This document shows, one piece after another, positions 1-35,477 of a stretch of 35,477 nt of DNA. The stretch lies in IMG/VR virus record IMGVR_UViG_3300025012_000212, positions 1 through 35,477 of that record; one strand, 5' to 3'. This stretch comes from a virus. The translations under genes and the position numbers were made by a program. Each line of letters opens with the position of its first letter. Within the stretch, counting starts at the first letter, position 1. The notes below the pieces were generated by a model. It was not told the origin of the DNA, did no database searches, and was given only the letters and a program-made list of their open reading frames with translations.

Positions 1-1137
1 TTTTTAGTAACTGGAACTCAATTTTATAAATCAAATGATGGTGATAGGTTTGTTTTTCAAATTTATAAAAATTGGGGTGGTTTAAGTATTGATATTTTTA
101 CTTCTAATAAAAATATTGAATTAAATAAATCGTTTGTCAGAGATGCTATAAAATGGGTTGATGAGAATAATTATCTTAAAGGTGAAAAATTTTCTATTGG
201 TGGAGAATTTCTTGAGGTTAAGGAAATAGGATGGGATGATGTCATTTTCCCAAATGATGAAGCAAAGGATAAAATTAAGAAGAATATTGAAAAATTATCT
301 ACAAAGTCTCCTAGTCGTGGAATGATGTTTATTGGTTCCCCAGGTACGGGCAAAACATTAACTGGGAAGATTTTGATGAATAAAGCAGATACGACTTTTA
401 TCTGGGCTTCATCTAAAGATTTTGGCTGGGGAGCTGCTAGTGCTTTAGGCATTGGCTTTGAAATGGCTAGAACTCTTGCGCCTAGTGTTTTCTTTTTAGA
501 AGATATTGATACATGGCTTAGTGGCTATACTGTTGATTTGTTAAAAACTGAAATGGATGGGATAAGGGAAAATAAAGGTGTTCTAACTATTTTAACTTCA
601 AATTTCCCAGAAGATATTCCAGACGCATTGATTGATAGGCCTGGTAGGTTTCATCATATTATAAATTTTTCACTTCCAGATGAAGATAACAGAATAAAAC
701 TATTAAAGTTTTTTATAAAAGATGCCGATAAGGATATTATAACTGAGTTTGCTAAATTAACAGATGGATATTCTGGCGCTCATTTAAAAGAATTAGTAGA
801 ATTTGCTAAAATGATTGCTGAAGATGATGGAATTAGTATTGAAGAAGCTCTAATTCAGTCTTTAGAACAAATGAAAGAGCAAAGATGCTTAATTCAAGAT
901 TTAAAGAACGTAGATAAGAAAAAAGATATTGGCAATAATATAGAGACAAAAAGCATTGATTTTATAGAAATAGAAATCCCGGTTAAAAAATCAGAAGTCG
1001 AATTTGACTTTGATGCTATTCAAATAAAAGATATATTTGTTGATAAAGTTAAAAAGACATTTGATGAGATCGATCTTTCTGATTTAGTGGAAGATAGAAT
1101 TAAAAAAGCTAAGGGTATAATTGAATTTGAGGATTAA
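1..1137 (+). CDS. AAA+ ATPase, 5' end outside window
   Basis: The frame is open from base 1, so the start lies left of the window; 378 residues are visible. Seen, numbering from the window edge: Walker A GSPGTGKT at residues 112-119, Walker B VFFLEDID at 163-170, sensor-1 ILTSN at 197-201 and an arginine-finger-like RPGRF at 213-217. This arrangement resembles the classic AAA clade (BCS1/p97-like), whose members are ring ATPases that remodel or unfold proteins. The last ~75 residues are charged and unrecognised. It ends about 70 bases before the major capsid gene, where siphoviruses usually carry a prohead protease or scaffold, so a role in capsid assembly or maturation is inferred. After the stop the same frame stays open for 13 more codons (to 1179), probably by chance. 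AAA identity is firm; the role is not. Confidence 0.85.
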   Translation, partial: FLVTGTQFYKSNDGDRFVFQIYKNWGGLSIDIFTSNKNIELNKSFVRDAIKWVDENNYLKGEKFSIGGEFLEVKEIGWDDVIFPNDEAKDKIKKNIEKLSTKSPSRGMMFIGSPGTGKTLTGKILMNKADTTFIWASSKDFGWGAASALGIGFEMARTLAPSVFFLEDIDTWLSGYTVDLLKTEMDGIRENKGVLTILTSNFPEDIPDALIDRPGRFHHIINFSLPDEDNRIKLLKFFIKDADKDIITEFAKLTDGYSGAHLKELVEFAKMIAEDDGISIEEALIQSLEQMKEQRCLIQDLKNVDKKKDIGNNIETKSIDFIEIEIPVKKSEVEFDFDAIQIKDIFVDKVKKTFDEIDLSDLVEDRIKKAKGIIEFED

Positions 1138-1210
1138 ATTGCTAGAGATATCATACAAGAGATATTAGGCGATTATTAAACATAAAATAAAATTTGGAGG
1201 ATAAAATAAA

Positions 1211-2491
1211 ATGGCTGAAGAAACTAAAAGTAAGATGACTATTGATGAACTTAATGAAGTTATCAGCAAGGGTGCTGCTTCCGTAGTTGAAGGCGCTGTT
1301 CTTAAGTTTAAAGAATCGCTTGCTCTTGAAATTGATGCAAAAATTAAAGCCGCAGTAGAGCCGATTGAAAAACGTATTGTGGTTGGTCAGAGTGAAGCAG
1401 AAAAAGATAAGAAGGCTGGGTTTAAAACACTTGCCCACTTTGCAACTGATGTTGCTAAAGCTGCTCAGTCTGGATATCGTAAACTCTCTCCAGAACTTTC
1501 TAAATGGGAAGATAATTGTGCAACCATTAAAGCTGCTGGTTCTCCTTCTCAGAATGTTGGTGACGGCGAAGCCGGTGGTTATCTGGTTCCTGAAGAATTT
1601 CGGCAAAACCTTCTTGTTGCGGCTAAAGAACAGAATGAGTTGATGGGTCGGTGTACTCAAATTCCTATGCAGTCAAATTCTGTAAAAATTCCTTATGTCA
1701 ATGGTTTCGATAAATCTGGGAACTTGGTATATGGTAACGTTGCTTGGCAATGGACTGAAGAGGAAGGGTCTCTTACTGAAAAGAATATCAAGTTTGGTTA
1801 TATTAATCTAAATCTTCATAAAGTAACAGCTCTTGCCTATGCTAGTGATGAAATTCTTCGCTTTTCTCCTATGAGTATGGAGAATATATTGCGTGAAGGG
1901 TTTACTGATGGTTTTAATTATGAAATGAACAGGGTTATCCTTAAAGGTACTGGCGCTGGCCAGCCACAGGGGTTACTCTCTGCCCCTTGTCTTGTCTCTA
2001 TCACTGCTGAGACTGGTCAACCAGCTACGACCATTGTTTGGGAAAATGTTATTAAAATGTATGCGCGTTGCATTAATCCATCTAATGCTGTTTGGATTGC
2101 CAACCCCAATACTCTTCCTCAGCTTGCAAGCATGTCTCTAACTGTAGGCACCGCTGGTGTCCCTGTATTTATGCCAGCGGGTGGGGCTAGTGGGAAACCG
2201 TATAATACGTTGTTTGGGCTCCCTGTTGTTTTTAGCCACCATGCAAAAGCTTTAGGCACTGCTGGCGATTTGATTCTTGCTGACATGAAACAGTATCTAC
2301 TCGGTATGCTTAGTGGTGATGGTGGTATTGGTTTTGACACTTCTATGCACCTAAAATTCGACGTTGATCAGATGGCATATCGGTGGCGCTTTTACGTTGC
2401 TGGTCAAAGCTGGATGCCGCAGGCATTGGTGCCTCCAGAGGCCAGTTCTGACACAATTTCTCCGTTTATTGTAATTACTTCAAGAAGTTAA
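1211..2491 (+). CDS. HK97-family major capsid protein
   Basis: This 426-residue protein forms the icosahedral shell. Residues 1-100 are charged and helical, as expected for the N-terminal delta/scaffold domain that is cleaved or internalised in HK97-type capsids. The rest has the family layout: a GGYLVPEEF entry motif near residue 124, a central stretch with EILRFSP and GTGAGQPQGLL, and a C-terminal half rich in beta strands. Length is typical of the family (about 390-430). The start is set by GGAGG at 1197-1201, ten bases before the ATG. Codon use is less AT-biased than in neighbours, as often seen in highly expressed phage genes. A structured intergenic element follows immediately. Confidence 0.93.
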   Translation: MAEETKSKMTIDELNEVISKGAASVVEGAVLKFKESLALEIDAKIKAAVEPIEKRIVVGQSEAEKDKKAGFKTLAHFATDVAKAAQSGYRKLSPELSKWEDNCATIKAAGSPSQNVGDGEAGGYLVPEEFRQNLLVAAKEQNELMGRCTQIPMQSNSVKIPYVNGFDKSGNLVYGNVAWQWTEEEGSLTEKNIKFGYINLNLHKVTALAYASDEILRFSPMSMENILREGFTDGFNYEMNRVILKGTGAGQPQGLLSAPCLVSITAETGQPATTIVWENVIKMYARCINPSNAVWIANPNTLPQLASMSLTVGTAGVPVFMPAGGASGKPYNTLFGLPVVFSHHAKALGTAGDLILADMKQYLLGMLSGDGGIGFDTSMHLKFDVDQMAYRWRFYVAGQSWMPQALVPPEASSDTISPFIVITSRS

Positions 2492-2500
2492 TAATATTAG

Positions 2501-2566
2501 TGTGGATAGGCTTTGGTTTTAAACTAAAGTTGATAAGCTAAGAAATCTCCCGTCTTAGCTTCCACA
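2501..2566 (+). ncRNA. putative three-way-junction RNA element (copy A)
   Basis: This intergenic element starts 10 bases after the capsid stop. P1 is TGTGGA (2501-2506) paired with TCCACA (2561-2566). P2 spans 2509-2531, with stem CTTTGGTT/AACTAAAG plus two G-U pairs at its base. P3 is AAGCTAAGA (2535-2543) with TCTTAGCTT (2553-2561), nine perfect pairs; base 2561 is shared with P1. The joining bases are TA between P1 and P2, GAT between P2 and P3, and none between P3 and P1. Elements at 3771-3831 and 13292-13362 share this plan with different stems. It has no terminal U-tract, so a simple terminator is unlikely. It ends 56 bases before the next start codon. Confidence 0.5.
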
Positions 2567-2622
2567 TTTTATTAATATCGTAGGGGGTATAATTTTATAA
2601 TATAAATATGGAGGTATAAATT

Positions 2623-3108
2623 ATGGGTGGAAGACTTTTTCAGAATGTTCATGTTGTAAACGCCATGCCTAGTGCTAGTCAAGCAGCTTATGAGGATTTG
2701 TTTAATGGTAGTCCTAATACGGATATTGTTAATCTTGGCAAATACGAACAGTGTCTTTGGGTAATTCAAAAAGCGGCTGGTTCTACTGGTGTTGCACGTA
2801 TCAGTGTTGAAAGTTGTGATGATGTTACGCCTTCAACTGCGACAACTGTAGCATTTAATTATTGGACTTGTACTAGTGGTGATACTTGGTCTGATATGCA
2901 GACAGCTACTGCGTATGGGTTCACAACTACTGCTGGTAGCGACCAAATTTATGCGATTGAGATCGATAGTTCTAGACTTTCTGGTACTGATAAATATGCA
3001 AGGCTCGCCACTGATGAAACTACTGATGACCCAGTAGATGGGACAATTGTATGTATTCTTGGTGGTGGTAAGATTATCCAAGAAGTAAAACCAACAGCCA
3101 TTGTTTAA
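2623..3108 (+). CDS. putative capsid-associated/decoration protein
   Basis: This 161-residue protein has no signal peptide, is rich in Thr, Ser, Asp and beta-prone segments, and lies directly after the major capsid gene. That position and composition fit a head decoration or minor head protein, but I do not recognise a named family. The start ATG has GGAGG at 2610-2614, eight bases upstream, and an AT-rich leader with TATAAT-like words (2588-2604) precedes it. A strong hairpin follows the stop. Confidence 0.6.
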   Translation: MGGRLFQNVHVVNAMPSASQAAYEDLFNGSPNTDIVNLGKYEQCLWVIQKAAGSTGVARISVESCDDVTPSTATTVAFNYWTCTSGDTWSDMQTATAYGFTTTAGSDQIYAIEIDSSRLSGTDKYARLATDETTDDPVDGTIVCILGGGKIIQEVKPTAIV

Positions 3109-3121
3109 TTTATTGATTTAA

Positions 3122-3153
3122 ACAAAGCTTGAGATATTTCACTCAAGCTTTGT
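3122..3153 (+). terminator. strong intergenic hairpin, possible terminator
   Basis: ACAAAGCTTGAG (3122-3133) pairs perfectly with CTCAAGCTTTGT (3142-3153) around an eight-base loop. The following bases are CTTTAAA, a weak U-tract, so it may be a partial terminator or an mRNA-stabilising 3' end for the capsid and decoration transcripts. It lies between stop 3108 and start 3172. Confidence 0.6.
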
Positions 3154-3171
3154 CTTTAAAGCAGGGAGAAA

Positions 3172-3393
3172 ATGAATAAATTAGAATATGTAAAAGTAGA
3201 ATTCATTGGGGAGTGGATGGGGAATAAAGCCCCAATGAAAATGACTATATTAAAACAGAAAGCATTGGATTTGGAAAGTAAAGGTATCGTTGTTATTCTC
3301 GATTCTAAAATAGAGAATAAGTCGTTAGACTTTCCGATAAAAGATAAGATGGTAAAAGACCCAAAAGTTAAGAAAGGCAAGAATAAGAAGTAG
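3172..3393 (+). CDS. small basic protein in head module
   Basis: This 73-residue protein is unrecognised. The first half has alternating hydrophobic residues and a short EWMGNKAPM segment; the last ~20 residues are lysine-rich and probably disordered. The start has AGGGAG at 3163-3168 three bases before the ATG. It sits between two capsid-associated genes, so a small structural or head-tail role is possible but not shown. Confidence 0.6.
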   Translation: MNKLEYVKVEFIGEWMGNKAPMKMTILKQKALDLESKGIVVILDSKIENKSLDFPIKDKMVKDPKVKKGKNKK

Positions 3394-3444
3394 AATGCGG
3401 AACCACCGCTGATAAACATTTGTATGGATTAGGAGGATATAATT

Positions 3445-3762
3445 ATGCCCGTTACTTTAGTTAAATCAGAATGGTCAAGTGGAAGCCTAATTTTTAAGAA
3501 AGTAGGTACTGGTGCAACAACTGGTATTGTTTTAGGGGAAGACGCTACTGGTTTGGATTTTAAATGTTATGGCGATACTACTGGCAAATACATGCTTTGG
3601 GATCAGTCCGCTGATAAACTGATCGTGGTGGGTTCAGCCGATATGGGGACAAGTTTAAATGTAGCAGCCTATACAGTCGGTTCAACTGCTGGTGCTGATT
3701 TTGCCAGTGGTGCCGTAACAAATCTCCATGTAATCAAAGGATTAGTGGTTTACGCAAGTTAG
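3445..3762 (+). CDS. putative head fibre/decoration-like structural protein
   Basis: This 105-residue protein contains a segment around residues 30-68 (GLDFKCYGD, GKYMLWDQ, DKLIVVG) of a kind that recurs in phage structural proteins, with a Gly/Ala/Thr-rich remainder. The start is well set: AGGAGG at 3431-3436, eight bases before the ATG. It is the last head gene before an inserted block (endonuclease, glycosyltransferase, FN3 protein) and is followed by structured element B. Assignment as a decoration protein is by position and composition. Confidence 0.6.
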   Translation: MPVTLVKSEWSSGSLIFKKVGTGATTGIVLGEDATGLDFKCYGDTTGKYMLWDQSADKLIVVGSADMGTSLNVAAYTVGSTAGADFASGAVTNLHVIKGLVVYAS

Positions 3763-3770
3763 AATATAGT

Positions 3771-3831
3771 TATATTGAGGGATAGGGAGCGCACCCGACA
3801 AGAGATTTAATCCACCTCTTCTCTCAATATA
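3771..3831 (+). ncRNA. putative three-way-junction RNA element (copy B)
   Basis: P1 is an 11-pair stem: 3771-3781 (TATATTGAGGG) with 3821-3831, including one G-U. P2 is GGG (3785-3787) with CCC (3794-3796). P3 is AAGAG (3800-3804) with CTCTT (3816-3820). The joining bases are ATA between P1 and P2, GAC between P2 and P3, none between P3 and P1: the same plan as copy A. It begins eight bases after stop 3762 and ends 25 bases before the endonuclease start codon. No U-tract follows. Confidence 0.5.
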
Positions 3832-3856
3832 TTATGGATTGTATAGGAGGAATACT

Positions 3857-4585
3857 ATGAGTAATAATGTAAAAGAATATGTTTTGGGATGCGTTTATGG
3901 AAGATGGGTTGTAATTTATGCTGATTTGCCATATAGTCAGAGGCAAGGTAGGCTAGTCGTTGTAAAATGTTTATGTGATAAAGAGACAATTAAATTAGTT
4001 AATTTACAAGTTTTGAGGAGTGGGAAATCACAATCTTGCGGCTGTCTTAAAATAGAGAAATTAGTAGAGAGATCCACAATTCATGGGATGGGTGGAAGAA
4101 AATCAAGGAATAAAATTTATTCACTTTGGAAACATATCAATAGTAGATGTTCAAATGTGAATAATGGATCGTATGACAGTTATGGTGGGCGTGGAATTTA
4201 TGTATGTAGTGAATGGGTGTTTGAATTCCCCGTGTTTAATGATTGGTGTTTAAATAATGGATGGGAAGAAGGTCTTCAATTAGATCGAATCGATAATGAT
4301 GGTCCTTATGCTCCTTGGAATTGTAGATTTATAACTATAAGAGAGAATGGATTTAATAAAAGATTATTACAGTCGAATAACACTTCTGGATATTGTGGGG
4401 TGTCTTATAAACCGGAGAGAAAATCTTTTTCTGCAATTGTAAGAAATGATGGGAAGACAGTATTTAACAAAACAACATTTAAAACTGCTAAAGATGCAGC
4501 ATTAGCAAGAGATAAATTTATTATAAGAGAAGGATTGCCTCATAAATTAAACTTCCCGGAACTAGCAATTAGCTGGTGTTTGTAA
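3857..4585 (+). CDS. HNH-type homing endonuclease with C-terminal AP2 DNA-binding domain
   Basis: This 242-residue protein has three visible parts. Residues ~10-65 form a cysteine-bearing module ending in the SCGC motif. A central nuclease region (about 85-160) has YGGRGIYVCSEW, LDRIDNDGPYAPWNCRF and EN..NKR, typical of phage free-standing HNH-family endonucleases. Residues ~175-235 read as an AP2 domain (SGYCGV, FNKTTFKTAKDAALARD). Such enzymes cut phage DNA at the homing site and spread their own gene. ATG 3857 is chosen over the in-frame TTG 3839 because AGGAGG (3845-3850) is correctly spaced only for the ATG. The gene overlaps the next start in TAATG and lies directly after element B, in a cluster of genes foreign to a head operon. 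Confidence 0.85.
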   Translation: MSNNVKEYVLGCVYGRWVVIYADLPYSQRQGRLVVVKCLCDKETIKLVNLQVLRSGKSQSCGCLKIEKLVERSTIHGMGGRKSRNKIYSLWKHINSRCSNVNNGSYDSYGGRGIYVCSEWVFEFPVFNDWCLNNGWEEGLQLDRIDNDGPYAPWNCRFITIRENGFNKRLLQSNNTSGYCGVSYKPERKSFSAIVRNDGKTVFNKTTFKTAKDAALARDKFIIREGLPHKLNFPELAISWCL

Positions 4586-5196
4586 TGGGTAATATTAACA
4601 TCGCCATTGGTCTTCCTTGCAACTGGGATTTTTTATCGACCAAATTTTTTGAATCATGGATAGAGTTGAAGAAACCCCAACATAGTGTAATAATTGGGAA
4701 TAGGGGAAGAGTAGACGATCAACGAAATTCAATAATTCATGCCGTTCTTAAAGATGGGACATTTAGCCATATATTGTTCCTTGATACAGATCATAGACAT
4801 CATTCCGATACCATCCTTAAATTATTGTCACATGATAAAGATATTGTATCTGGTTTATCTTTTAGGCGTTCTTATCCATATGACCCAATTATATTCGAAC
4901 AAGATGGTGATAAATTCAAGAATATAATACAATGGAATAAAAATGAATTAATTGAAGTAGATGCTATTGGAGCTGCTTCATTATTGGTTGATGTCAGTGT
5001 TTTTAAAGAAATTAATTATCCTTGGTTCGAAATGAATTATAGGTTTGGCGACGGTGTTGTAAGTGAAGATTTTGCATTTTGTTTAAAGGCTAAACAGGCT
5101 GGATATAAAATATATTGTGATACCGGTTGTGATAACAAACATTTAGGTACAATTGAAATAGATCAAACATATTGGGAGAGATTTAATCCAAGGTGA
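4585..5196 (+). CDS. GT-A-like glycosyltransferase, paralogue 1 of 3
   Basis: This 203-residue protein has a GT-A-like plan: an N-terminal IAIGLPC strand, a D67-T-D69 metal/nucleotide-sugar motif in FLDTDH, SG at 89-90, an E161-D162 pair before FCLKAKQAGYKIYCDT, and H186 in NKHLGT. Genes at 8350 and 12213 share the same block order, so these are paralogues. It would transfer a sugar in the cytoplasm, most likely to a virion protein given its place among structural genes; that target is inferred. The start ATG overlaps the endonuclease stop (TAATG), with GTG 4576 as an alternative; no good ribosome site is seen, so translation is probably coupled. Confidence 0.8.
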   Translation: MGNINIAIGLPCNWDFLSTKFFESWIELKKPQHSVIIGNRGRVDDQRNSIIHAVLKDGTFSHILFLDTDHRHHSDTILKLLSHDKDIVSGLSFRRSYPYDPIIFEQDGDKFKNIIQWNKNELIEVDAIGAASLLVDVSVFKEINYPWFEMNYRFGDGVVSEDFAFCLKAKQAGYKIYCDTGCDNKHLGTIEIDQTYWERFNPR

Positions 5197-5201
5197 AAAT
5201 T

Positions 5202-5585
5202 ATGTTAAAGAAAATTTGTTTTGCGACTATTTTTGTTTTATTCTTATCCAGTTATGCTTTTGCTGCCGAGGCAAGGTTCTCTTGGTCTCCAAATGCAGAG
5301 ACCAGCCTTGCCGGGTATAAGATCTACTATGGCACAGCGTCAAAAAAATACACTTTAGATGTTGACCAGAAAATGGGCACAATGGTGGATGGTCATGTTG
5401 AGGGCTCAGTAGGGGATCTTGTTGTTGGAACAACCTATTATTTCGCCGCCACAGCTTATGATGTCTATGGTTACGAAAGTGATTATTCAACTGAGGTAAA
5501 ATGGGTGGCTCATGACCGTATCATTAAGCCAATCAATTTCTACGTTAACCCTGAAAAGAAAGTCACGATTTCAGTTTCGCCATAA
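5202..5585 (+). CDS. secreted single-domain fibronectin type III protein
   Basis: This 127-residue protein has a Sec signal peptide (lysines at 3-4, hydrophobic core FATIFVLFLSSYAFA, cleavage near AFA-AE) followed by one FN3 domain: FSWSPN, LAGYKIYYG, TTYYFAATAYD, ESDYSTEV. The ~25-residue tail after the domain is unassigned. FN3 modules are common in phage virion proteins, but a free one with a signal peptide is unusual; it would be exported and might act at the cell surface. ATG 5202 is preferred over GTG 5193 because AAGGTG (5190-5195) fits it. Base use is visibly less AT-rich than in neighbouring genes, which suggests recent acquisition, possibly from a bacterial host. Confidence 0.75.
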   Translation: MLKKICFATIFVLFLSSYAFAAEARFSWSPNAETSLAGYKIYYGTASKKYTLDVDQKMGTMVDGHVEGSVGDLVVGTTYYFAATAYDVYGYESDYSTEVKWVAHDRIIKPINFYVNPEKKVTISVSP

Positions 5586-5606
5586 CTTTAGACGGGAGAG
5601 ATTTAA

Positions 5607-5921
5607 ATGTTGATTAAGTTGAGTGTTTTTGATAGGATCTTGCTTTTAAATTTATTGCCTCAAGAAGTGGACATGACTATTTATGGTATGTATCAAGATT
5701 GTCTAAGATATTTGTCTTTTACTGAAGATGAGCATGACTTGTACTCAATAACCCATCAAGAAGATGGAGAAGTTAAATGGACTAATGATTCTGAAAAAGA
5801 ATTTTATATTCCTAAAAATGTTTTAAATATAATTAAAGGCAGATTAAAAGTTTGTAAAGAAAAAGATTTTTTGACTGAAGAGCACATGAGTCTTTATAAT
5901 AAATTTGTAGATCAAGAATAA
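5607..5921 (+). CDS. small conserved-type phage protein, function unknown
   Basis: This 104-residue protein begins LIKLSVFDRILLLNLLPQE and has an acidic SFTEDEHDLY segment, a pattern I associate with small phage proteins near head-tail genes; no function is known to me. GGGAGAG at 5594-5600 sets the start. It lies just upstream of the connector gene, after the inserted glycosyltransferase/FN3 block. Confidence 0.6.
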   Translation: MLIKLSVFDRILLLNLLPQEVDMTIYGMYQDCLRYLSFTEDEHDLYSITHQEDGEVKWTNDSEKEFYIPKNVLNIIKGRLKVCKEKDFLTEEHMSLYNKFVDQE

Positions 5922-5933
5922 TTAGGTAAAATT

Positions 5934-7091
5934 ATGGCCATTGTAAGTTTAGATGATTGTCTTACATTTTTAGATATTGATAAAGGATATTTTACAATAA
6001 CTAAAGCGAATAACACTCTTAATCTTACTAGTTCTAGTGGTGGTCCAGTAAATATAGATTTGAGTGATGGTACATATGATGGATCTGGGCTAGCCTCTCA
6101 TCTTCAGACTCAAATGAACGCAAACACTACTTTGACCGGCACAGGTGTAATAACATTTGCTGTATCATATTCTTCTACAACAAGACTTTTTACTATAAAT
6201 GCTGGAACGGGCAAGACAATTGCTTATACTCATACAAGTTCTGACGCCGGACTTACACTTGGACTTGATAGCAATAAAAGTGCGGCTCAAACTATAGTCT
6301 CAGATATTGAAGCCGGAGATCCAACTCTGATAGTTGATATAATCAGAGAAGATGTTGAAGGACTTGTTTCTGATTATTGTAGACGCGTATTTGAAGAAAC
6401 AAGTTATAGATTGGAAAGGTACGATAGTAGCGGCGGTTCTATAATTAATTTAAACAATTATCCCATAACAGCAGTAGATAGAGTTGCGGTATGGATAATT
6501 GGAGTAATGAAAGTCAGAAACACTAACTCAACATCAACAGCAACTGTCTCTGTTACTACAACTGGGTTAAGACTTGTTTTAGATGGTACTGCCGATACTT
6601 CTGTTACATTTGCCTCTAATACTACTGTAACGGCTGTTGTAGCCGCGATTAACGCCTTAGGCAATGGATGGGAAGCAGAAATTCTTTCGTCTGTCTACGG
6701 TAGCGTTAAGTCCACAGAATTGATTCCTGTGTATGGGCTAAATGTGATAGACAGTAATTGGGTTGATTTATATAAAACAGACGATCATGAAGATAGTTTT
6801 TATGTTGATTTAGATAAAGCTCAAATTCGGAAATTTGGTGGATGGCCAGAAGGTTTTAGAAATATCTATGTTGATTATACTGCTGGGTATTCTGCTGACA
6901 ATATGCCGAAAAATTTGCAACTGGCGGTAAAAATATTGGTGAAGTATTTTTACAATAGAAGGAATGAAGATGGGTTTGGCCTAACTCAATATAGGGTTGG
7001 TAATAATTCTGTTTTATCTGTTTTTGAAGCTGGAGATTTTCCAAAAGAAGCTAAAATGATTCTTGAAAGATATAAAAAACGCAAGGTATAG
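5934..7091 (+). CDS. head-tail connector (HK97 gp6-like) with two inserted modules
   Basis: This 385-residue protein carries the adaptor that joins portal to head closure. The connector signature is split: an N-terminal SLDDCLTFLDI, helices around residues 130-165 (IEAGDPTLIVDIIREDVEG, YCRR), and a C-terminal part with VDYTAGY, LQLAVKILVKYFYNRRNE and a final basic helix. Usual adaptors are about 100-200 residues. The extra length comes from two Thr/Ser/Gly-rich beta modules: residues ~16-120 (FTITKANNTLNL, GTYDGSGLASHLQTQMN, SSTTRLFTINAG) and ~188-272 (VRNTNSTSTATVSV, TVTAVVAAINALGNGWEAEI). Gene order, followed by head closure, neck and terminator, supports the call. Confidence 0.75.
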   Translation: MAIVSLDDCLTFLDIDKGYFTITKANNTLNLTSSSGGPVNIDLSDGTYDGSGLASHLQTQMNANTTLTGTGVITFAVSYSSTTRLFTINAGTGKTIAYTHTSSDAGLTLGLDSNKSAAQTIVSDIEAGDPTLIVDIIREDVEGLVSDYCRRVFEETSYRLERYDSSGGSIINLNNYPITAVDRVAVWIIGVMKVRNTNSTSTATVSVTTTGLRLVLDGTADTSVTFASNTTVTAVVAAINALGNGWEAEILSSVYGSVKSTELIPVYGLNVIDSNWVDLYKTDDHEDSFYVDLDKAQIRKFGGWPEGFRNIYVDYTAGYSADNMPKNLQLAVKILVKYFYNRRNEDGFGLTQYRVGNNSVLSVFEAGDFPKEAKMILERYKKRKV

Positions 7092-7093
7092 TA

Positions 7094-7411
7094 ATGGTTG
7101 GCCATAAAGTCAAATTAGAAATACATAGACAGACATCTGTTTCTGATGGAATGGGTGGTTACACAACGTCTTGGTATGGCATTAAGACTTTAAAAGGGAC
7201 TCTTATTGCTTTTAAAGCCAGGGAAAGATTTGTCAACGATTCGACAAAAACTATTTCTACGCATTATTTTAACTGTGATTTTCCAAAAGATATTGTTGTA
7301 ACAGAGAAAGATAGGGCATTTTGTGATGGTATATTATATCAAATAAATTTTGTAGATAATCTCGCCAATAAGAATATTACGCTATCATTAGAATTGAAGA
7401 AAGTAGAATGA
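7094..7411 (+). CDS. head closure / head-tail joining protein
   Basis: This 105-residue protein matches the SPP1 gp16-type head-closure family in length and layout: an N-terminal beta strand (KVKLEIHRQTSV), DGMGGYTTSW, a middle with KARERFVNDSTK, and a closing strand (ITLSLELKK). It would seal the packaged head and dock the tail. AAGG six to nine bases before the ATG serves as ribosome site, and its stop overlaps the next start (ATGA), as expected in a tight head-tail operon. Confidence 0.8.
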   Translation: MVGHKVKLEIHRQTSVSDGMGGYTTSWYGIKTLKGTLIAFKARERFVNDSTKTISTHYFNCDFPKDIVVTEKDRAFCDGILYQINFVDNLANKNITLSLELKKVE

Positions 7412-7875
7412 AAGCTGTTTGGTTTGACGACAAGGTTTTGGCTGCTGTTAAAACTATTGGCGAAGAAGCAATTAAAGAAAGCTGTGTCGCCGTGACAGCT
7501 AATGTTAGAGATTCTATGATTGAAGGTACGGGCAGAATGTGGCCATCTAAAGTCCCAGGACAAGGTTTGCATCAAGCTTCTGTCCCTGGTGTTCCTCCTG
7601 CTCCAGATACTGGTGATTTGAACGGGTCTATTTCTTGGGTGACATCTGGGGGAGAAAGTGGTGGGGCAGAAAGTGGAGATAGCAAAATAAGCCCAATTAT
7701 TTATGGTAACAATATCCAAGCAATTTTTGGGAGAGTTGGAACTACAAATGATAACGGTGTCAGACATGAGTTGGGCCTGACATGGTATTCTGCTAAAAGG
7801 CCATTTTTGAGACCACAGTTAAAGCAAAATACATCTGAAATTTTAAATATATTTAAAAAATATTTAGGAAAATAA
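7408..7875 (+). CDS. HK97 gp10-like neck/tail-completion protein
   Basis: This 155-residue protein has the family hallmarks: a helical N-terminus, SVPGVPPAPDTGDLNGSISW (residues ~51-70), a variable loop, then RHELG and KRPFLRPQL near the C-terminus. HK97 gp10-like proteins act at the neck between head closure and tail tube. The Gly/Ser-rich insert GGESGGAESGD around residues 75-90 is unusual. It overlaps both neighbours by four and one bases (ATGA, TAATG). Confidence 0.85.
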   Translation: MKAVWFDDKVLAAVKTIGEEAIKESCVAVTANVRDSMIEGTGRMWPSKVPGQGLHQASVPGVPPAPDTGDLNGSISWVTSGGESGGAESGDSKISPIIYGNNIQAIFGRVGTTNDNGVRHELGLTWYSAKRPFLRPQLKQNTSEILNIFKKYLGK

Positions 7876-8294
7876 TGAATTCTATTTCTACTGCAATTTA
7901 TTCAAGGGGAACGGCTTCTAGTAATTTTAATACATCTATAGGTAGCAGGTTATATTTTGTAAAGGCCCCACAAGTTCCAGTCTTTCCATTTGTTAGATAT
8001 TTTTTATTTAACCATTCTTATGACTGTTTTTTTAATTCAGTTTCTGATCAGACACAAGCGATTGATGACATCACTTGCCAATTTAATATTCATTCTAATA
8101 CAATAAATTCTTCTTCTGAAGCAGGTACGATTTTAGGCTATTTAATTACTCAGTTTAATAATTATAAATTATCTATAACAGGATATAATAGTCATAGAAT
8201 GGGGTTAAAGAATATATTTGGCCCGTTTTGGATAGAAGAAGATGAATCTTGGGTTTACTCAATCGAATTTAACGTTGTTATTCAAAAAAGTTAA
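7875..8294 (+). CDS. tail terminator (DUF3168-like)
   Basis: This 139-residue protein lies exactly where siphoviruses encode the tail terminator, between the gp10-like neck gene and tail tube genes. Matching features are an N-terminal helix, RLYFVKAPQVPVFPFVRYFL, a central IDDITCQFNI strand, and a C-terminal strand (WVYSIEFNVVIQ). It would cap the tail tube and bind the neck. AGGA five bases before the ATG fits, and the start overlaps the previous stop. The order is interrupted after it: tail tube comes only after a 4.5-kb glycan island. Confidence 0.75.
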   Translation: MNSISTAIYSRGTASSNFNTSIGSRLYFVKAPQVPVFPFVRYFLFNHSYDCFFNSVSDQTQAIDDITCQFNIHSNTINSSSEAGTILGYLITQFNNYKLSITGYNSHRMGLKNIFGPFWIEEDESWVYSIEFNVVIQKS

Positions 8295-8308
8295 AGTCTT
8301 TTTATAAT

Positions 8309-8345
8309 TTTCCGATAAGAAAAATAAAACATTCATTATCGGGAG
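8309..8345 (+). promoter_or_regulatory. hairpin overlapping the ribosome site of the next gene
   Basis: CCGATAA (8312-8318) pairs with TTATCGG (8336-8342), extendable through a U-G pair, around a 17-base loop. The 3' arm overlaps GGGAGA (8341-8346), the ribosome site of the glycosyltransferase at 8350. When folded, the hairpin would hide that site, which could set the whole island to lower or regulated expression. The hairpin is seen; the effect is inferred. Confidence 0.5.
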
Positions 8346-8349
8346 AAAA

Positions 8350-8979
8350 ATGAAAGACGTAAAATTAGCTATAGGAGTGCCATTAACACACAATACAGTA
8401 CCAGTTGAATTTTTTGAATCGTTCATGGCTATGCGCAAGCCTGATAATCACGTATTTTTTAGAGCTGGTGGTTATCAAGGACTGGCATCAATGAGAAATC
8501 AATTAGTTGACGCCGCACAAAAATACAACTGTACGCACATACTTTTTCTTGATGTAGACCATCGACATAACCCAGATACAATAATTAAGTTACTTTCACA
8601 CAACTTACCTATTGTATCTGGGTTGTCTTTTATGAGGACTACACCATATTCAGTCTGTGCTTTTAATGGTATGATAAACAATTATAAAACGATAGATAAT
8701 GTCCCAGAGAATGAGTTAATTGAAGTAGATAGTGTTGGCGCAGCATGTTTATTAGTTAATATGGATGTTTTCAACAAAATTAAAAAGCCTTATTTTTCTT
8801 TTATGAAAAATCCAGATCCTAACATTCAATTCGATATTGGTGAAGACGTTTATTTTTGTAATTTAGTTAAACAAGCTGGCTATAAAATATTTATAGATAC
8901 GAGTTGTACAAATAAACATTTGGGGACAGTTGAAGTAGATAAAGAGTTTTCGGCAATTTGGAATAGGGGAGAAAAATGA
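8350..8979 (+). CDS. GT-A-like glycosyltransferase, paralogue 2 of 3
   Basis: This 209-residue protein has the same block order as the gene at 4585: LAIGVPL at the start, FFESFMAMRKP, SMRNQLVDAA, D68-V-D70 in FLDVDHRH, IVSGLSFMR, ENELIEVDSVGAACLLV, a GEDVYF acidic pair, KQAGYKIFIDTSC and NKHLGTVEVD. The close match to paralogue 1 suggests a gene duplication within the phage or its relatives. It is the first gene of the island, with GGGAGA as ribosome site, partly hidden in a hairpin. It overlaps the radical SAM gene (ATGA), so the two are co-translated. Confidence 0.82.
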   Translation: MKDVKLAIGVPLTHNTVPVEFFESFMAMRKPDNHVFFRAGGYQGLASMRNQLVDAAQKYNCTHILFLDVDHRHNPDTIIKLLSHNLPIVSGLSFMRTTPYSVCAFNGMINNYKTIDNVPENELIEVDSVGAACLLVNMDVFNKIKKPYFSFMKNPDPNIQFDIGEDVYFCNLVKQAGYKIFIDTSCTNKHLGTVEVDKEFSAIWNRGEK

Positions 8980-10037
8980 TTAAAGAGGAATATTCACCAT
9001 ACAAAATTATTCATAGCTTTGACAAATTAATTCAGTTTAAAGATGGAGAACAACCAAATCCATTGCAAGTCCAGATTATTCCGTCAAATAAGTGTAACAA
9101 TTCTTGTTTAACATGTGCGTATCGCTTGAAGGGGAATAAATCAAATGAAATATTTAATGATAAAGACTTACTTTCTTATGAAAAAATTGTTGAAACGTTA
9201 GATTCTTGTGTTGATATGGGGGTAAGAGCTATTCAAATAACCGGAGGAGGAGAGCCTCTTGTCCACCCAAAAATTAAAAATATATTCAGAGATATATTAG
9301 ATAGAAAACTAGAACTAGCTCTAGTTTCAAATGGCATGGCGTTAGATGATGAATTGTGTAAGATTTTAAGCGATTCAGCTTGGGTTAGAATATCAGTTGA
9401 TTGTGCTACACCAGAAACATATTCATCTTTTAGAAAAGTAAATAAAAAGATGTTTTTCAGGACTATTGAAAATATTAAAAATTTAGTTAAATACAAAAAA
9501 GATAGTGTTATAGGAGCAGGATTTGTTGTTAACAAATATAATTACAAAGAAATATTTGATGCAGCAAAATTATTTAAAGAAATTGGAGTAGATAATTTTA
9601 GAATATCTGCTGCTTTTACCCCAGATGGCTATTCTTATTTTGATGGCATATATGAAGATTCTTTTGAGTTGGCTAAAAAAGCTCAAGAACTATCTGATGA
9701 TAATTTTACTGTTTTTAATCTTTTTAATGATAGAATGAAAGACATGTTTGAGGGAGTTCAAGACTATAATTTTTGTCCTACAAAAGATTTACTTGCTTAT
9801 GTAGGGGCTGATTATAATGTCTATACTTGCTGTACACTTGCGTATAATAAAAAAGGGAAGATTGGTTCTATAAAAAATCAATCGTTCAAAGATTTGTGGA
9901 TGAGTGATGACAAGATCAATATGTTTAAATCTCATAATCCTGATCTGAGATGTAAAAATCCTTGTCTTTATAAAGCTAAAAATGAATTCATAAATTATTG
10001 TATCAAAGATAAACCAAAACATATTAATTTTATTTAA
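8976..10037 (+). CDS. radical SAM enzyme with SPASM-like C-terminus
   Basis: This 353-residue protein binds a 4Fe-4S cluster through C40-x3-C44-x2-C47 (CNNSCLTC) and S-adenosylmethionine through GGGEP (residues 90-94). The TIM-barrel core continues through VSNGM, WVRISVDC and the middle strands. The C-terminal ~90 residues hold further cysteines (FCPTKD, YTCCTL, LRCKNPC, NYC) in a SPASM-like arrangement for auxiliary clusters. SPASM proteins often modify peptides or carbohydrates by radical chemistry. Its neighbours are glycosyltransferases and a methyltransferase, so modification of a sugar or of a virion peptide is plausible; the substrate is unknown. Radical SAM enzymes need anoxic or low-oxygen cytoplasm to work well. 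Confidence 0.9.
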   Translation: MIKEEYSPYKIIHSFDKLIQFKDGEQPNPLQVQIIPSNKCNNSCLTCAYRLKGNKSNEIFNDKDLLSYEKIVETLDSCVDMGVRAIQITGGGEPLVHPKIKNIFRDILDRKLELALVSNGMALDDELCKILSDSAWVRISVDCATPETYSSFRKVNKKMFFRTIENIKNLVKYKKDSVIGAGFVVNKYNYKEIFDAAKLFKEIGVDNFRISAAFTPDGYSYFDGIYEDSFELAKKAQELSDDNFTVFNLFNDRMKDMFEGVQDYNFCPTKDLLAYVGADYNVYTCCTLAYNKKGKIGSIKNQSFKDLWMSDDKINMFKSHNPDLRCKNPCLYKAKNEFINYCIKDKPKHINFI

Positions 10038-10045
10038 GGCTTACT

Positions 10046-10594
10046 ATGAATTGGCTAGGTGATTTAGTTCAAAAAGAAATAACTGGAAACGATTCTGTTT
10101 CAAGCCTTGGATGCGGGGTATTGCAAGAGGTTATGGGGTTAAGGTGTAAATCTTTTGTTGGATTTGATATATATGAGCCTTATATAAATAAAATTAAGTT
10201 GCTGGGCGTAAATGCTATTTGTGCCGATATAACAAAATATGAATTTGGAATAAACACAATTGATGTTGTAATTGCCTTAGATATATTAGAGCATCTTGAT
10301 TTTAAAGAAGCTTATAATCTTATAAAAAAGATGAAAAGAATGGCTAGAAAAAAGGTTATTATTTATACACCATCTCATTTCTTTGACAATATTAACATCA
10401 ATTGGTTGGGTCAGAAAAATAATATATTTGAATGGATGGAGAACTCTCCAGATTCAGATTGGAAAGGCACTGGAATAAACAAATATCAAGAGCACAAATG
10501 TTTTATACCAGATAGAGTATTTAAAAAATTTGGGTTTAAAACATCTACAGATAATATTGACAAAAATACGTATGCGATTTGGGAGAATAAATGA
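10046..10594 (+). CDS. class I SAM-dependent methyltransferase
   Basis: This 182-residue protein has motif I as SLGCG (residues 20-24), an acidic D41 after GF, D61 in ADI and the post-motif ALDILEHLD (77-85), the layout of small Rossmann-fold methyltransferases. The N-terminal half is compact and the C-terminal half (IYTPSHFF, HKCFIPDRVFKKFGF) resembles methyltransferases acting on sugars or small molecules. It lies between the radical SAM and a glycosyltransferase gene with a four-base overlap to the latter, so it probably works on the same product. Confidence 0.85.
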   Translation: MNWLGDLVQKEITGNDSVSSLGCGVLQEVMGLRCKSFVGFDIYEPYINKIKLLGVNAICADITKYEFGINTIDVVIALDILEHLDFKEAYNLIKKMKRMARKKVIIYTPSHFFDNININWLGQKNNIFEWMENSPDSDWKGTGINKYQEHKCFIPDRVFKKFGFKTSTDNIDKNTYAIWENK

Positions 10595-11415
10595 TACCTA
10601 AGAAAATTCATCTATATTGGGGTAAAAATAAACCATTGTCTTATATGAAATATTTGACAGTTGTTTCTTTTTCTAAATTAAACCCGGATTGGCAAATTTT
10701 TGTTTACTATCCTAAAAATATTAATAAAGAAATTAAATGGGATGGGTTTGAACAAAAAAAATATTGCCCTGTAGGGAAGGACTATTTTGATGATTTGGCT
10801 AATATAAAAAATGTGTCTTTGGTTGAAACTGATTTTAAATTAGCCAAAGAAATATCTGAAGTTCATAAGTCGGATTTATTAAGATTGAGTTTGCTTTCAT
10901 CTGTTGGGGGCTTGTGGTCAGACTTTGATATTTTTTATACTTCTTCTGTAGATAAAATTTTTAATAAATTTGAAAATAAAGATACTCTAATTTGTTATCA
11001 CTATAATTGTCATAATATTGGATTTTTGGCAAGTGCTGGGGATAATAAATTTTTTAAACAATTGTTTGATATGTGTGTAAACTCTATAAATAAAATAGAT
11101 AATTTGCAATATCAAACAATTGGGAGAGATTTATTTACTTCTTTTTTTAAATATAACAAAAAAAATACTGAAGATTTTTCAGAAAAACATGAATGTAAAA
11201 TTGATAATATTCCATTTACAACTGTCTATCCATTTGACTGGAGACAAATTGAATTAATTTTTGGCAAGCACTCTAATTTATTTGAGAATACGGTTGGTAT
11301 TCATTGGTTTGCTGGTGCTGAAAAAACTAGTGAATACGAAAATATTGTAACACAAGAAAATATTGAAACCTTTGACAATTTTCTTCTAAAATTAATGGCT
11401 GGTATTAATGAGTAA
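10591..11415 (+). CDS. glycosyltransferase of the DXD sugar-binding (GT32-like) type
   Basis: This 274-residue protein opens with IPKKIHLYWG, then NPDWQIFVYYP, HKSDLLRLSLLSSVGGLWSDFDIFY (residues 92-116) with the D111-x-D113 motif, and a late GIHWFAGAE. These are the signatures of the GT32-like family (capsular polysaccharide, initiation-like sugar transferases). It is unrelated in sequence to the three paralogous transferases around it. GGGAG five bases before the ATG sets the start. It overlaps the next gene by eight bases. Confidence 0.85.
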   Translation: MIPKKIHLYWGKNKPLSYMKYLTVVSFSKLNPDWQIFVYYPKNINKEIKWDGFEQKKYCPVGKDYFDDLANIKNVSLVETDFKLAKEISEVHKSDLLRLSLLSSVGGLWSDFDIFYTSSVDKIFNKFENKDTLICYHYNCHNIGFLASAGDNKFFKQLFDMCVNSINKIDNLQYQTIGRDLFTSFFKYNKKNTEDFSEKHECKIDNIPFTTVYPFDWRQIELIFGKHSNLFENTVGIHWFAGAEKTSEYENIVTQENIETFDNFLLKLMAGINE

Positions 11416-12199
11416 AAAATATTCAATAGTATTCCCGTATATAAAAAGGGCTGGATGGCTGCATAATACATTGTTGTCTTACTATCATCATTATAAAAAT
11501 AGAGATGATTATGAAGTAATAATTGTTGAAGATGTTAAAAACAGAGAGGATGGTAAAGAACACCATAAATTAAAAGAAATATTAAAGTTTTTTACTAAAA
11601 ATGCCGATAAGTATATTGATATCAAGTTGGTAGAATCTAATTTTATCAATAATCATAACCCCGCTCCATTATTTAATTTAGGTGTTTCTAAAGCGAGCGG
11701 TGAATATATTTGCATAACAAATCCAGAAGTTTTTCATAAAGAAAATATTCTGGCCGGGTTTGACAAGATCTTTGACAATCAACCAAATTCTTATATAGTA
11801 TGCGGTTGTGAGAATATCCACAAATTTAAATTATTCTCTGATTCCTTTGATAGTTTTAAATACGAACATCATTCTTGGTATCAACATACAAAATTTAGGA
11901 ATGCGAGATATCATTTTTGTAGTTGTTTATCAAAAGAAAATTATTTAAAGATGGGTGGATTTGATGAAAGATTTAGTAAGGGCTATGCTTATGATGATGA
12001 TGCCTTTAGGGACGATGTAGAAAAAAGTGGGATAGGATTTATCTTAAGAGATGATCTACTGACTTTACATCAAGCACATGAATCAACAGTTAAAAGCTTA
12101 AATGTTGATAAACTATTAAAAAGAAATAAGTGTCTTTATCTTTTGAAGAAACAAAATAAAACAGATAAAGAAATTGAAGAGTTTTTGAATAACCTATAA
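11408..12199 (+). CDS. family 2-like glycosyltransferase
   Basis: This 263-residue protein has a GT-A fold plan: SIVFPYIKRAG, YEVIIVEDV (E41-D42 acidic pair), NPAPLFNLGVSKASGEYICITNPEVFH (replacing the usual DxD by NPE), then KMGGFDERFSKGYAYDDDAFRDDV, typical of the galactosyltransferase-type C-terminal helix pair, and LHQAH. The missing canonical DxD is as seen in several GT2 relatives. Together with the preceding transferase it could extend a short glycan started elsewhere in the island. Confidence 0.85.
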   Translation: MSKKYSIVFPYIKRAGWLHNTLLSYYHHYKNRDDYEVIIVEDVKNREDGKEHHKLKEILKFFTKNADKYIDIKLVESNFINNHNPAPLFNLGVSKASGEYICITNPEVFHKENILAGFDKIFDNQPNSYIVCGCENIHKFKLFSDSFDSFKYEHHSWYQHTKFRNARYHFCSCLSKENYLKMGGFDERFSKGYAYDDDAFRDDVEKSGIGFILRDDLLTLHQAHESTVKSLNVDKLLKRNKCLYLLKKQNKTDKEIEEFLNNL

Positions 12200-12212
12200 T
12201 TCGGGAGAAATT

Positions 12213-12869
12213 ATGGAAAAAATTAAACTTGCTATAGGAATTCCATTAGTAGACCCAACGGTCCCAGCAGCGTTTCTTGATAGTTTTGTAATGATGCGAA
12301 AGCCGAGTTTTTTATATCTAAGGCCTCAATATAGTGGAATGAATATTGCTGATGTTAGAAATCAGCTAGTTGAAAGAGCTTTAGAAAATGGTTGTACTCA
12401 TTTATTGATGATGGACAGTGATCAGGTATTCCCTGTAGATACGATTGAAAAACTTTTATCTCATAATAAAGATGTAACTTCTTCTATAGTTCATCGTAGG
12501 TATCCGGGATTTGATTGTATTTTATATCGCGGGATTCCAAGTATGTATGTCCATGTTTCAGATGAGGATATTTTAGATTCGAGAGAAAGAAAAGAGTTGC
12601 TCGAAATTGATGCTACTGGATGTGGTTGCGTATTGTATAATACTGAGGTCTTTTTGAAGATAGACCCTCCTTGGTTTGAATTTGGTAGAGATGAAAAAGG
12701 AAGTCTTGTTGGAGAAGATATTGGTTTTTGTTATAAATTGAAACAGAATGGGTATCGTATTTTTTGTGATACGACTATAGATATAGGGCATTTGTCAACT
12801 TTAGAAATAAATTGGTCAACATATGCTTTATATAAACATGTGAAGAAATTGCAAAATATGGAGGGTTAA
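12213..12869 (+). CDS. GT-A-like glycosyltransferase, paralogue 3 of 3
   Basis: This 218-residue protein shares the block order of the genes at 4585 and 8350: LAIGIPL, FLDSFVMMRKP, DVRNQLVERA, D68-S-D70 in MMDSDQ, ELLEIDATGCGCVLY, GEDIGFCYKLKQNGYRIFCDT, IGHLSTLEI. It is the most divergent of the three, with MDSDQ in place of LD.DH, resembling Anp1-like transferases. GGGAGA before the ATG is the ribosome site. The 3' end carries the GGAGGG ribosome site of the tail tube gene. Confidence 0.82.
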   Translation: MEKIKLAIGIPLVDPTVPAAFLDSFVMMRKPSFLYLRPQYSGMNIADVRNQLVERALENGCTHLLMMDSDQVFPVDTIEKLLSHNKDVTSSIVHRRYPGFDCILYRGIPSMYVHVSDEDILDSRERKELLEIDATGCGCVLYNTEVFLKIDPPWFEFGRDEKGSLVGEDIGFCYKLKQNGYRIFCDTTIDIGHLSTLEINWSTYALYKHVKKLQNMEG

Positions 12870-12872
12870 AAT

Positions 12873-13289
12873 ATGGCGACATCTTATAGAGGTGCTGATG
12901 GTAAAGTAACTTTAGGATCAAATAGTATTTCTTTAATGGGAACGTGGTCAATGTCAGGCGTCACCACAGATCTGTTGGAAACTTCAGCATTTGGAGATGA
13001 ATGGAAACAATTTCGTCCGGGTTTACGTGATGGTGGGACTATTAGTTTTAACGGATTGTTTGACGGTACTGATGCTAACGGTCAGACCTCATTACGAAAT
13101 TACAATGCTAGTAACACGAGTGTAAGTGATATCCGTTTCTATATAGACGATAACAGTTATTATACTCCATCAACTACTAACCCGTTATCCTATGTCTGGA
13201 TTACGGAATGGAACGTAGATGCTGATAAATCACAGTTAGTTACTGCTTCATTTTCTTGCAAAGTTTCTGGTTTTATGACGTTGGTATAA
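12873..13289 (+). CDS. major tail tube protein
   Basis: This 138-residue protein has the beta-sandwich tail-tube pattern: GKVTLGSNSISLMGTWSM, TDLLETSAFGDEWKQF, GLRDGGTISFNGLFD, LSYVWITEWNVDAD and a final ASFSCKVSGFMTL strand. Position before the assembly chaperone and tape measure supports it. GGAGGG eight bases before the ATG is a strong ribosome site, consistent with high expression. Element C follows directly after the stop. Confidence 0.88.
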   Translation: MATSYRGADGKVTLGSNSISLMGTWSMSGVTTDLLETSAFGDEWKQFRPGLRDGGTISFNGLFDGTDANGQTSLRNYNASNTSVSDIRFYIDDNSYYTPSTTNPLSYVWITEWNVDADKSQLVTASFSCKVSGFMTLV

Positions 13290-13291
13290 TT

Positions 13292-13362
13292 TGATTGTAA
13301 TGGGCTAGGTTGGCCAACCGAAAGCAAGTATTCTGAACTTGTTGCCTATTATTTTATAATCA
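13292..13362 (+). ncRNA. putative three-way-junction RNA element (copy C)
   Basis: Outer P1 is TGATTGTAA (13292-13300) with TTATAATCA (13354-13362), one G-U, continued after an internal loop by TGGGC (13301-13305) with GCCTA (13344-13348). P2 is GGTTGGCCAACC (13308-13319). P3 is AGCAAGT (13323-13329) with ACTTGTT (13337-13343). The joining bases are TA, GAA and none, matching copies A and B. It starts three bases after the tail tube stop and ends 23 bases before the next start. No U-tract follows. Confidence 0.5.
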
Positions 13363-13385
13363 GTGATATTACAGAGATATTAAAA

Positions 13386-14152
13386 ATGGGTGATATTAGA
13401 TTTTGCTTGTGTGGTTGTGGTGAAATTGTAACAAATAAAAGGCATAAGTTTATAAAAGGACATTTGGATAATTTAAAAAATAAAATGTCTCCATTATATT
13501 CTTGTGGTTGTGGAGAACATGTTTCCTTTGATAGATGGAAATTAGTTTGGAATAAATATATCTCTGGGCACTATAATAAAAATAGGCCAGAGATCCATAA
13601 TAAAAAGATAAGTGTTGCTTTGAAAATTAGTCTTGTAGGTGAAGGAAATCCCTTTTATGGGAAACATCATACCGAAGAGACAAAAATAAAATTAGCAATT
13701 CTTTATTAGGTAAGACTCATACAGAAGAAAGTAAAAAGAAAATAAGTGATTCTCATTTAGGTAAAAAATTTACTGAAGAACATAAATTAAAAATAAGTAA
13801 ATTAGTGAAGCAAAAGAATGGAGATAAAAATCCTAATTGGAAAGGTGGAATTACTAGTTTAGTAAAAAGAATAAGAAAGCTCGATAAATATAAAGAATGG
13901 AGAAATCTTGTTTTTATCAGAGATGATTTTACATGTGAAAAGTGTCTTATTAGAGGTAACGGTGATCTAAACGCTCATCATATTAAAGAATTTGCTAAGA
14001 TAATAAAAGAAAACGAGATTAAGACAATAGAAGAAGCTGAAAATTGTGGTGAACTTTGGAATGTTGGCAATGGGCAAACATTCTGTAAGAAGTGCCATAA
14101 AGAGAAACATAAAAAGGGAGAGAAAAATTTATGTGGGATTTGGAATGTTTGA
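13386..14152 (+). pseudogene. HNH homing endonuclease with NUMOD3 repeats, frameshifted
   Basis: Two reading frames together encode one protein. The first (13386-13709) has CxCGC zinc-like motifs (FCLCGCGE, YSCGCGEH) and a NUMOD3 motif (NPFYGKHHTEET). The second, open from about 13694 to 14152, resumes with SNSLLGKTHTEESKKKIS, a further NUMOD3 repeat (HLGKKFTEEH), NPNWKGG, and an HNH domain (CEKC, AHHIKEF, N-rich GNGQTF, CKKCHKEKH). The frames join if one A is restored in the A/T run at 13689-13694, so a one-base deletion broke it, or an assembly error did. No slippery heptamer is present there. The 3' end overlaps the tail chaperone start by 22 bases. It separates tail tube from chaperone, which are normally adjacent, so it is an insertion. 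Confidence 0.85.
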
Positions 14153-14544
14153 ACCCATCACGGGAATTTTATTGGGATGAAAATAAAACTGAGAGTGTTA
14201 ATTTCAGGCTTATTCCTGATGAAAAAATGCAAGAAATTAGAAAAAAATTAGGTCTTAAGTCAAAACAGAAATATATTCCCAACACTCTTACAAGAAGAAT
14301 GGACAGTGTAATTGATGTTGATGGTAATGATGATATCATGATGAAGTTTAATGATGCCATTATCTGCTATCAAATTGAGACGTGGACATTGATGCAAAAA
14401 AATGGGGAGTCAATACCTTGTACAGATGAAAATAAACTCAAATTATTTTATGGCAGTCCTGTGTTTGCTAAATGGGCTAATAAGTGTCTGGGCGAGCTAC
14501 AGAAGGAACTGGACTTGGTTGAGGATGAAGAAGTAAAAAACTAA
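14131..14544 (+). CDS. tail assembly chaperone, short (gpG-like) form
   Basis: This 137-residue protein lies between tail tube and tape measure, where siphoviruses encode the chaperone pair that coats the tape measure during tail assembly. The start has GGGAGAG upstream and ATG 14131 inside the end of the broken endonuclease gene. The protein is mixed helical and acidic at the end (LDLVEDEEVKN). Its last codons contain the A AAA AAC heptamer just before TAA, so a fraction of ribosomes would make the longer form. No sequence family is recognised; the call rests on position and the frameshift signal. Confidence 0.8.
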   Translation: MWDLECLNPSREFYWDENKTESVNFRLIPDEKMQEIRKKLGLKSKQKYIPNTLTRRMDSVIDVDGNDDIMMKFNDAIICYQIETWTLMQKNGESIPCTDENKLKLFYGSPVFAKWANKCLGELQKELDLVEDEEVKN

Positions 14545-14879
14545 TTGAGTATGCGGAGAGGTTAGCCACTAAGAAATTTGATTGCAAGACTTGTAAAAAA
14601 CTTGCAATACACCAATTTCAAGACCCTCCGTGTGCTGAATGTATGCCGAGTCTTTGGTTATCTAACGGTGACGCAATAAGGATTTGGAATTTAGTAAGCG
14701 ATCAAAGGATTTGGGTTGGTGGGTTTGGTGGCATAAAATCGGTCGCATTAAAACATGAGCCTATTTGGAAATTAATTGATGAATTGAAGGTTGGGGATAG
14801 AGTCAAAACGTTTGAAAAAGTTTTGAAAATTTTCAATCATATTAAAAAGATAGAAGAGGCAAATCCAAGAAATGGCTAG
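14131..14879 (+). CDS. tail assembly chaperone, -1 frameshift (gpG-T-like) fusion
   Basis: Slipping -1 at 14535-14541 reads AAA AAA CTA ATT and stays open to TAG at 14877-14879, adding about 112 residues. The extension has a CxxC...CxxC pair (DCKTCKK, PPCAECMP), then WLSNGDAIRIWNLVSDQRIWVGGFGGI, a pattern like DUF1799-type phage proteins found beside tail genes. Without the shift the extension lacks a good start: the in-frame ATG 14643 has no ribosome site. In lambda the equivalent T domain recruits the tail tube protein to the tape measure; here that role is inferred. Confidence 0.82.
14535..14541 (+). promoter_or_regulatory. programmed -1 ribosomal frameshift site A AAA AAC
   Basis: The zero frame reads GTA AAA AAC TAA, giving the canonical heptamer A AAA AAC. 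GAGGA at 14521-14525, nine bases upstream, can act as an internal Shine-Dalgarno stimulator. Downstream, ATGCGGAG (14551-14558) pairs with CTCCGTGT (14626-14633), with two wobble pairs, enclosing a perfect 8-pair hairpin (14581-14588 with 14601-14608). Both kinds of stimulator are therefore present. Confidence 0.85.
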
Positions 14880-14920
14880 GAAATAATTTAATGGTTATTT
14901 CCTAGCCATTTTCTATTTTA
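14871..14920 (+). terminator. intrinsic terminator before tape measure gene
   Basis: AATGGCTAGGAAATAA (14871-14886) pairs perfectly over 16 bases with TTATTTCCTAGCCATT (14895-14910), loop of eight, followed by TTCTATTTT. The TAG stop of the chaperone fusion (14877-14879) lies in the 5' arm, so ribosomes finishing the fusion would cover the stem. This links tape-measure transcription or mRNA ends to chaperone translation. Confidence 0.7.
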
Positions 14921-14932
14921 GGGGTATTATTT

Positions 14933-14959
14933 ATGAATTCTTTTAATTGTTTGGTATAA
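14933..14959 (+). CDS. eight-codon leader cistron before tape measure gene
   Basis: ATG 14933 reads MNSFNCLV and stops at TAA 14957-14959; the tape measure ATG begins one base later (TAATATG). AGGGG at 14920-14924 is a good ribosome site for the leader, while the tape measure ATG itself has none. This looks like translational coupling by reinitiation, which would hold the tape measure at low, defined levels. It is too short for any enzymatic role. Confidence 0.5.
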   Translation: MNSFNCLV

Positions 14960-14960
14960 T

Positions 14961-17900
14961 ATGCGACTTGGCGAAATATTTATTCAATTAAAGCTTGATA
15001 TTTCTCAATTTAAAGACGCTTTGTTAAAACAAAAAGCAGAGGTGGAGAGGTCTGCCCGAGAAATTGAAAGTATTAATATTGCTTCTGCTAAAAAATCTAC
15101 TAGCAGTCAATTAGAAGAATATAATAAATTTATAGCTGAAAAAGACAGGGCTACAAAAAAAGCAGTTGCTGAATCTATTAGAACAAATGATAAAGCTAGT
15201 GCTGCTATTATGCAAGGCAATTTGAATTATGAAAAATATATCAGACAATCTATGTCTGATACTTTAAGAGCTAGGACTGCTTTAAATCAACAACAGTTAA
15301 AAGAAATTCAGCAAATCGATGCGTCTATTCTAAAATCAAAAACAGCTTTAAATCAGCAACAGCTAAAACTTCAGGAACAGCTTGATTCTTCTTCTTTAAA
15401 ATCAAAAACAGCCTTAAACCAACAGCAATTAAAAGAAGAAAAGGCCGCTTTTACGCAAAGACAAAGATTGTCTCAAGATTATTATGCGGCTGATGCTAAG
15501 GCTCAATATCAATATTCCCAAACAGTGCAAAGAGCAGCTACTTCTCAAATGAAGAGCTGGCAGCAAATGTATGATGCTCAGGAAAGGTTCGCCCAAAAAG
15601 CCTCTGCTTCTCAAGATAAAAATCAATATAATCAACTTACCAGAGGGATTGAACAGGCAAGAAAAGAATATAATGCCAGTCTTGGGCCTCAAAAATCATA
15701 TCTTCAAAATACTGTTGCTATTTCAAAACAAGTTTTGTTAGCAGCCCCCGGCTTTGCTATTGCTACCGGTGCTATTGCTGCAATGTACGCTATTCTGAGG
15801 GCTGTTAGAGATGAGTTTGTTAAAGGTCTAAAAGCTGTCGAAGATTACCAAGTAAGTATTGCTAGCATGGCAGCATTTTTAACTACATTTGACAGAAATA
15901 TTAATTTAAGCAATGTAGGTGAAATTTATGCAGGGGCAAAGCAAGAAGCGACAAAATTAGTCCAAACAATGGAAATTTTAGATGCTAGGACTGTTGCAAG
16001 TGGCAGAGATTTAACTATTATGGCAGAACAATTTATTAAAGGTTCTGTAAAGATAGATACTGCTAATCAAGGCACATTGGACGGATTCACCAATATAGCA
16101 AATGCTTTAAAACTCTTGACCCAAGGCCAGAACCAAGAAATCCAAATGAGACAAGAGATCAGGTCTTTGGTTCAGGGCCAGTTGAGAGATTCTAATATTT
16201 TAGTCAAAACCCTTCAGTCAATTGACCCTGAAATAAAATCTCACCTTGTTACGTGGCGACAACAAGGTGTGTTAATAGAAAAGGTAGGCGCTTTACTTGT
16301 TGGTTTTGGCCCTGCAAGTAAAGATTTACAGCACAACTGGGCTGTAATCGGTTCTACTATGGAGACTATTCACAATAGGATTTTAAGAGACGGGTTTAAG
16401 CGGACTTATGAGAATCTTATTTCTTTAGCTGAAAAGTGGAACGCATTGTTAATGAATGCAGATGGCTCATTAACAATGACAAGTAAGGGAATAAGTAAAT
16501 TAATAAGCGGGATGCTATACCTTGTTGAATTAGGCGGGAAATTTGTTTATTATTTTTCCGGCCTTCAGGCTTGGGGTTTTTTAGGTACTTTAGTAGATAA
16601 ATTTAGCCAATTGGCTGATAAATTAGGATTGACTAATAAAGAAGCTGAAAAAGCATTGCAATTGCAAGCTGAAATGGAAGTGAGGAAACAAAAGTCAGAC
16701 CAAATTATCTATGGTAAAACAGAAACAAGTAGTACCATAAGCTCTGAAATAATCCCCGCAATTGAGGGCACACTATCCCCATCGGATATTTCTGAAAAAA
16801 CTACGAAAGTAAAAGAATATTTATCCTCTTTAAAAACAAAACTTGAAGAACTAAAAGAATCAACTAACAATTCTGCTGCTGCTGAAGCTAATGCAAAAAT
16901 GATTACCGGACAGTTCGCAGAAGATTTAAATAGCTTAAAAGATGGTGGATATAATGCAAGAAATGAACTAGAGAAGCTTACGGCAGAGGTGAATAAAACA
17001 GCCGGTTCTATTGATTCTCTAACTGCTCAAAAAAAGCTTCAGCAATTAGCTGATTCGTTAAATATTAAAACTGCGGCTTTGGACAAATCTAAAGAGTCTG
17101 AAATGGCCGCGACTTTAGCTAGTAAAGAATGGCAAGCAACGATTGCTATGGCGGGGGAAAATAGCCAAAAATATGTAGATATGATTATGGCTACGTCTAA
17201 AGGTATTGATAATGAGAAAACAATCAACGACCTTCAGCAATTAATTGATAAAATTAAAGTAAAAGATTCGGCCTTGGATGAATCTAAAGCTTCTGAGATG
17301 GCGGCTTTATTAGTTACTGATGAATGGAGATTAAGAATTGAGAAAGCTGGTAATGCCGCTAAGAATTTATCTGCTGATCTTATGGCTGCATCTATAGAGT
17401 TTGATAAAAATAAAGCTGCTATGAAGGCAGACTCTTCTTTAGAAACTTTACAAAATAGACTGGAATCACAAGCATCTGCTTTTGATAAAGGAGACAGCGC
17501 TTTACAAAAATATAATAAAAATTTGGAGTTGCTGGCTGAATATTTAAAAAAAGCGAGTCCCGAAGGCAAAAAACTTGAGCAAACAATTAAAGATTTAAAC
17601 GCTCAAATTCTTAAAGGAGATATTAGCAAATTAACTGATAAGCTTGATGAATTTGTTAATAAATATAATGAAAGTGGGAATTTAACTCCATTACAAAAGG
17701 GCCTTCATTCTCTTAATATAGAATATGAGAAAATGATAGAGGTTTTAAATGGCGTAATAGCTGCAAATGAGAAACTTATTGCACAAGGAGAACAACCTGT
17801 TTTCCCAACTGAAAAGGCAAAAGAATATAAAGAAGCGTTATTAGATGCTAAAAATAATGGTATAAAGCAATTAGAATATGAACATGATGAATTTAGAAAA

Positions 17901-19916
17901 AAGGTAGAAAGAATTTGGGAGAACATGTATGACAATCTACAAGATCTAACTGCTCAGTGGTTATATGATTGGAAATTTGATATTGATTCTTTAAATGATT
18001 TGTTTAAAAAAGCTGTTGCTGAAATGGTGAGTGCTTGGCTTTGGGGTCAGACTCAAATGCAGGTGAGTGGGAGTAGCGGCAGTTTAAGCAGCTCTTTAAG
18101 TTCATTAGGTGGTGCGGCTGGCGTTTCTTCTGCGGCTATGGCTTCTAATGGTTCATATCTACCTGGAGCATTGTCTTTAGGGAATGAGGTCTTAAATCCT
18201 GGTTCTTATGCAGCATCGTCGGCTGCACTGCAAAGTAGTGTTTCTTGGGGCCTTACCAATATGGCATCGTCTGTAAACTCCCTAACTACCTCAACTAATA
18301 TGTTTGGTAATGCCCTTGATTCTGCCGCATTTGGTGTTTCCAACATGTCAAGTGCCGCCTTTGGTGGTTGGACTGCTGGTATCACTACTTTTATTGCGGG
18401 CTTATTAAATGGTAAAGATTTTGGACAATCTGCTGCTGAGGGCGCTGGCGCTGGCGCTGGTGCATATGCAGGCGCACAAGTTGGAGCTTATTTTGGTCCA
18501 TGGGGTGCTGGTATCGGGGCAATTCTTGGTGGAATGTTAGGTGCTTTGGGGGTTGGCTCTTTATTTGGGAATAATAAAGAACGCGCTTATATGTATAGTA
18601 ATTATACATTAGATTATAAATCTGGTCAAGGATTTGTCCAAACAGGTAAAAATACTCCATATGATAGAAAAGGAGGCAGTGCTAGTTTTGCGCCAGCGGC
18701 TGATGCATTGACAGGCTCTTTATCTTCTGCTTTGAATCAGCTAACATCAATGTTTTCTAGTCAGATTTCAATGTTCGGCAAAGCCGCTTCTAATCAATAT
18801 GAAACATTTTTAAAGAATTTTAGTGCCGTTGCCGTTGGAAGTCGAGAAAGCTCTTTTACTTCTGGTAGTACTATTGTTGGCAACAAGCCAAAATCTAGCG
18901 CAATTACCATTGGTCAATATTATCAGGCTGAAGACGCTGGTGAGGCACAGGCAACTGTTGCTAATGTTGTAAAAGCATTTACTTCTGGTGTTATCACTCC
19001 CTTAATTTCTGGTAGTGTTGGCATTATGAGAAAAGCATTACAAAGTGATTTTAATGAATTAGATCTTTCTGTTTTTTCTAATATTGCTAAAAACAAAATT
19101 CAAGCCGCTTTGACAGATGCATTGGATATAATGAAAATAGGGAAAATATCTGACGAAGCAGGTCTTACAAAGGCTTTGGAAAATATTGATATAGCTATGA
19201 GTGGAATTCAGGCGATTTTTGATTATATTACACAAATTAAAGAATTGCAAGCAAGTTGGCAGGACATAATTGACAAAAATACCATGACTGATGCTGAATA
19301 CCAACTCAAGCAATTGAATAAGTGGTATGAAGAACAAACTGCTTTAGCTAATAGTTTGGGCATGAATCTTGGAGTTCTAAATCAAGCATATAAAGTCCAA
19401 GTAGATCAAATTAAAGCAACGTCTCAATCTCTTGATGTAAATCCGATGATTCAGCTTGTAAAGGATTATCTTGATTTTGTGAACAATATTCAATTTAGTG
19501 ACCTCGCTCCTGTTCAAAGCGTTGAACAATATCAGAATAGGTATAATGAATTATTGGGCTTATCAAGATCTGGGGATACGGATGCAACAAATTCATTGAT
19601 GGATTTTGTATCTTCACAATATCTGCCATTTTTAAAGAATTTTACTGGTGATGAAACCGATTATAAAGATTTGTATAATGAATTATTTGGACCAAGTGGA
19701 ACTTTAAGAAATCTTGTTGTCAGCACTTCCGATGTTTTAGTTGATGGTGAAAAAATTGGAGCAGGTATTTTAAAAGCTATTGAACCATATTTAATCCCTG
19801 GAGAAGGTGGAATTAACTTGACTATTAAAATAGGGGATAAGACTATTTCTGATCTTGTTGTTTCTGCTATTAGAAGTGGAGATGTAGAATTAATTAGTGC
19901 TATTGGGAGTGTATAA
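14961..19916 (+). CDS. tape measure protein
   Basis: This 1651-residue protein spans the tail lumen and sets its length. The start (RLGEIFIQLKLDISQFKDALLKQ) is typical of tape measures. Residues 1-250 are coiled coil with three 22-residue repeats. A hydrophobic segment lies at about 257-280 (VLLAAPGFAIATGAIAAMYAI). Residues ~690-900 are coiled coil with two 65-residue repeats (LQQLADSL...SEMAA..EW and LQQLIDKI...SEMAA..EW). Residues ~1030-1200 are Gly/Ala/Ser-rich with membrane-inserting segments (FIAGLLNG, GAGIGAILGGMLGALGVGSLFG), as expected for a part ejected into the host membrane. No lytic transglycosylase or peptidase motif was seen. Its stop overlaps the next start (TAATG). Confidence 0.95.
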   Translation: MRLGEIFIQLKLDISQFKDALLKQKAEVERSAREIESINIASAKKSTSSQLEEYNKFIAEKDRATKKAVAESIRTNDKASAAIMQGNLNYEKYIRQSMSDTLRARTALNQQQLKEIQQIDASILKSKTALNQQQLKLQEQLDSSSLKSKTALNQQQLKEEKAAFTQRQRLSQDYYAADAKAQYQYSQTVQRAATSQMKSWQQMYDAQERFAQKASASQDKNQYNQLTRGIEQARKEYNASLGPQKSYLQNTVAISKQVLLAAPGFAIATGAIAAMYAILRAVRDEFVKGLKAVEDYQVSIASMAAFLTTFDRNINLSNVGEIYAGAKQEATKLVQTMEILDARTVASGRDLTIMAEQFIKGSVKIDTANQGTLDGFTNIANALKLLTQGQNQEIQMRQEIRSLVQGQLRDSNILVKTLQSIDPEIKSHLVTWRQQGVLIEKVGALLVGFGPASKDLQHNWAVIGSTMETIHNRILRDGFKRTYENLISLAEKWNALLMNADGSLTMTSKGISKLISGMLYLVELGGKFVYYFSGLQAWGFLGTLVDKFSQLADKLGLTNKEAEKALQLQAEMEVRKQKSDQIIYGKTETSSTISSEIIPAIEGTLSPSDISEKTTKVKEYLSSLKTKLEELKESTNNSAAAEANAKMITGQFAEDLNSLKDGGYNARNELEKLTAEVNKTAGSIDSLTAQKKLQQLADSLNIKTAALDKSKESEMAATLASKEWQATIAMAGENSQKYVDMIMATSKGIDNEKTINDLQQLIDKIKVKDSALDESKASEMAALLVTDEWRLRIEKAGNAAKNLSADLMAASIEFDKNKAAMKADSSLETLQNRLESQASAFDKGDSALQKYNKNLELLAEYLKKASPEGKKLEQTIKDLNAQILKGDISKLTDKLDEFVNKYNESGNLTPLQKGLHSLNIEYEKMIEVLNGVIAANEKLIAQGEQPVFPTEKAKEYKEALLDAKNNGIKQLEYEHDEFRKKVERIWENMYDNLQDLTAQWLYDWKFDIDSLNDLFKKAVAEMVSAWLWGQTQMQVSGSSGSLSSSLSSLGGAAGVSSAAMASNGSYLPGALSLGNEVLNPGSYAASSAALQSSVSWGLTNMASSVNSLTTSTNMFGNALDSAAFGVSNMSSAAFGGWTAGITTFIAGLLNGKDFGQSAAEGAGAGAGAYAGAQVGAYFGPWGAGIGAILGGMLGALGVGSLFGNNKERAYMYSNYTLDYKSGQGFVQTGKNTPYDRKGGSASFAPAADALTGSLSSALNQLTSMFSSQISMFGKAASNQYETFLKNFSAVAVGSRESSFTSGSTIVGNKPKSSAITIGQYYQAEDAGEAQATVANVVKAFTSGVITPLISGSVGIMRKALQSDFNELDLSVFSNIAKNKIQAALTDALDIMKIGKISDEAGLTKALENIDIAMSGIQAIFDYITQIKELQASWQDIIDKNTMTDAEYQLKQLNKWYEEQTALANSLGMNLGVLNQAYKVQVDQIKATSQSLDVNPMIQLVKDYLDFVNNIQFSDLAPVQSVEQYQNRYNELLGLSRSGDTDATNSLMDFVSSQYLPFLKNFTGDETDYKDLYNELFGPSGTLRNLVVSTSDVLVDGEKIGAGILKAIEPYLIPGEGGINLTIKIGDKTISDLVVSAIRSGDVELISAIGSV
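15279..15434 (+). repeat. 66-base tandem repeat in tape measure gene
   Basis: ALNQQQLK recurs at residues 107-114, 129-136 and 151-158 of the tape measure, exactly 22 residues (66 bases) apart, starting at 15279, 15345 and 15411. The units between also match (SKTALNQQQLK). Such repeats are consistent with a coiled coil lengthened by unit duplication, which would lengthen the tail. Confidence 0.85.
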
Positions 19917-20335
19917 TGGCGAATCAAGAGCTTTATGACTATTTAAGTACTGTTACCCCAGATTACTCAACTACAACACTAAGTGTTAGCCCAAGCGATG
20001 TCATTGTTGAAGAAGGGGAAAAATCGGCGGTGATATTAACAGGTGATGACGGAAGTGAAGAAAGAATAGCTTTATCCAATACGTCAATATTTTTTATTAC
20101 TCTGAGATGGAACAATAAAGATTCTAGTGATGCCGGTACAATAATTGATTTTTATCATGACGCAGCTAAAGGAAATGGTATGTCAAGGACATTTAAATGG
20201 ACTGCCCCTGCCGATGCTGGAGGTCATACATATGTTGTAAGGTTTGCGGGCAAGCTTAATAGGAGCATTTCTGTTCCTGGACTTCATACAATTCCTGATG
20301 TAAGACTAAAAGTAGTTGGTAGGATCGCTGATTAA
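19916..20335 (+). CDS. minor tail protein, distal-tail position
   Basis: This 139-residue protein follows the tape measure, where distal tail proteins are encoded. Visible features are an acidic N-terminal region (PSDVIVEEGEKSAVI), then FFITLRWNNKDSSDAGTI, DFYHDAAKGNGMSRTFKW, GGHTYVVRFAGKL and a final VRLKVVGR strand. The SDAGTI..DFYHD and HTYVVRF blocks are of a kind that recurs in phage tail proteins after the tape measure. Function in tail-tip assembly is inferred from order. Confidence 0.7.
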   Translation: MANQELYDYLSTVTPDYSTTTLSVSPSDVIVEEGEKSAVILTGDDGSEERIALSNTSIFFITLRWNNKDSSDAGTIIDFYHDAAKGNGMSRTFKWTAPADAGGHTYVVRFAGKLNRSISVPGLHTIPDVRLKVVGRIAD

Positions 20336-20336
20336 A

Positions 20337-23096
20337 ATGTCAATAACTTTTAATACAACAAAACAAGCTTTAGTTGATTCAAATTATAAAACCATTGACT
20401 GGTTGTTTGAAATAACTACTGCTGCAAATGTTAAGTATTTGTGGAGTACCAAAGCAGATAGTGATTTAACGACCCTAAACGCTTCTCTAAGCGGTGTTTG
20501 GGCTTCTGGCATATCATGGGCTGCTGGCATTGACTTTTGGGCTAATACAGACGTTTATGCGTTTAAAATTGTACCAGAAACATTTAGTGGCGTAACTTTA
20601 AATCGGTCTAGGTCAGAATATGGTATAATTGCGCCTAGTGAAATGTCTTTTTCTGTTGGCAATGCAAGTGCGTCTTTAACTGCTGCTGATTTTATTGATG
20701 CCACACTTTTGATAAGGTTAATCGTTGGCAACGGTACTGATGATGCAATTATTCGTTTTTTTAAATTTAATATTAGAAGATCTGAAGAAGTATATAATCA
20801 AATAAAGTTTACCTGCGAGGATTGGTTACAAAAATATTTACGTGGTGATTACCCAAATACTAAATTAGTTAAAGAATTAAGTATTAGTTCTGATGTGAAC
20901 GATGATAATATTTGTGTACCAGTACCTATTGGGAAAGCTTATATACCTTTGCGTTCAATTTATATAACGAACCAAAGGTATTATTTGCTCGGAGAGGCAG
21001 GATATGACTATAATATCCATAAAGTCAGATCTCCACGAGCATGGGGGAATGCTAAGTCTGAATGGGATGCTAGTTCTTATACATTTGGCAAAACTTCTAA
21101 AACCCTGAATTCAACAAATTATTCTGTTTTTCAAGCCATAATTGCAGATAGCAATGGAGATGGAGACGCTGATGCTAATGGATTGTGGATGCAGGGAGAT
21201 ACTTTCCTTGATATCCCATGTCAATTTGATAAGTCCAATACAACTAATATTCATAATCCAGCAGATGCAATTAAGTTCGTTTTGCTTGATATGGGCGTAC
21301 CTAGTATTGATATAGGTGATAGTTTTATTACATCAAAAGCAACATATGACAGTCAAGGCATTTTATTTAATTATGCCTATTATTATAAAAGGCCAAAAGC
21401 AGAAGTTTTGGGCGAATTGTTAAATTGTTGTCATTCTACTTTAATTGTTAATGATAAAATAGAACTACAACCTTTAATTAAAGCTAGCCAAAAAACAATT
21501 GATGAAGCTATTGTAATTAACCCCAATACTGTTGGAATGGGTTCCTTTAATTATAACCTTGTCACACAAACTCAATCTGATTCTGGATATATTTCATTTC
21601 AACAAACCAATGAAGCTCAAGACAAATTTATTAAAGTTTTGGTTCCTGCAAAAACAAGCACTGATGATATATCTACATCAAACCTAAATATCCCATTTAT
21701 ACAAAATTCAGATGTAGCGCAAAAAATTGGAATTTTGTATTATCAACGCCGTTTATTACAAAAAGCTAATATTTCTTTTTCTGGGAAATATAAATTACTT
21801 GGTTTAAATCCTGATGATGCTATAACAATTAGTTCTGCTAAATATGGTGGAACATATACGGCTTTGATTGATTCTATTTCTTTTACCAGAGCTAGTGGAA
21901 TAAGTATAAATTGTATTCAGTTTAAAGAAGCTTTAGATGATTTTGCAGACCTATCTGTTACTACTTTAACAGTTTTAGATGATACCAGTTCTGCTCAAGT
22001 TTATTCACCTATGATCTCTGGGCCAGATTCAACAACTAGTACTGGCAATACTCAAAATACAGTTAAGGGTGTTTTTAGAATTGGAGCAGGGGTAAATTAT
22101 ATTTATTTTGATCCTAATGAGCCTATTCAAAAATTTGTTGAAAATGGGACAACTAGATTAAAAATAGGAGATTTGGGGACAAATGACTATGGCCTTGAAA
22201 TTTTAGATTCAAATGCTGTTTCTATATTAAGATTAGACGGATCAGGAGTGAATAAATTATGTGGGTTTACTGCAAATCAATATAGTCTTACCGCTAGTAA
22301 TGGTTTAGTTGGTTTAAATAGTGAAGTAACTGGGGCTACGGATTGGAGAATTTGGGCGGGTGGAGCTACGCCTTCAACAGCTCCTTTTAGAATTGATGAG
22401 AGTGGAAATAATTATTGTGAGTCTATTTATGCTAGTGGTGGAACTATTGGTGGCTTCACTCTGACATCAACAATGTTATCTGTTGATGGAGTTGAAATAG
22501 ATTCTGCAAATCAAAGAATAAAATCATATACTGGAAGTAATTATGTTCAAATTAGCCCAAGTGGGTTAATAGGTTATGACTCTGTACTCGGCGTTGTCTT
22601 CCAAATTTATACTGATGGGACAGCTCCATATTTTGAAGGGAGTATTACTGTCCCAACAGGTGAGGTATTAACGATTGAAGATACAGCTACTTTTCTAGCT
22701 TCTATTGATTTAGAAATTGGAGTCGATATTCAAGCTTACGATGTGTTTTTAACAAGTATTGCAGGGTTGGGGACTGCTGCCGATAAGATGGTATATACAA
22801 CTGCTGCAAATACAGCGGCAGAAACAGATATAACTCCCTTTGCGCGAACTTTATTAGATGATGCGAATAATATTGCGGCAAGATCAACTTTAGGTATTGG
22901 TAGTATTTCTACACAAGCTTCTGACAATGTTAGTATAACAGGTGGTTCTATTTCTGGGCTAACAACTCTTCAGGTTTTAACTCAAGACGTTATGCATAGT
23001 GCCGGAACTACAGGATCTAATACGACTCCGGTAGGGACAGTTGAAGTTGATTTTGGTGGTTCAACAATTTATGTTTTAGTTGCAGCAACAGCTTAA
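20337..23096 (+). CDS. tail hub / central tail-tip protein with fibre-like C-terminus
   Basis: This 919-residue protein starts at ATG 20337, a few bases after the previous stop; an in-frame GTG at 20316 is rejected because it lies inside the previous gene. Residues ~1-550 read as a tail hub: a YLWSTKADSDLTTLN opening, RFFKFNIRR, PVPIGKAYIPL, KAEVLGELLNCCHSTLIVNDKIEL and LLGLNPDDAITI, like baseplate-hub/gpJ-type proteins. Residues ~590-919 are Gly/Ser/Thr-rich beta repeats (DYGLEILDSNAVSILRLDG, GTIGGFTLTSTMLSVDGV) and end in a phage tail-fibre motif (FLTSIAGLGTAADKMVYTTAAN, FARTLLDDANNIAARSTLGIG). It is one chain with a hub and a fibre tip. Confidence 0.82.
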   Translation: MSITFNTTKQALVDSNYKTIDWLFEITTAANVKYLWSTKADSDLTTLNASLSGVWASGISWAAGIDFWANTDVYAFKIVPETFSGVTLNRSRSEYGIIAPSEMSFSVGNASASLTAADFIDATLLIRLIVGNGTDDAIIRFFKFNIRRSEEVYNQIKFTCEDWLQKYLRGDYPNTKLVKELSISSDVNDDNICVPVPIGKAYIPLRSIYITNQRYYLLGEAGYDYNIHKVRSPRAWGNAKSEWDASSYTFGKTSKTLNSTNYSVFQAIIADSNGDGDADANGLWMQGDTFLDIPCQFDKSNTTNIHNPADAIKFVLLDMGVPSIDIGDSFITSKATYDSQGILFNYAYYYKRPKAEVLGELLNCCHSTLIVNDKIELQPLIKASQKTIDEAIVINPNTVGMGSFNYNLVTQTQSDSGYISFQQTNEAQDKFIKVLVPAKTSTDDISTSNLNIPFIQNSDVAQKIGILYYQRRLLQKANISFSGKYKLLGLNPDDAITISSAKYGGTYTALIDSISFTRASGISINCIQFKEALDDFADLSVTTLTVLDDTSSAQVYSPMISGPDSTTSTGNTQNTVKGVFRIGAGVNYIYFDPNEPIQKFVENGTTRLKIGDLGTNDYGLEILDSNAVSILRLDGSGVNKLCGFTANQYSLTASNGLVGLNSEVTGATDWRIWAGGATPSTAPFRIDESGNNYCESIYASGGTIGGFTLTSTMLSVDGVEIDSANQRIKSYTGSNYVQISPSGLIGYDSVLGVVFQIYTDGTAPYFEGSITVPTGEVLTIEDTATFLASIDLEIGVDIQAYDVFLTSIAGLGTAADKMVYTTAANTAAETDITPFARTLLDDANNIAARSTLGIGSISTQASDNVSITGGSISGLTTLQVLTQDVMHSAGTTGSNTTPVGTVEVDFGGSTIYVLVAATA

Positions 23097-23108
23097 TGGG
23101 GAGAAGAT

Positions 23109-23267
23109 ATGGACCAAGATAAATTAAATAAAATTCTTCAAATCGTAGGGGAATTGACAATAAATTTAAGACTTGCCAATGAAGAAATTCAGGTTTTAAA
23201 AACACAAATTAATGAAATGAAAAATAAGGTCATAACTAACGTTCAAAATGACTTAGGGGGTAATTAA
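23109..23267 (+). CDS. 52-residue coiled-coil protein between hub and tail spike
   Basis: ATG 23109 has GGGGAGAAGAT directly upstream as ribosome site and reads to TAA 23265-23267, which overlaps the spike start (TAATG). The protein is MDQDKLNKILQIVGE..., with leucine/isoleucine heptads over residues 6-45 (LTINLRLANEEIQVLKTQINEM) and a short Asn/Gly tail. It has no signal peptide. A trimerising stalk or spike-assembly helper is possible; function is unknown. Confidence 0.65.
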   Translation: MDQDKLNKILQIVGELTINLRLANEEIQVLKTQINEMKNKVITNVQNDLGGN

Positions 23268-25267
23268 TGGCTACTTTTTATAAAACAACGGGGTTAATTG
23301 GTGGAGGTGCCTGGTCTGGGGGAACAGGTAATTTAGACGCTATTGACGGCGCTAGTTTAGCGGCAGGCGATGTCGCTTTAACATATGTTGCTGGTAGAGC
23401 TAGACAATATTTGTTGAAAGAGAGTGTTGGAGCTGTTGAAAATTCCCCATGGGTTATTATTCCCGATTCTAATCCCGGAAATTTATGGTGGGATTTGCAT
23501 AATGTTGGAGAAGAAGGGATAAAATATTTATATGCTGATTATGCAGGCAGTTTAAGCGCTGCTTTAACCGATATCGGCGCAACAGAAACTATTTTAGCCC
23601 TTGATGTAGATAATACAGTTAGTGCTGATCTGGCTTCCCCTACAACACTGACTTTACGAGGTGTTAAGGGTTGTATAACTACTTTAGCAGATGGGGTTAC
23701 ATTAACAGTTAATGGGATATTAAATCTTTCTGAAGGCGGTTATTTTGATGGTACTGCTGGAGGCGGAACCGAGACATTAGTTATAACTGGTGGGGTTGTT
23801 GCTTCTCCTGGGCAGTATTGGATTGGGGCAAATTTAGTGACTGATTTTTCTGGTTATCCCGATACTGTTTTATATGCTGGATGGTGGGTTGGTATTGGTG
23901 ATGGCACAGATGTTAGTACAGAACTTCAGTCTATGATTGATTCAGTTGGAACTTCAACTAATCGGATATTTGATTTTTCTGCAAGTGGTGTGTTGGGATA
24001 TGGAATAGGGACAGTTCTCACTTTACCAGACCCAGGAGCAGGTTCTACTCCTAGACTAGATTGGATCTTCAGAAATGGGAAATTAGTATCAACTGCGGCT
24101 GTTCCGATATTTAATACCTACTCTCAGGTTCAGCATCCTGCTAACTGGACCAGGGGACTTGAGTTTACTAATTTGTATCTTGATGGAGGTGGGACAGGGA
24201 CTAATGGGCTGGCTCTTTACGGTGTTGCACAGAGTATGACCATTAAAGAGCTTAAAGTTACTGGATTTACTAATGCAGGCCTTTATCTGATAAGATGTCT
24301 TGAAACTTCAATAGACAACGTGAATAGTTGGGACAACACAGAGTACCAGGCATACGTTGCTGATGGCACTACTATGAATTTTAAAGGTGGTGCTTATTGG
24401 GGTGGGAAGGTAGGCATCCATTTCGATGGTAATTTAACTGAAGCTTTAGCTGATGTTAACAGTGGTCCGTTTGGTGTTACGCTTATAGATGTTGTGACCG
24501 AAGCTAATAGTTTACATGGGATTCATGTTGCTGCAGGTGGACGTTATAGCTTTGTCCGTCATCATATTGAAAGCATAGGCTACCCATCTCCTGATGCCGG
24601 AGCAGTAGGTTTAAAAATTTCTAATGAAGGTGGGGAAATTCCTAGAGGTATTCTATTTGATCGTAGTTCATTTGCTACTGAAGCAGGCATCCCAGCGTTT
24701 GATCTTTCTAATTGTATCAATGTGGAGTTTTTAAGATGTAAAGACGGAGGTCTTAAAGGTGGAACAATAGCCGCGACTGCTTATTATACATATATAACAA
24801 GTGGTCAAATGTCAAATGATTTTCGTCCAGTTACAGCATCTAATATTACTAATAACTCAACAACTACAATCTTTGAATTTTTTGATAATTACAATGGCTG
24901 GATGGCTGATGAAGATAATTATATTAGAATTGTGGACAATGATTATATCCAAGTAGTCCGAGGTGGGGCAAATATTGTTCTTCGAGTTCATCAATCTACT
25001 GGTGGAACTTTAGATGCTCAACCTACATTTAATTTAACTGGCGATGGAGTTATGTCTTTTGGTGCTGGTGGAGCGACAGCAGTAGATGTAACTCTGAGTC
25101 GTACAGCGGCTAATGTTTTGTCTCTTGGAGCTGGTGATGGATTGGGAGTAGGGAATACCACTAGTAATGCCAACACACCATCAGGAGCAACATCTAAAGC
25201 CTGGCCTATTTATAACTCAAGTGGAGTTTTACTTGGCTATGTCCCAATTTATGCTGCTGAGTGGTGA
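23267..25267 (+). CDS. tail spike with pectate-lyase-like beta helix
   Basis: This 666-residue protein is the receptor-binding or depolymerising spike. Residues ~1-90 are a Gly-rich attachment part (FYKTTGLIGGGAWSGGTGNL). Residues ~90-520 repeat short strand-turn units rich in Gly, Asn, Asp (LDGGGTGTNGLALYG, TGFTNAGLYLIRCLETSIDNVNSW, NSLHGIHVAAGGRYSFVRHHIE) typical of a right-handed beta helix. The last ~120 residues are a distinct C-terminal part with Gly/Ala-rich strands. Codon and base use is richer in GC around 24.0-24.7 kb than in neighbours, which suits the frequent exchange of spike domains. A glycan-degrading active site is not identified. Confidence 0.85.
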   Translation: MATFYKTTGLIGGGAWSGGTGNLDAIDGASLAAGDVALTYVAGRARQYLLKESVGAVENSPWVIIPDSNPGNLWWDLHNVGEEGIKYLYADYAGSLSAALTDIGATETILALDVDNTVSADLASPTTLTLRGVKGCITTLADGVTLTVNGILNLSEGGYFDGTAGGGTETLVITGGVVASPGQYWIGANLVTDFSGYPDTVLYAGWWVGIGDGTDVSTELQSMIDSVGTSTNRIFDFSASGVLGYGIGTVLTLPDPGAGSTPRLDWIFRNGKLVSTAAVPIFNTYSQVQHPANWTRGLEFTNLYLDGGGTGTNGLALYGVAQSMTIKELKVTGFTNAGLYLIRCLETSIDNVNSWDNTEYQAYVADGTTMNFKGGAYWGGKVGIHFDGNLTEALADVNSGPFGVTLIDVVTEANSLHGIHVAAGGRYSFVRHHIESIGYPSPDAGAVGLKISNEGGEIPRGILFDRSSFATEAGIPAFDLSNCINVEFLRCKDGGLKGGTIAATAYYTYITSGQMSNDFRPVTASNITNNSTTTIFEFFDNYNGWMADEDNYIRIVDNDYIQVVRGGANIVLRVHQSTGGTLDAQPTFNLTGDGVMSFGAGGATAVDVTLSRTAANVLSLGAGDGLGVGNTTSNANTPSGATSKAWPIYNSSGVLLGYVPIYAAEW

Positions 25268-25288
25268 TAATTTAACCAAGGATTGTAA

Positions 25289-25381
25289 ATGTATAAATTC
25301 ACAAAAGACAAAAAAAGATGTGTCAGTTGTGGTAATTGTACAATTTATGGCAGAGGGTATTTAAAAACAGATAATATATGA
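25289..25381 (+). CDS. 30-residue cysteine-rich microprotein
   Basis: ATG 25289 has AAGGA seven bases upstream and reads 30 residues to TGA 25379-25381. Three cysteines lie in KRCVSCGNCTIYG (CxxCxxC), a possible metal-binding knuckle, in an otherwise basic peptide. Its role is unknown. It sits between the spike and the lysis region with another tiny gene after it. Confidence 0.5.
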   Translation: MYKFTKDKKRCVSCGNCTIYGRGYLKTDNI

Positions 25382-25388
25382 ATTAATT

Positions 25389-25511
25389 ATGGATAATGAT
25401 TTTATAGTTGAAAATAAAAAAGAGATAAATCTTGTTTTGGAAAGATGTTATTTATATGAAGCTTTGTCTCTTATAGAATATAAGGAGAATGACTATGGTG
25501 AAAAGCTGTAA
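25389..25511 (+). CDS. 40-residue small protein, function unknown
   Basis: ATG 25389 reads MDNDFIVENKKEINLVLERC... to TAA 25509-25511. No good ribosome site is seen upstream (AATTAATT), so expression is uncertain. The peptide is acidic and helical. Its 3' end contains the AAGGAG ribosome site and start of the next gene, so overlapping translation could couple them. Confidence 0.35.
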   Translation: MDNDFIVENKKEINLVLERCYLYEALSLIEYKENDYGEKL

Positions 25512-25770
25512 TGTCGAAACCTGTACACGCTTTACTGTGACTCAATGGGTAATTGGAATCGCAGTAGTGATAATGGTAGGTATGCAGGGATATATAATTA
25601 AAAGAGTTGACAAAATGGAAACTGGTTTTGGTGTTTTGAGTAATTCAATATCAATGGAAAACTTGACGATTGTTAAGGCAGAAGCAGATATAAAAAATAA
25701 TGCGGCTAGAATTAAAAGTTTAGAAACAGATATGATGGATTCTATATTGAGAGAAAATGGGAGAAAATGA
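25495..25770 (+). CDS. small single-span membrane protein, holin or haemolysin-like
   Basis: This 91-residue protein has a short N-terminus with two cysteines (KSCNVETC), one membrane segment (TVTQWVIGIAVVIMVGMQGYII, about 15-36) and a coiled-coil C-terminal half (KAEADIKNNAARIKSLETDMM). ATG 25495 is chosen over ATG 25489 because AAGGAG (25482-25487) is seven bases before it. Membrane segment plus coiled coil immediately before a cell-wall hydrolase gene is a common phage lysis arrangement, so a holin-like or regulatory role is inferred. Confidence 0.65.
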   Translation: MVKSCNVETCTRFTVTQWVIGIAVVIMVGMQGYIIKRVDKMETGFGVLSNSISMENLTIVKAEADIKNNAARIKSLETDMMDSILRENGRK

Positions 25771-25877
25771 TAATTTATATTTGCAAAAATTGTGGTATGG
25801 TTTTTGAAATTGAGAATGGCAGCAATAAAGAAAAATGTATTTATTGTGGTTGCGTTTGTATAAATTGCCAAATGTGA
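25767..25877 (+). CDS. 36-residue zinc-ribbon microprotein
   Basis: ATG 25767 overlaps the previous stop (ATGA) with GGGAGA upstream. The peptide has ICKNCGMVFE and KCIYCGCVCINCQM: two CxxC knuckles as in rubredoxin-like zinc ribbons, with further cysteines. It ends four bases before the hydrolase gene. The function is unknown; a metal-binding structural peptide is the best reading. Confidence 0.6.
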   Translation: MIIYICKNCGMVFEIENGSNKEKCIYCGCVCINCQM

Positions 25878-25880
25878 GAA

Positions 25881-26141
25881 ATGGAATTATTAAAAATAGC
25901 CGATACTGTATTTTTAGCTTTAATGATTTGGAGAGAAGCTAGAGGCGCAAGTAAAGAAGTTAAGACAGGAATTGCTGCTGTTATTTTGAATAGAGTAAAA
26001 GCTAAGGCTTGGTTTGGAAAAGATATAACCGAAGTCGCTAATGCTAATAGTTATTACGATATTAGCATTAGCGCACCTAAATGGGCGACCAAAACAAGTT
26101 TCGTCAAACAGATTGATAATGTAAGATTTTATAAAGTCTGA
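25881..26141 (+). CDS. SleB/CwlJ-type cell-wall hydrolase, internally shortened
   Basis: This 86-residue protein matches the two ends of SleB-type (Hydrolase_2) cell-wall hydrolases. The N-terminal half has MIWREARGASKEVKTGIAAVILNRVK, with catalytic-type E19 in EARG. The C-terminal part has ANSYYDISISAPKWATKTSFVKQIDN-type ending in RFYK. Family members are usually about 130-150 residues, so some 50-60 residues are missing between EVA (about 51) and NSYYD (about 55). The junction coincides with a perfect 14-base inverted repeat. The reading frame is intact, so it is a deletion derivative rather than a frameshift. Activity as an endolysin is doubtful. It is the last + strand gene and overlaps the convergent - strand gene by 13 bases. 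Confidence 0.7.
   Translation: MELLKIADTVFLALMIWREARGASKEVKTGIAAVILNRVKAKAWFGKDITEVANANSYYDISISAPKWATKTSFVKQIDNVRFYKV
26036..26073. repeat. perfect 14-base inverted repeat inside hydrolase gene
   Basis: CGCTAATGCTAATA (26036-26049) is the exact reverse complement of TATTAGCATTAGCG (26060-26073), separated by ten bases. It lies exactly where the hydrolase lacks its middle. It may mark a hairpin-mediated deletion, an element scar, or a hairpin for convergent transcription ends; no U-tract follows on + strand. Confidence 0.8.
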
Positions 26142-26479
26142 GCCTTACATTTGGGGCATTCGTCAAGCCATTCAACCATTGGTCTTTGGCTGTTAATGCC
26201 CATCAATTGTCTAATTATCCATTGCGAGCTATTACAATTTATACAATAGTACAGAATCCACTCCTTGTCATTGCTATATAATGTTTCTGCACAGCACTTA
26301 CAAACAGGAATAGCAAATTCTTGTGTTTGCATGTATTCTATGTCTCCGACTTTATATCCAAATGGTGCTACAATATAATCAACTGCTTGTGGATCTGGAC
26401 AATCCCAATGGCCGTGATTTAATCCGCAAATTTCATTAACTAGATTTGCTTTCATACCCAACTTATCTATTTCATCCAT
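26129..26479 (-). CDS. small cysteine-rich protein, possible zinc ribbon
   Basis: This 116-residue protein is unrecognised. It has CGLNHGHWDCPDP, VCKCCAETLY, YYCINCNSSQW and ECPKCKAQ, consistent with two or more zinc knuckles. The start is well set by GAGGAG seven bases before the ATG. It is the last gene of the - strand block and overlaps the upstream gene by eight bases. Confidence 0.65.
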   Translation of the reverse strand: MDEIDKLGMKANLVNEICGLNHGHWDCPDPQAVDYIVAPFGYKVGDIEYMQTQEFAIPVCKCCAETLYSNDKEWILYYCINCNSSQWIIRQLMGINSQRPMVEWLDECPKCKAQTL

Positions 26480-26750
26480 TACTTTTCTCCTCTGAAACTA
26501 TAGCCCAATCGAAACCTTCGTCTTCAATGACAAATGGCAGGCCAAAAAATGTATTGACCCCAGGTGTGTTAGAACTCGTTTCTACTAATTTAGGAGAATA
26601 CCAAATATATTCTCCGTTTTCTTTCTTTATAAAATTACATTCCTCTAAAATTTTAATATACGTACTTTCATTAAACTGTAATTTTAAAGGAACGTAATTG
26701 TCATTCTTTAATTGGTTTATCTTCTTTATTAATTGAGACGTTATCTCCAA
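26472..26750 (-). CDS. hypothetical protein, 92 residues
   Basis: The frame uses a TTG start at 26750, preceded by AAGGGGG ten bases upstream; no ATG is available. The protein (EITSQLIKKINQLKNDN, then FGLPFVIEDEGFDWAIV) is soluble and unrecognised. It overlaps the preceding gene by 50 bases, unusual even here, so the start is uncertain. Confidence 0.5.
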   Translation of the reverse strand: MEITSQLIKKINQLKNDNYVPLKLQFNESTYIKILEECNFIKKENGEYIWYSPKLVETSSNTPGVNTFFGLPFVIEDEGFDWAIVSEEKSNG

Positions 26751-27363
26751 TTGTTAATTTCCCCCTTACTTTTTCTTTCCAGCTCCCAAATTTCTTTCTT
26801 TCTCTAAAATTAAGAAAAGGTGTGCCTTCTTTTTGATATGCATGAAGGGCTTCACGATACGAAGCCCACATACATTGCTCTATAACATTCACAATAAGTG
26901 TAACTGAACATTTATTTAAGATCAGCTTCTTAGCACTTGAATAAATCATGTTTCGGTTTTTATTATCATACCATGGCAATACCAAATCTATTTTCTTAAG
27001 AAAAAATTCCCAACTTTTAGTATCTATTTCTTCTTTCCAGGTTTTTTTTCTACCTCTCTTTTTAGGGTATCTGTATTTTACCTTATCAATAAATTTACTT
27101 GGTCCTTTTCTTTCAGGTTTTCTAACTAAATCATATCTATTTCTAATATTTTCAATAATTTTATTGTTAAATAAATCGTCAATCCACTTGTCAATAAAAT
27201 CAGTTCTTGCCGCATACTTGATTCCAATTTTAGTTACGGGGAATCCTTGTGATTTAATGAGTTTGTGAAACCTTACTGAGTTTAGTTTAAAACCATATTT
27301 TGAATCCAAGTATTCTAAGATTGTTTTAACTGAGGTTAAAATTGTTATTTCTTGATTTGTCAT
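26701..27363 (-). CDS. putative DNA-binding protein with N-terminal helix-turn-helix
   Basis: This 220-residue protein begins with a helical region (residues ~5-65: LTSVKTILEYLDSKYGFKL, FHKLIKSQGFPVTKIG) that reads like the excisionase/MerR-type winged helix that picks an operator. A very basic middle (KPERKGPSKFIDKVKYRYPKKRGRKKTWK) follows, then a helical C-terminal half (LILNKCSVTLIVNVIEQCMWASYREAL). It could be a regulator or a DNA-packing protein. The family is not identified. Confidence 0.5.
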   Translation of the reverse strand: MTNQEITILTSVKTILEYLDSKYGFKLNSVRFHKLIKSQGFPVTKIGIKYAARTDFIDKWIDDLFNNKIIENIRNRYDLVRKPERKGPSKFIDKVKYRYPKKRGRKKTWKEEIDTKSWEFFLKKIDLVLPWYDNKNRNMIYSSAKKLILNKCSVTLIVNVIEQCMWASYREALHAYQKEGTPFLNFRERKKFGSWKEKVRGKLTIGDNVSINKEDKPIKE

Positions 27364-27365
27364 GG

Positions 27366-27554
27366 TTAAAAACTTTTATTTATTTCTGCTTTAAAATCTG
27401 CTTTCTCCCACTCACTTTTATAATTCTGTTTAGATTTTACCATTATACTAATTTCTTCTTCAGTAAAAGTAAGGCTTCCAAACAGATCGTAAAGATGATC
27501 TGAAATAAGCTCCTTTAGTTTTTTCTCATCAATAACAATTTTAATCTCAGCCAT
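27366..27554 (-). CDS. small acidic hypothetical protein, 62 residues
   Basis: This short soluble protein (AEIKIVIDEKKLKELISDHLYDLFG...) has a beta strand, then helices. AGAGGA five bases before the ATG is a good ribosome site. It is probably the first gene of a transcript running toward 26.1 kb from the promoter-like sequence at 27626-27654. Confidence 0.6.
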   Translation of the reverse strand: MAEIKIVIDEKKLKELISDHLYDLFGSLTFTEEEISIMVKSKQNYKSEWEKADFKAEINKSF

Positions 27555-27625
27555 TTCTGTCCTCTTGCTGTTAATAGATGTCTAATTTCTATACCAACTC
27601 TTTAACTTTTGTTTCCATAACTATC

Positions 27626-27654
27626 TTTATACCACGTTTTCAAAATAAATGCAA
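27626..27654 (-). promoter_or_regulatory. promoter-like sequence, - strand
   Basis: On the - strand, TTGCAT (27654-27649) and TATAAA (27631-27626) are separated by 17 bases. The -10 matches 5 of 6 consensus bases, the -35 only 3 of 6. The 103-base gap 27555-27657 between genes is otherwise empty, so this is the natural place for a promoter of the 26.1-27.6-kb genes. Confidence 0.35.
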
Positions 27655-27657
27655 GGA

Positions 27658-29574
27658 CTAAATTTCGCAACTTCCTCCACTACATGCGAACTCTTGATTA
27701 GAGGTTGTTAAATCTTCCTTTTCATAATTTATTAATTGAGTCCAGTCAATTTTTGGGAAGGTTGAGATAGCCTTTTCATATTCTTTTTGTGTAATTTGTT
27801 GGTATGGTGCATTTTCATAACAATGATCATTTTTAGGAAAAAATGAAAGACCTCCTATTTCATCCCAATTTTTCCATATCCAATCAGCTATAGCAAAATA
27901 TTCGTCATCTGTATAGTAGATTGTTTGACTTGGATTCCCATCACACCAATAATTACGATATATTTTCCATAATACTAATTGATCTAAAGCATTTACATTA
28001 TCAGAAGTTATAGCATTTTCTGGTGATTTTATATAAAAAGAGAAAATATATTTATCCTGTTCTTCTATAAATGGAACACCTTGGTCAATCATGAGATTAG
28101 ACAATGGATCTTTTTTATCTTGTCTGACTCTTCTAATGTAATAAGGGAACATTCGAGGGTGTATTCCAGAAGAACAATTAACGAGTTGTGAAACTGTTCC
28201 GCTAGGTTTTATTAAAGACAATTGTTTTGATTTGTTTATTTCTAATTTATTTGCCCATATTTCATTCGTTTCTCTTGCCGTTTGTTTTAATATTTCTAAG
28301 ACTTCTTTTAGTGAAAATGTACCGCAAAAGCTTGAATGATCCCATACAGTATCATCGAATTTATCCCATTCTCCGCTCATTACTGGATGGTCCATAATGC
28401 CAGTCAATGAAATTCCAAGTAATCTTTCTTCTTTTATATTATCTTTCCATATTTTTCTCAAATAACGGAAATCGGTTAAGGTTGACTGGAGTGTTCCTAA
28501 AATTGCCGCCCATTTTACTTTTCTTTTTAATTCTTCTAATGAATCCTCTGGTCTTATAACAACTTCTGATAAGTTACACATTTGTCCTGAATCTCTTAAA
28601 ATAGCTTCAGCGCAAGGATTTAAAATATAATCTCCTTCATATTCCCTTCCACAAGATTCTGCTTTTTTCTTTAAAGCTATTTTATTTACGATTCCCCTCT
28701 CTCCAGATTTAGAAATGTATTGATTTCTCCATTCTTTTGAGAAAGCGTCGAGATCTGGTTTTTCTGTATATGCTGTAGAATTATTAGCTAATGATCTTTG
28801 AGGAGCAGTTAACCAAAATTCCCCTTTCTTTGCTCTTCTCATTCTATCATCTGATAGATTAGAGAAACTAATCATCGCCGCCCTTCTTACTGAACCGACA
28901 ATAACTGTATCTGCAATTTTACACATAATGTCGTGGCATTCTAAACTGTTAAGTCTTTGACCAGTAGCATTTTTAAATGTTTTTACAACAAAATTAAATA
29001 ATGAATTTAATGGATCAGGACCACTTGCTCTTCCACCAAATGTTTTCAATCTTGCTCCAGCGGGCCTTATTTTAGATAAATCCCATTTAGGAATTTTACC
29101 GGCATAAAGCAAACTTATTAATTCTCTTAACGCTGATGCCCATCCTATTTTTGAATCTGCTACTGATATAATAGTATCACTTTTAAAAAATTCTTCTGGC
29201 ACTTCAGGTAGTTTTACAATATATTGTCTTTCGACTGAAAATCCGCAGCCACAGCCGCACATAAGCAAGTAAAACAATTCGTCAAAAACCCTTGGGTTTG
29301 TTATAGCACAACCAGTACAATTGTATCCAGAGGCATTGTCTCTTTCTAAAGCCTTTCCTGATGTCATTAATGCTCGCATAGAAGGCATTGATTCTAAATT
29401 ATAAATGACATTAAACATCTCTGTTTTAAAATCGCCCATAATTAATTCTGGATATTTTCTTTCCCAGAATTGGACATATCGACTGACTGTCTCTTCCCAT
29501 GTCTCTCTTCTTTTTTCTTTATCTAAATATCTAGCGTATTTAGAAATATGGATATATTTCTGGAAATCATTCAT
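27658..29574 (-). CDS. nrdJ: adenosylcobalamin-dependent (class II) ribonucleotide reductase, monomeric type
   Basis: This 638-residue enzyme reduces ribonucleoside triphosphates to deoxyribonucleotides using coenzyme B12. Visible cysteines fit the Lactobacillus leichmannii RTPR scheme: C86 in YNCTGCA and C333 in QMCNLSEV as the redox pair, C321 in NPCAE for the thiyl radical with E323, and a C-terminal C631-x4-C636 (CSGGSCEI) that relays reductant. GFSVERQY and PSGTVSQL are further family blocks. Class II enzymes work with or without oxygen. No thioredoxin or glutaredoxin is encoded in view, so host reductants are needed. AGGAGG at 29586-29591 sets the start. The dUTPase and ThyX-like genes upstream serve the same dNTP pathway. 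Confidence 0.95.
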   Translation of the reverse strand: MNDFQKYIHISKYARYLDKEKRRETWEETVSRYVQFWERKYPELIMGDFKTEMFNVIYNLESMPSMRALMTSGKALERDNASGYNCTGCAITNPRVFDELFYLLMCGCGCGFSVERQYIVKLPEVPEEFFKSDTIISVADSKIGWASALRELISLLYAGKIPKWDLSKIRPAGARLKTFGGRASGPDPLNSLFNFVVKTFKNATGQRLNSLECHDIMCKIADTVIVGSVRRAAMISFSNLSDDRMRRAKKGEFWLTAPQRSLANNSTAYTEKPDLDAFSKEWRNQYISKSGERGIVNKIALKKKAESCGREYEGDYILNPCAEAILRDSGQMCNLSEVVIRPEDSLEELKRKVKWAAILGTLQSTLTDFRYLRKIWKDNIKEERLLGISLTGIMDHPVMSGEWDKFDDTVWDHSSFCGTFSLKEVLEILKQTARETNEIWANKLEINKSKQLSLIKPSGTVSQLVNCSSGIHPRMFPYYIRRVRQDKKDPLSNLMIDQGVPFIEEQDKYIFSFYIKSPENAITSDNVNALDQLVLWKIYRNYWCDGNPSQTIYYTDDEYFAIADWIWKNWDEIGGLSFFPKNDHCYENAPYQQITQKEYEKAISTFPKIDWTQLINYEKEDLTTSNQEFACSGGSCEI

Positions 29575-29601
29575 TTTATAAAAAACCTCCTAAGACAAAA
29601 C

Positions 29602-29625
29602 AAGGCAAGGTACATACCTTGCCTT
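29602..29625 (-). terminator. hairpin between dUTPase and reductase genes
   Basis: AAGGCAAGG (29602-29610) pairs with CCTTGCCTT (29617-29625), nine perfect pairs with a six-base loop. On the - strand the arm is followed by GTTTTGTCTT, a modest U-tract, so it can end the dUTPase transcript or attenuate the reductase gene. Confidence 0.65.
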
Positions 29626-29651
29626 TCTAAGATAATTGTTAATACCAGATT

Positions 29652-30092
29652 TTAAATACCGCTACTTCCGAATCCTTTATCACCCCTTTTAGTTTCTTTA
29701 ATAGTATCAACTTCTTTAAAAATAACTTCTGGCAATTTCTTAATAATGCCTTGTGCAATCCTTTGACCGTGTTTGATATGAACAGGATCTTCGCCCAAAT
29801 TAGTTAATAATACGTAAACAATGCCTGTATAGACACTATCAATTATGCCAGGGCCATTGGTTACAAACAAGTGATTTTTAGCCGCTAATCCACTTCTTGA
29901 ATGAACTTCCATGCAATATCCTAGAGGGATACTAAATCTCATTCCAGTAGAGATCTTAGCAGGTAACGGCATATTTGGATAAATAACAACATCTTCTGCG
30001 CTTCTTAAGTCAAAACCTGCGTCTCCTTCATAATTAAATTCTGGCATTGGCAAACTCTTGTCTTCTCTCAAAACATTGACCCACACTGTCAT
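29652..30092 (-). CDS. dut: dUTPase (dUTP diphosphatase)
   Basis: This 146-residue trimeric-type dUTPase hydrolyses dUTP to dUMP, keeping uracil out of DNA and feeding dTMP synthesis. All five family motifs are visible: DAGFDLRS (24-31), RSGLA (66-70), NGPGIIDSVYTG (79-90) with the catalytic Asp, GQRIAQ (about 109-114), and the C-terminal RGDKGFGSSG arm. AAGGGG eight bases before the ATG sets the start, which directly follows the previous stop (TAAATG). Confidence 0.95.
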   Translation of the reverse strand: MTVWVNVLREDKSLPMPEFNYEGDAGFDLRSAEDVVIYPNMPLPAKISTGMRFSIPLGYCMEVHSRSGLAAKNHLFVTNGPGIIDSVYTGIVYVLLTNLGEDPVHIKHGQRIAQGIIKKLPEVIFKEVDTIKETKRGDKGFGSSGI

Positions 30093-30452
30093 TTATTTTT
30101 CCCCTTCCATTCCTTTAATAAAAACTTTAGTAATTAAATTATTCACCCTTGCTTTTTTAATCATATTAGCACTGCCATTGCTCTTTCCATCCCATAAACA
30201 AATCAACGCTTCTGCTTTATCAGCCATTAAAGAATTCCTGATATGCCCCGCTCCTTTACCATATCTATCCCAATTGGCTTCATATATTTCTAATGGAATT
30301 CCGTGTCTTTTTGCATATTTTTCGCCTAATTTGTCTGCACCATGTGCTCCACCACTTATTACAACTGTTATTTTAAAATCAATTTTAGAGATAGCTTTTA
30401 ATAATTCTATATAACTTTCAATTGATCTTGATCCAGCTATAATTGTCCTCAA
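30093..30452 (-). CDS. DUF2493/SLOG-family nucleotide-binding protein
   Basis: This 119-residue Rossmann-like protein has GSRS (7-10), SGGAHGAD (33-40), YAKRHGIPLEIYEANWDRYG, AGHIRNSLMA and the CLWDGKSNGSANMI segment. These are hallmarks of DUF2493 proteins of the SLOG (LOG/DprA-like) fold, common in phages. They are thought to bind a nucleotide or nucleotide sugar; the true role is unknown. It overlaps its upstream neighbour by four bases. Confidence 0.85.
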   Translation of the reverse strand: MRTIIAGSRSIESYIELLKAISKIDFKITVVISGGAHGADKLGEKYAKRHGIPLEIYEANWDRYGKGAGHIRNSLMADKAEALICLWDGKSNGSANMIKKARVNNLITKVFIKGMEGEK

Positions 30453-30883
30453 AATTGATCATTCCATGGTTCAAATTGATTTAATGTGTACTGGTCTTCA
30501 ACTTGTTTCTTATCTGTAGCAATTTTAACCAAATAATCACAATATTTACTTTTGCTGTAGCCATTTCTTATCATATGTTCTAACAATTCAATTACATTTT
30601 TTCTTTTAATAATCGTTCTTTGTTTCTTTATCTTTTTTGATTTTCTAATATATGAAGAACATAAATTACTATACCACTCCGGATTTTTACCAATACAGAC
30701 TCTGATCATGCCTCCATCTTCTCTTGTGCTGTCATTCTGCGATGGGATTAGACAAACCTCTAACTTGCACTCACACAATTCAGTTAGCATATCGCCAAGA
30801 TAAGGAATTAAGGTTTCATCAATTTTTATAAAATATGGATCAAGAACGTTCATTAGGATGATTTTGTTTTTCTCCAATATCAT
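30449..30883 (-). CDS. hypothetical protein, 144 residues
   Basis: Unrecognised soluble protein with an acidic N-terminal half (LDPYFIKIDETLIPYLGD) and a basic KSKKIKKQRTIIKRKN stretch near residue 85-95. The start is uncertain: ATG 30883 and the in-frame ATG 30853 both read well, and GGAG lies 18 bases before the second. The longer frame overlaps its upstream gene by 44 bases. The region 90-115 (LEHMIRNGYSKSKYCDYLVKIAT) could be a small DNA- or RNA-binding helix. Confidence 0.5.
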   Translation of the reverse strand: MILEKNKIILMNVLDPYFIKIDETLIPYLGDMLTELCECKLEVCLIPSQNDSTREDGGMIRVCIGKNPEWYSNLCSSYIRKSKKIKKQRTIIKRKNVIELLEHMIRNGYSKSKYCDYLVKIATDKKQVEDQYTLNQFEPWNDQF

Positions 30884-31025
30884 GCTTTCTACATCTTTCT
30901 AGCAAAATTTCGTCATGAATACCCGGAGTATAACTATATCTCAAAACTCTTTCACAAAGATCGCCTAACTCCATTTTCCATGCCTCATCAGCCAGTATTT
31001 CTCTACTTAATTCTTCTTTTCTCAT
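30840..31025 (-). CDS. small acidic hypothetical protein, 61 residues
   Basis: A short helical protein (RKEELSREILADEAWKMELGDLCERVLRYS...). GAGGT five bases before the ATG supports the start. Its 3' end overlaps the next frame, and nothing identifies a function. Confidence 0.5.
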   Translation of the reverse strand: MRKEELSREILADEAWKMELGDLCERVLRYSYTPGIHDEILLERCRKHDIGEKQNHPNERS

Positions 31026-31034
31026 AACTTACCT

Positions 31035-31493
31035 CTATACAATTCTTTTCTCAATAAAATAAAGCAAGGGTGAAATATGAATATCACGTGGGGAAACGAG
31101 ATTTGGTTTAATCCTTTCCAGCAAATAAATACCTGCTTCATTAAACCCAGTCATAACTGATTCAGAACAAAACAAGCGTTCATCAACATTAATGTCTTCT
31201 CTTGTTACAAAATTGAATACTCCTTGAAAATCATACTTTCTTCCAACTTGTTTTAGAAAAATAGATTCGGCAAGGTCGATGTTTTCTGATGGAGCTTTAA
31301 TCCCAAAAACATCAACAACTGTTCCGCTAGTATGATTTGTTCGATAATCTTTAACGTGTTCTACTCCCTTATGCCAGGATTCAATAACACTGCTATCATC
31401 TAGTTCAACTGCGGCATGGCTATATTGACTTCTTGTCTGCCATTTGATTATTTTTGATACAACACTAATTCCTTGATAAAGCAATACTTTCAT
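31035..31493 (-). CDS. permuted papain-fold (YiiX/NlpC-P60-like) hydrolase
   Basis: This 152-residue protein has a YSHAAVEL block (H26) and ERLFCSESV (C109), the order His before Cys seen in circularly permuted papain-fold enzymes of the YiiX/YebB-type, which cleave amide bonds in peptidoglycan or lipids. VGRKYDFQGVFNF lies between. GGAG eight bases before the ATG sets the start, which overlaps the upstream small membrane gene by four bases (ATGA). A peptidoglycan amidase in a lysis pair is inferred; lipid or other hydrolase activity is the alternative. Confidence 0.75.
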   Translation of the reverse strand: MKVLLYQGISVVSKIIKWQTRSQYSHAAVELDDSSVIESWHKGVEHVKDYRTNHTSGTVVDVFGIKAPSENIDLAESIFLKQVGRKYDFQGVFNFVTREDINVDERLFCSESVMTGFNEAGIYLLERIKPNLVSPRDIHISPLLYFIEKRIV

Positions 31494-31690
31494 TGCTTGT
31501 TCTCCTTTACTGAGGCAATGATATTTCCAACTTCTTTTACGCCGATATAAGCCCCGGCTAAATATGCGAGCTTTTCTACAATTATGCTAATGTCTGAAAC
31601 TTCATAACCAACGCTAGCCATATATCCAGTTACTACACAAACACATAAAATTGAAAATGTACGATTAAACGCATCTATTTTTGTATCCAT
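31490..31690 (-). CDS. small two-span membrane protein, holin-like
   Basis: This 66-residue protein has two hydrophobic segments (about 13-33, FSILCVCVVTGYMASVGYE, and 40-60, KLAYLAGAYIGVKEVGNIIASV) between short charged ends, the size and layout of class II holins. GAGGAGG on the - strand (31697-31710 region) is the ribosome site. It is translated just before the papain-fold hydrolase, with overlap, as holin-endolysin pairs often are. This is inference from size and order. Confidence 0.6.
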   Translation of the reverse strand: MDTKIDAFNRTFSILCVCVVTGYMASVGYEVSDISIIVEKLAYLAGAYIGVKEVGNIIASVKENKQ

Positions 31691-31741
31691 TCCAACCCGC
31701 CCTCCTCAATTCGTTTTAAGACATTTTTATTACCTTCCATA

Positions 31742-31800
31742 GTCAGGTATGCTAAATATACCAATCGCCTAACCTAAGCGGTGTTAAGGCCATTCCTGAC
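31742..31800 (-). ncRNA. weak fourth candidate of the three-way-junction element (- sense)
   Basis: On the - strand, GTCA pairs with TGAC (31800-31797 with 31745-31742), P2 is GCC-T-TAAC with GTTA-GGC (31790-31783 with 31773-31767), and P3 is GGTAT with ATACC (31762-31758 with 31750-31746). The P2-P3 joining bases start GAT as in copies A and C, but the P1-P2 join differs from TA. The region 31691-31827 between the membrane-protein gene and the methyltransferase gene is otherwise empty. Same-family status is doubtful. Confidence 0.3.
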
Positions 31801-31827
31801 AGTATCTACAATATTTTCTTTCTTGTA

Positions 31828-32531
31828 TTAAATTGTAAAAAGTTTTTCAATGCTATTCTTCTTTGAATTTACATCAATTTTTGTCTTTACTGGCATTGAC
31901 CAAACACATTTGAATTTTATTGGGGCCTTATATTCTGATATAAAAACTTTGTGCCCTTCATTTGATTTTAATTCACACCATTCCCAAAACTCATTATGAT
32001 TAAATTTATTATTATACCCAGTAGTATTTTTATATGGGGGGTCACAATAAATTATGCTGTTTTTAGGAATTTCAATATTTTTATAATCATTGCAATAAAA
32101 TAAAACATCTTTTATTAAATTTTGTTGTGCTTTTAAATTTTGTTGTGCTTTTAAATTTTGCATAGCTTCATTTTCATAATTTCTGACACTTTTGCTATCT
32201 CTTCTATATCCACCAAAAAACTTAGCGCCAAAAGATAATTGAAAGCCAACATATCCTACTAACCAACTTGGATATTTTTCTTTATTCTGCCGGATCTCTT
32301 TGTATTTTTCTTCCCCAATAAAGGGAAAATCATTTCATCATTTTGCATTTCTTTTAAAAGAGCAATTAAATATCCATTGCAATCTGCTCCAATCCTATTA
32401 CCAACTACTTTATCAATTATGTTTGCACCACCGACAAATGGTTCTACATACCATTGTTCTTCTTTTCTATCTTTTAAAATTATTGGCAATATGTGTTTTG
32501 CAATTCTCCTTTTACTCCCCATGTATTTCAT
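31828..32531 (-). pseudogene. Dam-type N6-adenine methyltransferase, frameshifted
   Basis: Two frames on the - strand make one D12-class methyltransferase. The N-terminal frame starts at ATG 32531 (MKYMGSKRRIAKHILP, then EPFVGGANI as the SAM-binding motif), with start overlapping the previous stop (TAATATG). The C-terminal frame resumes near 32311-32325 with IGEEKYKEIRQNKEKYPSW, GFQLSFGAKFFGGY, the catalytic DPPY in YCDPPYKNTT and a short tail. A one-base change in the T/C-rich run at 32311-32325 would join them, for a product near 234 residues. A tandem NLKAQQ repeat sits between them. It may be inactive, or the break may be an assembly error. Confidence 0.85.
32116..32160. repeat. 18-base tandem repeat in methyltransferase remnant
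   Basis: On the + strand the unit TTTTGTTGTGCTTTTAAA is repeated head to tail about 2.5 times. On the - strand it codes NLKAQQ repeats inside the methyltransferase. Eighteen bases keep the frame, so this repeat did not cause the frameshift. Confidence 0.85.
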
Positions 32532-32532
32532 A

Positions 32533-33123
32533 TTAATAAACACCATCTTTATATAATTTAACCAAATATTCGAAAGTATCTTCATAGCTTTGTTTAAAGC
32601 TAACTAAGGTCTGTACTGTTTCAAAATCTTCAATAAATTCTTTTGTTGACCAACCGTAATTGTTGTTATTGTTAAATACAATTCCTCTCATTTTATTTAT
32701 CTGACAATGATAGCCTACTGTACAGGCTCTGTCGTCAATTAAAATCCCATCATTTGTTACTCTAAATTTATCTGCTTCATGAATAATATTTATAAAACCA
32801 AATTTTCTTCTAATTTGTTTGTCTTTTTCTACTTCTGTTCCCGGCCATGAATGGGTTACAATAAATACATTTTCTTTCCCAAATAAAGATTGTAAGGTTT
32901 TTATAAAAGGAATTGAACCAGGAAGTACGGTGACAACATCATTCTTATAAATATCGGCATTTTTCCAAAAATCATTAACACTTCCTCCGAATCTTTCTCC
33001 CATCCAATTCCAGTGCAAAATGTCTTTTGTAGTAATATTAGTATGATAAAGCCTATTTGCCCAATCTGTCCAAGCCTGAGCTAAGGTATTAAGAGTGCTG
33101 TCATAATCACAGTATATTTTCAT
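32533..33123 (-). CDS. HAD-family 5'(3')-deoxyribonucleotidase-like protein
   Basis: This 196-residue protein starts MKIYCDYDSTL: D6-x-D8 in the DxDST motif is the HAD nucleophile. THSWPGTE and LIDDRACTV (D-D pair) are further HAD motifs, with the cap between (TNITTKDILHWNWMG). Such enzymes dephosphorylate deoxyribonucleoside monophosphates and may remove dUMP or trim dNMP pools. ATG 33123 is preferred over an in-frame TTG (33153) because AGGAG lies three bases before it. It overlaps its upstream neighbour by 17 bases, and its stop sits next to the methyltransferase start. Confidence 0.85.
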   Translation of the reverse strand: MKIYCDYDSTLNTLAQAWTDWANRLYHTNITTKDILHWNWMGERFGGSVNDFWKNADIYKNDVVTVLPGSIPFIKTLQSLFGKENVFIVTHSWPGTEVEKDKQIRRKFGFINIIHEADKFRVTNDGILIDDRACTVGYHCQINKMRGIVFNNNNNYGWSTKEFIEDFETVQTLVSFKQSYEDTFEYLVKLYKDGVY

Positions 33124-33301
33124 CTTCTCCTTCAAAACAATATGGTTTATCAAGATAAATTTGAATTATGGCTTTGTCAGACCCAAACCATTCAATGGCA
33201 TCTTTTTTATCTTTTTCTGTTAATCTCCTACCACAATCTTGATAGAACGTACATTCTTCAAAGACACAGAATGTCATATTTTTATAATATTTATCTTTCA
33301 T
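33107..33301 (-). CDS. small cysteine-rich hypothetical protein
   Basis: This 64-residue protein (KDKYYKNMTFCVFEECTFYQDCGRRLTEKD...) has a CVFEEC.FYQDCGR motif that could bind metal. ATG 33301 overlaps the upstream stop by 11 bases; ATG 33343 and ATG 33277 are alternatives and none has a good ribosome site, so translation is likely coupled. Function unknown. Confidence 0.5.
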   Translation of the reverse strand: MKDKYYKNMTFCVFEECTFYQDCGRRLTEKDKKDAIEWFGSDKAIIQIYLDKPYCFEGEDENIL

Positions 33302-33965
33302 ATGGGTATTCGGGCAATAGTTCTGGTCTTTCAATTTGCTCATAAATTGATTTAATAAAAAATTGCCATTCAGGTAATTTATGTCCCTTTCTTTGGTTGA
33401 TAATATGTCGCAATACTTTGTAGTTTAAAACAATTTCACGCCTTTGTTTGTAACCTTGAGGTAATAGTTTCGACTTAATTCTTGACGGCATAAAATTAAG
33501 ATATTGCAAATATAAACCTAAAATATGCTTTAAGCTAGGGTTTTTGTCCCCAATGTCAGTTGGGTCTAAAATACATTCTTTTTCTAGTTCTTTTTCGTCT
33601 AAATCAAAATCTTCAACAGCCATATCTCTTTTATCTAAAGTATGCATTGTTGACTCTGACTGTTTACTTGGACCGACCCGATAGGTGTCGATTTGCTTCC
33701 ATAGTTCTAACGGAGCTTCAACATCAAGCCAAACAGATATGTGTTCTAAAAATTTATTGTGGCCCCCTTCTCTATTTGCATTTTTAATTAAAACTTTATC
33801 ATAATGTTGCTGCCTTTCAAAAATATCACAATCGCTGCACTCTTTGTGACAATTTTTAGGGCAAAGCATCCAATCAGTTGGTTTAATAGACCTCTCTTTA
33901 AAACTTAGAGAAAATCCATATCTTGCAAATTCATAACCATATTCACCTAAAACCTTTACTTCCAT
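33291..33965 (-). CDS. divergent ThyX-like (flavin-dependent thymidylate synthase-like) protein
   Basis: This 224-residue protein has an LCPKNCHKECSDCD cysteine cluster near residue 35-46, then HNKFLEHISVWLDVEAPLELWKQIDTYRVGPSKQSESTMHTL, a pattern I associate with divergent phage ThyX-like proteins, where the R...SESTMH block takes the place of the RHRxxSxNExSxRY motif. If active it would make dTMP from dUMP, matching dut and nrdJ nearby. The canonical ThyX motif is not present, so activity is uncertain. AGGAG five bases before the ATG sets the start. Confidence 0.6.
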   Translation of the reverse strand: MEVKVLGEYGYEFARYGFSLSFKERSIKPTDWMLCPKNCHKECSDCDIFERQQHYDKVLIKNANREGGHNKFLEHISVWLDVEAPLELWKQIDTYRVGPSKQSESTMHTLDKRDMAVEDFDLDEKELEKECILDPTDIGDKNPSLKHILGLYLQYLNFMPSRIKSKLLPQGYKQRREIVLNYKVLRHIINQRKGHKLPEWQFFIKSIYEQIERPELLPEYPYER

Positions 33966-33973
33966 AACCGCTC

Positions 33974-34201
33974 CTAATGTGTTGTGGGTTCTTTAAAAAT
34001 TTCAACAATTGTTTTATGAATACTTTCCATAAATTGTTCACTGCCTTGAAATAATTCCGCAACAGCGTATAACATTTGGATATTAATTGGTAGAAAATCG
34101 TCATGGCCTCTGTCATAAACAATTCTCATATTGCAGCTTTCTCCATCTTCTTCAAGGGTTAGGATCAAAGCGGCTTGATTTTCTTCTAGTTCTATTTTCA
34201 T
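33974..34201 (-). CDS. small acidic hypothetical protein, 75 residues
   Basis: Short soluble protein (KIELEENQAALILTLEEDGESCNMRIVYDRG...) with alternating strands and an acidic surface. Its start overlaps the previous stop (ATGA). No family recognised. Confidence 0.55.
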   Translation of the reverse strand: MKIELEENQAALILTLEEDGESCNMRIVYDRGHDDFLPINIQMLYAVAELFQGSEQFMESIHKTIVEIFKEPTTH

Positions 34202-34380
34202 TCTTCATACCTTGTGCAAAATGGCTTGTCTTCTTCTGGACTGTAGTAATGTACTTCACAAGGATCGTCACCAAAGCTAATACTGCAATCAATTGTATGA
34301 CTGGCAACATCTTCGTATTCTTCAAATAAAATTGCCATGGCTTGGAGCAAGTCTAATTTTTCCTTATCTAGTTTGTCCAT
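34198..34380 (-). CDS. small acidic hypothetical protein, 60 residues
   Basis: Short acidic helical protein (DKLDKEKLDLLQAMAILFEEYEDV...). AAAGGA nine bases before the ATG is a good ribosome site. It overlaps the dNMP-kinase-like gene by 17 bases and the next gene by four. Function unknown. Confidence 0.55.
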   Translation of the reverse strand: MDKLDKEKLDLLQAMAILFEEYEDVASHTIDCSISFGDDPCEVHYYSPEEDKPFCTRYEE

Positions 34381-34882
34381 AATAAATTATCCTTTCTATT
34401 AATAACTGTGCTTGAGTTGATAAATTTTTTAAATCTTCGTTATTGTAAATGTAATAATCATAAATATAATTTTCTACGCTTTGATCGGCGTGATTAAGAC
34501 AATCTATTTTCGCCTCATCTCTTTTCATAAATACCGAAACTGATTGTGGAAATCTAGCTACAAATTTTTCAATTTCTTCTGGTTCTCTAATCATGAATAC
34601 GAAGCAATGATTTTCTTTCATCTTCATGACACAATTTGACATTAAATTGAATGGGCCTTCCCAATATTTTGTAGACAAATCTTTTAAATCAGACAAAGCT
34701 TTTCTATTTACTTCTGTTTTTTCGCCATCCCAACCCAAAATTTTTGCCGCATCTTTAACATTACATACAGAACTGACAATATCGGTTTGTACGCCTTTAT
34801 CTAACAAAGCCTGGCCTATAAATTTGGCAAAGCTATCTTTACCACTACGTGGATAACCATTTAAGATTATAACGATTTTCAT
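34364..34882 (-). CDS. P-loop kinase, dNMP-kinase-like
   Basis: This 172-residue protein has a Walker A GYPRSGKDS (9-17), KILGWDGEKTEVNRKALSDLKDLSTKYWEGP (a substrate-lid-type segment) and a FMIREPEEIEKFV strand with a basic partner. These resemble phage deoxynucleoside monophosphate kinases (T4 gp1-like) that phosphorylate dNMPs. It fits the local nucleotide genes. GGAG five bases before the ATG is the ribosome site. DNA/RNA 5'-kinase is an alternative. Confidence 0.7.
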   Translation of the reverse strand: MKIVIILNGYPRSGKDSFAKFIGQALLDKGVQTDIVSSVCNVKDAAKILGWDGEKTEVNRKALSDLKDLSTKYWEGPFNLMSNCVMKMKENHCFVFMIREPEEIEKFVARFPQSVSVFMKRDEAKIDCLNHADQSVENYIYDYYIYNNEDLKNLSTQAQLLIERIIYYGQTR

Positions 34883-34884
34883 TT

Positions 34885-35121
34885 TTACTCCACTATAACT
34901 GTCTTATCTTCATGTTTATCCAATGAAAAATGTTCTTTTAAAAAATGTCTTGTCATATTATGTTCTAAGGATATTTCACTATTAACCGCAAACAACCCAA
35001 CATGGTCAATAATATTAAAATTTATTTTATCTGGATCGAATGAGGTAAAGTATGATTTATTTTTATAAAAAGCAATTTCTCCATCCTGCATTATAACATC
35101 TTTAATACATAAAATTTTCAT
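34885..35121 (-). CDS. small hypothetical protein, 78 residues
   Basis: ATG 35121 is preceded by GGAGTAAAA, the same ribosome-site pattern as at 34882; an earlier in-frame start at 35142 is less likely. The protein (KILCIKDVIMQDGEIAFYKNKSYFTSF...) is beta-rich and unrecognised, with a small SH3-like or KOW-like feel that I cannot confirm. Confidence 0.55.
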   Translation of the reverse strand: MKILCIKDVIMQDGEIAFYKNKSYFTSFDPDKINFNIIDHVGLFAVNSEISLEHNMTRHFLKEHFSLDKHEDKTVIVE

Positions 35122-35123
35122 TT

Positions 35124-35477
35124 TTACTCCATATAATCGCAATTCTTACATCTAAATATTTCTGTCTGGTCTTTTACATAAGAGTAAAGACAAGCTATTC
35201 CGCATTCAGGACATTGAATTTCTGTTGGCTTTACTTCATAAATTTCGCCTTTAATAACGCCGAATTCTTTATCACCAACAATATCAGATTGATCGGTTAT
35301 TAAAATAAATTGCAGGCCCAATTTTTCTGATATAAGTTTTAAAACCTGACTCAAATTTTTCTGTAATGTCGGGCTATGGAGAAATTTGAACTTTTCATCT
35401 AAAATAAAAATAGGTCTTGTTTTTCTCTCTAAATTCCAGAAAGCGATTGTGCAACCAATAGCTGTTACATCAACTAA
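35124..35477 (-). CDS. C-terminal end of SMC/SbcC-like ATPase with zinc ribbon, 5' end outside window
   Basis: The frame is open to the right edge; 117 residues are visible. Near the edge, RPIFILDEKFKFLHSP (residues 21-36) has the Walker B PIFILDE and a following D-loop-like segment, and LQFILITDQ (55-63) fits the switch strand: this is the C-terminal ATPase lobe of RecF/RecN/SbcC-type proteins, used for DNA end handling (as T4 gp46). After that comes an unusual extension: CPECG (89-93) and CKNC (110-113) form a zinc ribbon. The next gene begins two bases after its stop. Confidence 0.75.
   Translation of the reverse strand, partial: LVDVTAIGCTIAFWNLERKTRPIFILDEKFKFLHSPTLQKNLSQVLKLISEKLGLQFILITDQSDIVGDKEFGVIKGEIYEVKPTEIQCPECGIACLYSYVKDQTEIFRCKNCDYME

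Follow-up and report, generated by a model that had tools for sequence, protein, structure and literature searches.

A three-way-junction RNA of phage late operons as a candidate bistable leader of the gene behind it

Why does one phage late operon carry three intergenic RNAs of the same plan, and to which of the neighboring genes does each of them belong? The window, i.e., the whole stretch of DNA analyzed, was the 35,477-base virus record IMGVR_UViG_3300025012_000212, a tailed-phage late operon with an HK97-type capsid gene at 1211-2491 and a major tail protein gene at 12873-13289. An earlier note on this DNA had described the three RNAs and offered protection of mRNA 3' ends, a block to nucleases or tuning of the next gene as possible functions. 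Our analysis favors the last of these. The element is best read as a cis-acting 5' leader, in which alternative pseudoknots control how the gene behind it, often a mobile one, is translated. We give this reading a probability of roughly 0.7. It is based on computation, which established the fold, its covariation, the double complementarity of one loop, the position of one complementary strand at the ribosome-binding site (RBS) and the link to inserted endonuclease genes.

Three homologous RNAs and their relatives in other phages

Folding of the intergenic spaces of the window identified three with the plan P1-(A/C)TA-P2-GAN-P3, where P2 starts with GG and zero bases separate P3 from P1 (Table 1). 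All three copies of the earlier note, termed A, B and C, were found with this plan, and their placement shortly 3' of one gene and ahead of the next start was also confirmed. Their 5' ends lie 7-8 nt past a stop codon and their 3' ends 25-54 nt ahead of the next ATG, with copy A showing a larger distance to the ATG than usual.

Table 1. Features of the three RNA copies and of the genes behind copies B and C in the window (L3, loop of P3).
Feature	Position	Strand	Details
Copy A three-way junction	2499-2568	+	P1 2499-2505/2562-2568, ATA, P2 2509-2531, GAT, P3 2535-2543/2553-2561
Copy A L3, AATCTCCCG	2544-2552	+	complementary to proximal GGGGG and to GGAGGT
Copy A proximal pseudoknot strand GGGGG	2583-2587	+	pairs with CUCCC of L3, one GU; family-wide swap test
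Copy A GGAGGT, Shine-Dalgarno of ORF 2623-3108	2610-2615	+	can pair with AUCUCC of L3, one GU
Copy B three-way junction	3771-3831	+	P1 3771-3781/3821-3831, P2 3785-3796, GAC, P3 3800-3804/3816-3820, L3 3805-3815
Copy B proximal pseudoknot strand TGGATT	3835-3840	+	pairs with AAUCCA (3809-3814) of L3
Gene behind copy B, homing-endonuclease-like	3857-4585	+	weak AP2 domain; member of the largest, HNH-type cluster of downstream proteins
Copy C three-way junction	13298-13351	+	P1 13298-13305/13344-13351, P2 13308-13319, GAA, P3 13323-13328/13338-13343, L3 13329-13337
Copy C proximal pseudoknot strand TCAG	13360-13363	+	pairs with CUGA of L3; position of the family's proximal strand
Copy C CAGAG, ribosome-binding region of ORF 13386	13372-13376	+	pairs with UUCUG of L3, one GU; position of the family's RBS peak
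Gene behind copy C, NUMOD3/HNH homing endonuclease	13386-14152	+	Pfam NUMOD3 2.7e-8, HNH 3.2e-5

The three copies are homologous three-way-junction RNAs. Eight A-type copies, among them copy A, served to build a covariance model (R1), from which copies B and C were left out; 98.6% of its cells were paired and 11 of the 18 pairs showed double-sided changes among the eight seeds. In the window this model scored copy A, a training member, at 63.7 bits and recovered both non-members, copy B with 30.1 bits (E 1.9e-6) and copy C with 20.4 bits (E 0.0012), while the rest of the window gave at most 10.1 bits. Related records also yielded second and third copies with R1. The RNA was also found 3' of homologous capsid genes in the related loci L004 and L006, with the fold kept by compensatory changes; L020 showed compensatory changes as well.

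A pattern scan detected the same fold in unrelated phages, and wider scans of viral contigs combined with a parser yielded at least 240 distinct copies among the matches listed. The search patterns fixed the core letters GGATAGG, CYGAYAAG and YTTCC and left the other stem letters, the loops and the downstream strands free; conservation of the core is therefore not independent evidence. The earlier note had called for a test of covariation in homologues, which the RNA passed. An alignment of 104 copies, with 97.7% of cells paired, showed 594 double-sided changes versus 190 in shuffles, and a covariation score of 0.773 versus 0.18 after shuffling and no more than 0.129 when the pairings were slid. 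Mismatches in P1 comprised 110 GU versus 50 AC, which we counted as evidence for an element acting at the RNA level. The model derived from this alignment (R2) contained copies A (38.1 bits) and B (43.3 bits) as training members and scored copy C, a non-member, at 39.5 bits (E 3.7e-8). Over 22 loci picked by capsid relatedness (144 kb) it gave three matches, all in two loci with an endonuclease cassette, indicating a low background.

Outside the viral contigs, scanning 199 bacterial species genomes from one phylum gave a single match. The pattern scan of genome contigs gave 7 matches, with L080 alone being clear. Pattern matches in L022, L028, L030, L039 and L040 were dropped, as they lay within coding sequence or came without the fold. 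The loop constant TCTCCCG was rejected as a class feature, being confined to the relatives of copy A. Among named phages no close relative of the window capsid was found, the best showing about 30-36% identity. Plain strong hairpins were also seen behind head genes (window 3109-3171, L009 753-800, L006 7712-7760), some of them at places where relatives carry the three-way junction.

Relation to int-alpA and other structured RNAs

In a narrow scan copy C matched int-alpA (RF02996) with 40.6 bits (E 1.2e-7) and thereby passed the Rfam gathering cut-off of 35.8. The copies in L157 (39.4), L205 (36.3) and L042 (36.0) also exceeded this value and other copies straddle it, while copies A and B gave no RF02996 match in narrow scans even at E<=10. 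A fast-filter Rfam scan of the whole window found nothing and thus missed the int-alpA match at 13298-13365, although it lies above the cut-off; automatic annotations therefore probably undercount this RNA.

The orphan motif int-alpA, typed as sRNA in Rfam, has the same three-way-junction plan, P1-(C)TAG-P2-CGAAA-P3. Two Escherichia coli int-alpA loci, situated between an integrase and the following gene, contain a triplet of loop, proximal strand and RBS like the one described below: GCCUUA/UAAGGC with AAGG in the RBS, and ACCUUA/UAAGGU with AAGGU (loci L419 and L420). R2 reached L420 at 22.3 bits (E 0.001), but not L419. In contrast to the integrase-alpA position, the window copies lie behind a capsid gene, a small head-region gene and a tail-tube gene, and the RNAs of the present set generally follow phage structural genes and carry many different loops. 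We assign int-alpA and the phage copies to a single class. In the one paper naming int-alpA among those searched, it is listed without a function. The RBS pairing and the endonuclease link were found here, though the original authors of int-alpA may have proposed parts of them. The earlier note had also guessed at a connection with Mu-gpT-DE (RF03012, gathering cut-off 49 bits). This family gave no match in any Rfam scan and resembles the present RNA only in being named for a position 3' of a phage head gene. The family link supported here is the one to int-alpA.

The fold itself recalls another group of RNAs. Flaviviral class 1 exonuclease-resistant RNAs (xrRNAs) are three-way junctions whose P3 loop pairs downstream of P1. 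The present RNA has the same topology; to our knowledge it has no sequence relation to them. It could accordingly be a putative exonuclease roadblock, with junction and pseudoknot forming a ring that stabilizes the end of the capsid or tail mRNA or a processed downstream mRNA. The start of the RNA soon past the stop codon (median 13 nt ahead of P1 for the 159 of 189 copies in which the upstream stop was located) agrees with this, as does L009, where a capsid gene of 79% identity is followed by a plain strong hairpin at the same place. However, a roadblock gives no reason for a second strand complementary to the loop exactly at the RBS, a feature not known from the flaviviral RNAs, and the RNA comes and goes with the downstream endonuclease gene while the capsid gene stays. 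We consider the roadblock unlikely. The 3'-end protection and nuclease block of the earlier note share its position: the topology fits, the strand near the start codon is left unexplained.

Complementarity of the P3 loop to two downstream strands

Two downstream strands are complementary to the P3 loop, L3. The first lies 5-10 nt beyond P1 and about 24 nt upstream of the next ATG (pseudoknot PK1); the second is the RBS of the next gene, about 10 nt upstream of the ATG (PK2). The next ATG was found at a median of 34 nt past P1. Since the loop pairs with these strands, each element reaches about 10-45 nt past the ends given in the earlier note. Loop and strand co-vary among the copies, as in UCCCG/CGGGA, AAUCCA/UGGAUU (copy B), UAAUCCAU/AUGGAUUA, UCAUUCA/UGAAUGA, UCCUU/AAGGA and AAGCCUAUC/GAUAGGCUU. 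Evidence for the pseudoknots was drawn from complementarity with swapped-loop controls rather than from a pseudoknot-aware covariation model.

Using 25 swapped loops as controls, 43% of the copies exceeded all of them for PK1 (3.8% expected) and 20% did so for a second strand beyond PK1. Aligned at the ATG, complementarity to L3 in 146 copies peaked with 45% at -28 to -20 and 50% at -13 to -7, compared to about 5% for swapped loops. With a threshold of at least 5 Watson-Crick pairs (140 copies), PK1 was found in 71% versus 8% after swapping, pairing with the RBS in 74% versus 13%, and both in 56%. The RBS values speak for the tuning of the next gene suggested in the earlier note. The 31 copies without a Shine-Dalgarno-like RBS showed complementarity of L3 to the RBS in 77% versus 9% for swaps; the pairing is thus not a by-product of GGAGG. 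Mean predicted duplex energies of -7.8 kcal/mol for PK1 and -8.4 kcal/mol for the RBS are nearly equal and suggest bistability.

The loops of the window copies differ, so that each copy addresses its own strands: CUCCC/GGGGG and AUCUCC/GGAGGU in copy A, CUGA/UCAG and UUCUG/CAGAG in copy C, and the proximal pair named above in copy B, where the second pairing is weak. The Shine-Dalgarno sequence AGGAGG of copy B (3845-3850) matches its loop only weakly (UCC/GGA), and the homologues of copy B in L070 and L075 form 7-8 bp at the proximal pseudoknot. A strong PK1 combined with hardly any pairing to its own Shine-Dalgarno sequence was counted against the leader reading.

A loop with two pairings that exclude each other, the RBS being covered by one of them, is the usual expression platform of a translational riboswitch, and such alternative pairings were found here by complementarity and swap controls. 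A junction that binds a metabolite or ion and thereby selects PK1 or PK2 would also agree with the recurrence of the core GGAUAGG/GAYAAG in unrelated phages. However, the search patterns had themselves dictated part of the core letters, the downstream genes have no metabolic theme in common, and changes in the core are tolerated in int-alpA and copy C (CTAG, GAA). Ligand sensing is in our judgment rather improbable. A transcription terminator or attenuator is far less probable still: runs of at least 4 T past P1 are somewhat enriched (17% versus 4%), but 83% of the copies lack such a run and with it the mark of an intrinsic terminator, and the genes behind the RNA are co-oriented and have their own RBS.

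Neighboring genes and a proposed translational switch

Upstream genes were diverse and mostly structural (head, tail, portal), and among the downstream genes homing endonucleases of the HNH, NUMOD3, GIY-YIG and endonuclease VII types predominated. The two largest clusters of downstream proteins, with 53 and 20 of 177 members, are endonucleases. In a random sample of 20 downstream genes, 8 were of the homing/HNH/GIY-YIG/endonuclease VII kind, the one in L125 being judged by its repeats. About 60% of the sampled downstream genes were no recognized endonucleases, which was counted against the leader reading, as was the 161-aa protein behind copy A in the window and L006.

Presence and absence of the RNA were compared between loci. 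At site B, RNA and HNH gene are present in the window and in L041/L043 and both are missing in L006. At site C, RNA and endonuclease gene are both missing in L048. In the L303 capsid family of 22 loci the RNA occurred only in L422 and L202, the two in which the capsid gene is followed by an endonuclease gene; the other loci had their usual next genes or genes matching no endonuclease of the set. Several loci of this family are near-identical to each other, and the next gene was read in all but two. In L004, L020 and L041 the gene behind the RNA of site A is of HNH type; in the window and L006 it is the gene for the 161-aa phage protein. Direct adjacency to a homing endonuclease with joint presence or absence was found for B, C and the L303 family, but neither for A nor for about 60% of the sampled copies. 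Copy A may be a leader that outlasted its endonuclease gene, or one that was recruited.

The strong association with homing endonucleases, and the fact that the PK1 and RBS strands are direct repeats, might also point to a homing site or another DNA-level element such as an endonuclease target or recombination site. Such an element should, however, exist in the endonuclease-free alleles, from which the RNA is missing. The repeats keep a fixed position relative to the start codon, GU outnumbers AC among the mismatches, and copies before other genes behave in the same way. We regard this explanation as highly improbable.

Several further features of these loci were noted. The endonuclease gene behind copy C is split over two frames (ORFs 13386-13709 and 13805-14152) and looks broken. 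Three paralogues of about 210 aa, scattered over the late operon of the window (4576-5196, 8350-8979, 12213-12869), all match one same gene in L041 and L048. The neck-to-tail-tube block at 8350-12869 contains non-structural-looking genes, judged by eye to be possible radical-SAM, methyltransferase and glycosyltransferase-like proteins. A tRNA gene lies between two head-region genes in L020 (5904-5975, minus strand), and the same gene is found in L041. Other mobile RNA elements, namely a RAGATH-18 RNA and a group I intron, were found in loci that carry the RNA (L092 2344-2415 and L248 3447-3681).

For the leader reading, we propose that the element belongs to the gene behind it rather than forming the tail of the gene before. 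The conserved three-way junction would present L3, which could pair either with the PK1 strand, a decoy that would mimic the ribosome-binding sequence, or with the RBS itself. PK1 and PK2 would be mutually exclusive and of about equal strength, making the RNA bistable: in PK1 the start site would be free, in PK2 hidden, so that PK2 presumably represses and PK1 permits translation. The RNA may in this way limit or time translation of a gene situated behind a very highly expressed one (capsid, tail tube, portal). Folding order during transcription, terminating ribosomes, or a protein or ligand at the conserved junction are candidates for shifting the balance. Given the often short distance from stop codon to P1, a terminating ribosome could halt just before the RNA, and control may thus be insulated from upstream translation. 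Homing-endonuclease cassettes would carry the RNA in as their own translation control, with some copies serving other genes.

Structured leaders of this kind have a precedent in the T4-type homing endonuclease genes I-TevI, segB and Aeh1 mobE, which possess RBS-sequestering hairpins in polycistronic phage mRNA (PMC2988022). By analogy, negative control would be the likelier sign. The T4-type hairpins are gene-specific, whereas the present RNA is one conserved junction with two putative alternative pseudoknots, reused before many genes.

With somewhat less confidence, yet still leaning in its favor, we envisage int-alpA as the catalogued fragment of a class of bistable RNA switches extending across phages. 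In each copy the loop of the conserved junction would pick decoy or RBS by a private loop code, and the RNA would be a portable translation-control module, spread with homing-endonuclease and other accessory-gene cassettes and possibly driven by a ligand or by ribosome traffic.

The analysis offers a testable function for the orphan Rfam RNA int-alpA and extends its range beyond integrase regions into many late operons of phages. With three loop codes in one operon, these RNAs make up a compact, naturally diversified and possibly orthogonal set of translational switches, of use for RNA engineering and for the annotation of phage operons. They also suggest how selfish genes inserted downstream of the phage genes with the highest expression control their own translation.
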